A DNA stretch of 64,000 nt, taken from Candidatus Sumerlaeota bacterium (GTDB lineage Bacteria; Sumerlaeota; Sumerlaeia; JAFGJS01). Of the stretch, positions 1-64,000 are shown piece by piece. Positions within the stretch are counted from its first letter, which is position 1; the number at the start of each line of letters is the position of its first letter. The stretch is taken from contig JAFGJS010000025.1 of the NCBI GenBank assembly GCA_016928995.1, forward strand, positions 4,653-68,652. Direction: 5' to 3'. Under the pieces are notes generated by a model. It had not been told where the DNA came from, searched no databases, and saw only the letters and a program-made list of their open reading frames with translations. Position numbers and translations under genes: made by a program.

Positions 1-90
1 GCAGCCTTTGGTCAGACCGGCGCGCGCGGCCAAGCCATCCGGTTCCACTTTGCTGACGATCGCCCCCTGATTGCCGCGTGCCTTTTTCAT
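1..90 (-). CDS. PDZ-domain protein, N-terminal fragment (window edge)
   Basis: The frame opens at ATG 88-90 on the minus strand and is still open at base 1, so only the first 30 residues are visible. They begin MKKARGNQGAIVSKVEPDG and continue with LAARAGLTKGC. The hydrophobic-V-x-P-x-G-x-A-x-x-A-G-L pattern with a following G is the usual opening of a PDZ domain. Proteins that start directly with such a PDZ include the DUF512 radical-SAM-like family, but nothing past residue 30 can be read, so the full identity is open. The gene lies 11 bp downstream of the zinc-ribbon gene on the same strand and is probably co-transcribed with it. Confidence 0.55.
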   Translation of the reverse strand, partial: MKKARGNQGAIVSKVEPDGLAARAGLTKGC

Positions 91-101
91 GAGTCGTCAC
101 C

Positions 102-587
102 CTAGCGCCATTCCAGCCGGTGCGCATTGACGATGGTTTCGATCTCGCCATGATCCAGCCAAATAAGGCCGCACTTGCCGCAAGTGTCGATCAGCACGTG
201 ACCCGGTCCATAATACGGATGCGCCTCCATCTTGCGCTTGCAGGACGGACAGGATAAAACGCGCTCCAGTTCCTCTGCTGTGATCGGTTGTTTCGGCGTC
301 TCCACGGGATCAATCCTCGCCGCGCGTGTGTTGATGATTGGCAGAAACGTGGCCTGTTGCGTCAACACGCCCCGGCAGTTCAGGCAATGCCAGACCTGCC
401 GCCCCTCCAGCGACGCCGTGGCCATGATCGATCGGCAAACCGGACAATCGAACTCGCTGTCCGGCTCCACGACGGCCACGCCGTCCGAATTTTTCTCCGC
501 AAAAACGATGGACGAACAATACTCGCAAAAGAAATACTCACCCTTCGGCATAAAAGCCATCGGTCCGCCGCAATTCTCGCAATTCAT
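102..587 (-). CDS. Zinc-ribbon protein (TFIIB-type zinc finger)
   Basis: A 161-residue cytoplasmic protein built from cysteine pairs. It opens MNCENCGG, then FFCEYCSS, then DCPVCRS followed by WHCLNCRG, and finally LSCPSCKRKM with DTCGKCGLIWLDHGE. The last block matches the zf-TFIIB pattern, in which a CPxC knuckle is followed by CxxC and a WLDxGE signature. Three zinc ribbons are therefore likely. The frame is open further upstream, but the ATG at 585-587 has an AAGGA ribosome-binding site eight bases before it and begins exactly at the first zinc knuckle, so the longer arginine-rich extension is rejected. Proteins of this type bind zinc and often nucleic acid, but no specific function is known. 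It sits directly upstream of the PDZ gene. Confidence 0.8.
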   Translation of the reverse strand: MNCENCGGPMAFMPKGEYFFCEYCSSIVFAEKNSDGVAVVEPDSEFDCPVCRSIMATASLEGRQVWHCLNCRGVLTQQATFLPIINTRAARIDPVETPKQPITAEELERVLSCPSCKRKMEAHPYYGPGHVLIDTCGKCGLIWLDHGEIETIVNAHRLEWR

Positions 588-775
588 GGCTGGTTTCCTT
601 CGCATCAATGCTGACAAGTGGTGCATCTTGCCTTGCACTATTGCGAAAATCCAGCAATACTTACGGCGTTTTTTTCGCGCCGCGGAGAGAAACAGCTTGA
701 ATGTGCGGCAAGGCTTTCGCATTGCTTAAAAGCGCTCGAATCAAGCGCGATTTTCACACAGAAATGGAATTTGGA

Positions 776-1909
776 ATGGCTCAACGGGTTTTGATCACTG
801 GCGGCGCGGGATTCATCGGATCGCATTTGGCGGACTTGCTGCTGAAGGAAGGCTACGCCGTGCGCGTGCTGGACAATCTGGAGCCGCAGGTGCATGGCCC
901 GAACGCCGCGCGTCCGGCCTATCTGCACAGCGACGTGGAATTCATCCAGGGCGACGTGCGCGATCCGGAAGCGGTGGCGCGCGCCCTGCAGGACGTCGAT
1001 CTCGTCTCGCATCAAGCCGCGCTGGTCGGCGTGGGGCAATCGATGTATGAAATCGCGCGCTACACGGAGATCAACGCGCTCGGCACGGCGCGGCTGCTCG
1101 ACGCCATCGTCCAGACTCCCGCCATCCGCGACCGCATGCAACGCATCGTCGTCGCCTCCTCGATGTCCTGCTATGGCGAAGGCAAGGCCTATCACCGGTC
1201 ATGCGGCGAATTCGCCCCGCCCCTGCGCACGATCAAGCAAATGCAACGCGAAGAATGGGAGATCCTGGCGCCGAACGACGAGCCATGCGAAGCGCGCCCG
1301 ACCGACGAAGAGCATCCCATGCGCCCGACCTCTGTTTATGCCGCCAGCAAGCACAACCAGGAGCAACTGGTCCTCGCCACCGGCCTCGCCTACGGTATAG
1401 CCGCTGTGGCCCTGCGCTACTTCGGCGTATACGGCTCGCGCCAATCCTTGAGCAACCCATACACCGGCGTCGGCGCGATTTTCAGCAGTTCACTGCTCAA
1501 CGGCCGCCCGCCGCTAGTCTATGAAGACGGCAAACAAACCCGCGATTTCATCCACGTCAGCGACATCGCGCGCGCCAACCTGCTCGCCCTGCGCGAGGAG
1601 AGCGTGCGAAACGGAGCGTTCAACGTCGGAACCGGCCGCCGGATCAGCATTCTCGAACTGGCGCGGATGCTCAGCGAAAAAATCACCGGTGGAAACATCG
1701 AGCCGGAAATCACCAAACGCTTTCGCTCCGGCGACGTGCGGCACTGCTTCGCGGACACCAAGCAGGCCCGCGACTGGCTCGGTTTCTACGCCCAGGTCGC
1801 GCTGGAAGACGGCATCGACGAACTCGTGGAATCCGTGCGCGCACAAACCCCTCCGGATCGCCGCGACGAAGCGCACGATGAATTGCAAAAGCACGGACTC
1901 GTGAAATGA
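776..1909 (+). CDS. NAD-dependent nucleotide-sugar epimerase, dTDP-L-rhamnose 4-epimerase-like
   Basis: An extended short-chain dehydrogenase of 377 residues. The Rossmann motif GGAGFIGSHL is near residues 9-18 and the catalytic YAASK is near 188-192. Several segments are diagnostic of the dTDP-L-rhamnose 4-epimerase subgroup rather than ordinary GalE: LDNLEPQVHG, VGVGQSMYEIARY and RQSLSNPYTGVGAIF. The enzyme would interconvert an activated deoxysugar for surface polysaccharide. Subgroup relatives carry an insert with two CxxC-type knuckles between the catalytic serine region and the YxxxK. Here the insert keeps only single cysteines (RSCGEF and EPCEA), so a metal knuckle has probably been lost. 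The start at 776 has GGA seven bases upstream; an in-frame ATG at 764 is an alternative. The stop overlaps the next start in ATGA. Confidence 0.85.
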   Translation: MAQRVLITGGAGFIGSHLADLLLKEGYAVRVLDNLEPQVHGPNAARPAYLHSDVEFIQGDVRDPEAVARALQDVDLVSHQAALVGVGQSMYEIARYTEINALGTARLLDAIVQTPAIRDRMQRIVVASSMSCYGEGKAYHRSCGEFAPPLRTIKQMQREEWEILAPNDEPCEARPTDEEHPMRPTSVYAASKHNQEQLVLATGLAYGIAAVALRYFGVYGSRQSLSNPYTGVGAIFSSSLLNGRPPLVYEDGKQTRDFIHVSDIARANLLALREESVRNGAFNVGTGRRISILELARMLSEKITGGNIEPEITKRFRSGDVRHCFADTKQARDWLGFYAQVALEDGIDELVESVRAQTPPDRRDEAHDELQKHGLVK

Positions 1910-2322
1910 GGCTCCCCCGCGCCTTGCGCATGTGGCGACTGCGACATCTTCCGCCGCGCATTCCGCCGGAAAATCCGCTCGAGCTCGGAGCATGGGGCGA
2001 AGCCGTCGCCGTGCGCCACTTCTGGAAACAAGGCTGGCGCATCCTGGAGCGCAACTACGTTTACGGTAAAGCGGAGATCGATGTGATCGCCGAAGACCAC
2101 GGCGAACTGGTGATCCTTGAAATCCGCACCCGCGTCGACCCAAACGTCCATCCCTCGGAAACCATCACCGCCCGAAAATCCGAAAAAATTTCACAGGCGG
2201 CGCATCAGTACATCCAGCGCCATTGCGCAGGCTGCCAGCATTTCCGTTTCGACACAGCCAGTGTCATCGTCGCCGCGGACCGCCGGTCCTACGTCATTGA
2301 CCACCAGCGCGCCATGTTTTAA
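1906..2322 (+). CDS. UPF0102 / YraN-family endonuclease-like protein
   Basis: A 138-residue protein with the YraN pattern: LELGAWGEAVAVRHFWKQGW, then ILERNYVYGKAEIDVIAEDH, then LVILEIRTR, and K-x-x-K-I-S-x-A-A with RFDTASVIV near the end. The E/D-x-x-E-x-K-like acidic and basic residues (E-I-D, E-I-R, K in ARKSEK) resemble the restriction-endonuclease-like fold assigned to the family. Where a lysine usually follows the EV(K) signature, this copy has EIR. The biological role of the family is unclear; Holliday-junction or nuclease-like roles are proposed from fold only. It starts inside the stop codon of the epimerase gene (ATGA overlap), indicating translational coupling. Confidence 0.85.
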   Translation: MRLPRALRMWRLRHLPPRIPPENPLELGAWGEAVAVRHFWKQGWRILERNYVYGKAEIDVIAEDHGELVILEIRTRVDPNVHPSETITARKSEKISQAAHQYIQRHCAGCQHFRFDTASVIVAADRRSYVIDHQRAMF

Positions 2323-2425
2323 CGCAACTTATTGAAAGTAGCGAAGCGCGCAACGTATTGCAAACTCAGAGGATTGAATCAAACCGTCGTCGGCTTCGCT
2401 GAAATGCCTATCGGCAATTTCCTGC

Positions 2426-2461
2426 TTGCTATTTATACGGTAAAACGTGTATAGGTATAAC
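2426..2461 (+). promoter_or_regulatory. Possible sigma-70 type promoter upstream of pilT
   Basis: TTGCTA at 2426-2431 and TATAGG at 2450-2455 are 18 bp apart, in the only AT-rich part of the spacer before pilT. A second -10-like TATAAC follows at 2456. This is weak sequence evidence only. Confidence 0.3.
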
Positions 2462-2478
2462 CTAAGAGCAATTTTCAC

Positions 2479-2579
2479 AAGCGTCGTTGCGCAGCCATCA
2501 TTGGCGCAGACGCTTCAATCAACACTGTTGATTCAACGCCTCTAGGATAAATTCATCATCCGCTGCGGCAAGCGGATGA
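2479..2579 (+). promoter_or_regulatory. Three consecutive hairpins in the pilT leader
   Basis: The 313-bp spacer between the YraN-family gene and pilT holds three inverted repeats in a row. The first pairs AAGCGTC (2479-2485) and TGCGC (2488-2492) with GCGCA (2504-2508) and GACGCTT (2509-2515). The second is AATCAACA-C-TGTTGATT (2517-2533). The third pairs TCATCCGCT (2556-2564) with AGCGGATGA (2571-2579). None is followed by a U-run, so they are not ordinary terminators. They lie 57-157 bases before the pilT start and would sit in its 5' leader RNA. No known riboswitch class is recognised. Confidence 0.45.
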
Positions 2580-2635
2580 CGCGGTGAAATTCAACGCGGT
2601 GGAATGCCGCGTCAGACTACCAACGGAGCGCGAAG

Positions 2636-3763
2636 ATGGCCCTGCATCATCCCCCACAACACCATGCTGAAGAAAAAACCGACGTCAAACTGCCCTATAC
2701 CATGGCCGATCTGCTCAAGGCCAGCGTCGAGCAGAAAGCATCCGACTTGCATATCGCGGTCGGCCGTCCGCCGGTGCTGCGCATCCACGGCAACCTGGTG
2801 GATATGGATTACCCACCGCTCAAGCCGACGCACACCGAGCATCTCATTTACAGCGTCCTGACCGACCTGCAAAAGCAATTCTTCGAAGAAAACATGGAGC
2901 TCGACTTCTCCCTGAGCATCGCGAACATCAGCCGCTACAGGGTTAACGTGCACTATCAGCGCGGCACCGTGGCCGCGGCTTTCCGCACGATCCCCACCGT
3001 GATCCCGACGTTCGAAGCGCTGCATCTGCCACGACGCATCATGGAATACATCGCGCGCCGCCCGAACGGACTCGCCCTGGTCACCGGCCCCACGGGACAC
3101 GGAAAATCAACTACGCTGGCCGCTATCGTCGACCTGATCAACCGCGAGAAAGACTGCCATATCATCTGCGCTGAAGACCCCATCGAATACCTGCATCCGC
3201 ATAAAAAAGCGCTCGTCGAGCAACGCGAAGTCAATGAGGACACCAAATCATTCTCCACCGCCCTGAAGTTCGTTCTGCGCCAGGATCCGGACGTGATCAT
3301 GGTCGGCGAAATGCGCGACCTGGACACCATCACCGCCGCGCTCACCGCCGCGGAAACCGGCCACCTGGTTTTCAGCACGCTGCACACCAACGACGTGATG
3401 CAGACCGTGGACCGCATCATCGACGTCTTCCCGCCATACCAGCAACAACAAGTCCGCGTCCAATTGGCGGCGACCATCGAAGCCGTGTTCTGCCAGCGCC
3501 TGCTGCCATCCATTCTTGGCTCCGGACGCGAACTCGCCATCGAAATCCTGCTGGGCACCGACGCCGTGCGCAGTTTGATCCGCGAAGGAAAAACAGAGCA
3601 ATTGCAGACCATGCTGGAAACATCCAGCAAGCAAGGCATGCAGACTATGGACCGCAGTTTGAGCGACCTGGTGCTGCGTAAACGCATCTCGATGGAAACC
3701 GCGCGGCGCAACGCCAAGAAACCGCAGGAAGTCGAACGCTTCGTGATGAGCGGGGGCAAATAA
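2636..3763 (+). CDS. pilT: Type IV pilus retraction ATPase PilT
   Basis: A 375-residue secretion-type ATPase that powers pilus retraction and twitching motility at the cytoplasmic face of the inner membrane. It has the N-terminal PAS-like domain (ASDLHIAVGRPPVLRIHG), Walker A GPTGHGKST near residue 151, an Asp box AEDPIEYLH, Walker B DPDVIMVGEMRD near 220, the His box STLHTND near 248, and the PilT-type tail with AVRSLIREGK in place of the usual AIRNLIREGK. Length and layout are normal for PilT. A GGAG at 2625-2628 is seven bases from the ATG. No pilus structural genes lie beside it; the extension-type ATPase at 46185-48167 is 43 kb away. The leader upstream is rich in hairpins and may control it. 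Confidence 0.95.
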   Translation: MALHHPPQHHAEEKTDVKLPYTMADLLKASVEQKASDLHIAVGRPPVLRIHGNLVDMDYPPLKPTHTEHLIYSVLTDLQKQFFEENMELDFSLSIANISRYRVNVHYQRGTVAAAFRTIPTVIPTFEALHLPRRIMEYIARRPNGLALVTGPTGHGKSTTLAAIVDLINREKDCHIICAEDPIEYLHPHKKALVEQREVNEDTKSFSTALKFVLRQDPDVIMVGEMRDLDTITAALTAAETGHLVFSTLHTNDVMQTVDRIIDVFPPYQQQQVRVQLAATIEAVFCQRLLPSILGSGRELAIEILLGTDAVRSLIREGKTEQLQTMLETSSKQGMQTMDRSLSDLVLRKRISMETARRNAKKPQEVERFVMSGGK

Positions 3764-3906
3764 AATCACGCGACAGCTGCTCATATATTTTTAAACTTGC
3801 CCCTATGCCCAGTCATACCGTTTAATAAAACAAAGGGAATCGGTTGGCGCATATCGCGATTCCAACAAACTACCGATCAGTATCATCCTCCATCAGGAGT
3901 CCGGTT

Positions 3907-4917
3907 GTGCAAACTTATCCCCTGCTCAGCCAGCCGATTTTCAAGGAGAAGATTTGGGGGGGGAGACGCCTGGAGCGCTGGTTCGCGGACCAGATGCCCG
4001 CCGATGTTCATATCGGCGAAATCTGGACGATTGCCGATCTCAAGGAAGGCTCATCCGCCGTCGCCAACGGACCGCTGGCCGGCAAAACGCTCTCGGAAGT
4101 CCGTGAAATCTGGGGACGGGAACTGATCGGAACCGCCTGGCCCGATCACGAGCCGCGATTCCCCCTGCTCGTAAAATTCCTCGACGCGCATGAAAAGCTC
4201 AGTGTGCAGGTGCATCCCAGCGAAGAGGATTGCCTGAAGCATTTTCCAAACGGCAACGGCAAAGATGAGACGTGGATCGTGCTCGAATCCGAGCATGGAT
4301 TCATCTATTACGGCTTTCAGCCCGGGGTCGACATCAATGACTACGACTGGGCCATGTCCCTCGGCGCGATTGAAAAACGCCTGCGCCATGTGGAGGTCAA
4401 GCCCGGCGACTGCTTCCGCATCCAGCCGGGAACGGTGCACGCAATCTGCGGCGGAGTGATGACGCTGGAAATCCAGCAGCCTTCCGACACTACCTTCCGC
4501 ATCTTTGATTACGGCCGCACGGATGACGAAGGCAATCCGCGCCCCATGCATTACCAGGAATCGCGCAAGGTCATCCGCTTCAATTACGACGAGAATCCCG
4601 CGTTGAATCCGGAACGCGTTGAGACAAAGTATGGCGCGCTGGAGCTGCTGATCGAAGTCGAGGCTTACCGCATCGAACGGGCGCAAATCGAGAAATCGCT
4701 GAAATGGGAAGTCGATCCTCGAACCGCACAGACCCTGGTCGTGCTTGAAGGCGCCGGAGAACTCAGCGGCGGCGGTGAAAAAATTGCGCTCAAACCCGGC
4801 TCGACAGCGATCCTTCCCGCATCACTCGGTTCCGTGAAACTCACGCCCGAAAAAACCGGCGGCATGCTCATCGTCATCGCCGGCGCCAGCGGAGCGCCGC
4901 TGCTGCACCAAACGTAA
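3907..4917 (+). CDS. manA: Mannose-6-phosphate isomerase, class I
   Basis: A 336-residue cupin-type phosphomannose isomerase that interconverts fructose-6-phosphate and mannose-6-phosphate for GDP-sugar and polysaccharide synthesis. The zinc ligands of the family are present: Q and H in SVQVHPSEE near residue 101, E in DETWIVLE near 122, and H in PGTVHAICGG near 179. The short form matches Bacillus-type ManA rather than the longer enterobacterial enzyme. The frame is open back to a TTG at 3844, but GTG at 3907 is preceded by a perfect AGGAG (3895-3899) at seven bases and starts at the first conserved segment (VQTYPLLSQPIFKEKIWGG), so it is chosen. A hairpin terminator shared with convergent murB follows. 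Confidence 0.9.
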   Translation: MQTYPLLSQPIFKEKIWGGRRLERWFADQMPADVHIGEIWTIADLKEGSSAVANGPLAGKTLSEVREIWGRELIGTAWPDHEPRFPLLVKFLDAHEKLSVQVHPSEEDCLKHFPNGNGKDETWIVLESEHGFIYYGFQPGVDINDYDWAMSLGAIEKRLRHVEVKPGDCFRIQPGTVHAICGGVMTLEIQQPSDTTFRIFDYGRTDDEGNPRPMHYQESRKVIRFNYDENPALNPERVETKYGALELLIEVEAYRIERAQIEKSLKWEVDPRTAQTLVVLEGAGELSGGGEKIALKPGSTAILPASLGSVKLTPEKTGGMLIVIAGASGAPLLHQT

Positions 4918-4939
4918 TTTCCTCAATTTTGTCAAAAAG

Positions 4940-4975
4940 ACATCGGGGGACGCGCCCTTGCGCATCCCCCGATGT
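4940..4975. terminator. Bidirectional hairpin terminator between manA and murB
   Basis: A 15-bp stem with one mismatch (ACATCGGGGGACGCG, loop CCCTTG, CGCATCCCCCGATGT) lies between the convergent genes. Read on the minus strand it is followed by TCTTTTTGAC, a good U-run for murB; on the plus strand the tail is weaker. Confidence 0.8.
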
Positions 4976-4999
4976 TATGAAATATAATTGCCGCCGATA

Positions 5000-5893
5000 T
5001 CAACGCGGCGACTGGATGATCTGCACTTCCACCGACAGATCGATGTCCTTCTGTTCCTTCACCGTCTGCTGGACCTGCATGATCAGTTCGAGGATGTCCT
5101 GCGCCGTGGCCTTGTTCTTATTCACGATGTAATTCGCATGGTCCGTCGAGACCATCGCGCCGCCCACGGTTGTGCCCTTCAGGCCGCATTCATCGATCAG
5201 CTGGCCTGCGGAATGATCCGGGGGATTCTTGAAAACGCAGCCGGATGACTTGACGCCCGCTGGTTGAATTTGACGCAGCTTCTTATAGTGGGCCAGCCGT
5301 TCCTCGATCGCCTCGGGCGAATCGTGCACCAGCCGCAGCACCGCCTCAGTGACCACCATGCCGCGCAAAGCCGAATTGCGGTACTCAAATTCATACCCGC
5401 CCTTCTTGCAGGCGAAGCGCTCCCCAGCCGGAGTGTATCCGCGCACAGCCTCCACGAACGAACCGATGGACTGATTGGCGCTGCCGGAATTGCCCGTGAC
5501 CGCGCCGCCCACCGTGCCGGGAATGTCCCAAAGAAACTCGATGCCGGTCAGGTTTTCCGCCACGGCGATATTCAACAGCCGGCTCAACGGCAACGCGCAG
5601 CCGACCCGGATCAAGTGTCCGTGAATCTTGATGTCGCGGAAAGCCTGGCCCAGTTTGATCACATAGCCGTCGTAATAATCATCCGCGAAAAAACAATTGG
5701 TACCGCCGCCGAGCATGTGCCACGGCACATCATTGGCATGCGCCCAACGTAGAAATTCTCCCAGTCCTTCATCCGAATCCGCCACGACCAAAGCCTTGGC
5801 GCGGCAATCAATGCTGATCGACGTGAATTTCCCGACCGGCACATCCTGCCGTATTTCAATGCCGGGTATTTCCGGCGGGGCGAGATTGGTCAT
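5000..5893 (-). CDS. murB: UDP-N-acetylenolpyruvoylglucosamine reductase MurB
   Basis: A 297-residue FAD-dependent reductase that makes UDP-N-acetylmuramate in peptidoglycan synthesis. It has the FAD-binding segment LGGGTNCFFADD, the PGTVGGAVTGNSGS loop, YEFEYRNSALRG, a C-terminal SSGCVFKNPP catalytic segment, and the final acidic E in LSVEVQII. The proton-donating residue of MurB, usually Ser in a GS-V-F segment, is Cys here (near residue 218). Cys at this place is known in some MurB lineages, so activity is expected. ATG 5893 is preferred because the upstream alternative at 5935 adds a non-conserved 14-residue leader, although GGAG lies a rather long 12 bases before 5893. The gene implies a peptidoglycan wall. 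Confidence 0.9.
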   Translation of the reverse strand: MTNLAPPEIPGIEIRQDVPVGKFTSISIDCRAKALVVADSDEGLGEFLRWAHANDVPWHMLGGGTNCFFADDYYDGYVIKLGQAFRDIKIHGHLIRVGCALPLSRLLNIAVAENLTGIEFLWDIPGTVGGAVTGNSGSANQSIGSFVEAVRGYTPAGERFACKKGGYEFEYRNSALRGMVVTEAVLRLVHDSPEAIEERLAHYKKLRQIQPAGVKSSGCVFKNPPDHSAGQLIDECGLKGTTVGGAMVSTDHANYIVNKNKATAQDILELIMQVQQTVKEQKDIDLSVEVQIIQSPR

Positions 5894-6114
5894 TGTGCAA
5901 ATTCGCTCCTCAGACTCAGTGCAAAGAATATTCATTCTCGCGCAAATGACAACTCCGCATCATTCAACGCGATTTTCATTTTGCCTTCCCATCCGGCGAA
6001 AATGCAAGCGCATTTTGGCCCGGAAAATAATTTGCGGCGCCGAAGATCCATCACCCAAGCATAAAACTAATTGCTTGACCGTCCAGAGGGCGACAGCAAT
6101 GCTATCGCAACAAA

Positions 6115-8178
6115 ATGACTATTACACGTGCGATGAATACCGCAAAATACACCGCTACATATCGCGAAATCCTCATCATGGCGGCCCTGGCGCTGGGGAT
6201 CGCCACGATTCTTGTGGTCAGCAGCCACCGCCGCATCGAACGCGTCAACAGCGACACGCTGATCATGGTTTCGTTTTACCGCGATCTGTTTGTCGATCAC
6301 ATTCGCATTCGCGGCTGGGAACTCGGTCCGGCGCCGTTCCTCATGCCCGACCTGCCCATTCTCTCCCTCGCCCTGGCCCTCACGTCTAACATCGGTTATG
6401 GCCTGACGCTGTATTCATTGCTGGTCTACGGCTTATTGCTGCTCAGCATGGCCGTCTTGTTCAAACCGCCAAGCGAACAGTGGGCGCATGATAAAACCTT
6501 CGCGTGGGCCACTCTGCTGACCGGTCTGTTGCTGGCCACGCTGCTCAGCGCTGGCCGCAATAACGCGCTCGCGTTTTATCTCTTGCTCCCCTGCAACCAC
6601 ACCGGAGCGCTGCTCTGCGGCATATGGATTTTTCTGCTGGTCAAGCGCATGGCTCTGCGCGGCGGAAATTGGAAAGCCATGCTTGGACTGTCGCTGCTGG
6701 TCATCGCGTCCACGTTCTCCGATCTCTGGCTGATTCCTCAATTCATCGCCCCCATCATCCTCAGCATCCTCGTCTTCTCCGCGCTGCGCTATATCCGCTG
6801 GCCCCTCGCGCTGGGTCTGAGCGTCAACATCGCGCTCAGCGCGGCTCTCGGCAAATACCTGATCCGCGAAATGCGAAAATATGGAATTTTCAACATCCCC
6901 CGCTCACGCGTAAAGGAATCCGAGGAATACCTGCATGCCTACCTCCGCGATTTGAGCCATATCGTCCAACACCAGCCGCTGCTGTTCGCACTGATCGCGA
7001 TTTTCATCATCCTGACGCTCGCATTCTTCTGGAGCAAACGCAAAGAACTGCTGCGCCCCAATGAGCGCTCCGCAGAAACGCGAGACGAGGATTTCAATCT
7101 GCGCTTCAGCCTGTTCTTCATCCTCATCGCATCGCTCGCCTCTCTCGCCGCCCCCATCGCCTTGAAAAAATGGGGCAGCATGGAAAACATCCGCTATCTG
7201 CTTCCCTTTTTCGCCTTGCCGCCGCTGGGGCTGGGCGCCCTGCTGGCGCACTCCCTGCGAGCATGGCCCGCCAAACGCCTGTGGATCGCCGGAACCATGC
7301 TGACAGCCGTCTGCCTGGGCTTCAGTTCTCACAACATTAAATACTTCCGCCGCTCAGACTTGGCGCTCCCCTACCGCGAATCATTCCGGAAAATGGAGCG
7401 GCACCTCGCCGGACGGAACATGCTGTACGGCTACGGCAACTACTGGTACGCCCGGCTGCTCACTCTCGAATCGCGCCGCGGTCTGCAAATCAACGAGATT
7501 CACCCCGACGTATACATGAATCAATGGATGAACAATCCCAATCGCTATTTCGGCTTGCCCGGCTCGAATCATGGCGAATATCCGGCGTATACTTTCATCC
7601 TGATGAACGGCATCGAAAGCCCACGCGTGCTCGCTCAATTCGGCGAACCGGCGCAGAAACTGCGTTTCGAGGAAAACGACGAAGCGTTGGAAGTCTGGAT
7701 CTACAACCGGCCGCAGGACGTCAAGTTCCGCAACTTCTGCCGCACAGCGGCTTTTTTCCGCGCCTTCCGCCGGCCGGAATCGAAACCGGTCGTTTACAGT
7801 GATTTGGCGCAATACATCGCCGACGGCACGTATTGGGAAGACAGCGACCTCTTCCCCGTGCCGGCAGATTTGACGCTCGAAGTGAAATACGATCAGCCGC
7901 TCAGCGGGGACGTGCTGGAAATTTCGGCCGACGCTAATGACAAATATCATGTGACGCTGCTCAGCGAAGGAGAAACCATCGGCGAACTGGATCTGCCGCC
8001 CATGCTCGGAGGCAATATGCGCGCACGGTTTCTGCCCTTGCCGTCCGAAGCCGCCAACCGGCCCATCGACACGATCCAACTGAGACCGGACAATGACGCC
8101 GCGCCATTCCTTCTGGGCCATCTGGCGCTCTACAAGGACCCTTCGCCGCCGGAAGCGAAGGCGACGCATGAAAGATAG
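6115..8178 (+). CDS. Polytopic membrane protein with C-terminal soluble domain
   Basis: A 687-residue protein not assigned to a named family. The first ~410 residues hold about nine to eleven hydrophobic segments; the earliest (near residues 20-38) is followed by an acidic/aromatic loop of the kind seen in GT-C glycosyltransferase-like proteins (NSDTLIMVSFYRDLF). The last ~270 residues are soluble and rich in aromatic and acidic residues, probably extracytoplasmic. A lipid-linked-sugar transferase or flippase-like role is possible but unproven, as no catalytic signature is clear. No strong ribosome-binding site precedes ATG 6115; an in-frame ATG at 6133 is an alternative. The gene is followed after ~40 bp by a long inverted repeat and then the CHAT-domain gene on the same strand, so co-transcription is possible. 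Confidence 0.7.
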   Translation: MTITRAMNTAKYTATYREILIMAALALGIATILVVSSHRRIERVNSDTLIMVSFYRDLFVDHIRIRGWELGPAPFLMPDLPILSLALALTSNIGYGLTLYSLLVYGLLLLSMAVLFKPPSEQWAHDKTFAWATLLTGLLLATLLSAGRNNALAFYLLLPCNHTGALLCGIWIFLLVKRMALRGGNWKAMLGLSLLVIASTFSDLWLIPQFIAPIILSILVFSALRYIRWPLALGLSVNIALSAALGKYLIREMRKYGIFNIPRSRVKESEEYLHAYLRDLSHIVQHQPLLFALIAIFIILTLAFFWSKRKELLRPNERSAETRDEDFNLRFSLFFILIASLASLAAPIALKKWGSMENIRYLLPFFALPPLGLGALLAHSLRAWPAKRLWIAGTMLTAVCLGFSSHNIKYFRRSDLALPYRESFRKMERHLAGRNMLYGYGNYWYARLLTLESRRGLQINEIHPDVYMNQWMNNPNRYFGLPGSNHGEYPAYTFILMNGIESPRVLAQFGEPAQKLRFEENDEALEVWIYNRPQDVKFRNFCRTAAFFRAFRRPESKPVVYSDLAQYIADGTYWEDSDLFPVPADLTLEVKYDQPLSGDVLEISADANDKYHVTLLSEGETIGELDLPPMLGGNMRARFLPLPSEAANRPIDTIQLRPDNDAAPFLLGHLALYKDPSPPEAKATHER

Positions 8179-8217
8179 CGGCGCAACGAGTCATTATCGC
8201 CATCTTATTTTTTCTTG

Positions 8218-8308
8218 CTCTTGCTCTCGCTCTTGCTCTGGCTCATACTCAATCTCTGACGTAATTTAAGAGCGAGATTGAGAGCAAGAGCAAGAGCGAG
8301 AGCAAGAG
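8218..8308. repeat. Long inverted repeat made of GAGCAAGAG-type hexamers
   Basis: A perfect 22-bp inverted repeat (8218-8239 with 8287-8308) is built from CTCTTG/GAGCAA and CTCTCG/GAGCGA units. Inside it a 9-bp arm pair, CTCAATCTC (8248-8256) and GAGATTGAG (8274-8282), extends the structure around a short AT-rich loop. It fills the spacer between the membrane protein and the CHAT-domain gene. A TATAAT box overlaps its right edge (8309-8314), 16 bp before the CHAT start. It could terminate the upstream transcript or shape the leader of the downstream gene. Confidence 0.85.
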
Positions 8309-8330
8309 TATAATAGAAAGCATATCACCC

Positions 8331-10979
8331 ATGCTCTGGGAAGCGCGGCTGCATGCGGATCGCCCTTCGATCCGCCGTCATCAAACCTACCTGCGGTTGG
8401 AATTCCGCGCGGAGGATGGATCGGCGTTTGCCAGCAACTCCGTCGAGGCCGAACAGGCGCGGAAAATCTGGAGCGCCCTCGAAGGCGGACTGGAACGCAA
8501 CTATCAGCTGCGCTTGACCATCCTGAAAAACCGCATGGCGCACGATCTCGAAGATTGGTTCCACGCCTTCTTCCCCAACCCCGGCGGATACGGCGAGGCC
8601 TTCGCCCGGCTCTTCGAAGAGACCGGACACACCATCCTCTTCAGCGTGGACGCGCCGGAATGGCAGTGGTTCCCGCTCGAAGCGTTTTATTTTAATCAAC
8701 AATTCCTGGCCTTGCGCCATTGCGTGATTCGCCGCACCGGCTCCACGGAATGCCACGCGCCTCAAGCCGGTCAATCCTTCGCCGCACTCACCGGCGCCGC
8801 CAAGCTCGGCTCCGGCGAATGGGCTGACGCCTCCCGTCTGCTCGCTTCGACCCGCCGCGCGGAAGACCGCATGCTGGCCGCCGAATTGCAACCTCGCCCT
8901 CAAAACCCCTTTCAAGCCGATCACATCTATTACATTGGCCATCATGAAATCGGCAAAGGGTTGGCTCTGCAAACGGACGATGAAAATGGCGATTCCACAT
9001 GGTTCTCCGCGAATCAACTGCAAACGAACGAGGAGCCGCCCGCCTCTGTTTTTCTGAACGCCTGCCACAGCGCCGCGGCATACACTGAATCCACTGACGC
9101 AGATTCCAGGGACGAACCATTCGCCACTTGGGCCGCGCAACGCCAGGCGCCGCTGTTCATCGGCCACGCCGGGCGCATCGCCCCGGAATTCGCCGCGAGC
9201 CTGGCCGACCGCTTTTACGATGCCTGGCTTGGCCGGCGCCAGTCCGCTCCGGAAGCATGGCGGCAAGCGCTCGGTTCGCAAACCTCGCTGCAAATGCAGG
9301 ACGGCTCCGCCGCGCTGATCGGCTGCCGTTTTTATGCCGCACATCCCGCGTTCAAAATCAACGCGAAACAGCAAAACGAATCGCAGGCTCAACAGACAGC
9401 AGGTTCGACGGCTTCAACCCTTAGCGCCCGTCAAGCCTCGCTGCGCCTCGCGCTTCGAGCCGCAGTCGCCTTGCTCCTGGGGCTGATCCTGATCTTTCTC
9501 TTTTTCAAAAGCCGCGACACCCCATTCATGACACCCATGTCCCAGCCCCGCATGGTTTTGCGCGGCAACGTGCTCTATTCCACAAAGCCCTGGATGATCA
9601 CGAACAAAGGAACGCCGGTTTCGCTCTTGCCGGTAAAATACGAGGACCAGGTGACAACCATCGTGCTGGAGCAGGACGTTCAGATCGCCCATCAATCAAC
9701 GCTGAACATACCCGCCGGGCTGGACATCATCATCGCGCCCAAGCGCCGCATCATCTGCCACGGACGCCTTGAGGCATATGGCGAGGTGAACGCGCCGATC
9801 CGCTTCCTGGCGCGCGATGCCGCCGAAGCATCCCGCTGGGGCGGCATCTTCATCGGACCCAAAACGTATCAAGACCTCAGCCCTTTCGCCAGTTTCTCCT
9901 ACTGCGAATTCAGCGGCGGAGGCGGCGTGGCAATTTCGCATCGCACCCAGCCGGATCCGCAGCTCGGGCAAAACTGGTTTGAGTACGACCAGATCGACAT
10001 CCCGCCGTTTGGCCAAGACGTCGCCGTGCCCGCGCAAAGTCATCGCGGAGGCGCGATCTTCGCCTGGCGCGCCGCCCCGGAATTCTACAACTGCCGCTTT
10101 GAAAACAACAGCGCGGCTTACGGCGGCGCGGTCTATCTGCGCAACACCGGCTTCGGCGCCGTCATGTCCGACTGCGTCTTTGAAAACAACAAAAGCCAGA
10201 TAGTCGGAGGCGCGCTGTTTCTACTCGGCGCCATGTTCGAGGCAGACGAACTGCATTTCACGAACAACCGCACTGGCCAGGCCGGCGGCGCCATCTGCGT
10301 CTTCCGCGACTCCAGCCTGACTCTCAGGCACTCAGCATTCATCAATAACCGTTCCGGCATCGCAGGCGGCGGCATCTACTTCTACACCAAGAAAGGCAGC
10401 GCTCAACGGGAGAACTGCGAACATACGCTGGAGCAGTTGGAGTTTTACGGCAACACCGCCGGACGCGACGGCGCAGGCATCAGTTACGACGGCGACAACG
10501 GCGACTTGAAAGCCAAGAATCTCATTTTCAAAGGGAACCGCCTGATCGGCCAGGCCACGGAAGGAATCCCCAATCCCGCCGACGAGCAGAACAAGGAAGG
10601 ATGCGCCCTGTTCTTCAATCCGGAAAACGACAATCCTCAGGAACCGCTGCATGTCGAGTTCTCCTCGATCATCGCCCGGGGCAACATCATCGTCTGGCGC
10701 GAACATTACAATCACGACGGACAGACGATCCAGGCGTCCGGCAGCGCCGCGTACTTCGGCCCATGCATGGACGTCCGCTTGAACCTCGCGCAATGGACGG
10801 TGAGCGACAACATGGGGTATAATTCCTGCACGCCGATCGGCTACGACGAACGCATGGAGGGCGCCTCGCTCGAAGCGATTGAGCGCATCACGCGAACCTT
10901 GAATCCCGCGGCCAATCCCAACCGCAAAATCCCCCCCGAAGAAGCGGAACAAATCGCGCGTAATATCATGACTCAATAA
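8331..10979 (+). CDS. CHAT (caspase-like) domain - transmembrane - beta-helix fusion protein
   Basis: An 882-residue protein with three parts. Residues 1-345 form a CHAT domain of the caspase/separase clan: a W-x-W-F-P-L-E-A-F-Y segment matching the family's PWExL, then FLALRHCVIRR, then a His motif YYIGHHEIGKG (H204/H205) and the catalytic Cys motif VFLNACHSAA (C245). There is no signal peptide. One hydrophobic helix (about 374-393, VALLLGLILIFLFF) is followed by FKSRD. The rest (about 400-882) is a right-handed beta-helix with repeated N-N-x(4-6)-GGA(I/V/L) rungs such as NNSAAYGGAVYL and NNRTGQAGGAICVF, like chlamydial Pmp or autotransporter passengers. Predicted topology places the protease-like part in the cytoplasm and the helix outside. 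Both catalytic residues are present, so proteolytic activity is plausible. The substrate is unknown. Confidence 0.8.
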   Translation: MLWEARLHADRPSIRRHQTYLRLEFRAEDGSAFASNSVEAEQARKIWSALEGGLERNYQLRLTILKNRMAHDLEDWFHAFFPNPGGYGEAFARLFEETGHTILFSVDAPEWQWFPLEAFYFNQQFLALRHCVIRRTGSTECHAPQAGQSFAALTGAAKLGSGEWADASRLLASTRRAEDRMLAAELQPRPQNPFQADHIYYIGHHEIGKGLALQTDDENGDSTWFSANQLQTNEEPPASVFLNACHSAAAYTESTDADSRDEPFATWAAQRQAPLFIGHAGRIAPEFAASLADRFYDAWLGRRQSAPEAWRQALGSQTSLQMQDGSAALIGCRFYAAHPAFKINAKQQNESQAQQTAGSTASTLSARQASLRLALRAAVALLLGLILIFLFFKSRDTPFMTPMSQPRMVLRGNVLYSTKPWMITNKGTPVSLLPVKYEDQVTTIVLEQDVQIAHQSTLNIPAGLDIIIAPKRRIICHGRLEAYGEVNAPIRFLARDAAEASRWGGIFIGPKTYQDLSPFASFSYCEFSGGGGVAISHRTQPDPQLGQNWFEYDQIDIPPFGQDVAVPAQSHRGGAIFAWRAAPEFYNCRFENNSAAYGGAVYLRNTGFGAVMSDCVFENNKSQIVGGALFLLGAMFEADELHFTNNRTGQAGGAICVFRDSSLTLRHSAFINNRSGIAGGGIYFYTKKGSAQRENCEHTLEQLEFYGNTAGRDGAGISYDGDNGDLKAKNLIFKGNRLIGQATEGIPNPADEQNKEGCALFFNPENDNPQEPLHVEFSSIIARGNIIVWREHYNHDGQTIQASGSAAYFGPCMDVRLNLAQWTVSDNMGYNSCTPIGYDERMEGASLEAIERITRTLNPAANPNRKIPPEEAEQIARNIMTQ

Positions 10980-11068
10980 TCATCCGCGCATCGCGGGGAG
11001 AACCCTGGTGAAAGCATCCACGCGCTGGCGAAAAAAGATAATCGGATCAATCGGCGGGTTTTTCTTAA

Positions 11069-11196
11069 GGCAACCTTTAAATTTTCACACATAAGCGCAC
11101 GGCATATAAAAAATTCAATCATTACATTTATCGTGATCTCAATTCGGTTCTTTGCGCCTTGGCGTCTTTGCGTTAAATTGCTTACGGTTCTCTTTG
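11069..11196 (-). repeat. Dispersed repeat, copy A
   Basis: The reverse complement of this stretch matches 20394-20526 along its length. Shared blocks include AATTTAACGC, GGCGCAAAGAAC, AATGATTGAA and GTGTGAAAATTT in the same order with similar spacing. It lies in the non-coding gap after the CHAT gene. It encodes no protein and has no obvious terminal inverted repeats. Confidence 0.75.
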
Positions 11197-11530
11197 ATTT
11201 TAAAATAAACACTCCCCCGCAATCGTCGTCGCCGCTTTTCGGACACTGACCCGAATCCACTACTGACGGGGCCGCAGCCGGAGGTTGGAGTCAGCCTGAC
11301 AGGCAAGCCAGACGCCTAAATTCCGGACCTTTAGAACCCTGGGAAAATTAATTTGATCCAGTTCCGAATAGTCAAAGCACGTGCGCCGCAGGGGAGCATG
11401 CTCGCTATATTTTCAAACTTTTCAATGAGCCTGTTTGCTCGTAACTTCCGCTTCCTATAGTCCCTCATAGCTTGATTGAGATTATACTCAAAACGCCTTG
11501 CGAAGTCAATCCAAATCCATGCTCAATCGC
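11197..11530. other. Non-coding stretch, GC-rich structured block then AT-rich flank
   Basis: No plausible gene is seen. From about 11240 to 11350 the sequence is GC-rich with short self-complementary segments (CCTGACAGG, and GTCAGCC near GGCAAGCCAGAC). It does not match a riboswitch or tRNA that I recognise. From about 11400 it turns AT-rich and leads to the 3' end of the regulator gene on the minus strand. It may be a remnant of a repetitive or mobile element. Confidence 0.4.
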
Positions 11531-12106
11531 TCAATTTTGAGCTTGCGCCATGGCATGCCGGACGACGTCCAGATCAATCGCCGTTGCGTAAATTTCATCG
11601 CATCCAGCCAGACGCAATCGCGAAACCTGACGCTCTCCGCCAAACGGCGCGAACGCGATCAAGCGTAGTTTTTTCGAAGCGAGATTCTCGCGAATCAACC
11701 GGATCAACTCGACGGCTTCAGCCAGCACCGCGTTGTTGCTGAGCTCCAGCACAATGCACTGATACTGATGCCGCCCTAAACGAAGGCCGACCTCAAGCAT
11801 GTTATCCGCATGATCCAGCACCAGACCGTTGGTGCTTTGCGCGTTCAAACTGCGCGCATCCAGCAGACTCTTGAATGGAATGCCGATAATCAAAACACGC
11901 GTGCGGAACTGACGATAAAGATCCTCAGGCAACGGCATGCTGTGCGCCACCAGAAATTCAAGCAAGTCTTCCGGAGCCACGCGACGGTGACCGCCAGGCG
12001 TTCTATGCGCCGGAATTTGCCCATGCTCGATCCAATACGCCACGGTCGCCGGTTGGACATCGCAAATTTTCGCAATGTCAAAAGTCGTATAATGTTTTCT
12101 ACTCAT
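11531..12106 (-). CDS. MerR/excisionase-type DNA-binding regulator with receiver-like C-terminus
   Basis: A 191-residue protein. Residues 5-55 form a winged helix-turn-helix of the excisionase/BldC/MerR type: YTTFDIAKICDVQPATVAYW, then IEHGQIPAHRTPGGHRRV and PEDLLEFL. Residues 70-190 resemble a CheY-like receiver fold (RVLIIGI, QCIVLELS, LRLIAFAPFG, GCDEIYATAID), but the usual acidic pocket and phospho-acceptor Asp are not evident, so it may sense something other than phosphate. ATG 12106 is chosen because it starts at the domain and has AGGA upstream; the longer frame adds a cysteine-rich leader. It is divergent from the parvulin/pdxA operon, and two TTGCATGCAA palindromes lie in the shared spacer, so it may regulate that operon and itself. 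Confidence 0.8.
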   Translation of the reverse strand: MSRKHYTTFDIAKICDVQPATVAYWIEHGQIPAHRTPGGHRRVAPEDLLEFLVAHSMPLPEDLYRQFRTRVLIIGIPFKSLLDARSLNAQSTNGLVLDHADNMLEVGLRLGRHQYQCIVLELSNNAVLAEAVELIRLIRENLASKKLRLIAFAPFGGERQVSRLRLAGCDEIYATAIDLDVVRHAMAQAQN

Positions 12107-12225
12107 CAGTCCTGCGCTTTCGCCGCATGGCGGCTGCAAGATCGATTTGCATCCTGCTAGCATCGGATTGTATAATCACTTATCATTTATATCGTCCGGC
12201 AAGCCGGTAAGCTTGAGAACTGATA

Positions 12226-12362
12226 TTGCATGCAAGAGATTGTTTTTTCATTATATGCGCCGGATCGGTCCCGGAAAAAGCCAGATCCCCCCCTTAAAAT
12301 CACCATTCGCGTATGGTTGTTGACAATTTACCTGCGACAGCAATATGTATTATTGCATGCAA
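12226..12362. promoter_or_regulatory. Paired TTGCATGCAA palindromes (candidate operator)
   Basis: The perfect 10-bp palindrome TTGCATGCAA occurs twice in the 311-bp divergent spacer, at 12226-12235 and 12353-12362. The first lies upstream of the regulator gene and the second just downstream of a promoter-like TTGACA box facing the chaperone operon. The arrangement fits dimer-binding sites for the adjacent HTH protein; this is inference. Confidence 0.45.
12320..12349 (+). promoter_or_regulatory. Sigma-70 type promoter for the parvulin-pdxA operon
   Basis: A consensus TTGACA at 12320-12325 is followed 18 bp later by TATGTA at 12344-12349. The likely transcription start overlaps the second TTGCATGCAA palindrome, about 60 bases before the first gene's ATG. 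Confidence 0.5.
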
Positions 12363-12417
12363 CTGTTGAAGCCATTGATCTATCCGTTTAAAATGCGCTG
12401 ATTCAGAAAGGGTTGCA

Positions 12418-13386
12418 ATGAATCTGAAGAACTGGACATGGACCGCGATCATTGCGCTGATCGGCTCCGGCGCGCTCCACTGCGCGCGGAACGGCGCCAC
12501 AGAGCCGCCTCCCGCTCATCCTCAATCCAGCGCGGCGGAACAAATGTTCGCCGCTGACAAAGCGACCGAGTCGCCCGGCATCACCAATCCCGAATCACGA
12601 CAAACGAACACAACGCCGGACGAAGCGCCTGCCGGTCCGATCACCTCGCAAACCTTTCAATTCGAAGATCTAAATCTCAACGCGGGGATGTATGAATGGC
12701 TTTGGAAAGCCTACCAGGCCGACGCCGCGGCGAACGGGCGGACCGAAACCGATCCGGCGGCTTTGCACGGCGACTTCGAACGATCCCTGGCGCTCGAATA
12801 CCTGCTTGCACAATACGCGCGGCGCCAAAAACTGAATGAAGATCCCTGGTTTCGCGCCGAGATGTGGCGCCAGGAGAATCAATTGCTGCGTGTACTGGTG
12901 GAGCGCCGCATTCGCGAAAACGTGCATGTCAGCGCCGCCGAAATCCGCGCATATTATCAGGCCAACCCGGACAAATACACAGACCCGGAGCGGGTGCAGG
13001 TGCGTTTGATCCTGGTGGACACAGAGCAGGAAGCGCGCGCGGCGCTGCAGGATTTAACCGGCGGAGATGACTTCGCTGAACTGGCCCGCCGCTATTCGAA
13101 GCATCCCTCGCGCGACAAAGGCGGCGTGCTGCCTCCATTCACCCGAGGAACGTACTCGGACGCGATGGAGAGCGCGGTCTTCGCCGGCAAGGTGGGCGAC
13201 CTGATCGGGCCGTTGCAGACAGAGCTCGGCTATCAAATCCTCGAAATCACATCGCTGCAGGAAAAGCGCGTCATCCCCTTCAGCGACGTGGAATCCGCAA
13301 TCCGCGAAGAGCTGCTTCAGCGCAAATACAACGAACAATATCAGGAACTGCTGCGGCAGCTGAAGGCCGGCTCGGAATTTAATTGA
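12418..13386 (+). CDS. Exported parvulin-type peptidyl-prolyl isomerase (PpiC/PrsA-like)
   Basis: A 322-residue exported protein. The N-terminal hydrophobic stretch (WTAIIALIGSGALHC) ends in a cysteine, but with H at -1 the lipobox is poor, so either a lipoprotein or a simple signal peptide is possible. A Pro/Ala/Thr-rich linker follows to about residue 75, then a helical SurA/PrsA-like segment. The parvulin domain spans about 180-285: EIRAYYQANPDKYTDPERVQ, FAELARRYSKHPS, KGGVLPPFTRG and GPLQTELGYQILEI. Such proteins help fold outer-membrane or secreted proteins in the periplasm. It is first in an operon with a second SurA-like gene (21 bp gap) and pdxA. The stop codon overlaps the open frame of the next gene. 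Confidence 0.85.
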   Translation: MNLKNWTWTAIIALIGSGALHCARNGATEPPPAHPQSSAAEQMFAADKATESPGITNPESRQTNTTPDEAPAGPITSQTFQFEDLNLNAGMYEWLWKAYQADAAANGRTETDPAALHGDFERSLALEYLLAQYARRQKLNEDPWFRAEMWRQENQLLRVLVERRIRENVHVSAAEIRAYYQANPDKYTDPERVQVRLILVDTEQEARAALQDLTGGDDFAELARRYSKHPSRDKGGVLPPFTRGTYSDAMESAVFAGKVGDLIGPLQTELGYQILEITSLQEKRVIPFSDVESAIREELLQRKYNEQYQELLRQLKAGSEFN

Positions 13387-13406
13387 CGCTATCCCGGAGA
13401 CGAATG

Positions 13407-14411
13407 ATGAAACCATCGGCGCTGACGCTTTGCGCCATCATATGCCTCGCGGCCTCATTCGGCGCGCCGCGCATCGCCCGCTGCGACGAACAAAGCCTCG
13501 ATCGCACCGTGGCGCTCGTCAATTCCGAGCTGCTTTATCTCAGCGACGTGCGCCATGAAGCCATGCTGGCGCAAATGATGGATGCGGAAAAACGCGGCAA
13601 TCCCGTGAATGCCCCTGAGGCCCTTCTCGCGCTGATCAACCGCAAATTGCTCGTGCAATACGCCAGTCAGCGAAACATGACGGTGGACAACGCCATTATA
13701 GTCCGCCGCGTCGAGGACTGGATCGCCGGACTGGCTCAAAGCGCCGGAGGCCGCGAGGCGTACCAGCGCCGCCTGGCCAAGGAAAACATCGACGAAGAGC
13801 AGGTCAAGCGCCTCATCTACCAACGCGAGAAAGAGCGCATGCTGGCCCAGCGCGCCGCCGCGTCGCGCGTGCAGCTCAACCAGGCGGACGTGCAAGCATT
13901 CATCAAGCAAGCCGAAGCGGAAGGCCGCTGCGTGGAACAGGCCGTGCTGGCCCATATCTGGCTCCCCTATCCTCCCGAAGCGACCGAGGAAGACCGCGCG
14001 GCAGTGCGCGAAAAGGCGCGTTCGATTTACCGCGAACTGGAAAACGGCGCGCCGTTTAACAGCCTCGTGCGCAGCTATTCCCAAGACGCCGCGACCCGAG
14101 CGCAAGACGGCTATCTCGGCGCGATAGACATCACGGCGCTGGACGCGACGGTGGCTGAGGCGCTCAAAGACAAGGCGCCGGGGGAATTCACCGAACCTGT
14201 GATGCGCGAAAAAGGCTGCCAGTTATTGTTGCTGTTGCATCGCATCACGCCGCGGGATTATCTATACCGCGAGCGTTTCGAGCAATTCAGCCAAGACCTG
14301 ATCGAGGAATTGCGCAACGACGCCACGATTGAAATCCTTGATGAAGAGTTGAAGCGCGGCGTCGAAACATTGCGGCAAAAAAACGATTCGCCGGACGCCG
14401 CAAGCCGCTGA
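13407..14411 (+). CDS. SurA-like periplasmic chaperone / peptidyl-prolyl isomerase
   Basis: A 334-residue protein with a cleavable signal peptide (ALTLCAIICLAASFGAPRIA, then RCDEQ). A SurA N-terminal domain follows: VALVNSELLYLSDVRHEAML and LINRKLLVQYASQR near residues 35-85. One parvulin-like domain spans about 190-285 (VLAHIWLPYPPEATEED, FNSLVRSYSQD, DGYLGAIDI, GEFTEPVMREKGCQLLLLLH). The domain lacks some conserved parvulin residues, so it may act mainly as a chaperone. ATG 13407 is chosen because GGAG is seven bases upstream; ATG 13404 and a TTG at 13383 are in frame. Together with pdxA downstream this recalls the surA-pdxA order of E. coli, supporting a role in outer-membrane protein assembly. 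Confidence 0.85.
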   Translation: MKPSALTLCAIICLAASFGAPRIARCDEQSLDRTVALVNSELLYLSDVRHEAMLAQMMDAEKRGNPVNAPEALLALINRKLLVQYASQRNMTVDNAIIVRRVEDWIAGLAQSAGGREAYQRRLAKENIDEEQVKRLIYQREKERMLAQRAAASRVQLNQADVQAFIKQAEAEGRCVEQAVLAHIWLPYPPEATEEDRAAVREKARSIYRELENGAPFNSLVRSYSQDAATRAQDGYLGAIDITALDATVAEALKDKAPGEFTEPVMREKGCQLLLLLHRITPRDYLYRERFEQFSQDLIEELRNDATIEILDEELKRGVETLRQKNDSPDAASR

Positions 14412-14427
14412 TCATCTCCACCGGACA

Positions 14428-15474
14428 ATGCCATATCCTATGCTGACTGAAAACGCACATGCAACCAAACCGGAAAGCCGCCTGCGCATCGGCCTCACCA
14501 TGGGCGATCCGAGCGGCGTGGGTCCGGAAATCATCGCCAAGGCGCTGGCTCAAATCAACCGCGGCAACATCGCTCCGGTCATCCTGGGGCTGGAAGGCTG
14601 CATGCGTGCGGCAGGCATGGATGCAAGTTCGCTTGAAGCGCTAAATTCAGCCGAAGACCTTGACGTGCTGCCGCTGGACAAGGCGGGTTTGCTGACGGCA
14701 GGCGATCCGACGCTGGCAAGCAAGATCGAAATTGGATGCGTATCAACGGCAGGTGGCGCCGCATCTCTGGCGGCGATTGAACTCGGCATCCGCCTCTGCC
14801 TCGCGGGCAAACTCGATGCGCTCTGCACTGCGCCGATCAATAAACACGCCATCAGCCTGGCCGGCAGCAAGTGGCCCGGACACACCGAAATGCTGCGCGA
14901 CATGACCGGCGTCAGCCAGGTCGCCATGACGCTGGTCGGCGGCGGTCTGCGCACCGTGCCGCTGACCAACCATGCGCCATACGCCGAAACGCCGCGCCTG
15001 ATCACGCACGAAGCCATCCTCGAAATGCTCGCATTGCTCGACCGCCACGCGCGCCTGTTCGTCAAACGCCAACCGCGCATCGGCGTCGCCGGACTCAATC
15101 CGCATGCCGGCGACGGCGGCGTGCTGGGGCGTGAGGAAATCGACGTGATCGAGCCTGCCGTCGTGGCCGCGCGTGAAAGCGGCATCGACGCGACAGGCCC
15201 GGTTTCCGGCGACGCGATCTTCCTGCAAATGCTGCACGGCCGTTTCGACATCGTGCTCGCCATGTACCACGACCAGGCGCTGATCCCAGTCAAGACGCTC
15301 GATTTCGACGGCGGAGTGAACGTGACTCTGGGGCTGCCGTTCATCCGCACCTCGCCAGACCACGGCACTGCGCATGACATCGCCGGCAAGGACATGGCGC
15401 GGCCGGAGAGCATGATCGCCGCCATTCAAATGGCCTGCGAACTCACTGAAGCCCAACGCACAATGAACCAGTAG
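14428..15474 (+). CDS. pdxA: 4-hydroxythreonine-4-phosphate dehydrogenase PdxA
   Basis: A 348-residue NAD-dependent, metal-dependent dehydrogenase of the DXP-dependent vitamin B6 pathway. It oxidises 4-phosphohydroxy-L-threonine, whose product feeds PdxJ. Diagnostic motifs are GLTMGDPSGVGPEII near residue 22-36, APINKHAIS, WPGHTEMLRD (metal His), LNPHAGDGGVLGREE (metal His), AMYHDQALIPVKTL (metal His) and RTSPDHGTAHDIAG. Length is typical. An in-frame ATG at 14440 is possible since neither start has a strong ribosome-binding site. It is the third gene of the parvulin operon, 16 bp behind the SurA-like gene. Confidence 0.95.
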   Translation: MPYPMLTENAHATKPESRLRIGLTMGDPSGVGPEIIAKALAQINRGNIAPVILGLEGCMRAAGMDASSLEALNSAEDLDVLPLDKAGLLTAGDPTLASKIEIGCVSTAGGAASLAAIELGIRLCLAGKLDALCTAPINKHAISLAGSKWPGHTEMLRDMTGVSQVAMTLVGGGLRTVPLTNHAPYAETPRLITHEAILEMLALLDRHARLFVKRQPRIGVAGLNPHAGDGGVLGREEIDVIEPAVVAARESGIDATGPVSGDAIFLQMLHGRFDIVLAMYHDQALIPVKTLDFDGGVNVTLGLPFIRTSPDHGTAHDIAGKDMARPESMIAAIQMACELTEAQRTMNQ

Positions 15475-15619
15475 CGATTTTCTGATTTGAACGGCTCGCG
15501 AAAGGTTTTGCCACATCGCCCGACGAAATACTGTGGCCCGGCCATGAGGGATGGCTCGGATGCGGCAAGAACTTTAAAGAAACGCTATCATCACCACAAT
15601 TGATCGAGGCGTAAAAAAC

Positions 15620-15979
15620 ATGAGGCGAATCATCAAAACCATCATGAGTTTCGCGTCGGCATTATGCCCATGTGCTTTGCTGTTCGCATGCGCATCGAAT
15701 AATCATCGCGAATTCGATGAAAGCGCATTATGGATCGATGTCAGAACAGCGCAGGAGTTTGAATCCGGCCACATCGAAGGCGCGATCAATATTCCATATG
15801 ATGTGATCGCCGAGAACATCGCCGGGGTGGCGCCGGATAAATCCGCGCCGATCAGGCTCTATTGCCGCTCAGGACGACGATCCGGCATCGCTCAAAAAAC
15901 ACTCGCCAAACTTGGATACACCGATCTCGTCAACGAAGGCGGCTATAAAGACGTTTTGGCAAGATATCAAAAGAAATAA
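15620..15979 (+). CDS. Rhodanese-domain lipoprotein (PspE-like)
   Basis: A 119-residue protein. A hydrophobic N-terminus ends in a lipobox-like LLFACAS, with the cysteine near residue 25, suggesting a periplasmic lipoprotein. A single rhodanese domain fills the rest: LWIDVRTAQEFESGHIEGA, INIPYDVI and the active-site loop YCRSGRRSGIA, with NEGGYKD at the end. The catalytic Cys is present with the CRSGxRS loop typical of PspE and other single-domain sulfurtransferases, which transfer sulfane sulfur to thiols. GAGG lies 10 bases before the ATG. It converges on nadC with a 12-bp gap. Confidence 0.85.
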   Translation: MRRIIKTIMSFASALCPCALLFACASNNHREFDESALWIDVRTAQEFESGHIEGAINIPYDVIAENIAGVAPDKSAPIRLYCRSGRRSGIAQKTLAKLGYTDLVNEGGYKDVLARYQKK

Positions 15980-15991
15980 TTCGTTTACTGA

Positions 15992-16888
15992 TCAAATGCA
16001 GCGTTCGATCGCCTTAAGCTCCTTCAGGCTTTTTTGCCGCAGAGAGAAATCCATCGCCGGAGCGGAATGCGTGATCGCGCCTACGGAAATGCGTGGAACG
16101 CCCAGCGTGGCGAGCTGCCTGATCCGGCGCGGTTCGATGCCGCCGCTGAGTTCCACGTCAATCCCGGACGGCACAAGCGCCAGCGCCTTGCGGACTTTCG
16201 GCAGAGACATGTTGTCCAGCATCACCACGTCGCATCCGCCTTCCACGGCGATGCGCACCTCATTCAGATTGCGCGTCTCCACGATCACGGGGATCTTTTT
16301 CTTCCGCCGCTTCAATCCGGCATGCACGGCGGCCAGCGCATGCTCCAGACCGCCGGCAAAATCCGCATGATTGTTCTTGATCAGCACAGCGTCGAACAGG
16401 CCGTAGCGATGATTCACGCCGCCGCCTACGCGCACAGCGTAGCGCTCCAGCGTCCGCCAGCCAGGATTCGTTTTGCGCGTATCGAAAATCTTCACTGGGC
16501 TATCCGGACCGCCCGTCAATTCCACATATCGGCGCGTAAGCGTGGCCACGCCGGAAAGCCGTTGCACGAAATTCAACAAAACACGCTCCACGGTCAGCAG
16601 CGAGCGCACGTCGCCGCGCAACGTCATCACCCAATCGCCTTCGCGCACCGCCGTCCCGTCGGGCACAAGCGCCTTCAGCCGCAGCTTGGGATCGAAAATC
16701 CGCGTCAATTCGCGCGCCACGGGAAATCCGCAAAATACCCCATCCTCGCGCGCCAGCATCGCCGCGCCGCCGGGTTTGGGATGCACAATGGTCAACTGCG
16801 TTGTGATGTCGCCGGAGCCGATGTCCTCCCTCAACGCATCCTTTAATTGCCGCCGCAGGCTATCGTCGATTTTCAAGCGTGGAGTCAT
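15992..16888 (-). CDS. nadC: Nicotinate-nucleotide pyrophosphorylase (quinolinate phosphoribosyltransferase)
   Basis: A 298-residue enzyme that converts quinolinate and PRPP to nicotinate mononucleotide in de novo NAD synthesis. Motifs include LREDIGSGDITTQL, LLNFVQRLSGVATLTRRYV, FDTRKTNPGWRTLERYAVR, GGGVNHRYGLFDAVLIKNNH, IVETRNLNEV, VMLDNMSLPKVRKA and ELSGGI. Length is normal. ATG 16888 is taken as the start; a TTG at 16897 adds three residues. The AGGA ribosome-binding site lies ten bases upstream, inside the left arm of a dispersed inverted repeat. The partner nadB lies at 38952-40508, so the pathway is split in this genome; nadA is not in the window. Confidence 0.95.
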   Translation of the reverse strand: MTPRLKIDDSLRRQLKDALREDIGSGDITTQLTIVHPKPGGAAMLAREDGVFCGFPVARELTRIFDPKLRLKALVPDGTAVREGDWVMTLRGDVRSLLTVERVLLNFVQRLSGVATLTRRYVELTGGPDSPVKIFDTRKTNPGWRTLERYAVRVGGGVNHRYGLFDAVLIKNNHADFAGGLEHALAAVHAGLKRRKKKIPVIVETRNLNEVRIAVEGGCDVVMLDNMSLPKVRKALALVPSGIDVELSGGIEPRRIRQLATLGVPRISVGAITHSAPAMDFSLRQKSLKELKAIERCI

Positions 16889-16894
16889 GGCATA

Positions 16895-17236
16895 CAAATC
16901 CTAAATCCGAAATTCTAAATCAGAAGCAAATTCTAAATCCGAATGCTCGAAATGCAATGGAAGATTTAATTGCTGTCAACGGTCGATTGTGCAAACATTT
17001 TTCCCTTCCATGCTTTTGAATTTAGAAGTATAAAGGTGGAAGAATTCAGTGTTCGGCTTTTCGAAAACGCAATCGTTGGACTTGTCTGACATGTCAGACA
17101 AGTCGGACTAGTCCGACACTTCCGACAAAACGATTCGATCCACCGGCCAATTAAGTCGGACTCATCACCTTTTTATCAATTTTAGAATTTAGAATTTGTT
17201 TCGGATTTCGGATTTCGGATTTAGCATTTAGGATTT
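16895..17236. repeat. Inverted AT-rich repeat flanking the nadC-rtcB spacer
   Basis: The left arm (16895-16943) and the right arm (17181-17236) are inverted copies built from short units such as AATCCGAA/TTCGGATT, TTTAGAATTT and TTTAGGATTT. The right arm contains TTCGGATT in near-tandem. Each arm ends with AGGATTT immediately before the neighbouring gene, and that AGGA is the only good ribosome-binding site for both nadC (ten bases) and rtcB (seven bases). The interval also carries the 9-bp tandem array. No gene is seen in the spacer. Confidence 0.8.
17075..17128. repeat. Tandem 9-bp GTCNGACNN array with nested palindromes
   Basis: Six adjacent 9-bp units read GTTGGACTT, GTCTGACAT, GTCAGACAA, GTCGGACTA, GTCCGACAC and TTCCGACAA. 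The fourth position runs through all four bases in the four central units. Within it lie a perfect 24-bp palindrome (17080-17103) and a perfect 16-bp palindrome (17102-17117). A further lone unit, GTCGGACTC, occurs near 17154. It sits midway between divergent nadC and rtcB. Confidence 0.85.
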
Positions 17237-17240
17237 TTCA

Positions 17241-18653
17241 ATGAAAGCTCGCGAACTCATCAACCTCGGCGTCCCGCATGGTCCGCTGATCAAGACCGCC
17301 CTCGAATGCATCCGCGCGGCGGCGGAGTTCGGCATGAAAAAAGCCGCGATCCGCAAAACCGTCCACGACCTTATTGACCGCCCTGAATCCTATCATAACG
17401 ATGCGCTTTTCGCACCGTTCGCTCAAGCGCTGACCGAGGCGCGCAGCGATCCAAGCGCACATTTTATGCCGCGTGAGGCGCCCGCGCCGCACCGCATCTG
17501 GGGCGAAGGGCTGGACGAGAACGCCTTGCAACAGTTGCGCAACGCATGCAGCCTGCCTGTGTCGGAGCGCGCGGCATTAATGCCCGACGCGCACGTCGGT
17601 TACGGCCTACCCATCGGCGGAGTGCTGGCCGTGCGCGGCGCGGTGATACCGTATGCCGTGGGCGTGGACATCGCCTGCCGCATGAAACTGACCGTGCTTG
17701 ACATCCCGCCCGCAACGCTGGATGAAGACAAAGGCCGGCAACGGCTGACAAAAGCGCTAGAAACGGAAACGCGTTTTGGCATCGGCGCGTCGTTCAAGGG
17801 CGCCGAACGCCGCGAACATACGGTAATGGACGAGGATTGGAAAATCTCACCAGTCACGCGCGACCTGAAGGACAAAGCCTGGTCGCAACTCGGCACAAGC
17901 GGCAGCGGCAATCATTTCGTAGAGTATGGCGTGCTGACGTTGGAGCAGCCCGACCTTGGGCTGGCGGCGGGAACGTATCTCGCGCTGCTCAGCCATAGCG
18001 GCAGCCGCGGCACAGGCGCCGAGGTCTGCTCGTACTATAGCAAACTGGCGATGCAGCTACACGCGGACCTGCCCAAGGAACTGCGCCACCTGGCCTGGCT
18101 CGAATTGAAAAGCGAAGCGGGCCAGGAGTACTGGCGGGCGATGAACCTGATGGGGCGCTACGCCGCGGCGAATCATGCGCTGATCCACCAGCGCATCGCG
18201 CGGCATCTGGGCGTCGATGTGCTGCTCGATGTGGAGAACCACCACAACTTCGCCTGGGAGGAGCAGCATGACGGCGAACGGCTGATCGTGCATCGCAAAG
18301 GCGCCACTCCTGCGGGCAAGGGCGCGCTGGGCGTGATTCCCGGCAGCATGGCCGATCCCGGCTTCATCGTACGCGGCAAAGGCGGCGAAGGATCGCTCGA
18401 TTCCGCCTCGCACGGCGCGGGCCGCCAAATGAGCCGCAAACAGGCAATGAACAGTTTCACCTGGAATGAGTTGAAAAAGCGGCTCAAGCAGCGCAATGTG
18501 ACGTTGCTCACCGCCGGACTGGACGAAGCGCCGATGGCGTACAAGAATATCGAGGCCGTGATGTCGCAGCAAAGCGACCTGGTGGAGATCATCGCCCGCT
18601 TCGATCCGCGTCTGGTGAAGATGGCTCCGGCCGGCGAGCGGCCGGAGGATTGA
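17241..18653 (+). CDS. rtcB: RNA-splicing ligase RtcB
   Basis: A 470-residue GTP- and Mn-dependent RNA ligase joining 2',3'-cyclic phosphate or 3'-phosphate ends to 5'-OH ends in tRNA or mRNA repair. Motifs are MPDAHVGYGLPIGGVLAV, YAVGVDIACR (metal Cys near residue 146), GTSGSGNHFVE (metal His), LLSHSGSRGTG (metal His), DVENHHNFAW, HRKGATPAGKGALGVIPGSM, and the GMP-accepting His in SASHGAGRQMSR near 392. All key residues are present. No archease or RtcA gene is adjacent. The AGGA ribosome-binding site at seven bases is donated by the repeat upstream. The next gene follows after 21 bp on the same strand. Confidence 0.95.
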   Translation: MKARELINLGVPHGPLIKTALECIRAAAEFGMKKAAIRKTVHDLIDRPESYHNDALFAPFAQALTEARSDPSAHFMPREAPAPHRIWGEGLDENALQQLRNACSLPVSERAALMPDAHVGYGLPIGGVLAVRGAVIPYAVGVDIACRMKLTVLDIPPATLDEDKGRQRLTKALETETRFGIGASFKGAERREHTVMDEDWKISPVTRDLKDKAWSQLGTSGSGNHFVEYGVLTLEQPDLGLAAGTYLALLSHSGSRGTGAEVCSYYSKLAMQLHADLPKELRHLAWLELKSEAGQEYWRAMNLMGRYAAANHALIHQRIARHLGVDVLLDVENHHNFAWEEQHDGERLIVHRKGATPAGKGALGVIPGSMADPGFIVRGKGGEGSLDSASHGAGRQMSRKQAMNSFTWNELKKRLKQRNVTLLTAGLDEAPMAYKNIEAVMSQQSDLVEIIARFDPRLVKMAPAGERPED

Positions 18654-18674
18654 TCAGGAACGAGTGATCAGCTT

Positions 18675-20447
18675 ATGGATAAAATACCATGGCGGCAGGC
18701 TTGGGTGGTGTTCGGCGTTGTGTCGGCGATGTATGCGCTGACCATGAGCGGGCATTTGTATTCGCCGGACGAGGAACTGATGTTCCGCACGACGCAGTCG
18801 ATGGTGGAAAATCGCTCGCTGGCAGTGGAGCCGCTGGGCGGATTCGCCACGCGCATGGGGCGCGATGGGCGCGAATATGCGCAGTATGGTCTGGGCCAGC
18901 CGGTTGCGGCGATTCCGTTTTATTTATTTGGCAAACTACTTGCCGCCATTCTACCGCCAGCTACAGAGTTCTGGCGCGGGCAGGAAATCGTTTTCGCGGA
19001 GGAGTATCATGGCGCAGCGCATGCGGAGCAAGGGAGCTACTGGCTGCGCTTCGGCGTGTCTTTATTCAATCTGTTCTGCGGCGCGGCGTTGGCGGTTGCG
19101 GTGTTTTTGCTGGCGCTGGAGTTGACCGGCGAGATTGGCGCGGCGCGGCGCACGGCGTGGCTGTACGCCTTCGCCACGATGTCCTGGCCGCATAGCAAGG
19201 CGTTCTTCAGCGAGACGCTGGCGGCGCTGTACGTAGTGCTGGCGTTCTGGTTTTTGCTGCGCGCGGCGCGGACGCAACGGCTTTCAACTTACGCCTGGTC
19301 TGGTGTTTGCGCTGGCTATGCCGTACTGACACGAATGGATTCGCTGATTTTGCTCAGCGGGGTTTTTTTACTCGCGCTGTGGTTGAATCAAGGCGAACCG
19401 CGCGAACGGATTCTGCGCCGCGCGGCGGCGTTTTGCGCGCCGCTGGCCGCTTTCACCGCGCTGATCATGCTGATCAACGTTTCGCTCTATGGCTCGCCAT
19501 TGGCCAGCGGCTACAGCGATCAAGCCGAAGGCGTCAAGTTCGTCACGCCGCTTAACATTGGACTGTATGGCTTGCTATTGAGTTACGGCAAGGGCCTGTT
19601 CTTCTTTTCGCCCGCGCTGATTCTGTTTTTCTTCGGCATCCGGGAGATGCTGAACGCGCAACGCAAATTCACTGTGTCGCTGCTCGTGTCGTGCGGCGTG
19701 TTCCTGCTGCTAATGTCCAAATGGCAAAACTGGGGCGGCGGCTGGTGCTGGGGGCCGCGTCATATTTTTCAGCTCAACGCGCTGCTGATCTTGCCGGTGG
19801 CGATGGTAATGCAAACATGGGAGCGTAAATCCACGCGCGCGCTGTTTTGGGCGGCGCTGCTGATCGGCGGCGCGGTGCAGGTCTATGGTTGCAGCCAATC
19901 GCCTATCGGCTTTTACTGGCATTGCTTTCGACAGCCGCAGGCGGAGACGGCGATGCGGCTGCGCTATGCGCAGGGCGAAGACGAGCCATTGCTATTCCAG
20001 GATTACGTGCTATTGAAGCGCCACGATTCAACGCCGCAAGACGAAACGGCGCAACCTGCATTTCGCTTGTGGCAAGAGGCGCAGGTTGTGGAAACGCTTC
20101 AACGCGAGCTGATGCTGGAACGTTTCGCCGCCGAACCGGACGCGGCGATGTTGCACGCAATGCCGCAAGAGATGCGCGAACAGGCGTTGCGTCACATTCA
20201 ACAGCGTCGCGCCAGCGGTGAGGCGAAGCCGGGATTGCCCCCTCCCCTGACGCACTCGTTCTGGGTTCCCGAGCATACCGTATGGAGCGGCTATTCCACG
20301 CTCTGGCGCGAGCTGGGCAGCCACGATTTTTTCTGGCTCCATGCGCTTGGTTTGAACACGCAGAAACGATCCGATGTGGATTTCACCCAGAACCAAAAGA
20401 GAATCTCTAATAATTTAACGCTAAGACGCAGAGGCGCAAAGAACTGA
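18675..20447 (+). CDS. Polytopic membrane protein, possible GT-C glycosyltransferase
   Basis: A 590-residue membrane protein. The first transmembrane helix is followed by SGHLYSPDEELMFRTTQS, where the early acidic DE after TM1 resembles the catalytic loop of ArnT/PMT-like GT-C glycosyltransferases. About ten further helices run to residue ~410 (for example LLILPVAMVMQTW). The last ~170 residues are soluble and charged, presumably periplasmic. A lipid-sugar-dependent transferase is a reasonable guess, but no acceptor can be named. The final ~18 codons lie inside dispersed repeat copy B, so the native C-terminus has probably been replaced by the basic tail NLTLRRRGAKN. It is 21 bp downstream of rtcB. 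Confidence 0.7.
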   Translation: MDKIPWRQAWVVFGVVSAMYALTMSGHLYSPDEELMFRTTQSMVENRSLAVEPLGGFATRMGRDGREYAQYGLGQPVAAIPFYLFGKLLAAILPPATEFWRGQEIVFAEEYHGAAHAEQGSYWLRFGVSLFNLFCGAALAVAVFLLALELTGEIGAARRTAWLYAFATMSWPHSKAFFSETLAALYVVLAFWFLLRAARTQRLSTYAWSGVCAGYAVLTRMDSLILLSGVFLLALWLNQGEPRERILRRAAAFCAPLAAFTALIMLINVSLYGSPLASGYSDQAEGVKFVTPLNIGLYGLLLSYGKGLFFFSPALILFFFGIREMLNAQRKFTVSLLVSCGVFLLLMSKWQNWGGGWCWGPRHIFQLNALLILPVAMVMQTWERKSTRALFWAALLIGGAVQVYGCSQSPIGFYWHCFRQPQAETAMRLRYAQGEDEPLLFQDYVLLKRHDSTPQDETAQPAFRLWQEAQVVETLQRELMLERFAAEPDAAMLHAMPQEMREQALRHIQQRRASGEAKPGLPPPLTHSFWVPEHTVWSGYSTLWRELGSHDFFWLHALGLNTQKRSDVDFTQNQKRISNNLTLRRRGAKN

Positions 20448-20526
20448 TTATTTCTGTAAATGCAATGATTGAAATCTTTGTGCGCTTTGTGCCTTCGTGT
20501 GAAAATTTCACTGATTTAAGGCCGCC
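20394..20526 (+). repeat. Dispersed repeat, copy B (overlaps a coding 3' end)
   Basis: This copy is homologous to the reverse complement of 11069-11196. In the best block, 30 of 33 bases agree by my count (from AATTTAACGC to GCGCAAAGAAC), and GTGTGAAAATTT is identical. It starts inside the membrane-protein gene, which ends at 20447, and continues into the spacer. Confidence 0.75.
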
Positions 20527-20718
20527 AAAAACCAAATTTTAAACACGAAACATATTGCTCCCGAAAAACGACTGATCTCTCAGCGCCACTGCGCCTCTGC
20601 GGGAAAAACGGCGGTTCACAGATCCGATGCAAACTTTGTATTTTCAGCTCATTCGTGTATGATCCCGGTGAATATCTTTTTGAAATGGAAGAGAAGGATT
20701 AAGACACTAAAAGGCAAA

Positions 20719-20749
20719 AAACAGGCGGCTTGTGGCAAGCCGCCTGTTT
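20719..20749. terminator. Bidirectional Rho-independent terminator
   Basis: A perfect 14-bp stem (AAACAGGCGGCTTG / CAAGCCGCCTGTTT) with a TGG loop is flanked by A-rich sequence on the left and GGTTTTAC on the right. It lies between the convergent membrane-protein and solenoid-protein genes. Confidence 0.9.
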
Positions 20750-20777
20750 GGTTTTACGCTTGGAATCAATCAGCCGC

Positions 20778-21572
20778 TTAGTGTGAATGCGGCGGTTCGA
20801 TTCCGCTGTTTTTCAGATCTTGGGCGATGCCTTGAGCGAGTTTGACCAATTCGACAAGTTCATGGCCGGCGCCTTTGATCTTGCCGCCTGCTTTCATACA
20901 TTGGACATTGCCGCCAGCATGGACGTTATCGCCAACATTACCGCAGGTGACATTGCCGCCCGCATGAACGCCGTCGCCGACATCGCCGCAAGCGATATTG
21001 CCGCCGGCCTTGACTCCGTCGCCCACTTTTCGGCATTGAACATTGAACCCAGCGGTGACGCTGTCGCCCACATTGCCGCAAATGACATCGTGTCCGGCGT
21101 TAAGGTTGTCGCCAACGTTGCCTTCCATTTTGACGGAGAATGCGCTGTTCAGGCTGGCGAGATCGCCGAAGACTTCGATTTCAAATTCGCCGTCCTCCAG
21201 CGGGAGTTCGGCTGTCTCTCCGTCGATTTCGATTTTAATTTCGCGGCCTTTGTAGGTTTTGCCGCCGATTTTTATCGTCGCTTTCTTTTCCTGGTCTTCC
21301 ATGTTTGTTTGCTCCTTTGGGGTTGTGCTGAGCACGTGTTGTTTCAGCGCATTCCAGCTCTTAAAGCCGTAGTCCATCGCCAGCGCGAATTGCGCTTCAT
21401 GCAGGCTTGCGGCGGCATTCGCCATTTCGGCGTCCGTCGCGTCCTTGAAGCGTCGCAATCGGCGAAGCGTTTCGCAGGCCTTGAGATCGCCCTGCTTTTG
21501 CGCTTCCAGCAATTCTTTGGCTTGTTTCTTGAGCTGGCCGAGATTCGGCCGTAAAGGCAGAGTTTTGGGCAT
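20778..21572 (-). CDS. Ankyrin-associated helical domain fused to a 15-residue Cys-ladder beta-solenoid
   Basis: A 264-residue protein without signal peptide or membrane segment. Residues 5-85 (LRPNLGQLKKQAKELLEAQK, then HEAQFALAMDYGFKSWNALK) match the small helical domain often found before ankyrin repeats. Residues 95-150 form a compact beta-rich segment (ATIKIGGKTYKGREIKIEID). Residues ~150-235 hold five 15-residue repeats, each of the form GNVGDxVxAGGNVxC. Each turn ends in one cysteine, so the cysteines should stack into a ladder on a solenoid, able to bind metal or form disulfides. The fusion of the two halves is unusual. It has AAGGAG eight bases before the ATG. Function is unknown; a scaffold or sensor role is a guess. 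Confidence 0.75.
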   Translation of the reverse strand: MPKTLPLRPNLGQLKKQAKELLEAQKQGDLKACETLRRLRRFKDATDAEMANAAASLHEAQFALAMDYGFKSWNALKQHVLSTTPKEQTNMEDQEKKATIKIGGKTYKGREIKIEIDGETAELPLEDGEFEIEVFGDLASLNSAFSVKMEGNVGDNLNAGHDVICGNVGDSVTAGFNVQCRKVGDGVKAGGNIACGDVGDGVHAGGNVTCGNVGDNVHAGGNVQCMKAGGKIKGAGHELVELVKLAQGIAQDLKNSGIEPPHSH

Positions 21573-21894
21573 ACATCAATCTCCTTTCGGTTGAACCTGA
21601 GTCTGCAATCACAGGCGAAAGAAGACGCGATGTGATTTTCATAGTTAATGAGGTGAGCTCGGCTCTTTCCGCAGACAAGGGAGGCGCCCTCGATGCGCCA
21701 ATGTAATGGATGATACTCTTGCGATGCTTACGGCGTCAATCAATTTTCAAACCGATCCAAACGGCTGGGCAGCAGGGCGGCATAATGTTCGAATCCTACC
21801 GATATTGACGGAATCAGGCGCGGTGCGATAAAGTGCAACTTTTCAGCGGATGGCTTGTCGAATCATCAGGGAATAGGAAAGCAAAGGCGCTTCG
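21573..21894. other. Divergent spacer, nothing assigned
   Basis: This 322-bp gap separates two divergently read genes, so promoters for both must lie here. I see no strong promoter pair, palindrome or small gene. Confidence 0.5.
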
Positions 21895-22380
21895 ATGATT
21901 TATTGCATGCGGCAGAAAATTTGGAGTTTCGGCGATCAATTCACCATCAAGAACGAACAGGGCGAGAATTGCTACGAGGTGAAAGGGCGCATCTTTACAT
22001 TGGGCGATCAGCTCGCGGTCAATGACATGGACGGCAATAAACTGGCGTTCATTAAACAGAGAATCTTCTCTTTTATGCCTAACTACGAAATCTATGTCGG
22101 CGATGAACTGCGTGCGCGCGTGGAGAAGCAATTCACTCTGTTCAAGAGCCGCTTCACGGTGGACATCCCAGGTCCGAACGATTATTCCGTCGAGGGCGAT
22201 TTCCTGGGATATAATTATCAATTCCTGCGCGGCGGCCAGAACATCGCCAGCGTGTCGAAGCAGTTCTTCGCCTGGTCGGATACCTATGGCGTGGATGTGG
22301 CTGAGGGCGAGGACGACCTGCTGATCCTTGCGTCCACGGTGGTGATCGACATGGTCTGCCATAGCAATGATGATAGTTAA
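21895..22380 (+). CDS. LURP-one-related family protein (YxjI-like)
   Basis: A 161-residue cytoplasmic protein with the LURP-one-related/tubby-like pattern: MRQKIWSFGDQFTIKNEQGE, YEVKGRIFTLGDQLAVND, GNKLAFIKQRIFSFMPNYEI and then RFTVDIPGPNDYSVEGDFLG. It has the six repeated beta-hairpin units expected of the fold and the usual length for bacterial members. Tubby-like folds can bind membranes or phosphoinositides in eukaryotes; the bacterial role is not known. It converges on the beta-helix gene with a 20-bp gap. An in-frame ATG ten bases later is less well placed. Confidence 0.85.
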   Translation: MIYCMRQKIWSFGDQFTIKNEQGENCYEVKGRIFTLGDQLAVNDMDGNKLAFIKQRIFSFMPNYEIYVGDELRARVEKQFTLFKSRFTVDIPGPNDYSVEGDFLGYNYQFLRGGQNIASVSKQFFAWSDTYGVDVAEGEDDLLILASTVVIDMVCHSNDDS

Positions 22381-22400
22381 CAATTCTACGGATGACTGCT

Positions 22401-23807
22401 TCAGTATAGCAGGAACATGACTTGATCAACCTTGGTGGGCAGCGGGGAGTATTCATAGGCTCCCAGGTCGACGATAGAGCCGATGACACGGGGATTGCCT
22501 TCGATATCCGTATGCGCCAGGCCGATGTTCGTGCCGGCGTCGATGGCCGGTGAGCCTGCGCGCAAGTGGAAGTCATTGCCGTATGGATCGGCGATGACCG
22601 CTTCGAGATCATCCAGAATGAGATTCGAATCCACGGTGGGCGTGCCGGAGTCTGCATTGATCGAAATACTGTGCGCGAGGTTGTTGCGCACGACATTGCC
22701 GTAGCCGCCGGTTCCGTCCTTGTGCGTGGTCACCATGATCCAGGCAGGACCGGGGCGGCCGTCGTAGATGTCGGCGACGGTGTTGTTTTGGATGCGGCAG
22801 TTGCGCGCGCCGTACATGGAGATGCCGTGCCAGTGGTTCACGACGACGAGATTGTTCTCGATGATCCAGTCGGTGTAGAATCCGTCGAAGAGCCCAATGC
22901 CCTGAAAGGTTGAGATCAGGGCGGGATTGGGGTGGTTGAAGTCGTGAAAAAATTTATTTCCACGCAGAACGACGCCTTTGACTTCGCCGGTGGCTTCGTC
23001 GGTGGCCCAGCTTTGAAAGCCGTCGTCGTGGTTTTCGTTCACATCGAAGGCATTGGCGACGAAGTTGTTTTCAAAGAGTCCGTAGTCGCCGAGTCCGCGC
23101 ATGGCGTCGCCGGAGAAATTGATGATGCGGTTCTTCGCGACAACGCAGTGATCGCCGCTCACCGAGATGCCGAAGTTGATATTGACGAGGCGGTTGTTGC
23201 GGATTTCGCAATAGTCGCCGGAGACGGAGATGGCGCTGGGGGCGCGATCGAGCCAGTCTTGCGCGGTCCAGGCGGATGCGTCTTCCACGCTGAAAAGATT
23301 GGAATCTTCGAGGGTGATATAGGAACTGGGGCCCCTCCAGTTGTGGGTTTCGATGTAGAAAAGACGCGTTGTGGTGTATTCCGGCGCATAGGACGGGCTG
23401 ATGGAGATTCCTTGAAAACGCCATCGTTCGGAGGCGCGGACGTTGATGTTGCCGAAGCAGGGCGTTTGAAGGGCGCCGGCTTTGACCGTGATGGTGTCCG
23501 TGTTGAGGTATGCCTGGATCAGCACTTCGCCATGATAGCCGGACATCAGAATGATTTCGTCGCCAGCCTTGATCGGGGCGCCTTCGTTTCTGATCACTCT
23601 GCCGGTGGCTTCGTACCAGGGGAAGGTGTTCCAGGTTTCCGATTCGATCAGGTTCGAATCAACGACTTCCTGAAACGTTCGCCAGGGAGTTTGGTGGGAG
23701 CCGTCGCCTTCGGCGCTGCCGTTGATCGGATCGACGTAAAACGTGGCTGCGGCAGCCGTTCCGAGGCTGGCAAGAAAAATCCCCAATATCAGCATGAAAC
23801 GCAACAT
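22401..23807 (-). CDS. Secreted right-handed beta-helix protein
   Basis: A 468-residue exported protein with a signal peptide (MLILGIFLASLGTAAAA, cut before TFYVDP). It opens with the TFYVDPxNGSxxGDGSxxxPW pattern typical of secreted parallel beta-helix proteins. The middle holds rungs such as YCEIRNNRLVNINFGISVSG, HCVVAKNRIINFSGDAM and CRIQNNTVADIYDG. The last section has FHLRAGSPAIDAGTN and GNPRVIGSIVDLGAYEY, a common end cap of polysaccharide-lyase-like and choice-of-anchor proteins. No catalytic residues can be named, so lyase activity is possible but unproven. It ends in the short hydrophobic tail VDQVMFLLY. A GGTGG ribosome-binding site precedes the ATG. Confidence 0.85.
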   Translation of the reverse strand: MLRFMLILGIFLASLGTAAAATFYVDPINGSAEGDGSHQTPWRTFQEVVDSNLIESETWNTFPWYEATGRVIRNEGAPIKAGDEIILMSGYHGEVLIQAYLNTDTITVKAGALQTPCFGNINVRASERWRFQGISISPSYAPEYTTTRLFYIETHNWRGPSSYITLEDSNLFSVEDASAWTAQDWLDRAPSAISVSGDYCEIRNNRLVNINFGISVSGDHCVVAKNRIINFSGDAMRGLGDYGLFENNFVANAFDVNENHDDGFQSWATDEATGEVKGVVLRGNKFFHDFNHPNPALISTFQGIGLFDGFYTDWIIENNLVVVNHWHGISMYGARNCRIQNNTVADIYDGRPGPAWIMVTTHKDGTGGYGNVVRNNLAHSISINADSGTPTVDSNLILDDLEAVIADPYGNDFHLRAGSPAIDAGTNIGLAHTDIEGNPRVIGSIVDLGAYEYSPLPTKVDQVMFLLY

Positions 23808-23875
23808 GATTGATCCACCAGGATTCCGGTTTTCTAAAGCGTTTAATACCCGGCGGATTCAATTCTATTCATGTT

Positions 23876-24991
23876 TCATTCGCGGCGCAGCACGTTGACC
23901 AGGCAACGCAGCGTGCCGAAACAGGGGTAGACGCCGGTGCAGTCAATGGGGCGGACTTCGCAATACAAATGCTCATTCCAGACTCTGGCCGCAACGTCGT
24001 TGAGGCGCTCCAGCCCGCGATAGCTCGGCATGTATACGATGCGGCGTCCGTCGCGTTGATCGAGAATGGCGTTGAGCCAGGTGAGCCAGGTGCGCCCATC
24101 GGCGTCGGGGATGACGGGCATGCGCACGACGTGATAGCCTTGCCGTTCGCAAAACTGCGCCACGGCGTCAAAACGGGCTTGCGTTGCGGCGGAGAAATCC
24201 GGCGCAGCAAGCGGCAATTCGTTTGGCTCAATGAGCGCTTGAGCGAGGGATGGATCGCCGACGGCGACGGTGTCATCGCCCGCAAGCATCATGAACATAC
24301 CGGCGTGATGCGGCGGGGCGTCGGGCAGCAGAGCAACATCGCGGCGCAGGATCTGCTCCAGCAGCCGCGTCAGTTCATCGGGCGGGATGGCGTTGCGGCG
24401 TTGCACTTCCGGCGTGACGAACGCCGTACGCGTGTCGATGACGAAGTCTCCTCCGTCAAACTCGAATCCTGCTCGCAAGGCCCGGCAGCGCTCTCCCAGC
24501 GCGTCGTCAAGATCAAAAGGCGTCTGCATGTCGCCTCGTCGCGCGGGCCAGACGGATTCACCGCTTTCTCGCGCCGGCGCCAGCAAAACCACAGGCTCCT
24601 GGTCCGACACCGGCGCCAGCGCCAGCCAGCGATCGCGCGACCAGCAGGTCATCGGATGACCGGTCGGCACAGAATACAGGGAGCACGCCGTTGCGCCGAT
24701 CCGCCGCCGCAGATCATTGAATGCGTCATCGTCCGGGCAAACCACGTGCACTATGACATCGCCGGGCAATTGCGTGAGGAAATCGCGATATGCGGTTTCA
24801 ACCATAGGCGCGGCTTCTGCGACGTAGTGAATTACAAGCTCGCGGATCGCGCCGTCGCAGTCCGATAACACGACGGGTCCGGCGGGCGCTTCCTGCCGGG
24901 ATGGCCTGTTGAGCCAATCCACGGCGGGAAGCGTCAATACCGCCAGCGCCAAGCCAATCAGCGCGCCGATGCGGGCCGGACTGTTGTTCAT
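23876..24991 (-). CDS. Membrane-anchored pentein (agmatine/arginine deiminase superfamily)
   Basis: A 371-residue protein with one N-terminal hydrophobic segment (IGALIGLALAVLTLPAV) that would export or anchor it. The rest has the pentein signature: CWSRDRWLAL near 116, FEFDGGDFVID near 178, PPHHAGMFMML near 229, and a late catalytic-type CFGTLRCLVNVLRR near 360. In agmatine deiminases and related enzymes the Cys near the C-terminus, the central His and acidic residues act on guanidino groups. All appear present, although spacing differs from AguA, so substrate cannot be assigned. Most penteins are cytoplasmic, so export is odd. The start overlaps the stop of the upstream gene in ATGA, indicating a coupled pair. 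Confidence 0.7.
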   Translation of the reverse strand: MNNSPARIGALIGLALAVLTLPAVDWLNRPSRQEAPAGPVVLSDCDGAIRELVIHYVAEAAPMVETAYRDFLTQLPGDVIVHVVCPDDDAFNDLRRRIGATACSLYSVPTGHPMTCWSRDRWLALAPVSDQEPVVLLAPARESGESVWPARRGDMQTPFDLDDALGERCRALRAGFEFDGGDFVIDTRTAFVTPEVQRRNAIPPDELTRLLEQILRRDVALLPDAPPHHAGMFMMLAGDDTVAVGDPSLAQALIEPNELPLAAPDFSAATQARFDAVAQFCERQGYHVVRMPVIPDADGRTWLTWLNAILDQRDGRRIVYMPSYRGLERLNDVAARVWNEHLYCEVRPIDCTGVYPCFGTLRCLVNVLRRE

Positions 24992-25569
24992 TGCACTGCT
25001 TCTTCCTGGGTTTGCGCCAGAGCGATTGTTTGCTCAGCGTTTTCGTCCGGAATGGACATGACGGCCAGCAATCCTGATGAATATGGATCGCTGCGCAGCG
25101 CGAACAACATGTATTCCTTTCCGGCTTCCAACGGTTTCGTCACGGTGAACTCCGCCGTCCCATCGGCGCCCGGAAGCGATGTCATGTGGATTTCTCCAGT
25201 GAAGAATTGTTCCGGCATAGGCATCATGCGCGAGAATGGAGACGTGATTTGACTCGCTTTCAGTTCCAAGGTCAGTTCCACGTCCTGTTGCTGCTCGCCG
25301 CTGTTGCACGCGGTGATTTGAAACGTGGGCATGTCTCCGGCTTTCAGCGTCTGCTGCGGCGCTTGAGCGCGAACGGTCACACCGTCCAATTCCAGTTTGA
25401 AATCCTGATTCACTGGGGCGCCGTCAGAGAATGAAATCAGGATTGCCTCAGGAGGCGGCGCGTTCGTGTCGCCTGCTCTCGCCGCGCCGCCGAAATAAAG
25501 AGCGACGGTCGCGACAGACCAAACGGCCAACGCGGTGACTGCGATGGTTGTTGCGTGCGTGCGTTTCAT
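24988..25569 (-). CDS. Exported hypothetical protein, coupled to the pentein gene
   Basis: A 193-residue protein with a signal peptide (TIAVTALAVWSVATVALYF, then GGAARA). The mature part looks like one beta-sandwich: FQITACNSGEQQQDVELTLE resembles a CARDB or Ig-like domain, with MPTFQITA and AEFTVTKPLEAGKEYMLFAL strands. No family is recognised with confidence. AAGGAG lies eight bases before the ATG. Its stop overlaps the start of the pentein gene, so the two are probably made together and may act together outside the cytoplasm. Confidence 0.7.
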   Translation of the reverse strand: MKRTHATTIAVTALAVWSVATVALYFGGAARAGDTNAPPPEAILISFSDGAPVNQDFKLELDGVTVRAQAPQQTLKAGDMPTFQITACNSGEQQQDVELTLELKASQITSPFSRMMPMPEQFFTGEIHMTSLPGADGTAEFTVTKPLEAGKEYMLFALRSDPYSSGLLAVMSIPDENAEQTIALAQTQEEAVQ

Positions 25570-25677
25570 GGCACAATCTCCTTGTCATGGATTTCCGTGC
25601 GCTGTGATGTATAGTAATACTACGCGCCACAAGTTGAGTGGTCAGTTTTATGCAAAGAGATTGTAAAAGAATTGAAT

Positions 25678-25709
25678 CAGCGCCGTTCGTGAGTTTACGA
25701 ACGGCGCTG
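25678..25709 (-). terminator. Rho-independent terminator after cysK
   Basis: A perfect 13-bp stem (CAGCGCCGTTCGT / ACGAACGGCGCTG) with loop GAGTTT lies 24 bp past the cysK stop. On the minus strand it is followed by ATTCAATTCTTTTAC. Confidence 0.85.
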
Positions 25710-25732
25710 ATGGGTGATGTGAAGTGAGGAGT

Positions 25733-26701
<969 letters not shown>

Positions 26702-26912
26702 AGTTCATCTGTCCCTGTATTGAGATAGTCTTCCAGTGGATTTAGCTTTTTATTGGAACATAATAATTGGTTTTCGTCAAGCGCATTAGAGCGATGCGTG
26801 TTTCTTGGTACCGGCTTCACATGTTCAATGCGTTAGTGAGCGCGAAACACTCCAATTACTTGCGATAGATTGATCTGTATTATTGGATCCATTTTCGGCG
26901 AGATCGTATAAT

Positions 26913-26993
26913 CAGTGCCGCGACCGTAAAGGAGCGCTCCAACTGACGTTGCAGCTAGGATTAACGGGCCGCTCCCTCACGGTCGCGGTGCTG
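26913..26993. repeat. Imperfect 28-bp inverted repeat (REP-like element)
   Basis: The arms 26913-26940 and 26966-26993 share CCGCGACCGT and GGAGCG and pair over 28 bp with six mismatches, several being G-U compatible. The element sits in the 344-bp spacer between cysK and the ABC-F gene (26702-27045), in which I see no gene. It resembles palindromic REP/RAYT-type elements, and could also end the ABC-F transcript on the minus strand, though no U-run is seen. Confidence 0.6.
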
Positions 26994-27045
26994 AATCGGA
27001 AACATAAAGAATTCTGCAGACTTCAAGAGAATATGGACCGATGTG

Positions 27046-28992
27046 CTATAATTCCAGCTGCTCGCCTAATTCGGCCCATTCTTCGGCGAGCGTGTCGATC
27101 TCGGTCTTAAGGCGCTCGATTTCCGCCTGGGTTTCAGTCAGTTTGACGTGATCAGCATAGACCGCCGGATCTTGCAGCCGGATCATGGCGGCGTCACGCC
27201 CGCTTTCCGCCTGCTCGATCTCACGCTCCAGTTCATTGAATCGCACGCGCATCTTGCGCCGCTCTTCTTTGGAGAGTTGCGGCTTGTCGTCTTTTTTTTC
27301 CTCGCGTTGCGGCGGATTCGATTTTTCCGGCTGGACCGGCGGCGGATTGAGCGTCAGCTGCGGAGCTTCCTCGCCGAGTTCCTCTTTTTTGTCGAGGTAG
27401 TAGTCATAACCGCCAGGATACAGCGTCAACCGGCCATTCTCGGTTTCGAGGATGTTGTCCGCCAGGTTGCGGACGAAGGTCTCGTCGTGCGTGATGAAGC
27501 AGAGCGTGCCGGTGAATGGATCGAGCGCAGCCTCCAGCGCCTCGCGCGAACTGACATCCAGATGCGTGGTCGGCTCGTCCATCAGCAGCAGGTTCGGCGG
27601 ATCGAGCAGGATCTTAGCCAGCGCCAGACGGCTCTTCTCGCCGCCGCTGAGCACGCTGCAGCGTTTGAAGTGGTCGTCGCCGTGAAAAAGGAAAAGTCCG
27701 AGCAGCGAGCGCAGGTATTCCTCGCCCTGATCCGGCCGGGACACGGTGCGGAGTTCGTCAAGCAGCGTGTTGTCCGCGTTGAGCATGTCCATGCGCTGCT
27801 GGGAGTAATACGCCATCGTAATGTCATGCCCCAGGCGGCGCGATCCGCTCTCGAACGGCAGCACGCCGGCCATGATGCGCAGCAGGGTCGATTTGCCTGC
27901 GCCGTTGCGGCCGACGATGCAGATGCGCTGGCCTCGATAGAGCGTCAGGTTCACGCCCTGATAGATCGTACGGTCGTCGTATGACTTGCCGAGATTTTCA
28001 AGGATCAGCGCCTCCTTGCCGCCACGCGAGGGTTGCGGCAGATTGAATTGCAGCGCGCGTTTGGAATCCGGCCGCACGCGCACAGCCTCCGCTTCCATGC
28101 GTTTCAAGCGCCGCACACGGCTCTGCGCCTGACGCGCCTTGGTGGCTTTGGCGCGAAAACGCTCGATGAAACGCTCCAACTCCTTGCGGCGGCGGTCCTC
28201 ATTGCGCGCCTGCGCATCCAGGTGCTCGCGATGCAACGCACGCTGCTCCACGTACGCGTCGTAGTTGCCGTCGTAGCGGACGATCTTGCTATGTTCGATG
28301 TCGAGGATGCCGGTGACCAGTTCGTTCAGCAACGCGCGATCATGCGAGATCAACAGCAGCGTGCCGTCGTACTGTTTCAGCCGTTTGCGGAGCCAGATCA
28401 CGGATTGCAGGTCGAGATGGTTGGTCGGCTCGTCGAGCAGCAAGACCTGTGGCGGCCGCACCAGCAGCCGCGCCAGCGCCACGCGCATCTGGTAGCCGCC
28501 GCTGAGCTGATTCAGCGGCTGTTCGATATTCTCCTCATTGAAACCGAGGCCGAAAAGTATCTGCTTGGCTTCGTATTCACCGACGGGATCGACCGCCTCG
28601 TGATGCTTTTCGATCAGCTCGGCGTATTCATGCAGCAGCGCGTCCTGCTCTTCGCCGGGTGGGACGGTCTCCAGCAGCTGCTCCAACTCCTCGCGGCGCA
28701 ATTGGTCGCGCGCGTCATGGCGCGAGACGGACATCGTCTCGGCGAGGGCATTCCCTTCCAGCGAGACGGGCGAAAATTCCTGCGCCAGATAGCCCACGCG
28801 CGCGTTGGGATTGATCCATATCGCGCCTTTTTCCGGCTCCTCATCGCCCATGACGATCCGCAGCAGCGTCGATTTGCCGGAGCCGTTCGGTCCGGTCAGG
28901 CCCAGCCGTTCGCCCGGCCGGATGTGCAGCGAGACCTGATCGAAAACGACGCGCTCGATGTGGCGCTGGGATATGGATTGCAGCCGTATCAT
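27046..28992 (-). CDS. ABC-F family ATPase (Uup/YheS-like)
   Basis: A 648-residue soluble protein with two ABC domains and no membrane segments. Domain 1 has Walker A GPNGSGKST near 34-42, signature LSGGYQMRVALA near 163 and Walker B LLLDEPTNHLD near 186. A charged linker (~240-310) rich in Arg and Lys is the P-site interaction motif region. Domain 2 has GRNGAGKST near 356, LSGGEKSRLALA near 441 and LLLMDEPTTHLD. Residues ~560-648 form a charged coiled coil, as in Uup and YheS. ABC-F proteins act on the ribosome to relieve stalling or alter translation. The exact subtype cannot be fixed by eye. Confidence 0.9.
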   Translation of the reverse strand: MIRLQSISQRHIERVVFDQVSLHIRPGERLGLTGPNGSGKSTLLRIVMGDEEPEKGAIWINPNARVGYLAQEFSPVSLEGNALAETMSVSRHDARDQLRREELEQLLETVPPGEEQDALLHEYAELIEKHHEAVDPVGEYEAKQILFGLGFNEENIEQPLNQLSGGYQMRVALARLLVRPPQVLLLDEPTNHLDLQSVIWLRKRLKQYDGTLLLISHDRALLNELVTGILDIEHSKIVRYDGNYDAYVEQRALHREHLDAQARNEDRRRKELERFIERFRAKATKARQAQSRVRRLKRMEAEAVRVRPDSKRALQFNLPQPSRGGKEALILENLGKSYDDRTIYQGVNLTLYRGQRICIVGRNGAGKSTLLRIMAGVLPFESGSRRLGHDITMAYYSQQRMDMLNADNTLLDELRTVSRPDQGEEYLRSLLGLFLFHGDDHFKRCSVLSGGEKSRLALAKILLDPPNLLLMDEPTTHLDVSSREALEAALDPFTGTLCFITHDETFVRNLADNILETENGRLTLYPGGYDYYLDKKEELGEEAPQLTLNPPPVQPEKSNPPQREEKKDDKPQLSKEERRKMRVRFNELEREIEQAESGRDAAMIRLQDPAVYADHVKLTETQAEIERLKTEIDTLAEEWAELGEQLEL

Positions 28993-29443
28993 GAGTTATC
29001 CGCTATGATCATTTGCGAGCCGCGGTTGGATCAGGAAATGCGGCTCAGCGCAAAGTTGCTGCACCCTGAGCCAGCGCAAAGGCAAAAACAAGGATAAATT
29101 CAAGGGATTAGTGGAATTACGTGGTTCTGATGAGAGTGGACAAGACATTAGTCTTGATTTTATTTGAAATTTCTAATAAAATATCTTTTTTAATGCGAGT
29201 AAACAAACAATTTGAAAATCCTTCCGGTCTTTTGGTTTGCGTCAAGGCGGGAGGACTTTTCTCAGATTTTGCTATGTTTATTTCATTCTCCCAGCTCAAG
29301 CTTATTATGGGAGATAATGAGCTTCAGTAGTGAATTTGTCGTCGTTGTGCACCAGCCTGGCGTTATACCGAAGGTTCGCTGGATCAGGAAATCCAGTCCT
29401 GGCAAAGATTTGAATCCATTCTATTTGGAGAGGTTGTTGTATT
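28993..29443. other. AT-rich divergent spacer, no gene seen
   Basis: This 451-bp gap separates the divergent ABC-F and LamG genes. It is AT-rich from about 29120 to 29330 and includes a short hairpin CAAGAC-ATTA-GTCTTG followed by ATTTTATTTG (from about 29139). Short open frames exist on both strands but none has a ribosome-binding site and family-like sequence. The LamG promoter must lie here. Confidence 0.45.
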
Positions 29444-32400
29444 ATGCACATGAAGATGAAGCCTGTTATCAGAACGTATTTAATCGCAGTTTTGGCGTTG
29501 AGTTTGAGCCTGATCAGCCCCCTATCAATTTCCGCCGACGTCACATACACGCTCCATCTGGACGGCGTCGATTCAGGCATCGCCAGCCAAATCAGCGCGT
29601 CGATGGCTGAGGCGGTTGCGCTCTACAATCAATATGGCAGTTTCAACAAGTCGCTGAATGTCTATTATAATTCGGGAGTGCCAACGGCTCAGGCTAGTTA
29701 CAACGGCACAATCGAATTTGGCGGATCGAGAAACACGCGCGTTGCACTGCATGAAATCCTGCATACGATGGGCACGGGGACTTATTGGGCTTATGGGAAT
29801 CTGATGACGGGCGGCACATGGGACGGGGCGTACGCAAACGCGCGGCTGTCGGAATTCGACGGGGCTGGTAGTATCTTGCACGGCGACAGCGTTCACTTCT
29901 GGCCATATGGTCTGAATTACGACACGGAAGACAGTTTTCTCGCTCGGTATCGCAGTGTACGCATGATGGCGGCGCTTCGCTGCGACATGGGGATTTTATC
30001 CTATATCGAAGAGCCGGAGTCGCAGGTTGTGCCGGAGGGCGGAACGGCTGAATTTTACGCCCCGGCCGTGGGTGCAAGCAGCTACGCCTGGTATCGCACG
30101 GATAGCGGGACGGCGCTGGCCGACGGCGGGGATATCTCCGGCGCTGAAACGGACACGTTGCGGATTGAAAACATGGAGCTCGCCGACGAGGGCTATTACT
30201 ACTGCGTGGCTTCCGGTCTTTCGTCCCGGCCTGCACATCTGATGATGCAGCGATATGTTTCGCATTGGGGCTTCGACGGCGACGCAACGGACAGCATCAG
30301 TTCCAACGATGGCGTCGCAACGGGAAGCCCGAGTTATGTCACCGGCGTGGACGGCCAAGCCATTGATCTGGACGGCTCCGGCGACTACGTGACGCTGCCG
30401 GACGGCTTTGCCGATGCGGTTGATCTCACCGTGGCAGCCTGGATTTACTGGGATGGCGGCAGCGATTGGCAGCGCGTTTTCGATTTTGGGAATGGAACCA
30501 ACCAGTATATGCTTTTGACGCCGAGTTCCAGCAGCGACACTTTGTGTTTCGCAATCAAGAACGGCGGAAGCAAGCAGTATGTGGAAACGTCGCAGCTGGC
30601 GACCGCGCAATGGGTGCATGTGGCGGTGACGCTGCACGATGATGTCGCCACGCTATATGTCAACGGCGCATCGGTGGACAGCGGCGCGATGACGATCTCG
30701 CCCATCGACTTTCAGCCGACGATCAACTTGATCGGCGACAGCCAGTACAGCGCAGATCCGCTGTTCAACGGCAGGATCGACGATTTCCGTTTTTATAACT
30801 ATGCTTTGACCGATGCATTGATTGACGCAATCTACAATGACGACGGCAGCAACATCGCTCCGGATTTTTACGACGATCCGATCGCCAGACCGAACGTCAT
30901 CCCCGGCGTGACCTACAGCGATACACTTGCCGGCGAAGCGGTCGATCCCGACGCGGGCGACACGCTCACCTATAGCAAGCAAAGCGGAGCGGACTGGCTG
31001 TCCATCGCGGCGGACGGCTCGCTCTCCGGCACACCAGACATTTCGGATATCGGCTCCAACTCCTTCACGGTGCGCGCCACGGACGGTTCGGGCGCATATG
31101 CCGAGGCGACGTTGATCATTAACGTGGAAGCCGAGGGCATGCGCGCGCAGTACCTATTTGAATCCAACTGCAACGACAGTATTGGATCGTATCATGGCAC
31201 GGCCACGGGTGCTCCAGCTTATAGCGCGGGATACTCCGGCGAGGCGATCAACCTTGACGCAAGCGATGATTATGTGACGCTGCCGGCGGGAGTGGCCACA
31301 CTCACTGATATGACGATCATGACCTGGGTGTATTGGAACGGCGGCAGTCAATGGCAGCGCATTTTCGATTTTGGCAACGACACTACTCAATATATGTTCC
31401 TGACGCCTTGCTCCGACGACAATACTTTGCGTTTCGGCATCACAGACGGAGTGAGCGAGCAGACTGTGGAGACATCGCAGCTGGCGAGCGGCGAGTGGGT
31501 GCATGTGGCCGTGACGCTGGAGGAAGATCTGGCGATGATCTATGTCAACGGCGTCGCCGTGGGATACAATAGCGCGGTCACGATCGATCCCTTTAATTTC
31601 ACTCCATCCGTCAATTACATCGGCAAGAGCCAGTTCCCGGCCGATCCGTTGTTCGACGGCAGCCTTGATGACTTCCGTATTTACAACTACGCCCTGACCG
31701 GCGCCGAGATCAATGATTTGATCGGAGAGAGCAACCGCATCAAAACCATCGCGCGCTGGCGCTTCGAAGACGGCGTGGCGGGCCATCCGGTCACAGGCAC
31801 TTCGGGCGGGACGGCGTATGCGTTGGGAGTGACAGATGTTTCCGGCAATGGCAACCATCTCTGCGCGTATAATGAGACAGCTTCGGGATGGAATTACAGT
31901 TCCTTGCGCCCGCCGGTCGTTTCGGGAGCGAACACGCTATCCGTGCAGAATATCGGCTCGTGGCCTTCGCTGTTCACCTGGTCGGCGGAAAGCGCGCCAT
32001 CTCTCGATCTGGAGACTGTTGTTTTCTCGGAATGGACCATCGAGGCGTTCATCTATCCGACGACGATCACAGGTCAAAATCGCGGCATCGTGGGACGCGA
32101 CGGCGCGCGGCCTTCCGGCTCCAGTTCGCCGTTGTATTTCAATATCCAATCGTCCGGCGCCTTGCTGTGCGAATATTCCGACTTGGCCGGCAACGTCCAT
32201 CTCGCGTCCACCGCAACGGGATTCATCACGACCGGCAACTGGTATTATGTGGCCGTGACGTGCAATGGCTCGAACCTGACTTTATACAGCGCCAATCTGA
32301 CCGATGGCGACACTGTCGCGACGCAAGCGGCTCAAACCGCAATCGTCAGCGATAATCCCAGCTTTGGAGCTTATCCCCATTCATCGCCAGAAGGTCCGCC

Positions 32401-32614
32401 GACTCCGCGCACCGCCTGGTCCGTGGGGCGGCAGTTTTATAGCGGCGGCGACGTGGATCGCTTCATCGGCAACATCGATGAAGTGCGCATCAGCTGCGTG
32501 GCTCTGGATATCAGCACGGAATCCCTGCTGGCCGTAGGATTGATCGAGCCGAATGATGATGACGACAAAGAGCCTGTGACGACTTCTGTCACAAGCAATT
32601 GGATGCTTTATTGA
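29444..32614 (+). CDS. Secreted zincin metalloprotease-like protein with Ig-like and three LamG domains
   Basis: A 1,056-residue exported protein with signal peptide (YLIAVLALSLSLISPLSISA). A short zincin domain follows: VALHEILHTMGTG gives HExxH near residues 103-107 with a downstream metal-ligand candidate in GDSVHFWPYG. Residues ~185-265 form an Ig-like domain (WYRTDSGTAL, DEGYYYCVASG). Two closely similar LamG/concanavalin-like domains (~270-465 and ~565-760, each with DDFRFYNYAL or DDFRIYNYAL) flank a cadherin-like putative-Ig domain (PDFYDDPIARP, GTPDISDIGSNSFTVRATDG). A third LamG domain (~770-1040) is more divergent. The two similar LamG units reflect recent internal duplication. It ends TSNWMLY. 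Likely roles are adhesion and cleavage of an extracellular polymer. A strong terminator follows. Confidence 0.85.
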   Translation: MHMKMKPVIRTYLIAVLALSLSLISPLSISADVTYTLHLDGVDSGIASQISASMAEAVALYNQYGSFNKSLNVYYNSGVPTAQASYNGTIEFGGSRNTRVALHEILHTMGTGTYWAYGNLMTGGTWDGAYANARLSEFDGAGSILHGDSVHFWPYGLNYDTEDSFLARYRSVRMMAALRCDMGILSYIEEPESQVVPEGGTAEFYAPAVGASSYAWYRTDSGTALADGGDISGAETDTLRIENMELADEGYYYCVASGLSSRPAHLMMQRYVSHWGFDGDATDSISSNDGVATGSPSYVTGVDGQAIDLDGSGDYVTLPDGFADAVDLTVAAWIYWDGGSDWQRVFDFGNGTNQYMLLTPSSSSDTLCFAIKNGGSKQYVETSQLATAQWVHVAVTLHDDVATLYVNGASVDSGAMTISPIDFQPTINLIGDSQYSADPLFNGRIDDFRFYNYALTDALIDAIYNDDGSNIAPDFYDDPIARPNVIPGVTYSDTLAGEAVDPDAGDTLTYSKQSGADWLSIAADGSLSGTPDISDIGSNSFTVRATDGSGAYAEATLIINVEAEGMRAQYLFESNCNDSIGSYHGTATGAPAYSAGYSGEAINLDASDDYVTLPAGVATLTDMTIMTWVYWNGGSQWQRIFDFGNDTTQYMFLTPCSDDNTLRFGITDGVSEQTVETSQLASGEWVHVAVTLEEDLAMIYVNGVAVGYNSAVTIDPFNFTPSVNYIGKSQFPADPLFDGSLDDFRIYNYALTGAEINDLIGESNRIKTIARWRFEDGVAGHPVTGTSGGTAYALGVTDVSGNGNHLCAYNETASGWNYSSLRPPVVSGANTLSVQNIGSWPSLFTWSAESAPSLDLETVVFSEWTIEAFIYPTTITGQNRGIVGRDGARPSGSSSPLYFNIQSSGALLCEYSDLAGNVHLASTATGFITTGNWYYVAVTCNGSNLTLYSANLTDGDTVATQAAQTAIVSDNPSFGAYPHSSPEGPPTPRTAWSVGRQFYSGGDVDRFIGNIDEVRISCVALDISTESLLAVGLIEPNDDDDKEPVTTSVTSNWMLY

Positions 32615-32647
32615 TCGACCGCCAGGCGGCGATAAAGTCTCTATATA

Positions 32648-32695
32648 TGTTTTGTCCGTATCCCGTTGAGCATTGCGATGGATACGGACAAAACA
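32648..32695. terminator. Bidirectional terminator after the LamG gene
   Basis: A perfect 16-bp stem (TGTTTTGTCCGTATCC / GGATACGGACAAAACA) is followed by TTTTA on the plus strand. It lies between the convergent LamG and regulator genes. Confidence 0.85.
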
Positions 32696-32726
32696 TTTTA
32701 AACCCGCATCACGCGTAGTGATTCGG

Positions 32727-33911
32727 TCAATCTTTGCGTTGCTTCCGCCAGGCAGCGGGAGAAATGCCTTCTTGTTTGACGAATGTATTCACGAAGTAAT
32801 TTGCGTGACAATATCCCGCGCGCTTGGCGATTTCGGATAAACTCATGTTCGTGTCGAGCAGCAACTCCTTCGCCTTCTTCAGCCTTCGGCGGCGGATTTC
32901 CGCGCCGATGGTATGATTCACGCAAGATTTGAAGCGGCGCCCCAGGTGAGAGTGGGAAATGCCGGCAGCCTTGGCGGCATCAGGCGCGGAGATGGGTTCG
33001 GTGAAATGCTCCGCAATGAATTGCATGGCCTGGGCCACCGCCTGATCTTCAACCGCAAGTATGTCCGTCGATGCGCGCGTCACAACATAGCTGGGCGGGA
33101 TGCGTTGATGAAGCTCCGTGTATTTTGGACTGCGCATGAGCTTGTCCAGCAATTGCGCCGTGCGATAACCCTGAAGCTCGTGGTCGATATCGATGCTGGA
33201 AATGCCGGGACGGAACGCTTCGCACAATGACACTGTATTATTCACGCCCAGGATCGCGACTTCGTAGGGCGTTTCGATCTTGGACATCTGGCAAGCGTGC
33301 AAGATATCGACGGCGCATGGATCGTGGCATACGAAAATGGCGACAGGCTTGGGCAAATCCCGGATCCAGACAAAAAGATCGTCGGATGAGATCCACCCCC
33401 CTTGATGGCTGAAAGGTGTATGAATTAGCGGCATATTGAGAAAACAATGGTATCCTGCTTTCACTACAGCCTCTTTGAAGCTCATTCCACGTTCATAGGA
33501 CCAGCCTCGGTCTTTCGGTCCAAAAAAAGCATAGTTGCGAAAGCCGCGTTCGGCAAAATGTTCAAAGGCCATCTGACCGATCCGTCGATTGTCGGTTTGA
33601 ACGGATGGAAAAAACTGATCATCCGCATAACCGGTGTAATCGACCGCCGGGATTCCCATTTTCCGGACAAACTCGGATTTCTCCTGATCGGCGCCAGGAA
33701 AGATGATCCCATCGATACTCTGTTGTCGTAATTCCTCATAAGTGCAATAACGGCAATTGAGCGAGAACCAATATTCGTTCAGCACAACATCCCAATCCTG
33801 ATGTTCCCGGATATAGTGGAAGATGCCTTGAAAGCATTGCTCCAGATCGTTCTGGAAGAACGAGATCTTTGGGCAGTCAATCGCCACCCTTTTCATTCGT
33901 TTTCGCGCCAT
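32727..33911 (-). CDS. XylR-type AraC-family transcriptional regulator
   Basis: A 394-residue regulator. Residues 1-275 form a LacI/PBP1-like sensor domain (MKRVAIDCPKISFFQNDLEQ, IDGIIFPGADQEKSEFVRKM, VQTDNRRIGQMAFEHFAERG, AILGVNNTVSLCEAFRPGIS with SSIDID). Residues ~285-390 are an AraC-type pair of helix-turn-helix motifs (AAKAAGISHSHLGRRFKSC and LSEIAKRAGYCHANYFVNTF). This layout is that of XylR, which senses sugars and activates catabolic genes; the effector here is unknown. It stands among exported lectin/protease genes and could regulate them in response to a saccharide. A GGGAG lies nine bases upstream. It converges on the LamG gene. Confidence 0.9.
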   Translation of the reverse strand: MARKRMKRVAIDCPKISFFQNDLEQCFQGIFHYIREHQDWDVVLNEYWFSLNCRYCTYEELRQQSIDGIIFPGADQEKSEFVRKMGIPAVDYTGYADDQFFPSVQTDNRRIGQMAFEHFAERGFRNYAFFGPKDRGWSYERGMSFKEAVVKAGYHCFLNMPLIHTPFSHQGGWISSDDLFVWIRDLPKPVAIFVCHDPCAVDILHACQMSKIETPYEVAILGVNNTVSLCEAFRPGISSIDIDHELQGYRTAQLLDKLMRSPKYTELHQRIPPSYVVTRASTDILAVEDQAVAQAMQFIAEHFTEPISAPDAAKAAGISHSHLGRRFKSCVNHTIGAEIRRRRLKKAKELLLDTNMSLSEIAKRAGYCHANYFVNTFVKQEGISPAAWRKQRKD

Positions 33912-34288
33912 CGCAGCGATCTCCCGAAAAAGTCAAAAATCTTAGCGAGATAATCGTTTTTCATATTTGTATAATAAGGCCATTTTTGATTCAATATGTT
34001 TGTGTTGGGAAAAGAGCCAAAAATATCCGAATGCAACGCATACTTTTTCCTCATTTGTATTTGCATTGATCCGGATGGCTCACAAGGCCATCCGGTAATT
34101 TTTAAAAGAGGATTTTGGCATAAATATTTTGATGAGCCGCCAAGAAAGGAGAGGGAAACGGTTCCTGTGATTTGTATGTGTCCTCGACCGAAGAGAGAGC
34201 CAACTATATGACTGAAGAGAGTATAGCTTGAATCGGTAGAATCAAAACTGAAAGAGGCGCTCGAAAAAACTACAAGGAGAAAGGAAAG
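33912..34288. other. AT-rich divergent spacer with a TATAAT box
   Basis: This 377-bp gap separates the XylR-type regulator from the ricin-lectin gene. It contains a TATAAT at 33970-33975 with no clear -35 and no palindrome I would call an operator. A regulator-binding site is expected here. No gene is seen. Confidence 0.4.
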
Positions 34289-35608
34289 ATGATGAGAAGA
34301 ATCGCAGTAGCACTGGCAGTCTCTTTTGTGATCCTGATCATGGCCGTTACGAGCCAGGCGCAGACCGGCAATGGCATGTCTATTCTCAATCTGGCCAGCG
34401 GGAAAGCGATGGATGCCTACGGCAATAGCAACGGCTCCAACGTGCTGATCTGGGATTACTGGGGCGGCACGAACCAGCGCTGGAACGTCGCGTCGCTGGG
34501 CGACGGCCTTTATAGCATCCGCTCCCTGCAGAGCGGCAATCGCTCCCTCGATTGTTGGAACTTTGGCACGGCCAATGGAACGAACATCGCGCTCTATACT
34601 TATTATGGCAATGCGTGCCAGAAATTTTATTTAACCAAAACTGTGGCCAGCTCCTATCGCATCACTCCGAGCCATGCCACGGCGCAATGTGTGGATGCAT
34701 ACGGCACGAGCAGCGGCTCGAACGTCGGCACGTGGAGCTACTGGGGCGGCACGAACCAGCAGTGGTGCTTCGGCGTCTCAAACAGTTCCATCACGCTGAA
34801 TCCCGGCGAAGATATCCAGGCGGCGCTGGATACGTATCAGACGGTGAATTTACGTGCCGGAACGTGGACTCTTTCCGAGCCGTTGTATATCAACGCCGGC
34901 AACACGTTGAATGGCGCGGGCATGAGTTCCACCATCCTGCGCGGACCGAACTCCACATACACCTATTCGCTGATCCGCGGCTCCTACATCGGTTCTATGT
35001 TCAATATCACCATCAAGAATCTGAAGCTGGATGGATGGCTGGGCGGAGAGCATGGGATTAATATCGGCGGAACCACAAACCTGAGAGTTGAAAACGTCTG
35101 GTGTCTGAATATGAAGGGCATGGGCGTCAGCTGCGGCCAGGGAGTCAATGCCTATTACAACAACGTCGTTTGCGAAAACTGCGGGCGCGTGGACATGTGG
35201 CACAACTGGTACAACCGGAATGTGTACGGCGGCAGCATCAATAACTCCGTCTGCAAAAACTCGCCCAATGGCGTAGGCATGAAACTCTCGGTCGGCAATG
35301 ACTGGACCCTCAACGGCTGCACCTTCTCAGGCAATGTATGGGATGGCTTGTGCACCCAGGATAAAAACTATCGCGTCAGCATACTCAACTGTTCCGCCTA
35401 TAACAACGGCAGCAAAGGCATGTATGTCTATGCGAACGATGGATCGCTGATTCAATACTGCACTGCTTACAACAACGGCAGCAATGGCATTTACGTCAAC
35501 TCCAACGATACGGGCGACACGTCTTGGATCAGGAACTGCACTGCGTACGGCAATGTCGGCAATCAGATTGAAACCCATGGTTACTGGGCATGGGACGGTA
35601 TTTACTAA
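34289..35608 (+). CDS. Secreted ricin-type lectin plus beta-helix protein
   Basis: A 439-residue exported protein with signal peptide (VALAVSFVILIMAVTSQAQ). Residues ~28-160 form a beta-trefoil of ricin type: three related units with GKAMDAYGNSNGSNV then YWGGTNQRW, RSLDCWNFGTANGTNIAL, and CVDAYGTSSGSNV then YWGGTNQQW. These (QxW)-like repeats bind galactose-type sugars. Residues ~170-439 form a right-handed beta-helix (NLRAGTWTLSEPLYINAGNT, NCSAYNNGSKGMYVYANDG, YCTAYNNGSNGIYVNSNDTG), as in pectate-lyase-like or surface proteins. AAGGAG and AAGGA lie just before the two tandem ATGs (34289 and 34292). It follows the regulator divergently and probably belongs to the same exported set. Confidence 0.85.
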   Translation: MMRRIAVALAVSFVILIMAVTSQAQTGNGMSILNLASGKAMDAYGNSNGSNVLIWDYWGGTNQRWNVASLGDGLYSIRSLQSGNRSLDCWNFGTANGTNIALYTYYGNACQKFYLTKTVASSYRITPSHATAQCVDAYGTSSGSNVGTWSYWGGTNQQWCFGVSNSSITLNPGEDIQAALDTYQTVNLRAGTWTLSEPLYINAGNTLNGAGMSSTILRGPNSTYTYSLIRGSYIGSMFNITIKNLKLDGWLGGEHGINIGGTTNLRVENVWCLNMKGMGVSCGQGVNAYYNNVVCENCGRVDMWHNWYNRNVYGGSINNSVCKNSPNGVGMKLSVGNDWTLNGCTFSGNVWDGLCTQDKNYRVSILNCSAYNNGSKGMYVYANDGSLIQYCTAYNNGSNGIYVNSNDTGDTSWIRNCTAYGNVGNQIETHGYWAWDGIY

Positions 35609-35654
35609 GTCGAACTGCGGTTGATACAGAATGGAATCCAAGCAGTGGAAACAT

Positions 35655-35683
35655 CGGGCAGCCCGGCTTGACTGGGCTGCCCG
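35655..35683 (+). terminator. Possible terminator hairpin after the lectin gene
   Basis: A perfect 10-bp stem (CGGGCAGCCC / GGGCTGCCCG) with a nine-base loop lies 46 bp past the stop. The following sequence GTTGTGATTATTAAATT is only moderately T-rich, so termination may be partial. Confidence 0.6.
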
Positions 35684-35736
35684 GTTGTGATTATTAAATT
35701 ATACTATCCCATGTTGCATAATACACAAAAAGAACC

Positions 35737-37401
35737 ATGAAAAAAAACACTTTTGTATCGCGGACACTGAAACTCGTGACGGCCGTTGCGATCGTTCCAT
35801 TATTGATCTCATGCGCTTGGATCTTACAAGGCGAGGCTGGGCGATATACAAAAACGCAGTTGGGCCTCTTCCCTGAACATAGTCAAATCATTGGGCTGAT
35901 CCGCAGTGCGGACAACCGGCATTTCGCGCTTATCATCGCCAATGGTGAAAAACAACAGGTGATCGTCGATGGACAGCCCGATCCAGAGGTTGAAGGCGCG
36001 GTGGCGCTTAACACAGTACGCTTCAGTCCGGATGGTGCGCATCGGGCATATGCCGCTGCGCGCAAGGATGATGATGGCGCGAGATGCTTCGTGGCGCTGG
36101 ATGGGAAACGCGGACGGGAATTTGATTCGGTGTCGAGCGAGAACTTTCTCTTCAGCCCCGATGGCAGGCGGTTGGCGTATATCGCCGGGAAAGGCGATAA
36201 AAGGATCACAGTGATCGATGGCCAACCTGGACCGGAATATGATTTGACGATGGGCGTCCGTTTCAGTCCAGACAGCCGGCGCGCGGCGTATGTCGCGGTG
36301 ATGAAAAAAGGCGGACGCTTTCATGAATTCCAGCTGGTTCTTGACGGTCAGCCGCAACCGGTATTCCGCGATGTGCTGGAGGATTCCGTGGTCTTCAGCC
36401 CAGACGGCAAACGCGTCGCATACAGCGCCATGATCGATTTGAATCAATGGGTTGTGGTTGTCGATGGCCAGGCCAGTCCGGTTTATGAGGAGATTCTTCC
36501 GGCGTATCCCGTTTTCAGCCCGGATAGCCAGCATGTGGCTTATGCCGCCAAGATTCGGGAAGGCTGGTTTCAAGCCGTCATCGATGGCAAAGCAAAACCG
36601 GCCAATCAAGCAATGAGCAAGATTCTCTTCAGCCCGGACAGCCGACGCGTGGCGTATTCCGGCCGGACAGCCGGCGCGTGGCGAGTGATCATTGACGGTC
36701 AAGCCGGGCCCAATTTTTACGACGGCGATGACGATAGCATTCTCTTTAGTCCGGACAACCGGCGCGTGGCGTATCTCGTCCGCGACGGCGAAGGCGATAA
36801 GAAACGTGTGGTCGTTGATGGCGTGGCCGGACCGGAGCATGACGGAGTTTTACGAAACTCGCTGCGCTTCAGCCCGGACAGCAGGCATCTCGCGTTCATC
36901 GCAAAAAAAGGCGACAAGGAACAAGTCGTGATCGATGGCCAAGCCGGATTGGAGTATGACGCCATTATATCGGATTCGCTGATATTTTCCGTTGATGGTT
37001 CAAGAGCCGCCTATGTTGCGCGAAAAGAAGACAAGGAACTGGCGATCATTGACGGCAAACCTGGACTGGAGTTCGACAAGATTGCGAATCTATCCTTTAG
37101 CGAGGATGGAGCGCACGTTGCTTATGCGGCACAAAATGGCGCCGGAGCGCTGGTCGTCTTTGATGGCATCGCCCAAGCGGAATACGATGTCATCATTCCA
37201 GGCTCTCCCATTTTCAATCGTGATGGATCGCATTGGGCATATACGGCAGTGAAAGATCATAGCCTCACGATTGTCATCGACGGCGAAACCCAAATTGCCT
37301 GCGGCAAATTGCTTTGTCCGCTGGTCGCGCCGGAGGACAATGGATTCAAAGCGATCACGGTTTCTGATCAGCAGATCTGGCGCATCCACTGGCGTCCCTG
37401 A
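35737..37401 (+). CDS. Lipoprotein with 12 WD40-like (PD40/TolB-type) propeller repeats
   Basis: A 554-residue lipoprotein: LLISC near residue 26 is a good lipobox. The whole mature part consists of about twelve ~44-residue repeats of the form FSPDxRRVAYxA, then a short charged turn, then VVIDGQxGPEYD. The repeats are strongly alike (for example FSPDSRRVAYSG, FSPDNRRVAYLV, FSPDSRHLAFIA), implying expansion by duplication. Twelve units would make one large or two six-bladed propellers, with TolB as the nearest general fold. No enzymatic residues are evident; binding to a partner at the outer membrane or in the periplasm is likely. No strong ribosome-binding site is seen, and the gene follows the lectin gene by 128 bp. 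Confidence 0.8.
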   Translation: MKKNTFVSRTLKLVTAVAIVPLLISCAWILQGEAGRYTKTQLGLFPEHSQIIGLIRSADNRHFALIIANGEKQQVIVDGQPDPEVEGAVALNTVRFSPDGAHRAYAAARKDDDGARCFVALDGKRGREFDSVSSENFLFSPDGRRLAYIAGKGDKRITVIDGQPGPEYDLTMGVRFSPDSRRAAYVAVMKKGGRFHEFQLVLDGQPQPVFRDVLEDSVVFSPDGKRVAYSAMIDLNQWVVVVDGQASPVYEEILPAYPVFSPDSQHVAYAAKIREGWFQAVIDGKAKPANQAMSKILFSPDSRRVAYSGRTAGAWRVIIDGQAGPNFYDGDDDSILFSPDNRRVAYLVRDGEGDKKRVVVDGVAGPEHDGVLRNSLRFSPDSRHLAFIAKKGDKEQVVIDGQAGLEYDAIISDSLIFSVDGSRAAYVARKEDKELAIIDGKPGLEFDKIANLSFSEDGAHVAYAAQNGAGALVVFDGIAQAEYDVIIPGSPIFNRDGSHWAYTAVKDHSLTIVIDGETQIACGKLLCPLVAPEDNGFKAITVSDQQIWRIHWRP

Positions 37402-37565
37402 AAACGCTCTCCCGCATAATTCGATTGAAATCGCCACTCAATCTGTAGATAAAATAATAGCTGGGGCAAATTTTTTTGATTAAAATGAAAAGCCTACGAA
37501 AGGCCTTATAATTTTTTTCAAAACTGCCGCCTTTCACTCTCATAAAAAAAAAGGAGAGTCGTACC

Positions 37566-38936
37566 ATGCGTATTCGTATGCTTCTGTTTTCCATCGCCCT
37601 GTCGTTTGTGATGTCTGGATTTTTATTCAACGCCCTCGCGCAGGAATCGCCGCCTCAACAAAGCACCACCGGCCCCGTACCTCCGCCATCCGTGCTGGAA
37701 AAAAGCGCCATGCGCATGGCGCCTCCAGCCGAAGGCAGGGCATCGAAAACACTGCCCGTGCCTGGATATGAATGGAGGCATGGCTGCGGCCCAACCGCGG
37801 TGGGAATGGTCATCGGCTATTATGACGGCCTTGGATTTGACGACCTGATTCCCGGAGACGCCAGCACTCAGACTGCTGATGTGAACCAGTGCATCGCCTC
37901 GCAGGGCAGCGGCGTTCGCGGCGTGGGTGTGCAAAAGCATTATGAGGATTACGCGCTGCCGATGGACTCCAGCGAGCCGTCTGTTTTGGCGGACAGTTCC
38001 GAAACATATCCCGTCGGCTGCCATACTGATGATTCGATCGCGGATTACATGCATACATCCTGGAGCAGCGACGGCAACTTCTATGGCTGGAGTTGGTCGA
38101 ACATGATTTCAACGGCATTCGGTTCTTTCGTCGACCAGCAAAATTATGATTATTGGTACTCGACTGATGATCTCATGATCTCCAACGGGACGTTGTCATG
38201 GAGCGTGTTGACTCAGGAAATCGATAATAATCGGCCAATGGTCTTTCTGGTCGACACCGACGGCGACGGCTATACGGATCATTTTGTCACGGTTGTCGGC
38301 TATTCCGACGGACCGCCGCAGCAATATGGCTGTCTCGACACGTGGTATCCCTATGGGGATGTCCGGTGGTGTAATTTCAGCGGAATCGGCTCTGGGGTTC
38401 CCTGGGGCATCTGGGGCGGCTGGTCGTTTCGCATGTATTGCCTCCTGCAAGTTCAAGCGGTCAATGGCGAGGTCGCCAGCGATCCGGATCAATCGATGTT
38501 CGATCCAGGAGCATCTGTCACGCTGACCGCAACGCCGGATGAGGGTTATACTTTTGTATCATGGACCGGCGACGTTCCTTCCGGCCATGAAACGGACAAT
38601 CCGCTTGCCCTGACGATGGATGGCAATAGAAGTCTGACAGCTGTTTTCGCACTCGGTCAGTATACCGTGACATACCAAACCGATGGGACGCCGGGAGCGA
38701 CATTGAGCGGCGACACATCGCAGACCGTCACGTATGGAGACGCCTTCACGCCGGTGACGGCCAATGCTCCGGCGGGCTACATCTTCAAATACTGGGTTCG
38801 CACAGACGGCGCGCCTTACTTTTTCTTTAGCGCGAATCCCCTGACACTGACAAACGTCGCCTATGACATGACTTTGACGGCGACGTTCGTCCTCGACTTC
38901 TCCTGCGGAGCCGAAAACTGGGGCCGGTATCGATAA
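37566..38936 (+). CDS. Secreted C39-like cysteine peptidase with InlB-type repeats
   Basis: A 456-residue exported protein with signal peptide (IALSFVMSGFLFNALA). A proline-rich linker leads to a papain-like C39 peptidase domain: WRHGCGPTAVGMVIGYYDG carries the catalytic Cys near residue 73, DHFVTVVGYSD the His near 239, and CLDTWYPYG the Asp near 257. Residues ~285-450 hold two beta-grasp InlB/List-Bact-type repeats (PDEGYTFVSWTGD, LTAVFALGQYTVTYQTDG, GYIFKYWV, TLTATFVLD). The catalytic triad seems intact. C39 relatives cut leader peptides at double glycine, but soluble secreted versions may act on other peptides. AGGAG lies about ten bases before the ATG. It ends ENWGRYR. Confidence 0.85.
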   Translation: MRIRMLLFSIALSFVMSGFLFNALAQESPPQQSTTGPVPPPSVLEKSAMRMAPPAEGRASKTLPVPGYEWRHGCGPTAVGMVIGYYDGLGFDDLIPGDASTQTADVNQCIASQGSGVRGVGVQKHYEDYALPMDSSEPSVLADSSETYPVGCHTDDSIADYMHTSWSSDGNFYGWSWSNMISTAFGSFVDQQNYDYWYSTDDLMISNGTLSWSVLTQEIDNNRPMVFLVDTDGDGYTDHFVTVVGYSDGPPQQYGCLDTWYPYGDVRWCNFSGIGSGVPWGIWGGWSFRMYCLLQVQAVNGEVASDPDQSMFDPGASVTLTATPDEGYTFVSWTGDVPSGHETDNPLALTMDGNRSLTAVFALGQYTVTYQTDGTPGATLSGDTSQTVTYGDAFTPVTANAPAGYIFKYWVRTDGAPYFFFSANPLTLTNVAYDMTLTATFVLDFSCGAENWGRYR

Positions 38937-38951
38937 GGCGTTGCACGGGGC

Positions 38952-40508
38952 CTAATCTTCCCGGTAATGGGCGCCGCAGGATTTGCGGTTTTCGTAGGCG
39001 CCGTGCAGGACGGCAAGCGCGGTGATCACGCCGTTGCGCAGGCCGATCATCTCGTCGGTCATGCGCGCGCTTTCGTAGAAGTCTTCGACTTCCTGCCGCA
39101 GTCCGCGCAGGATGCGGTAGGCGCGTTTCATGCGCCGGTTAGTGCGCACGAGGCCGACGTAGTTCCACATAGTCTGCTTGATGGTGAGCCAGTCCTGCTT
39201 GATCAGCGCGGGATCCACTTCCTGCGTCTGATACTGCCAGGGATCGATCTCGGGGTAGTAGTAATCCTGCTCATGCACGAGTTTGCCGATTTCACCGCCG
39301 CAGCGCCAGCCCCAGACCAGGCCCTCCAGCAGCGAGGAGGAAGCCAGACGGTTGGCGCCGTGCAAGCCGGTGCAGGTCGTCTCGCCCGCGGCCCAAAGCC
39401 GCCGCATGTTCGTGCGGCCCTTCAGATCGACCCACACGCCGCCGCAGGCGTAATGCGCGGCAGGCACGACGGGGATCGGCTGCTTGGCGATGTCGATGCC
39501 GAGTTCGGCGCAGCGATGGTAAATCGTGGGGAAGCGCTGCTCCAGCCAGGCGGCGTCCTTATGCGTGATGTCGAGATAGACGCACGGACCTCCGTCAATC
39601 AGCATCTCGTTATGGATCGCGCGGCTCACGACGTCGCGGGGCGCCAGGCTGCCGCGCTCGTGGTAACGCTGCATGAAGGCCTCGCCGCGGTGCGTGACGA
39701 GCTCGCCGCCTTCGCCGCGCACGGCCTCGCTGATCAGAAAACTTTCCGCGTTGCGATGGTAGAGCATAGTAGGATGGAACTGGATGAACTCCATGTTCAG
39801 CAGGCGCACGCCCGCGCGGTAGGCCATGGCGATGCCGTCGCCGCGCGCGCCGGCCGGATTCGTGGTGTGGAGAAAAATTTGCCCGATGCCGCCTGTGGTC
39901 AGCACGGTGTGCTTGGCCAGCATCGCCTCCACTCGCCCGGTTTGCTGATTGAGTACATACGCGCCGAAGCAGGCGGGTTTACGGTAATGATCGGCGGCGA
40001 CGTTGGAATGATGCGAGAGCGTGAGCAGGTCGATCGCCGTGTGGCGCGTGAGCAGGCGGATGTTCGGATGCTGCTGCACGACTTTGAGCAATTGGAGCTC
40101 GATGGCCTTGCCGGTCAGGTCCGCGACGTGCAGGATGCGCGGCATGGCGTGCGCACCTTCCTCGGTGCGATGCAGTTCGTCGGCGCTGTCGCGGTCGAAC
40201 TCGACGCCCACCTGTTCGATCAGCACTTCTCGCACGAGACGCGGACCGAGTTTGCTGAGTTGCCGGACGGCTTTGGGATTGCAGATGCGTCCGCCGGCCT
40301 CCTGGATGTCCTCGGCCAGCAATTGCGGCGAATCGCCCTCGCCTTCGTAGATGATGCCGCCCTGCGCCCAGCGCGTGTTGGCGTCTTCGGGCTCTTCCGC
40401 GCGCGTGATGAGCGTGACTTGCGCTCCGGCTTCGGCGGCGGTCAAAGCCGCCGTGCAGCCTGCGATGCCTGTGCCGAGAATCAATACATCCGCGGGTTGA
40501 TCTTGCAT
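38952..40508 (-). CDS. nadB: L-aspartate oxidase
   Basis: A 518-residue FAD enzyme oxidising aspartate to iminoaspartate, the first step of de novo NAD synthesis. It has the FAD motif LILGTGIAGCTAAL near 10-23, TRWAQGGIIYEGEGDS, the catalytic region TTGGIGQIFLHTTNPAG, MEFIQFHPTMLY, EAVRGEGGEL, RDVVSRAI, HYACGGVWVDLKGRTNMRRL and HGANRLASSSLLEGLVWG. The two arginine/histidine active-site segments are present, so fumarate or oxygen should serve as acceptor. Length is normal. Its product is used by NadA and, after quinolinate, by nadC at 15992. It converges on the C39-like gene with a 15-bp gap. Confidence 0.95.
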   Translation of the reverse strand: MQDQPADVLILGTGIAGCTAALTAAEAGAQVTLITRAEEPEDANTRWAQGGIIYEGEGDSPQLLAEDIQEAGGRICNPKAVRQLSKLGPRLVREVLIEQVGVEFDRDSADELHRTEEGAHAMPRILHVADLTGKAIELQLLKVVQQHPNIRLLTRHTAIDLLTLSHHSNVAADHYRKPACFGAYVLNQQTGRVEAMLAKHTVLTTGGIGQIFLHTTNPAGARGDGIAMAYRAGVRLLNMEFIQFHPTMLYHRNAESFLISEAVRGEGGELVTHRGEAFMQRYHERGSLAPRDVVSRAIHNEMLIDGGPCVYLDITHKDAAWLEQRFPTIYHRCAELGIDIAKQPIPVVPAAHYACGGVWVDLKGRTNMRRLWAAGETTCTGLHGANRLASSSLLEGLVWGWRCGGEIGKLVHEQDYYYPEIDPWQYQTQEVDPALIKQDWLTIKQTMWNYVGLVRTNRRMKRAYRILRGLRQEVEDFYESARMTDEMIGLRNGVITALAVLHGAYENRKSCGAHYRED

Positions 40509-40622
40509 GAGTCGGGTTCCGTCCTTCCGTGGCGATCAATAGCGCAACATGCCCAACCGCCCCGGAAACTGCAATAAAGAAAATCGCGGAATGAGGCGTA
40601 CAGACGCCTTCCTCTTCAGCGG

Positions 40623-40641
40623 CAAATCATGTCATGATTTG
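40623..40641. promoter_or_regulatory. Palindrome upstream of nadB
   Basis: A perfect 9-bp inverted repeat, CAAATCATG-T-CATGATTTG, lies in the 191-bp spacer between the HEAT-like gene's stop and nadB. It has no loop, so it is more like a protein-binding site than a terminator. The regulator is unknown. Confidence 0.4.
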
Positions 40642-40699
40642 ATTGGAAGGAAATGGAGCAAACTCGCTATGCGCCTGTCTTAATTTCAAGCGCTTGTGA

Positions 40700-42658
40700 T
40701 CATTTATTTCGTTGGCGAATGAGCGCGACGGCTTCAATGGCGCGTTCCTGTAGTGAACGCAACCTGATCTGTTTTGGGTCACGGCTCCAAAAGCCGCACA
40801 ATGGCAGAAGCAGCTCCAGGTCATCCGGCTGGCCAATCTCAGCGAATTGCTCCAAGGCATACCACTTTAAGCCAAAATCATCTTCGCTGATCATACGGCG
40901 TAGTAATTTCCGGTATTGTTCACCCTGGAATTCATACAACGTTTTCATTGCCATCAGGCGAATATTCTCATCTTCATGAGTGAGCCGTGACAACATGCCA
41001 TTTTCTGTTTCAGCGCAGTTGAGGCGGGTGAACGTAGTAAAGAGAGCTTTATTCGTGGGATTACCGCCCCATTTGCTGGTTGCATCAAGGCACTCCAACA
41101 GGATCGGAACTGTCCGTCTGTCCTGCAATTCACCCATGCGAGTGACGATCCAGTAGATTCCGCTGGCTTGCAGGTTGGGTTCATTGTTTAAAATCGTTTC
41201 AAGAATTTCAATCAACATAGCCGCTTCGTCATCGGCGCTTGAAAGACCGATCCAAGGCTGTATGCGCTCAAAATATGGACCCCTGCTCATTTTATTAAAT
41301 TGTTGATAATACTCTTCGGCGATCCTGAAGTGTTGCGCATCGCCCACATATGCCAAACTGTAGAGCAATTGCATCAAACTATCGACACTAGATCCACGAT
41401 TCCCATTCAGCCACTCTTGGATATTATTCAGATTCTGGCTGGCCGCCTGCTCGCAAGCCTCAGACCCGAGTTCGACCACTGCCCACGTGGCGATTGGCAT
41501 CGCTTCGGATACTGAATTCTTCAGATTCAGGATGGCTAGCAATGGCTCCTGGCATTCCGGCAGTCGGATTGCGCGCAACATTCGAGCCGCATAAGGCGAG
41601 AGAAAGGCGACGCTATACTTGAGTCGTGGATGATCCTCGTCATACATCGAAGGAAGCATGGCGAGCAGCTCATTGCATATCGATGTCTTCTCTTTTTCAG
41701 TCAACAATGGGATGAGCATTTCTCCCGCTATTAGGCGATTGCCGCTCGGTTCTTTCTCATCGTGAAACATGTCGAGATAGTATTTTTTCTTTTCCTTTTT
41801 TGCGAGTTTGCCGCCTCCCGGTTGAGAAACCAGTTCGCCGGTCCAGAATCCCATGTCTGATACTCGAGTGATCTTATATTGAGCAAGCGGCCTTTTCACG
41901 CTGATATTAGACGCATCTGCGACATCCGGAAAATATCTCAACAACAGACGGTTTGCCAGTCTGGCTATTTCGTTATTCGGCGATTCTGATATATCGAGCA
42001 GCAAGGGGATTGTCCGTTTGTCGCCGGTGCTCGCGAGCTGGCATAAAATGGAAGATTGATTGTCGGGATGAGCCTGACGGCAGATGTCGATGGCTAGTGG
42101 AAAGTTGGAAGGTTCTTTCATCGAACGCAACAGTTCTTCAAATCCTTGCTGGTATGCCCAGCCAGCTTCTCGAAAGGATTTCTTCATATACGGCAGAAAT
42201 TTGGCGATGCGGATTTTCTCATCCGGTTGCTGATAAATTTCGATCAGCGTCCGAAAATTCTCGATGTCTTCAGGCTTTGTGAAGCCTTGGGAAATTGGCC
42301 AGTGCTCTGTAGTTCGCCAATCTTTGCGAAACAGAATCGCAACACTCGTAGCGCCATATGGCAATCTGTAATCGGCGCTTGAACATGATAACATTTGGTG
42401 GATTTCTAATGGAACTTGGACGGTCTGGTTTTTCATACCGGGATCGCCCATCAGCACTTCGACAATCTCTATTGGCGTCTGAAATGTGGTTGAACTGAGT
42501 TGCCCTACGTTTGCGATGACGATTAATTCCGCATTGCCGATATCCCTCCACATATGCGGGGGTATCCGGCTTGCACGAGCCTGATTCTCTCCAAAAAGAG
42601 CAAGAATTCCTGAGAGTGCGATGATCAAAACACTGGTCAGTCGCGTGCGTCTTTTCAT
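40700..42658 (-). CDS. Exported HEAT-repeat-like protein
   Basis: A 652-residue protein with a signal peptide (LTSVLIIALSGILALFG, then ENQARA). The rest is mostly helical with short leucine-rich repeats in the style of HEAT/ARM (RTIPLLLDISESPNNEIARL, CQEPLLAILNLKNSVSEAM, QYRKLLRRMISEDDFGLKWY), probably a solenoid. The N-terminal 100 residues after the signal (AELIVIANVGQLSSTTFQTP) include a beta-rich section. No family or active site is recognised. The start at 42658 has AGGTGA just upstream; longer frames overlap the kinase gene. It follows the Ser/Thr kinase gene by 13 bp and is almost certainly co-transcribed, so it may be its extracytoplasmic partner or output. Confidence 0.75.
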   Translation of the reverse strand: MKRRTRLTSVLIIALSGILALFGENQARASRIPPHMWRDIGNAELIVIANVGQLSSTTFQTPIEIVEVLMGDPGMKNQTVQVPLEIHQMLSCSSADYRLPYGATSVAILFRKDWRTTEHWPISQGFTKPEDIENFRTLIEIYQQPDEKIRIAKFLPYMKKSFREAGWAYQQGFEELLRSMKEPSNFPLAIDICRQAHPDNQSSILCQLASTGDKRTIPLLLDISESPNNEIARLANRLLLRYFPDVADASNISVKRPLAQYKITRVSDMGFWTGELVSQPGGGKLAKKEKKKYYLDMFHDEKEPSGNRLIAGEMLIPLLTEKEKTSICNELLAMLPSMYDEDHPRLKYSVAFLSPYAARMLRAIRLPECQEPLLAILNLKNSVSEAMPIATWAVVELGSEACEQAASQNLNNIQEWLNGNRGSSVDSLMQLLYSLAYVGDAQHFRIAEEYYQQFNKMSRGPYFERIQPWIGLSSADDEAAMLIEILETILNNEPNLQASGIYWIVTRMGELQDRRTVPILLECLDATSKWGGNPTNKALFTTFTRLNCAETENGMLSRLTHEDENIRLMAMKTLYEFQGEQYRKLLRRMISEDDFGLKWYALEQFAEIGQPDDLELLLPLCGFWSRDPKQIRLRSLQERAIEAVALIRQRNK

Positions 42659-42671
42659 GAGTTTCACCTGA

Positions 42672-45600
42672 TTAAGCATTATGGGATAAGGCGCGGATGG
42701 ATTCGATGATTTCCGCGCAGGTCTGGGGACGCTCGGTGGGATCTTTGGCGAGACAGCGGGCGACAAGGTCGCTGATGTCTGGCGGAATCTCGGAGTCAAG
42801 TTCGTTGGGAGTGGGGGGCACCTTGTGCAGGTGCTGCGCGAGGATGTTTTCGCCGGTGAAGGGGCGCTCGCCCAGCAGCATCTCGTACATCACGACGCCG
42901 CAGGCGTAGATGTCAACGCAGGGGCCGATCCCTTCGGAGCGGATTTGCTCGGGCGACATGTAGGCCATGGTGCCGACGACGACGCCTTCCTTGGTGAGAT
43001 GGCTGTCGTCGCTGAGCCGGGCGAGGCCGAAGTCGACCATTTTCACTTCGTCCGTGGCGTTGGTGATGAGGATGTTCTCGGGCTTGACGTCGCGGTGGAT
43101 GACATCCGAGTCGTGCGCGGCCTGAAGTCCTTCGGCCATTTGACAGACGTAGCGCAGCGCTTGCTCCAACGGAATTTTGTGGTGCGCGTGCAACTTGCGC
43201 CGCAAGGTTTCTCCATCAACGTATTCCATGGTGATGGAAAATTCATCCTCGCTGGTGATGATGTCGTAAATCGAGACGATGTGCTTGCTGGCGACCTGGG
43301 CCACGGTCTGGGCTTCGCGGAGCATACGTTGCTGATGCTCCTCGCTGCGCGCGAGATGCGACGGCAACACTTTCCAGGCCACCTGACGGTTGAGGATGGT
43401 GTCCTGCGCGAGGTAAACGACGCCCATGCCGCCTTCGCCGATTTTCTGAATGATCTTATAGCGTTGCGTGCGCTTTTCCTGCTTGTCCGGCGCGGTTATC
43501 GCCCCGGTGCGCTGTTCGCCAAAGTCCGTCGGCGTGTCCACGTCGTGCTTCGTGACGAGCTGCGACAGTTCCGCGGATTGCCGCAGCCGTTCCTGGATGT
43601 CTTTGTAATAGTAATCGATGGCCAGCACTTTCTCGAAGGCTTCCTTGGCCATGTCATACTGGCCGCTGCGTTCGAAGGTACGGCCGATGAGATAATAGAC
43701 GTCGATATTGTCGCGGGTGGGTTTCTTGTTTTCGCCCAGGCATTCCTCGAAGCGGTCGATGGCGACTTCGAAGAGGTCTTTTTCCATGAAACACTCGCCC
43801 AGCGCCTTGAGCGCCCGGCGAGCGTATTGTTCGTTATCGTTTAGGCCCTGGAACAGACGGATCGCTTCGTCGTATTCGGCGTAGCCCTGCAAGAGCACGC
43901 CGAGTTCGTACATGATGTCTTTGTCGCGCGGATTGTTCTTCAGCTCGGCGCGGAAATTTTCGATGGCCTGATCGGCCTGTCCGACACGATTGAAGATCTG
44001 GCCGGCTTTCTTGAAGTTGCCCGCACGCTCATAATAACTGGCGGCGAGGATCAGGTTGTCGAGCTGTTCGAACATCTCGGCGGCTTTTTGCGCGTTGCCG
44101 GCCTTGCCGTAGCAATTGGCGGCCTGATTCGCATTATTGGCCTGCTCAAAAAGTTCCGCGGCTTTCTGATACTCCCCTGCCGCTTCGAAATGCCGCGCCG
44201 CAGTCTCCACGTCGCCCGTGAGTTGCAGCGTCTGCGCGGCGCTGGCGAAGTCGCCGATCTCGCGAAACAGCGAGTAGGCCTGGTCGTAGGCCTGGATGTT
44301 GCGGTAAATCTCGGCGGCTTCCTGCAGGCGCCCGGCCCGTTCATAGCATTCGGCGGCCAGCTTTTCGCAATCGGAGGGCAGATATGAAATCAACTCGCCG
44401 GAATGAAGGCCGAAGTAAACCAGCTGATTTTCGGGATGCACAAAGCACAATGAGAGGGAATCCGGCATGTCCATTTGATAAAGACAGCGGCCTTCTTCGT
44501 CGAGCAGCGATATTTCCTTGGTTCCGGTCGCTACGGTAATGCCGTTCAACGTGAGATAAGCGATCCGGCGAACCTTGTGGGTGAGTTCGGCCTCCCATAA
44601 GAGATTCATCGCGGAGTCGAAACGCATCAGCTGGTTGTCGCCCACAGCGGCGGTCAGAAACGAGCCTCCGGGTTCGAGTTCGAGGGCGTGCACCCGGGCG
44701 TCCAGCTGCGCGCGCGCCAATTCATTGCCGTCTTCATCGTAGATCATGATTTCGCCGCCCAACGTGCCGACGGCCAGCTGCACCGGAAGACGGGCCATGC
44801 TCAGCGTCCAGGCTTTAAAATCGACGGGCTTCTCCCACAGCGGCTTGCCTTCCATGTTGTAGCAAACGAGTTTGTCGTCGGTGGCCACGGCGAGAATCTC
44901 GTCGCCGGGAAGAAAAATCAGATCTTCGGCCGGTGCGGTCAAAGTGGTTCGCCAGCGTTCCTCTTTTGTTTCATCGAGCATGATCAGCGGATGCCGCCCG
45001 GAGTCGAGCTCGCCTTTCACGCCGATGGCGATGCGGTCGCCGGCCGTGTTCAACGCCAAGGAGCCGGGCTTGTAGTCGCCGCCGATTTTGTATTTCCATT
45101 TATGGGCGAAAGTATCGGTCAGATACAAAATTTCGCGTCCGGCCGTGCCGAGGGCGACCTTCTTGCCATCGCCGGAAAAGGCAAAGACGACGAGCATGGA
45201 CTTGAAATCGCGGTGTTCGGCTTCGTTCAGCACGACCAGACGGGCATAGAGCTCCGCCGCCTTGATTTGCCCTTCTTCGGTTTGGCTGTATGCCTCGGCG
45301 GCCAGGTTGAGCTGTCCGAGCTGCTCGTATATTTCCGCCAGCCGTTGATGATTCCCGGCCTTCTCGTAGAGAGCGATCGCCTGTTTTGTGTCGCCTTCCT
45401 CATAGTAGAGGTCGGCGGCCCGGTTCGGTTGTTTATCGAGCTCATAGAGCATGGCGGCGTAGAGTTTGTCGCCGTTTTGCTCGAATCCCATCGCGGTGCG
45501 CTCAAGATCGCCTTGCTGCGCGCATGCGGCGATCATCTGCTCCACGAGTCCCAGTTCGCGGTAAATAGCGATCGATTTATCGTATTGTCCGGCCTTCAGA

Positions 45601-45995
45601 TAGAGGCTTGCGGCTTGCGAGCGGTTGCCGATGGATTCGCAAAACACCGCGGCCTGAAGAGTTTGATCCTGATCCAGATAGAGCTGGACGGCGTCCTTTT
45701 GCCGGCCGGCCTTGACGAGAGCCTGCGCGGCGTTTTCAAAATCATCGGCCCGCAGGAAAAGTTTCGAGGCTTGTTCAAATTCGTTCGCGGCCAGAGCCGC
45801 CTCGGCCGCACGCACGTATTCGCCAGCGCGTTTGAATGCCTCGCAGGCTTCTTTCGGTTGCTGGAGCTGTATGAACGTCTCGCCCAAGCCGGCTTCATTG
45901 CCGGCCATGCGAAACCAGCGCAAGGCCTTGGTGAACTGGTTTTTCCTGGCGCAACGTTCTCCCAGCTTGTTGCTGATGTTCTTGATCAAACCCAT
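42672..45995 (-). CDS. TPR - beta-propeller - TPR - Ser/Thr protein kinase
   Basis: A 1,107-residue soluble protein. Residues ~15-270 form many TPR-like helical hairpins (ALRWFRMAGNEAGL, AAQALVKAGRQKDAVQLY). Residues ~275-550 form a beta-propeller (VVFAFSGDGKKVALGTAGRE, DKLVCYNMEGKPLWEKPVDF). A second TPR set spans ~560-810, ending with FERSGQYDMAKEAFEKVL. The kinase domain (~840-1105) has the Gly loop GEGGMGVVYLA near 850, VAWKV, HRDVKPEN near 966, DFGLAR near 988, and MSPEQI. All catalytic residues are present. There is no membrane segment, unlike many bacterial Hanks kinases. ATG 45995 is chosen; a TTG 15 bases upstream has no spacing for a ribosome-binding site. It lies in the block with the FHA-kinase and PilB/GspE genes. 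Confidence 0.85.
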   Translation of the reverse strand: MGLIKNISNKLGERCARKNQFTKALRWFRMAGNEAGLGETFIQLQQPKEACEAFKRAGEYVRAAEAALAANEFEQASKLFLRADDFENAAQALVKAGRQKDAVQLYLDQDQTLQAAVFCESIGNRSQAASLYLKAGQYDKSIAIYRELGLVEQMIAACAQQGDLERTAMGFEQNGDKLYAAMLYELDKQPNRAADLYYEEGDTKQAIALYEKAGNHQRLAEIYEQLGQLNLAAEAYSQTEEGQIKAAELYARLVVLNEAEHRDFKSMLVVFAFSGDGKKVALGTAGREILYLTDTFAHKWKYKIGGDYKPGSLALNTAGDRIAIGVKGELDSGRHPLIMLDETKEERWRTTLTAPAEDLIFLPGDEILAVATDDKLVCYNMEGKPLWEKPVDFKAWTLSMARLPVQLAVGTLGGEIMIYDEDGNELARAQLDARVHALELEPGGSFLTAAVGDNQLMRFDSAMNLLWEAELTHKVRRIAYLTLNGITVATGTKEISLLDEEGRCLYQMDMPDSLSLCFVHPENQLVYFGLHSGELISYLPSDCEKLAAECYERAGRLQEAAEIYRNIQAYDQAYSLFREIGDFASAAQTLQLTGDVETAARHFEAAGEYQKAAELFEQANNANQAANCYGKAGNAQKAAEMFEQLDNLILAASYYERAGNFKKAGQIFNRVGQADQAIENFRAELKNNPRDKDIMYELGVLLQGYAEYDEAIRLFQGLNDNEQYARRALKALGECFMEKDLFEVAIDRFEECLGENKKPTRDNIDVYYLIGRTFERSGQYDMAKEAFEKVLAIDYYYKDIQERLRQSAELSQLVTKHDVDTPTDFGEQRTGAITAPDKQEKRTQRYKIIQKIGEGGMGVVYLAQDTILNRQVAWKVLPSHLARSEEHQQRMLREAQTVAQVASKHIVSIYDIITSEDEFSITMEYVDGETLRRKLHAHHKIPLEQALRYVCQMAEGLQAAHDSDVIHRDVKPENILITNATDEVKMVDFGLARLSDDSHLTKEGVVVGTMAYMSPEQIRSEGIGPCVDIYACGVVMYEMLLGERPFTGENILAQHLHKVPPTPNELDSEIPPDISDLVARCLAKDPTERPQTCAEIIESIRALSHNA

Positions 45996-46184
45996 AGCGC
46001 CATGTTCCAAACATTCATCCGCCGCAAGATCATTGCGTTGAAGGATGATATTTTAACCGCACGGGCGTCCTGCTCAGGAACCATGAGTGAATCTCGCCGC
46101 TACATTATTGGATCGGCTGATGTTGCCGAAAAGTTTACATCGATCTTCATCATCGTTATCCTGACAGCGATCATCGGATGCCGC

Positions 46185-48167
46185 CTAAAGCCGTTCAGCC
46201 TCCTTTTCCATCCAATAGTTGATGTCGTCAAGGGTCATGCTCATGGAGGCGAAGGCTTGGCGTTCGCTGTAGGAGAGGATGCTGAAGATCTCGTCCAGCG
46301 TCGTTGAGCCATGCAGCGCCCGGATCAATCCGGCCTGTCGCAAGGAAATGTAATTCCGGCTGTTCTGGCAGACTTTGCGGATGAGCCCGGCGTTGCTTTC
46401 TTCCAGGAAGGCGTTTCGCACTTCATCGTATACAGCGAGCAGTTCGTAGACGCCGCTGCGCCCCTTGAAGCCGGATTGCCCGCAGGTGACGCAGCCTTTG
46501 CCGCGATAGAAGTCCCAGTCGTCGGGATCGGTGTCCACGAGGTTGAGCTGCTGAAAGAGGCTGCGCGGCGGAGTGTATTTTTCCTTGCAGGCGCTGCACA
46601 CTTCGCGCACAAGCCGCTGCGCGAGCACCGCAATACCCGTGCTGGAAAGCAGATAAGTGCGCAGTCCGACGGACATCAGCCGATGAATCGCGGCGAAGGA
46701 ATCGTCAGTGTGGATCGTGGAGAAAAGTTTGTGGCCGGAGAGCGCGGCTTGCACCGAGGCTGTCGCCGTGACTTCATCGTGGATTTCGCCAATGACGATG
46801 ATGTCCGGATCCTGATGCATGATGCCCTTGAGAATCTCCTCCATTTGCTTGCTGTTGGCGTGCTTGTATTGGCGCTGGGCGATGCCTTCGATGTTGTATT
46901 CCACCGGCGATTCGAGCGTGCAGATTTTCATGTCGTCGCGGTTGAGATAATTCAGGCAGGCATAGAGCGAGGTGGTCTTGCCTGTGCCGGTGGGGCCGGA
47001 GAAAAGCACAAAACCGGAGGGCGCATGCAACAGCCCCTTCAATGTGCTCAGCACACGGGGCAGCATGCCCAGATCCTCCAGATCCTTCAATCCCAGATCC
47101 TTGGTCAGCAGCCGGATGGTGATCGACGTGCCAAGCACCGTGGGATAGATCGAAACGCGCAGGTCGTGCTCTTTTTCATCAACCTTGACGTACATTTGGC
47201 CGATCAGCGTGTCCGAGGAGTCGGCGAGATCGATCTGCGCCAAGATCTTGATGCGGCGAATGATCGAGTCCTGCAGGTTGCCGGGCAGGTCGGTTTTGAA
47301 CACGAGCTTGCCGTCGATGCGATAGCGCACACGCTGCTTGTTGTAGAGCGATTCGATGTGGATGTCGCTGGCGCCTTCGTTGATCGCATTGGCGATGATG
47401 TAATCGACCATGTTGGATATCTGCGTGGTGCCGCCGGATGCGTCGCCGCGCTGGGTTAAATCGTAGCGGCTGAAGGATCCTGTAGTTTCTGTGGATTGCT
47501 GCGCCATCTGCGCGACGTTCTGCACCATGGAGCGTTCCATCATGATTTCGCGCAACACGTTTTTAATGACGCTCTTCGGACCAACGGCCAGTTCGAAGCG
47601 CTCTTTAAGGATGGAATTCAGCGTCTGGAGCATCTGCGGATCGAGCGGATTGTGCACCAGGACGGTGACGATGTCGTTGTTTTTATACAGCGGCAGCACG
47701 ATATGTTGACGTAGAAAGGCCGAGGGGAACAATGCCAGGAGTTTGGTGTCCACGGTGCGTTTATCGGGCACGAAATAGGGATAATCCAGTTGCTGACTGA
47801 TCGCCTTGGCGAGTTGCTCTTCGTCGAGGATCCCATCCTCCATCAGGATTTCACCGAGAGGACGATGGACAGTCTGTTGCTTGCTGAGCGCCTGGCGCAG
47901 CTGCTCCTCCGTGATGTAGCCGTTTTCCACCAGCAGAGCGCCGATTTGAATGCGGAAGTGATATTTGCGGGAGACTTCGCGCAGCTGCCGCTTGGTTACA
48001 TAACCCAGATCAAGCAGGATTTCACCCAAGAGTTTCTTGTCCAGCGATTCCTGCTGCAGTTGCAGGGCGTGCTGCAATTGATTGGGGGTGATGATGTTTT
48101 CCTTCAGCAGCGATTTCCCCAATTGGTTCGCCAGTCTCATCGCTTGACTTTGTGGATTCATGGCCAT
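46185..48167 (-). CDS. PilB/GspE-family assembly ATPase with doubled MshEN domains
   Basis: A 660-residue ATPase for type IV pilus extension or type II secretion. The N-terminus holds four MshEN-like half-repeats (LGKSLLKENIITPNQLQHAL, LGEILLDLGYVTKRQLREV, IGALLVENGYITEEQLRQAL, LGEILMEDGILDEEQLAKAI), two full domains instead of one. In PilB/MshE such domains bind cyclic di-GMP. The ATPase core has ASDIHIE, Walker A GPTGTGKTTS near 388, ESPVEY, DPDIIVIGEIHDE near 455 (GEIRD is usual, so the Arg is His here), FSTIHTDD, and the zinc tetracysteine CSAC (near 521) and CVTCG (near 558). Start alternatives are 48167 and 48161. It sits between the FHA-histidine kinase and Ser/Thr kinase genes. Confidence 0.9.
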   Translation of the reverse strand: MAMNPQSQAMRLANQLGKSLLKENIITPNQLQHALQLQQESLDKKLLGEILLDLGYVTKRQLREVSRKYHFRIQIGALLVENGYITEEQLRQALSKQQTVHRPLGEILMEDGILDEEQLAKAISQQLDYPYFVPDKRTVDTKLLALFPSAFLRQHIVLPLYKNNDIVTVLVHNPLDPQMLQTLNSILKERFELAVGPKSVIKNVLREIMMERSMVQNVAQMAQQSTETTGSFSRYDLTQRGDASGGTTQISNMVDYIIANAINEGASDIHIESLYNKQRVRYRIDGKLVFKTDLPGNLQDSIIRRIKILAQIDLADSSDTLIGQMYVKVDEKEHDLRVSIYPTVLGTSITIRLLTKDLGLKDLEDLGMLPRVLSTLKGLLHAPSGFVLFSGPTGTGKTTSLYACLNYLNRDDMKICTLESPVEYNIEGIAQRQYKHANSKQMEEILKGIMHQDPDIIVIGEIHDEVTATASVQAALSGHKLFSTIHTDDSFAAIHRLMSVGLRTYLLSSTGIAVLAQRLVREVCSACKEKYTPPRSLFQQLNLVDTDPDDWDFYRGKGCVTCGQSGFKGRSGVYELLAVYDEVRNAFLEESNAGLIRKVCQNSRNYISLRQAGLIRALHGSTTLDEIFSILSYSERQAFASMSMTLDDINYWMEKEAERL

Positions 48168-48206
48168 GTTAGCTGTCCGTCCGGCGCGCCAATGCGCGTT
48201 AATGAA

Positions 48207-49844
48207 TCAATGATTCGTGGTCCGCCTTGGGATGAGGATCGTAAATTTCGCGCCGCGCCCTTCTTCGGAGTCGAGTTCAAGGCTGCCGCCATGCTCCTCG
48301 ATGACCTTGCGCGTCACAGCCAGCCCCAGCCCGGTTCCCTGGGCGCCTTTGGTGCTGAAAAACGGCTCGAAAATTTTCTCCTGGATTTCTTGCGGAATGC
48401 CCGGTCCGTTGTCTTCGATGACGACAGCGAGCCGTTTTCCGCCGTCGCATTGTTTGGTGGCCAGCTTCACGCATGCGTTTTCCGTTTCCGCGCATGCTTC
48501 GATGGCGTTGCCGGTCAGATTGAGCAGCGCGTCATGCAGCTGCTGCGCATCAAACATAGTGTCCGGCAAATCCGGATCGAATTCGCACTGCAACACCACA
48601 CCGAATTCATGCGCGCGCCGCTCTTGATTGTCGATGACATCAGTCATCAACGCGTTCAGATTGCCCGTTCCCCATTCCGGCTCGCGCTTTTTGCTCAGCG
48701 TCAGCATTTGCTGCACGAGACTGTGAATTTTCTGCGTGGCGCGCTCCTGAATGGGCCAGGCCTCTTCGACTAATTTGAGATCGCCGCTTTCCAATCCCAT
48801 GTTGATCAGACCGGAGGAACCGAGCAACCCGGTGATGATGTTCTTGATATAATGCGAGATTCCGGCGACGGCGACGCCCATGGCCGAGAGTCTTTCCGCG
48901 GCGACTTTCTGCTCAACAAGCATGGCGTTTTCAATCGACATCGCGGCATGCGTCGAGATGATGTTGAGCAACGCCAGTTCGTCTTTCTGAAAGTTGATCG
49001 GCCTTAGCCGCGAATCAATATAAATCACGCCCAGCACGGCGTTCCGTCCGGCCAGAGGCGAGCAGATCGCGGATTGGATGCTTTGCCGAATCACGCTTTG
49101 CGCCTCGCTAAAACGCTCATCGTCAGCGGTGTTGGAGATCAATAGCGATATTTTCTCCCGCATGGCGTATTCCACGATGGTGTTGCTGATCTTCTGCTCT
49201 TCCCGTTCCGGTTTCTGGGCGGCGAGACGCAGTTCGCCAGTCTGGGGATCCGTGAGCAAAATCAGCACACGATCGGGGGTGAAAATCTCATGGAGCATAT
49301 CCGCAAGAATTTTAAGCAGCACATCGCGATCCAAAACGCTATGGATGGCGTCAGCGACCTTGATCAACATCTCCGACTGCGCGTCAGAGAGATTGGCGCT
49401 ACGAGCTAAGGGGCCAGTCGCGGATACGTAATGCGTGACTGTGTCGCTGAATTCTTCCGGCAACAGAGGCTTCGATTTTGCTTCTGGCGCCGCGGCGCCG
49501 CCGATCAACTGCGCCGCCGGGGATGGAGTCGAGGCTTCATCGCTAGTTGCTCTGTCGGGTTCCTTGAAGACCATCTCGGTGGAGCCGATGGAAATGATCG
49601 TGTCGTGCAAGAGCGGGGTGTCGTGCACGATTCTTTCGCTGTTGATGTACGTGCCGTGCGAGCTATCCAGATCGCGGATGAAATGGCGTCCTTCGTGCAG
49701 AAAAATCTCCGCGTGAAAGCGAGAAGCTGTTTCGTCGAATAAGACTATATTGTTTTTCGGATTGCGGCCGATCGTGACCTTGTCTCCATGCAGATCAAAC
49801 ACACGATTGCGATCATTGCCAGAGATGATTTGTAATTGAGCCAT
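48207..49844 (-). CDS. FHA-GAF sensor histidine kinase
   Basis: A 545-residue soluble kinase. Residues 1-95 form an FHA phosphothreonine-binding domain (VTIGRNPKNNIVLFDETASR, FHAEI, LDSSHGTYINSERI). A linker leads to a GAF domain (~165-315; ILADMLHEIFTPDRVLILLT, SAICSPLAGRNAVLGVIYID). The kinase core has the H-box GISHYIKNIITGLLG with the phospho-acceptor His near 327, N-box NLTGNAIEA, and ATP-lid DNGPGIPQEIQEKIFEPFFS with GTGLGLAVTRKVIEEHGG. There is no transmembrane segment or receiver domain. The FHA suggests it recognises phosphothreonine, which the adjacent Ser/Thr kinase could supply. It is upstream of the PilB/GspE gene with a 39-bp gap. Confidence 0.9.
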   Translation of the reverse strand: MAQLQIISGNDRNRVFDLHGDKVTIGRNPKNNIVLFDETASRFHAEIFLHEGRHFIRDLDSSHGTYINSERIVHDTPLLHDTIISIGSTEMVFKEPDRATSDEASTPSPAAQLIGGAAAPEAKSKPLLPEEFSDTVTHYVSATGPLARSANLSDAQSEMLIKVADAIHSVLDRDVLLKILADMLHEIFTPDRVLILLTDPQTGELRLAAQKPEREEQKISNTIVEYAMREKISLLISNTADDERFSEAQSVIRQSIQSAICSPLAGRNAVLGVIYIDSRLRPINFQKDELALLNIISTHAAMSIENAMLVEQKVAAERLSAMGVAVAGISHYIKNIITGLLGSSGLINMGLESGDLKLVEEAWPIQERATQKIHSLVQQMLTLSKKREPEWGTGNLNALMTDVIDNQERRAHEFGVVLQCEFDPDLPDTMFDAQQLHDALLNLTGNAIEACAETENACVKLATKQCDGGKRLAVVIEDNGPGIPQEIQEKIFEPFFSTKGAQGTGLGLAVTRKVIEEHGGSLELDSEEGRGAKFTILIPRRTTNH

Positions 49845-50048
49845 ATCGCACGGTTCCCCTTTTAGCCGATGTCAGCGAAAGCTTACACATCAACCAGCGG
49901 CATCAATCCAGCCGTGGATTTCGCGTGGGCGCGCTCAAACTAGATCCAGCATTGATTTTTCTATCTCTACGCCGCGCAAATGTCAATACAATTGCAGCTG
50001 GGCGCGGCGGATCGGGCGCTTGGATTAAGAAATTCAGGGGATACGCGT

Positions 50049-50450
50049 TTATGGTTGAGCCGAGGGGGAAAGCGCCGAAGCGCGGGCGTGGATGCGTTTG
50101 GCCGGTCCGATCCGCCGCATTTCCCGGCGAATTTTATCGTAGGCTTGCACGTAATAGAAATAATCGCGACCGGGAACCACAGTGGCGTCTTCGTATGAGT
50201 ACAGCGGTTCCCGGCCCGATTTGGGATCAATCGTCAGCACGATCTGTCCGTTCACTTGCTGATACGGTCCTTCGTAACGATCCGCGCGAAACACATAAAA
50301 TCCATAGATGGCTTCATCAGGGGCGAAAGTCCACTCGACGGTTGCGACGCCTTGCTCCGGCGAATCGTCATGATTCACATGCGGCGTAAAAATAGCGCAC
50401 GACATCAGCGTCGAAAGCATGCTCACGATTAAAAATATGCGAGGCGTCAT
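50049..50450 (-). CDS. Small lipoprotein with a fibronectin III-like domain
   Basis: A 133-residue lipoprotein: IFLIVSMLSTLMSCAIF is a signal sequence with lipobox LMSC. The mature part has a single fibronectin type III-like domain (VATVEWTFAPDEAIYGFYVF, RADRYEGPY, YSYEDATVVPGRDYFYYVQA). ATG 50450 is chosen because GGAG is seven bases upstream and it starts the signal peptide; a longer arginine-rich frame is rejected. It lies downstream of the TPR lipoprotein gene and upstream of the FHA kinase gene on the same strand. Its role is unknown; a surface-exposed binding role fits. Confidence 0.75.
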   Translation of the reverse strand: MTPRIFLIVSMLSTLMSCAIFTPHVNHDDSPEQGVATVEWTFAPDEAIYGFYVFRADRYEGPYQQVNGQIVLTIDPKSGREPLYSYEDATVVPGRDYFYYVQAYDKIRREMRRIGPAKRIHARASALSPSAQP

Positions 50451-50490
50451 TCCCTGTCTCCCGCCTGATTCAAGCTCAAATCGCCGGCGA

Positions 50491-51141
50491 TTATTCGCCG
50501 GTTGTGACCGCCGTATCGCTCGAAACGGCGACCGTCTCGTCCGTAACCGCGCTCGTTTCATCCGGAGCGGTGGTCGGCTCGTCCTGATCGGCGGTCAGCG
50601 AGTCTTGAGCCGGAACGACTTCATCCGTGAAATGAGCGGCTTGCTGCTCCGCCGCGCGACGGGCCATGTTTAATTCGGTCAAGGCCTCGTCCAGATGCAG
50701 GCGCTCCCGCGGCGCGCGCTTGATCACGTCCAGCGTGGCGGCGAAATTGTAGACTTTCTGGGCTTCCTCGAACTGCCCGTTTCGCACGTAGACCTTCATC
50801 AGGTTATAATAATTTTCCGAATCATCAGGATCAACCTCGGTGGCCCGTTTAAAACAGTCAATCGCGTTTTCCCAATCCCCGATATTCTTGTAGCATTTCG
50901 CCAGTTTGCTTATGAATTTGCCGTTCTCTGGTTCTTTTTCGACGGCCAGTTTCAACTGCTCGATGGCGTTCTGATAAGCCTTCACCCGCTCATCACCTTC
51001 CATTTTATCCGCCAGATTCTTCAAATCGCCGCCTTTGTCGTAATAGGCTTCACCGGGGCCTTTGCAGGCGCTGAGCGCCCCGATAGTCAACAACAGGAGC
51101 ATGATTCGCGTCGCGGATTTCATTCCGATCTTCCAATGCAT
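50491..51141 (-). CDS. TPR lipoprotein
   Basis: A 216-residue lipoprotein with signal RIMLLLLTIGALSACKG (lipobox LSAC). Two to three TPR units follow (AIEQLKLAVEKEPENGKFI, LAKCYKNIGDWENAIDCFKRAT, YYNLMKVYVRNGQFEEAQ). The C-terminal ~45 residues are a Thr/Asp/Glu-rich low-complexity tail. AAGGA lies eight bases before the ATG at 51141. TPR lipoproteins often support pilus or outer-membrane assembly (compare PilF/PilW), and the nearby PilB/GspE ATPase makes a pilus-biogenesis role attractive, but homology cannot be confirmed by eye. Confidence 0.8.
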   Translation of the reverse strand: MHWKIGMKSATRIMLLLLTIGALSACKGPGEAYYDKGGDLKNLADKMEGDERVKAYQNAIEQLKLAVEKEPENGKFISKLAKCYKNIGDWENAIDCFKRATEVDPDDSENYYNLMKVYVRNGQFEEAQKVYNFAATLDVIKRAPRERLHLDEALTELNMARRAAEQQAAHFTDEVVPAQDSLTADQDEPTTAPDETSAVTDETVAVSSDTAVTTGE

Positions 51142-51249
51142 CGTTATGGTCCTTTCATGTGTCATTCGGGTTATTGTCATCAGTGCGTCATTTTGAACGC
51201 TGAATTCCGGCTGTCAATGGTAATGTCGAACGCCGGAATTGACGCGTTT

Positions 51250-52731
51250 TCAGACTTGATGCGCCTGCGTTTCGTCCGATTCACCGCTTTTAACCTTGCG
51301 GATAATCCATGCTATTCCGCCGAAGAAAAGGCAGAGAACCGCCGGTTCCATGTGCCAGCGCATGCGTTGACTTTCCGTGCCGTCGATAAAGGTTCCCATC
51401 GCCCAAACCCATAGGCAGCAAAAAACCATGGCCGCCGTCAGCAAGCCTTCCTGAGTTCCAAGCCGCCTTCCTCGAATCAGTCCGGTCAGCATGCTGATGT
51501 AAAAAGCCAGCATGAATATATTGATCGGCGAAGCCCATTCGCCCAACAAGCCGCAGAGTCCACGACGTATGATCTCGCCGTAGTACAAGTCGGCGTGCAT
51601 GCGGCTGTATATCGTATTGATCAACAATTGATAATCAATCTGATTATCCTCGAGGGTATAGGGGCGATAATAGGATGGCAGGGCAAAAAGAGTCTGATAC
51701 TGCAAACACCGGTCCAAATATAGAATGGGGTAGCGTTTAAGCCATTCGCGTTTTTTCTGCATCATCTCGTGATTCAAGGCTGGGATGGCGTAATGATTCA
51801 GATTGACATAACGGGATGTCTGATACGGCGCCTTGATGGTTTCGTTCAGCGCGGGATGGGATGCAATTCGCTGCAGCTGCCATTCGCTGTAAAACGGGTT
51901 CACTTGCCGGGAATCATATTTTCCATTTTGATAGATGAAGTCGTAAAATGGGTCTCCCGTGACCAATCGTAAATTGATGGCGGACCAACTGGAAAAACTC
52001 GGGCTGTTGAACAAGACTGCGTTTTTCACGATCCATGGCGCCGCAAGCGCTGCGACGATGCCGCAAAAGATCAGGCCGCTCTTGAGTCCAGCCTTCCAAT
52101 CGCTGTTTCTCAGCCAGAGATGCGCGCCGATCAGCGCGCCCAGCGGAAGCGCGGCAAGCGGATGCCACAGTGAACGCAAATAGACAATGAGCGTGAAAAT
52201 CAGCGCCAGCCCAATCAGGCGGGCCATTGATGGACGTTCCGCCCATTTCCAGAGCGACCAGAAAAAGACACCGAACAATGCCATGAGCATATTGGGATAA
52301 AAAAACAGGCGCGTGAACAGGTAAAACGAGGGATTGAGCAGCAGCCCTGCGAGCAGAACGGCCGCTAGCGCGCGGCTTTTCAGATAATGCCGGGCGACGG
52401 CGAACCAGCAGACGCAACAACACAGGGCTACAGCGAACATGATCGCCGTGGCCGAAAGGTCCAGCGGCACGGCGCATCGATCATCGAGATACAGCGTCAG
52501 CCAAAGCAGCACATTCAGCAAGGGCGGCTGGCTGTGGAGGTCGATGAGGCTGCCGATGGGATCATGAAGCAAGTGCTCCGGCGAGAGAAATTGCCACATG
52601 AAAAAATAAATTTCCGTCCCGGGGTGGCTGGAAAGCGCCCAATGCATGAATCCATATACGCTGAAGAGAGCCAGGGGAATCAGCGAATCAGACAGCCGCT
52701 CTTTCAGTCGTGCTGGCGATCCAATAGGCAT
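51250..52731 (-). CDS. Polytopic membrane protein of unknown function
   Basis: A 493-residue inner-membrane protein with about ten hydrophobic segments (for example ATAIMFAVALCCCVCWFAVA, LAAVLLAGLLLNPSFYLFTR, LIFCGIVAALAAPWIV). An aromatic/charged loop after the second helix (HDPIGSLIDLHSQPPLLN) and the LYLDDRC segment resemble early loops of some GT-C glycosyltransferases, but no confident family match is possible. It lies between alaS and the lipoprotein genes on the minus strand; the gap to alaS is only 19 bp, suggesting one transcript. Confidence 0.65.
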   Translation of the reverse strand: MPIGSPARLKERLSDSLIPLALFSVYGFMHWALSSHPGTEIYFFMWQFLSPEHLLHDPIGSLIDLHSQPPLLNVLLWLTLYLDDRCAVPLDLSATAIMFAVALCCCVCWFAVARHYLKSRALAAVLLAGLLLNPSFYLFTRLFFYPNMLMALFGVFFWSLWKWAERPSMARLIGLALIFTLIVYLRSLWHPLAALPLGALIGAHLWLRNSDWKAGLKSGLIFCGIVAALAAPWIVKNAVLFNSPSFSSWSAINLRLVTGDPFYDFIYQNGKYDSRQVNPFYSEWQLQRIASHPALNETIKAPYQTSRYVNLNHYAIPALNHEMMQKKREWLKRYPILYLDRCLQYQTLFALPSYYRPYTLEDNQIDYQLLINTIYSRMHADLYYGEIIRRGLCGLLGEWASPINIFMLAFYISMLTGLIRGRRLGTQEGLLTAAMVFCCLWVWAMGTFIDGTESQRMRWHMEPAVLCLFFGGIAWIIRKVKSGESDETQAHQV

Positions 52732-52750
52732 GCTTTTCCGCAGTTTCGTT

Positions 52751-55429
52751 CTATTTCAGCAACGCGTCGTTAAATGCTTCGCGCGCGGCTTTCATCGCGA
52801 CGGGGATGCCGTTGGGATCCTTGCCGCCGGCCTGCGCCAGGTCGGGCCGGCCGCCGCCGCCGCCTTGCACGAGCGGCGCGACTTGTTTGACCACGTCGCC
52901 GGCCTTGAGCTTGCCGTGCAGATCCTTGCTCACGGCGCAAAGCATGGAGACCTTGCCTTCCTGCGCCGTTACGAGGAAAGCGGCGTGTGTGGGCAGTTTG
53001 CTTTTCACCACGTCCATCGCGGCGCGCAGTTCATTCATGCCCAGACCGTCGAGCTGCGCCACCACGACCGGCGTGCCGCCGATGTTCTCCGCTTTGTCCG
53101 TCAGATCCTGCACTTCGCCCGCCGATTGCTGCTGCTTGGCTTTGCTCAGTTCCTTGCGCAACTCTTTGATTTCTTTTTGCATGGCGGCTACGCGCTCAGG
53201 CGCCTCTTCGATCTTGGCGGAAAGCTGCTGGCAGACCTCGGCCAGTTTGCGGCGCTCGCTCAAGATCACGTTCACTGCGCCGTCGCCTGCCGTCGCTTCG
53301 ATGCGGCGCATGCCGGCGGCGACCGAGGATTCGCCGGTGATCACAAACGGCCCGATCTGACCGGTGGCCTGCACGTGCGTGCCGCCGCAGAATTCAATCG
53401 AGTACGGCCGCTCATCACCCACCTTTTTACCGACTTGCACAACGCGCACCACGGCGCCGTATTTCTCGCCAAACGGGGCGATGGCGCCGCGTTTCTTGGC
53501 TTCGTCAATGGGCAATTCCTCCGTGGTCACGGTGTTGTTGCGCGTGATTTCGGCGTTCACGATGCGTTCGATCTCTTCAATCTCGCCGGGCTTGACTGCC
53601 GCGAGATGGGTGAAGTCGAAACGCAGATAATCCGGGCAGACATAAGAGCCAGCCTGGGTGACATGCTCGCCCAATACGCGCTTCAAGGCGCCCTGCATCA
53701 AATGCGTCGCGGTATGATTGCGCATCGTGCGCCAGCGCGCAGGCGCGTCAATCGAAGCGCAAATTTCCTCGCCTTCCTGAATCGATCCGGCGAGGACCAC
53801 AGCTTCATGCAGGAACAGCCCTTCCGCGGATTTCTGCGTGTCGCGCACTTCCACTTCCAGCCCGTTGGCAGTCAGTTTGCCGATGTCGCCGGTCTGTCCG
53901 CCAGATTCGGCGTAAAACGGCGTCCGATCCAGTATAATTTCGAGCTCGGCGCCGGCCTCAGCCGAGGCTACGCGATGGCCTTGCTGAAAGATCGCAAGGA
54001 TTTTCGCGGTCGCGGTAAACTGAGAATAATCGTAGCCGAGAAACTGCGTGGCGCCATGCTCGTGAAACAGGCCTTTCAGTTCTTCCGCGTGATCGGCGGA
54101 TTGATAGAATTTCGCTTTGCGTTTGGCGCCTTCTCCGGCCATTTCCTGGCGGATGCGTTTGTAGCCTTCCAGGTCGGCTTGAATGCCTTTTTCCTCGGCG
54201 ATCTCCTGCGTCAGGTCGGGCGGAAAGCCGTAGGTGTCGTGAAGTTTGAACACATCCTCGCCGGGAATCACGCCCCCTTCGCCGAGATCCGCCATGATCT
54301 TGCCCAGCAATTCCACGCCGGTGTTCAGCGTGCGATGGAAAGTCTCTTCTTCCGCCGCCACGGCTTTTTTCAGATGAGCGGGATTTTTGTTCAGTTCGGG
54401 ATAAGCCTCTTGCATCTGCTCGATCACGACGTCGATCAAGCCGGCGAGAAACGGCCGGTCCATGCCGATCTTCTTGCCGTGACGGATGGCGCGGCGCAGG
54501 ATGCGTCGGACGACGTAGCCGCGGCCTTCGTTGCCGGGCAGGATGCCTTCGTTGATCACGAACGCCATCGCGCGGATGTGGTCGGCGATCACATTGAGCG
54601 AAAGGGAAATTTCTTTCGAATCGTTATAGTTGACGCCGCAGGCTTTCGCCGCCGCGTCGCAGATCGGGCGCATCTCGTTGGTGTGATAGGGGCTCTTGAC
54701 GCCTTGCAGGATGCATGCAAGCCGTTCGAGACCCATGCCCGTGTCGATGCCGCGATTCTTCAGCGGCGGGCGCGAGCCGTCTTTCTGCTGATCGAATTGC
54801 GGAAAAACAAGGTTCCAAAACTCCAGGTAGCGTTCGTCGCCGTTTTCGATTCCGGTCTTGGGATCGTCGCTCCCCTCGAAGTCCGGCCCCATGTCGTAAA
54901 GAATTTCGGAGGACGGTCCGCAGGCGCCCGTGTCGCCGGCCGGACCCCAGAAATTATCCTTCGCGCCCAGCCGGAAAATGCGCTCCGCCGGGAAGCCGAC
55001 TTCGTCGCGCCAGATCGCCTCGGCTTCGTCATCGTCTTCGAAGACCGTCACGTATAGTTTCATCTGGTCGATGCCCACAAGGTTGATGAACTCCCAGGCC
55101 CACTGGATCGCCTCGCGCTTGAAGTAGTCGCCGAACGAGAAATTGCCCAGCATTTCGAAGAAGGTGTGATGGCGGATCGTGCGGCCAACGTTCTCCAGGT
55201 CGCTCCCCTTGCCGCCGGCGCGAAAACATTTCTGCACGCTGCACGCGCGGCGAAACAGCACATCAACCGTGCCGGAGTAATACGGCTTGAATTGCACCAT
55301 GCCCGCGCTGGTGAAGAGCAGCGTCGGATCGTCCGGCGGCACAATCGGCCATGAGTCCACGGCGCGGTGCTCGCGTTCTTTGAAAAATTCGATATATCGC
55401 TGACGGATGTCTTGTACGGTCCAGCCCAC
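52751..55429 (-). CDS. alaS: Alanyl-tRNA synthetase
   Basis: An 892-residue class II aminoacyl-tRNA synthetase that charges tRNA-Ala and edits mischarged Ser and Gly. The synthetase core begins at GWTVQDIRQRYIEFFKEREH, with SAGMVQFKPYYSGT, FFEMLGNFSFGDYFK and the class II motif 3 region RGYVVRRILRRAIRHG. The editing domain has NHTATHLMQGALKRVLGEH near 569 and CGGTHV near 680. The C-terminal C-Ala domain ends with the GGGGGRPDLAQAGGKDP segment. GTG at 55429 is chosen as start because GAGGA lies six bases upstream and the length then matches the family; the longer frame adds a non-conserved basic leader. It is the 5'-most gene of the minus-strand block. Confidence 0.95.
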   Translation of the reverse strand: MGWTVQDIRQRYIEFFKEREHRAVDSWPIVPPDDPTLLFTSAGMVQFKPYYSGTVDVLFRRACSVQKCFRAGGKGSDLENVGRTIRHHTFFEMLGNFSFGDYFKREAIQWAWEFINLVGIDQMKLYVTVFEDDDEAEAIWRDEVGFPAERIFRLGAKDNFWGPAGDTGACGPSSEILYDMGPDFEGSDDPKTGIENGDERYLEFWNLVFPQFDQQKDGSRPPLKNRGIDTGMGLERLACILQGVKSPYHTNEMRPICDAAAKACGVNYNDSKEISLSLNVIADHIRAMAFVINEGILPGNEGRGYVVRRILRRAIRHGKKIGMDRPFLAGLIDVVIEQMQEAYPELNKNPAHLKKAVAAEEETFHRTLNTGVELLGKIMADLGEGGVIPGEDVFKLHDTYGFPPDLTQEIAEEKGIQADLEGYKRIRQEMAGEGAKRKAKFYQSADHAEELKGLFHEHGATQFLGYDYSQFTATAKILAIFQQGHRVASAEAGAELEIILDRTPFYAESGGQTGDIGKLTANGLEVEVRDTQKSAEGLFLHEAVVLAGSIQEGEEICASIDAPARWRTMRNHTATHLMQGALKRVLGEHVTQAGSYVCPDYLRFDFTHLAAVKPGEIEEIERIVNAEITRNNTVTTEELPIDEAKKRGAIAPFGEKYGAVVRVVQVGKKVGDERPYSIEFCGGTHVQATGQIGPFVITGESSVAAGMRRIEATAGDGAVNVILSERRKLAEVCQQLSAKIEEAPERVAAMQKEIKELRKELSKAKQQQSAGEVQDLTDKAENIGGTPVVVAQLDGLGMNELRAAMDVVKSKLPTHAAFLVTAQEGKVSMLCAVSKDLHGKLKAGDVVKQVAPLVQGGGGGRPDLAQAGGKDPNGIPVAMKAAREAFNDALLK

Positions 55430-55664
55430 GGTCGGTCCTCGTTTCTTGCGCAAAAATCGCCGTCTCAGTTCAAGAAAGCCTGTTTTTGCGAATTGCGCGG
55501 CGGATGGCAAGAGATTTTTCCGCGGAATCGAAGGGAAGCAGGACGGCATATTTCGCCACCGGCGGATCATTCGACAGAAGCGCAATGAAAGGCTTGCCTT
55601 TTCATCCTGACGGCGCCATGTTGCGCTCGTTTTTAATTACACGGTGATCAACAGGAGCGCGACC

Positions 55665-56294
55665 ATGATTTTTCAACGGCAGGATTTGATCTTATTCCAG
55701 GGCGACAGCATCACGGATTGCGGACGGAATCGACTGGCTCCGAATGATATGGGATTCGGCTACGCGATCATGGCCGCCGCGTGGCTTTCCGCCATGCGAC
55801 CGGAGCATGAACTGCGTTTCCTCAATCGCGGCATCGGCGGCGATCGCGTGTGCGATTTGAAAAGACGGTGGACCACGGATTGCATCGAACTGAAACCGGA
55901 CTGGGTTTCGATCATGGTCGGGATTAATGAGGTCTGGCGAAGGTTTGACTCAAACGACCCGACAGCGACAGAAGTATATGAGCGCGATTACCGCGAGATC
56001 CTGGGTCAAGTTCGGGAAGCCCTGCCTGAAACGCGCTTCATCTTGATCGAGCCATTCGTGCTGGAGACTTCGCCGGATCGCGCGGCCTGGCGCGAGGACC
56101 TGGATTCGAAGATCGCCGTTGTGCGGCGCCTGGCCAATGAGTTCAGCGCGATTCTGATCCCGCTCGACGGCATTTTCGCCGGCGCCGCAGCCAAGCGTAA
56201 ACCGGCCTTCTGGGCCGAAGACGGCGTGCACCCAAGCCCGGCCGGGCACGCGCTCATCGCGCAGTCCTGGCTGAATGCCGTCGAAGCGAATTAA
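55665..56294 (+). CDS. SGNH/GDSL-family hydrolase
   Basis: A 209-residue hydrolase. Block I is LILFQGDSITDCGRNR with the nucleophile Ser near residue 15. Block II shows GIGGDR, block III VGINEVWRR (the N of GxND is kept), and block V has EDGVHPSPAGHALIAQ with the catalytic Asp and His near 188-192. The family acts on acyl esters, including acetyl-xylan, lysophospholipid or sugar esters; the substrate is unknown. No signal peptide is present. ATG 55665 has AGGAG seven bases upstream and is preferred over a GTG at 55644. It is divergent from alaS and convergent with the giant-protein gene, with a strong hairpin between. Confidence 0.85.
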   Translation: MIFQRQDLILFQGDSITDCGRNRLAPNDMGFGYAIMAAAWLSAMRPEHELRFLNRGIGGDRVCDLKRRWTTDCIELKPDWVSIMVGINEVWRRFDSNDPTATEVYERDYREILGQVREALPETRFILIEPFVLETSPDRAAWREDLDSKIAVVRRLANEFSAILIPLDGIFAGAAAKRKPAFWAEDGVHPSPAGHALIAQSWLNAVEAN

Positions 56295-56340
56295 AGAAAA
56301 CATTACGGATCATCCATTCATAACGAAGCTTGCATAAACA

Positions 56341-56374
56341 ATCGCGCGCCGGCCATTTAAGGCCGGCGCGCGAT
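56341..56374. terminator. Strong bidirectional hairpin terminator
   Basis: A perfect 14-bp GC-rich stem (ATCGCGCGCCGGCC / GGCCGGCGCGCGAT) with loop ATTTAA lies between the SGNH hydrolase and the giant-protein gene's 3' end. The plus-strand tail is TTATCGTT, so the U-run is weak and stem stability must do the work. Confidence 0.75.
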
Positions 56375-56428
56375 TTATCGTTACAACTGTGACCGCCGTC
56401 TTCAGCGGGCGGTTTCGCGATGCTCCAG

Positions 56429-59400
56429 TTATTTCTCGAATTCGCCTGGAGGCATGCTGCTGAGGCCGGGAATGACGAACTCCGGAATGCCGATGGAGGC
56501 GTGGCCTTCCCAGCGTGGATGATTGTCGATGGTCCAGTACATGACGCGTTCCACGATGATGCCTTTGCCGTCGATTTCCTTCACCAGCGTGGAGATGGAT
56601 TGTGTGCCGCCGGGGTTCGCCACGAAGTTGTTCGCTTTCACCGTAAGGCGCTGCCCCGGACTGACGGCATACGGACTCGGCGCCGGAACGACCACGCTGC
56701 TGTCGGGCTTGATGAACTCCACGCTGACGTTCGCGGTGGTGTCGCCGGGATTTCCGACGGTGATGAAGCATTCGAAGTTTGAAGTGCCCCAGACCGCGCC
56801 TTCCGGCAAGTACCAACTCGGTTGCGTTCCCGTCATGCCCACGACGCCCGTGGCGCCGGTGCGGGAGTTGTATCCCGGAGCCGTGAAGTATTGCGGGCGC
56901 TCAGCAGTGAAGGTCATTTCGTTCTCAGATTCAAATACCGTGGCGAAGCCGGGATTGTCGGTCATCTGAGCCGGATAATCCCGTTCGACATCGATCGTCT
57001 TGCGCGTGGCCGGTCCGATTTCGAACTGATCGGTCACCTGCGTTCCATCAGACAACAGGAAGCGCAAGTTGATGGTGATCGAGGTCGGATGCGAATTCGC
57101 CAGCGTAAAGAAAGTATCAAACGACGAATGCGTGGCGCCTTCGGCGAAATACCATATGTCGCTGGGTTCCGTGATGCCGAGCGAGGTGTGGCCCCATTTC
57201 AACGGCAGGTCCGGCATGTCGCCGGTGGCCAGAACGTTGCCGTACATCGTGCGCTCGATCACAACCGGCACGGGATGCTCGCCGATGGATTGGATGCGCG
57301 TGGAGAAGTGGCGGTTGGGCGCTTGATCCGAGTTGTTCGGGATGATGTTGTAGCGGCTCAGGGCCGGGATGTTGAAGGTTTTTTCAATGTTGGCTCCGTT
57401 CTCCACGAGGTAAATGACGCCGAGCTGAGCAGTGCGGGTTGTGGGATTGCCGACGGACACAATCATGAGCCGTGGTTGACCGCTGCTGTCATTCGCCGTG
57501 GTGCCTTCCGCCAGGTACCAATCCGTGTCGAGATGGACCGAGCCGATGGAGTCTGTGCCGCCCATGCGCGGAGTTGAGGGAACGCCCACGCCGGTGAGCG
57601 GCCAATACATCGCTCGCTCAGCGTAAACCAGGGCCTGATCCTCGGCCAGCAGTTCGGCCGCGACGAATCCCTGGGTGCGGCCAGCCGCGCTGATCACATC
57701 GCCCAGGTTGAAAGTATAGCGGGAATTGGCCGCAAGGGTGCGAGTCGTGGTCAGCGGTGCGTCGCCATTGTCAAAGAGGATGTTCAGCCCGACCACGGTG
57801 GGATCGGTCGGATGCGGGTTGACGACGAGCACATACGTCTGGAAGCCGCCGTCGGTCTTGCCTTCGGCGAAGTACCATTTGTCGCTCAGCATGCCGGTCA
57901 AACTCCAGACCAGGTCGTATTCATTGCCTGAATTCGTGCCGGTGACGACGATGTAATAGTAACCTTCCGACGGCATGTCGATGATGATCTGCTCATTGTC
58001 CGTATCGGTCGAAGAGGATGCGACCAAATTGCCATACTCGTCATAGAGCAGCAGGTTCAAATCGCCCATGTCATCCAGGAAGGTCAGATCGATGATCAAT
58101 TGATCCTGCCGTTCGCCGACGTAGATTTGATACCAATCGTCATCCAGTTGCACGCCGTATCCGTCGATGTCGCTCAAATTCTGGTTCTCATTGCCGGTCA
58201 GGTCATACGCGGACGCCTGGTCATTGTTGCCGCTGGAGCCTTCGTATCCATCCTCGGTGATTTCGTGCCATTCGAGATCATAGCTGTTTCCGTTATCGTC
58301 GCCGGTGACTTGCACGTAGACCGTCTGCCCGGCAAGGCTCGGATCCACGCAGAGGATGTATTCATTGTCGGTCGTGCTGTGGGCGGAGCCGATGATGTTG
58401 CCTTCCTCATCGTAAAGCGTGAGGTTGATGTCGCCGTCAGCGTGCTCGAACAGCGCCTGAATCGAAATGCCCAGCGCGTCGCCGGAGAGCGTAATCGCGT
58501 ACCAGTCGTCGTCGAGTTGCGTGCCTGTGATGCTGCCGCTGGTATCGCCGTCCGAGATCAACGTCGCGGAGGTCTGGTCGTCATTCTCCTCGTATTCGTC
58601 GTCGTCCAGCAGCTCGTAGCACAGGTCGTATTGATTGCCGTTGTTGGGTCCGTAAACGCGGACGAAGTAAGAGCCGTTCGGATTCATGATCACGACCTGC
58701 TCATTGTCCGTCTGGCTTGCACCCGCGCCGACCAGGTTGGTTTCGTCTCCGAGGAAGACCTGCACGTTGATGTTGCCGCCGGCGTGGTCGAAGGTGACGT
58801 CGATCACCAGCGAGTCGTAGCCCGCAGCCACGTCAATCTGATACCAGTCGTCGTCGAGCTGCGTGGCGGGTCCGCCGAGGAAGGCGGGATCCGAAAGACA
58901 GGCGGCGACGCCGTTCGTCAGGTTATACGCGCTGCCGATGTCGTCGTTGGGCTCCGCGCCGTCCTCTTCGTATGCGTTCCAGATCAAGTCGTAGAGGTTG
59001 CCGCTATCGTCGCCGATGATCTCGATATAGTAGCAGCGCGTCGAACCAGGCGGATCCGCCGGCGGCAAGGCAAAGACGATCACTTCGTTGTCCGTGGTCG
59101 ATTCCGCCCTGGCGATTTCAACGCCTGCGCTGTTGTAGAGAATCACATCGATATTGCCTTGGCTGTGATCAAAGGTGACGGTGATTTCCAGCACGTCCTC
59201 TTCGGGGCCGACGCAGATTTCGTACCAGTCGCTGCCGGACTGCACGCCCTGGCCATCCGGCAGGCCTTCGCCTTCGTTGCCGGTCAGGTCGTATGCGTTG
59301 CCCATGTCGTTGTTGTTGTAGCCGTCTTCAACATAGCCGTTCCAGATCAGGTCGTACTCGTTGCCGCTGTTGTCGCCGGTCACGCGGATGTAATAATCGG

Positions 59401-62400
59401 TCACGCCGCCAGGCAGCACGAAACCGATGTGCTCGTTATCCGTCGTCGAGAGCGACGAAGCCAGCAAGGCGCCGTTCTGATCGTAGAGTTGGATGTCGAT
59501 GTTGCCGCCGGCATGCTCGAAGATCGCGTCGATGCTGAGGAAGTTCGAATTTTCATCGACGCTGATGTGATACCAGTCGTCGTTCAGCTGCACGCCCATG
59601 CCGTCGATGTAACTGAGCTGATTTTCGCTGCCGTTGGTGTCATTGTTGTCGCCTAACGTGGCGTCGTAGGCGTTCGCCTGAATGTTATTTCCGTCGTCGC
59701 CCTCGTATGCGTCGTCGAAGTGCATATCCCAGGTGAGGTCGTAGGTGTTGCCGGAGTCGTCGCCGGTCACGACCACGTAATATGTGCCTGAGGCCGGATT
59801 CGTCACCAGAATCTGTTCATCGTCGGTCGTCGAATTGGACACCGCCACGGTCGTTCCGGTCGAATCGAGCAGGGCGATGTTGATGTCGCCGCCTTCATGG
59901 TCGAAGAAGGCCTGAACATCGAGCAGTGTCACTCCAGGCGGCAGCGTGATGATGTACCAGTCCTCGCCGACTTGCACGCCTTCGCCGTCAACCTCGGACA
60001 GGAGCTGCTCCTCGAACGGCGTCAGATCAAAGGCGTCTTCCATCGAGTTGTTGTCGTAGTTGTCTTCCGGCAACGATTCCCAGCAGAGGTCGTATTCGTT
60101 GCCATTGTTGTCGCCGGTGACGACGATGTAATACTCGCCCGCGGCGGGATTGGCGACGCCGATTGACTCGGTGTCTTCAGTCGAGTTGGAGACTGCGATC
60201 GACGTGCCGCTTGAGTTGAGCAGTTCGATGTCGATGTTGCCGTCCGCGTGAGTGAAGGTCGCCGTCACGTTCAGACGCGCCATGCCTTCGGGCACGGCGA
60301 TCTTGAAGACGTCCGTGTCGCCCTGTATGCCTAGTCCGTTGATCTGCGAGAGGCAGCCGTTCTGGAACGCCGTCAGGTCGGTCGCCGAGGTCAGGCTGTC
60401 GTTATCGTCGCCGTAGTTGTCCTCGTAGATCACAACCCAGCTCAGGTTGTATTCATTGCCGGAGTTGTCGCCGACGACTTGGATGTAATAGTCGCCTTCG
60501 GGCGGGAGGTTGTAGAAGATCGATTCGTTGTCGGTCAGCGATTCGCCGCTGCCGATCAACACGCCGTTGCTGTCGTATAGATAGATGTCGATGTTGCCCA
60601 GGGTATGGATAAACTCGGCGTCGACCTGCATGCTCAGCGCGCCTTCGCGCACGTGGATCATGTACCAGTCGTCGTCGGTGTTCACTCCGTTGCCGTCGAT
60701 GTTGCCAAGGTCGTTGCCGTCATGGCCCAGGCCATGGCCGTCTTCGCCGTCTTCGCCGCCGCCGTCATAGACGGTCAGGTCGGTGGCGTCGTTCATGTTG
60801 TTGTTGTCGCCGTAGTCGTCGTCCGCCACGATGAACCAGCGCAAGTCGTATTGCGTGCCGATGGCCGGACCTTGCACTCGGATGCGATACTCTCCGGACG
60901 CCGAGGCGATGGCGACATATTCGTTGTCGGTCGATGTTGAGGACGCGGCGATGGGATTGCCCAGGCTGTCCGTAATTTCCATCCGCAGGTTGCCGTCGGC
61001 ATGAGTGAAGAGCAATTCCACACGCAGCAGATCGCCGCCTGTTCCGGAGTCGAAGCCGAACCAGTCGTCGTCGAGATTGAAGCCGAAACCGTCGATCTCG
61101 CTCAGCAGCGTGTTCTCGTAATCGGTCAAGTCATAGTATGTGCCCAGCGTGTCGTTCTCTTCGTAATGATCCTCGCGGATCGCCTCCCATTGCAGGTCGT
61201 AGGTGTTCCCTGTGTTGCTGCCTTTCACGACGATGTAATACGTCCCCGCTGAAGGCACGGTGTAGTTGATCGATTCGTTATCCGTCGAGGTGTCAGCGGA
61301 CGCCACCAGAGCGCCGCCCGAATTGCGCAGCTCCAGCGAGAGATTGCCGTTGGCATGCGTGAAGGTCAGCGCAATGCTAAACAGCCCGGTATCGGCGTCG
61401 GCCACGATCTCGAACCAGTCATCGTCGAGTTGAACGCCGTTGCCATTGACCGATGACAGCAATTCGCCTTCCGATTCGGTCAAGTCGAACGCTTCGCCCT
61501 GGCTGTCATTCTGCTCGTATAAATCGTCCATGATGCAGTTGGCGGTCAAACCGTATTGGTTGTGTGAATTCGGGCCGTCCACCAGGATGTAATACCAGCC
61601 AGGCTCCGCATCGTACGCTAAAACCTGTTCAACGTCGTTCGCGGTGACGCTTTCGTCGATCAGCGTCAAATCGCTGATTAACTGCGCCTGTTCCAGGCCG
61701 CTGGTGTAAAGGTGCAGATCGATGTCGCCATCGGCGTGGGTGAATGTCGCATTGACTTGCAGCAGCCCGATGAGCGAGGTGACTTGCATCACATACCAAT
61801 CGTCGTATTCGCCTTTCGTCGCGTTTCCTTCCGGCAGGGAGCTGAAACATTCAGTCAAGCCGTAGGCTGAGGCCGGATCGGAATTGGGGCCGTAGGGATC
61901 GTCCGGCGGTGGCAGCACGGTCAGCTTCACCAAGTGCGAAGTGTCATCCGCGCCATTCGTGGAATTGGTGAAATTCAGGGTGGCGGTATAGGTGCCGGTG
62001 GAGAAGGAGTTCGCCACGGAGCCGATTTGCACAAGCACCGGACTGGTGTTGGCCACCGGATCGGTGTTGGACATATCGAACATTTGCACCGTGCCCACGC
62101 TATACTCGATAATGTCCACCCAGCCGGTGGGTCCGCCGGGAGGATATTCAATCGACACGGTGAAGTCATAGGGCGCGTCGCCTTCGTTCGAGAGGTAATA
62201 GGTGTACTCCGCCGGATCGAATGGGCCGCCGGTGTAGCCTTCTGTCTCGAAATCCTCGTCGGCGCTGACACGCATGTACGGCCCTGGAGTATGGACCGTC
62301 ACGGCCACGGTGATACTGGTGTCGCCATCGCCGTTGGTGTTGTTAAAGAACCACATATTGCCCTCATAAGGCTCGTTCTGTTGCTTCAGGTTATAGACGT

Positions 62401-64000
62401 TTTCATTGAGGTAAATGTTGACGTCCGTCGAGTTGTTCGCGCCCAGCGCTCCGCCATCCGAGGAACAGGAGAGCCAGTTGACCGTCGAGGAGGTGCTCCA
62501 ATCCATCACGCCGCCTCCGTCGTTGCGCACGTTGATGCTGATCTCTTCCGGATCGAACGGACCATCCTCGGGGCCTTCGGCGTTGAAGCCGGCGATTGGA
62601 TTGAGCAGCAGCGCGGGATCGCCGCTGACCGCATCGACGTCCAATGTAACCGAGCGGGATGCAGTTCCCAGACCGTTGTTTGTATTGTTGAAATGAAATG
62701 CACCGGTGTGCTGTCCAGCCGTCAGCAGGTTCGCGTCGTCGTTGAAATCGACTGTGACAAAAGCGCAGTTGCCTGGGATCAGTGAGCCGCTTTCCTGGTC
62801 CGCCGAAACCCAAGTCACGTCCGCGCTGAACGTCCAGTCAAGCGTCTCGTTGCCGACGTTGGTGATCTGATATTCCACACGTGTCGGGTATTCAGTTATC
62901 GGCTGCTTGAACGGACCGCCTTGGTCGCCGGCGCCAGTCAGCTCTGTGCTCGGGGTCATTTGCAGCAGCGGCAGCGCGGGAACAGTGCCGGTGTATTCGT
63001 CGAAGCCGATGTCGATATCTGATCCGTCGCCGGTCACCTGTCCGTCGGCTTTGCCGTCCATCGGCCGCGCATCGCCCTCGGCGTCGATTGTGGCGCCGGT
63101 GACGAACTGGCCGGCGTCGATGCATGGAGAGCTCGCGCTCAGATGCAGATCATCGTTGTTAAGATCCACGAATTGTGGATTACTGCTAAAGTTGCCCGTG
63201 CCGCCGGAAGCCCAGTCTTCAATGCAGCAGTAGGTCGGCGCAGCGGAACTTGCGATTTGATCCGAGGCGCCGCCGGACTTCTCGTTGTAGTAGATGATGT
63301 TGTTGCGGATGTCGCCCTGGCAGTTATACAAACCGCCGCCCGAGCCGGTGGAGGTCACTTGGTTGCCGAGGATGTCATTATTGTAGATCTGACCGTCGCA
63401 GGAATGGAGTCCGGCGCCTTGTGTCGTGCCTGATCCATTTTGCGTGATCACATTGTTGATGATCAAGCCGTCGCAGTTGTAAATTCCCGCGCCGTACGTT
63501 GCAAGGTTTGCGGTGATGATGTTGTTGCTGATCGTCGCCTTCGTCCCCGCGCCGCTGATGCTGCCGCCGTAAATGCCGCCGCCGTAGGAGGCCATCGTCA
63601 CATTGTCGAAATTGCCGGCGCCGCCCTGGATGCGGAAACCACGAATCTCGCAGTCTTCCGTTTCCGTGCCGGCGAATCGCACCGCAGGCTGGCCGGGGAA
63701 TGGCGCAGTGTTGGCGTTAATCACCGTGTTGTAGATCGCATCCGTATTATACGGATCGTCGGTGACCAGCACGATGTCCTTGCCCTTGAAATTAACGGCT
63801 TCGTAGTACGTCAGCGTGTCTCCGTCGCTGCCCGTCGCGCAGATGATCGCATCGCCGCTCGACAACGCGTCGATGGCGGCTTGGATCGAAGAGTAATCCG
63901 CTCCGCCGTTCGGATCGACGCTGTAGCCCACGGTGATGCGGAATTCGCAGGTCGGCAGGCTGTAATTGCCGGCCAGGTCGCGAGCCGCGCTGTCGTCGAT
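56429..64000 (-). CDS. Giant surface protein, beta-helix + 11 PPC domains + DUF5719-like repeats (5' end beyond window)
   Basis: At least 2,523 residues; the frame is open to base 64000, so the start lies outside. The first visible residues (AARDLAGNYSLPTCEFRIT) look like the end of a bacterial Ig-like domain. Next comes a right-handed beta-helix (63.9-63.0 kb) with NNIITANLATYGAGIYNCDG. Three BACON-like or choice-of-anchor sandwiches follow (63.0-61.9 kb; GNETLDWTFSADVTWVSAD). Then 11 tandem pre-peptidase C-terminal (PPC) domains of ~120 residues (61.9-57.9 kb), each with a YDLTxxE start, GVQLDDDWYxI, GNIDIxLYD, STTDNEQI and YYIVVTGDNSGNEYDL core. Four DUF5719-like units close it (WYFAEG, WYLAEG, WYFAEG, WYLPEG with ERAMYW). 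It is Asp-rich and probably calcium-binding, exported and surface-exposed. Confidence 0.85.
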   Translation of the reverse strand: MDDSAARDLAGNYSLPTCEFRITVGYSVDPNGGADYSSIQAAIDALSSGDAIICATGSDGDTLTYYEAVNFKGKDIVLVTDDPYNTDAIYNTVINANTAPFPGQPAVRFAGTETEDCEIRGFRIQGGAGNFDNVTMASYGGGIYGGSISGAGTKATISNNIITANLATYGAGIYNCDGLIINNVITQNGSGTTQGAGLHSCDGQIYNNDILGNQVTSTGSGGGLYNCQGDIRNNIIYYNEKSGGASDQIASSAAPTYCCIEDWASGGTGNFSSNPQFVDLNNDDLHLSASSPCIDAGQFVTGATIDAEGDARPMDGKADGQVTGDGSDIDIGFDEYTGTVPALPLLQMTPSTELTGAGDQGGPFKQPITEYPTRVEYQITNVGNETLDWTFSADVTWVSADQESGSLIPGNCAFVTVDFNDDANLLTAGQHTGAFHFNNTNNGLGTASRSVTLDVDAVSGDPALLLNPIAGFNAEGPEDGPFDPEEISINVRNDGGGVMDWSTSSTVNWLSCSSDGGALGANNSTDVNIYLNENVYNLKQQNEPYEGNMWFFNNTNGDGDTSITVAVTVHTPGPYMRVSADEDFETEGYTGGPFDPAEYTYYLSNEGDAPYDFTVSIEYPPGGPTGWVDIIEYSVGTVQMFDMSNTDPVANTSPVLVQIGSVANSFSTGTYTATLNFTNSTNGADDTSHLVKLTVLPPPDDPYGPNSDPASAYGLTECFSSLPEGNATKGEYDDWYVMQVTSLIGLLQVNATFTHADGDIDLHLYTSGLEQAQLISDLTLIDESVTANDVEQVLAYDAEPGWYYILVDGPNSHNQYGLTANCIMDDLYEQNDSQGEAFDLTESEGELLSSVNGNGVQLDDDWFEIVADADTGLFSIALTFTHANGNLSLELRNSGGALVASADTSTDNESINYTVPSAGTYYIVVKGSNTGNTYDLQWEAIREDHYEENDTLGTYYDLTDYENTLLSEIDGFGFNLDDDWFGFDSGTGGDLLRVELLFTHADGNLRMEITDSLGNPIAASSTSTDNEYVAIASASGEYRIRVQGPAIGTQYDLRWFIVADDDYGDNNNMNDATDLTVYDGGGEDGEDGHGLGHDGNDLGNIDGNGVNTDDDWYMIHVREGALSMQVDAEFIHTLGNIDIYLYDSNGVLIGSGESLTDNESIFYNLPPEGDYYIQVVGDNSGNEYNLSWVVIYEDNYGDDNDSLTSATDLTAFQNGCLSQINGLGIQGDTDVFKIAVPEGMARLNVTATFTHADGNIDIELLNSSGTSIAVSNSTEDTESIGVANPAAGEYYIVVTGDNNGNEYDLCWESLPEDNYDNNSMEDAFDLTPFEEQLLSEVDGEGVQVGEDWYIITLPPGVTLLDVQAFFDHEGGDINIALLDSTGTTVAVSNSTTDDEQILVTNPASGTYYVVVTGDDSGNTYDLTWDMHFDDAYEGDDGNNIQANAYDATLGDNNDTNGSENQLSYIDGMGVQLNDDWYHISVDENSNFLSIDAIFEHAGGNIDIQLYDQNGALLASSLSTTDNEHIGFVLPGGVTDYYIRVTGDNSGNEYDLIWNGYVEDGYNNNDMGNAYDLTGNEGEGLPDGQGVQSGSDWYEICVGPEEDVLEITVTFDHSQGNIDVILYNSAGVEIARAESTTDNEVIVFALPPADPPGSTRCYYIEIIGDDSGNLYDLIWNAYEEDGAEPNDDIGSAYNLTNGVAACLSDPAFLGGPATQLDDDWYQIDVAAGYDSLVIDVTFDHAGGNINVQVFLGDETNLVGAGASQTDNEQVVIMNPNGSYFVRVYGPNNGNQYDLCYELLDDDEYEENDDQTSATLISDGDTSGSITGTQLDDDWYAITLSGDALGISIQALFEHADGDINLTLYDEEGNIIGSAHSTTDNEYILCVDPSLAGQTVYVQVTGDDNGNSYDLEWHEITEDGYEGSSGNNDQASAYDLTGNENQNLSDIDGYGVQLDDDWYQIYVGERQDQLIIDLTFLDDMGDLNLLLYDEYGNLVASSSTDTDNEQIIIDMPSEGYYYIVVTGTNSGNEYDLVWSLTGMLSDKWYFAEGKTDGGFQTYVLVVNPHPTDPTVVGLNILFDNGDAPLTTTRTLAANSRYTFNLGDVISAAGRTQGFVAAELLAEDQALVYAERAMYWPLTGVGVPSTPRMGGTDSIGSVHLDTDWYLAEGTTANDSSGQPRLMIVSVGNPTTRTAQLGVIYLVENGANIEKTFNIPALSRYNIIPNNSDQAPNRHFSTRIQSIGEHPVPVVIERTMYGNVLATGDMPDLPLKWGHTSLGITEPSDIWYFAEGATHSSFDTFFTLANSHPTSITINLRFLLSDGTQVTDQFEIGPATRKTIDVERDYPAQMTDNPGFATVFESENEMTFTAERPQYFTAPGYNSRTGATGVVGMTGTQPSWYLPEGAVWGTSNFECFITVGNPGDTTANVSVEFIKPDSSVVVPAPSPYAVSPGQRLTVKANNFVANPGGTQSISTLVKEIDGKGIIVERVMYWTIDNHPRWEGHASIGIPEFVIPGLSSMPPGEFEK

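Follow-up and report, generated by a model that had tools for sequence, protein, structure and literature searches.

A metacaspase-TM-CHASE2 layout that puts the receptor outside the membrane and the protease within the cell was reported in 2012 (PMC3501461), and a 2020 paper proposed that transmembrane (TM) orthocaspases trigger extrinsic death (PMC7475262). Proteins with a caspase followed by a TM segment and an extracellular PBP were described in the same year as part of a two-gene conflict system (PMC7159879). The original prediction for the gene examined here, a CHAT caspase-like domain tied by one helix to an external beta-helix, held that no system with this order had been described; given these reports, and the CHAT-TM proteins with other outer domains that we found in other genomes, that claim is wrong.

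The gene is a single open frame with an ATG start at positions 8331–10979 (+ strand) of the window, the whole 64,000-nt stretch of DNA analysed, which begins at base 4653 of contig 67 in a host genome assembly of 4.5 Mb in 161 contigs. Its 882-aa product has three parts, namely a CHAT domain, one TM helix and a right-handed beta-helix with Pmp-type rungs, and these predicted identities were borne out by Pfam, a CHAT profile built in this study and a hydrophobicity scan. Among the closest published systems in layout is the Trichodesmium erythraeum metacaspase-TM-CHASE2 protein (PMC3501461, PMC2853523), which shares an N-terminal caspase-fold protease predicted to be cytoplasmic, a TM segment, an extracytoplasmic receptor and a proposed outside-in logic, but has Peptidase_C14 in place of CHAT, and CHASE2 with several helices in place of a beta-helix with one. 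System 4, in which a caspase accompanies EACC1, likewise has an N-terminal caspase-superfamily domain and a variable C-terminus, in some members a TM segment and an extracellular PBP, though it depends on an EACC1 gene at its 5′ side whose product has one TM helix (PMC7159879). The 5′ gene here is polytopic, has no EACC1 match and gave a sole Pfam match to DUF2270 at E 0.94, and we rejected membership of System 4. A search of the host genome also returned no EACC1, though the control for that search gave no signal either.

In other genomes the same layout recurs with CHAT itself. An 804-aa ORF (L116:757-3168) holds CHAT inside, a TM segment and an extracytoplasmic sensor, and differs in having CHASE2 as its outer domain, with more helices after it; a second CHAT gene lies downstream on the opposite strand. 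Three related proteins (L096, L099 and L101) have the order cyclase-CHAT-TM-TPR-CsgG, and a fourth protein (L113) is CHAT-TM-PEGA. All four share with the present protein a CHAT domain that runs straight into a single TM helix and then a tail outside the cytoplasm, and differ in their outer domains and, in the first three, in the cyclase at the front. Those three, with their CsgG/LpoB-like end, place a nucleotide cyclase and a caspase-like protease in one membrane-tethered chain. One further CHAT-TM protein (L094) has an outer part of no assigned domain. In a search of mostly open-access literature that covered CHAT with CHASE2, PEGA or CsgG, no paper treated CHAT proteins tethered to the membrane as a class, and none reported a beta-helix in the outer position of such a protease. 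The layout is thus not new, as it recurs and is partly published; what sets this protein apart is the beta-helix in the outer position, which we did not find there elsewhere.

The CHAT domain and its predicted catalytic pair

The CHAT domain covers residues 1–345 (positions 8331–9365, +). In a Pfam scan of the full protein, PF12770 (CHAT) matched residues 175–315 at E 2.1e-5 and 24.6 bits, just above its curated cut-off of 24 bits, and the score was 27.7 bits when the CHAT half was scanned by itself. Because the Pfam score was marginal, we built a second profile from 29 CHAT domains taken from other genomes. This profile matched residues 21–313 at 57.4 bits, as opposed to a maximum of 3.7 bits when the same 365 residues were shuffled 1000 times, and its alignment also covered the front of the domain, where EWQWFPLEAFYFNQQFLALRHCVIRR aligns to the PWExLHDGxxFLA...R block. 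Scoring the N-terminal half against a clan CD peptidase profile had been put forward as a check on the original prediction, and the half scored with both models. A three-row profile including the CHAT half had the CHAT of PDB 8tl0 as its best solved-structure match (E 3.3e-10), while an AlphaFold model of the half made without an alignment reached a pLDDT of 35.5, too low to show a caspase-hemoglobinase fold. The host genome contains no other CHAT match and no match to Peptidase_C14.

Both catalytic positions of the CHAT motifs (H/Y)xxxH(G) and LxxC are present. H204 (positions 8940–8942, +), in a GHH that replaces GHG, falls by HMM alignment in the column that holds His in 28 of the 29 CHATs, and C245 (9063–9065, +), in LNAC, falls in the column that holds Cys in 27 of them. 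C245 is also in the Cys column for all eight sequences of a separate alignment, made up mostly of TPR-CHATs. That alignment took a different register around the His, leaving both H204 and H205 outside the His column, and the assignment of H204 therefore comes from the profile and the larger alignment. Where the original prediction named His 204/205 with Cys 245, H204 and C245 hold up as the predicted pair and H205 does not; it occupies the site of the usual Gly in 'HG', where A, S or T is found in 7 of the 29 CHATs. The N-terminal half is a CHAT domain with a predicted His-Cys dyad. The predicted CHAT fold with its dyad is shared with TPR-CHAT/Csx29 of Craspase (PMC9729208) and with the CHAT of PDB 8tl0, but Craspase is soluble, is switched on by RNA-guided cytoplasmic partners and has no membrane part.

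It could be that this CHAT is dead or non-proteolytic and serves a membrane-anchored adhesin, or a rod that binds the cell wall, as a module for protein binding or dimerisation, as the low Pfam score and the altered GHG motif would allow. In some conflict systems caspase domains are often inactive, at about 70% in one position (PMC7159879). We regard a dead CHAT as unlikely, since His and Cys both sit in the catalytic columns and the Gly after the His is also missing from the seven other CHATs noted above.

The membrane helix and the predicted outer beta-helix

A single TM helix follows the CHAT domain at residues 373–392 (positions 9447–9506, +). The segment LALRAAVALLLGLILIFLFF (about 373–392) is the only strongly hydrophobic one in the protein, with a mean Kyte-Doolittle value of 2.7 over 19 residues compared to 1.15 for the next best window, in keeping with the single helix originally predicted. 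Its hydrophobicity so far exceeds that of every other segment that we dropped the idea of a mere insertion. The hydrophobicity scan found no N-terminal signal or N-terminal hydrophobic segment, and two positive charges lie on each side of the helix within 15 residues, so that charges do not decide the topology. Most beta-helix relatives in the class start with a signal peptide or lipoprotein signal, as do two in the host genome. Since the protein lacks an N-terminal signal and its beta-helix relatives mostly carry signal peptides, we infer that the topology is likely N-in/C-out, with the CHAT domain in the cytoplasm and the beta-helix in the periplasm or outside. The window carries pilus and type II secretion genes along with a secretion-tail domain, which suggests that the host is diderm; if so, the rod, tethered to the inner membrane, would lie in the periplasm and not at the surface. 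The predicted split between inside and outside is thus the most likely topology, while the surface location that went with it is unsure.

Residues 345–372, between the CHAT domain and the helix, are of low complexity and could be cut. This leaves room for inside-out signalling or self-processing, in which CHAT would sense a cytoplasmic cue and cut its own linker or a partner, freeing the rod from the protease or altering its anchoring. For the two-gene caspase system, the proposed mechanism is auto-proteolysis by the caspase, which deploys the domains fused to it (PMC7159879). We consider self-processing improbable here, as neither a cytoplasmic sensor domain nor an EACC1-like partner gene was found (the latter in the search whose control was without signal), and after cleavage of the cytoplasmic linker the helix would still anchor the rod.

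The C-terminal half (residues 396–882, positions 9516–10976, +) is predicted to be an extracytoplasmic right-handed beta-helix. Its Pfam matches are to Beta_helix (PF13229, E 1e-10) and, over three stretches, to Chlam_PMP (PF02415, E 2.3e-11). FxxN/GGAI rungs repeat through residues 573–733, and alignment with exported beta-helix proteins places the core of these Pmp-like rungs at residues 572–695 (10044–10415, +). An AlphaFold model of the half, made with four sequences, was confident only at residues about 616–735. Foldseek with this model returned nothing below 0.05, though its top rows were beta-helices, and structural alignment of those rows gave right-handed beta-helices with Z up to 20.3 over 239 residues, for a model that is confident only in the middle. 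The Pfam matches and the fold alignment agree with the Pmp-like beta-helix of the original prediction. The aligned partners are glycoside hydrolases, mannuronan epimerases, polysaccharide lyases, phage tailspikes and the adhesin PfbA. Many such beta-helix proteins bind glycans, but a common fold is no proof of function.

The Pmp repeats FxxN/GGA(I/L/V) are common to this protein and the chlamydial Pmp autotransporters, but we rejected the identity with a Pmp autotransporter, as the Pfam scan gave no C-terminal autotransporter beta-barrel and there is no N-terminal signal. Contig 84 of the host genome encodes a 1743-aa exported protein (L124:1077-6305) made of Propeptide_C25, Peptidase_C25 (gingipain family), a Pmp-type beta-helix and fn3. 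Like the 882-aa protein it carries a clan CD peptidase and a Pmp-type beta-helix in one chain, but it is wholly exported through a signal peptide, has a propeptide and fn3, and belongs to another peptidase family.

Relatives and genomic neighbourhood

A search of 60 relatives with the whole 882-aa protein gave beta-helix matches only. The CHAT half had no match at E 1e-3 outside its own genome among 386 genomes of many phyla and nothing above noise within the class, where the other CHATs mostly have the domain at the C-terminus, or CHAT and then NB-ARC, and are not close relatives. No second CHAT-beta-helix protein was seen in those 386 genomes, queried with the CHAT half, nor in 396 genomes of another phylum, queried with the whole protein. 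A pattern scan across 84,980 species genomes, sensitive to close relatives alone, found three beta-helix loci and no CHAT. Viral contigs held no relative of the protein, the CHAT profile finding one partial CHAT only, and on plasmids the CHAT half had no relative that could be used. Among the genomes searched, the beta-helix as outer partner of CHAT was found in the host genome only.

Occurrence in one genome, in a class where both parent kinds (CHAT and exported beta-helix) exist, might reflect a fusion between a CHAT gene and an exported beta-helix gene that is recent, private to the lineage and without stable function, or else an assembly artefact. This seems to us very unlikely. The frame is uninterrupted, the codon usage of the two halves correlates with that of neighbouring genes at r 0.81 and 0.80, and the G+C at the three codon positions of both halves is typical of the region. 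The TM helix also lies exactly at the junction, like in other CHAT-TM proteins.

Upstream lies a gene for a 687-aa polytopic membrane protein (6115–8178, +), which the original prediction suggested as a possible partner. This protein matched no Pfam, NCBIfam or PADLOC family, and 38 genomes from its class yielded no relative. The 152-nt gap between the two genes contains a long hairpin built from facing repeats of the GAGCAA hexamer (8206–8324, no strand assigned) with a minimum free energy of −68.5 kcal/mol and a z of −8.2. The partnership is not supported and we rejected it, given the hairpin between the genes and that neither gene has relatives in the class from which linkage could be judged. 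The hairpin belongs to a dispersed family in which arms of GAGCAA-type hexamer repeats face each other 60–130 bp apart. Arm matches in the host genome number 42 forward and 41 reverse, compared to 2 and 9 for a reversed control, and copies were found on contigs 9, 20, 46, 57, 67, 88, 108, 116, 129, 138 and 147. It is possible that these hairpins are terminators or mobile hairpin elements. The presence of one of them between the two genes argues against a tight operon.

The surrounding genes are housekeeping genes, including those for PilT, ManA, MurB, a PpiC-type protein and an RtcB-like protein, with PdxA named by eye. PADLOC gave no defence-system match for the CHAT gene or the adjoining gene, and its mad1 match in a MerR-type neighbour covers the HTH part only. 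Neither a substrate gene nor a conserved neighbour of the CHAT gene was found. Three other genes of the window have features of their own. The RtcB-family protein (17241–18653, +) matches RtcB-related and intein-containing models far under their cut-offs. A 1112-aa frame (42672–46010, −; start codon provisional) carries TPR and beta-propeller repeats and, in an order that is unusual, has its protein kinase domain at the C-terminus, and a 2500-aa protein (56429–63931, −) has repeated PPC domains, a BACON-like domain and a Por_Secre_tail match mid-protein.

Proposed signalling across the membrane

The analysis shows the domains, the catalytic positions and the single helix; the topology, the activity, the direction of signalling, the ligand and the substrate are proposals. 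The reading we prefer is a single-pass N-in/C-out receptor-protease that works outside-in to give a stress, dormancy or death response, which we hold to be about evenly balanced between right and wrong. The beta-helix, in the periplasm (or outside if the host is monoderm), would bind a glycan, cell-wall or protein ligand, and binding or clustering would then draw CHAT domains together or shift the helix. The activated CHAT cysteine protease could cut a cytoplasmic protein or itself, and this cleavage might lead to the stress, dormancy or death response. Allosteric activation of a CHAT protease by a partner sensor is known from Craspase (PMC9729208). The kept catalytic positions, the strong single helix with no N-terminal signal, the mostly exported beta-helix relatives, the same layout elsewhere with sensor-like outer domains and the published analogues with a like proposed logic are consistent with the outside-in model. 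Against it stand the absence of an orthologue in the genomes searched, the flanking charges that leave the topology undecided, the His in place of Gly after the predicted catalytic His, the low-confidence model of the CHAT half and the lack of a substrate gene or conserved neighbour.

To our knowledge, the CHAT proteases whose activation is understood all respond to cytoplasmic cues. We suggest tentatively, and think it rather less probable than the outside-in model itself, that this protein is the first known case of a beta-helix ectodomain on a CHAT protease and a true transmembrane receptor-protease, linking an external glycan or surface ligand to intracellular proteolysis, and is one of a wider undescribed class of membrane-tethered CHATs with exchangeable outer domains (CHASE2, PEGA, TPR-CsgG, beta-helix). 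If this is true, a CHAT domain whose one helix spans the membrane and ties it to a binding rod on the far side would make a simple bacterial receptor-protease, with a logic comparable to death-receptor signalling. Furthermore, the recurrence of CHAT and one TM helix with several outer domains makes these proteins testable as a class, and not as a single odd protein.
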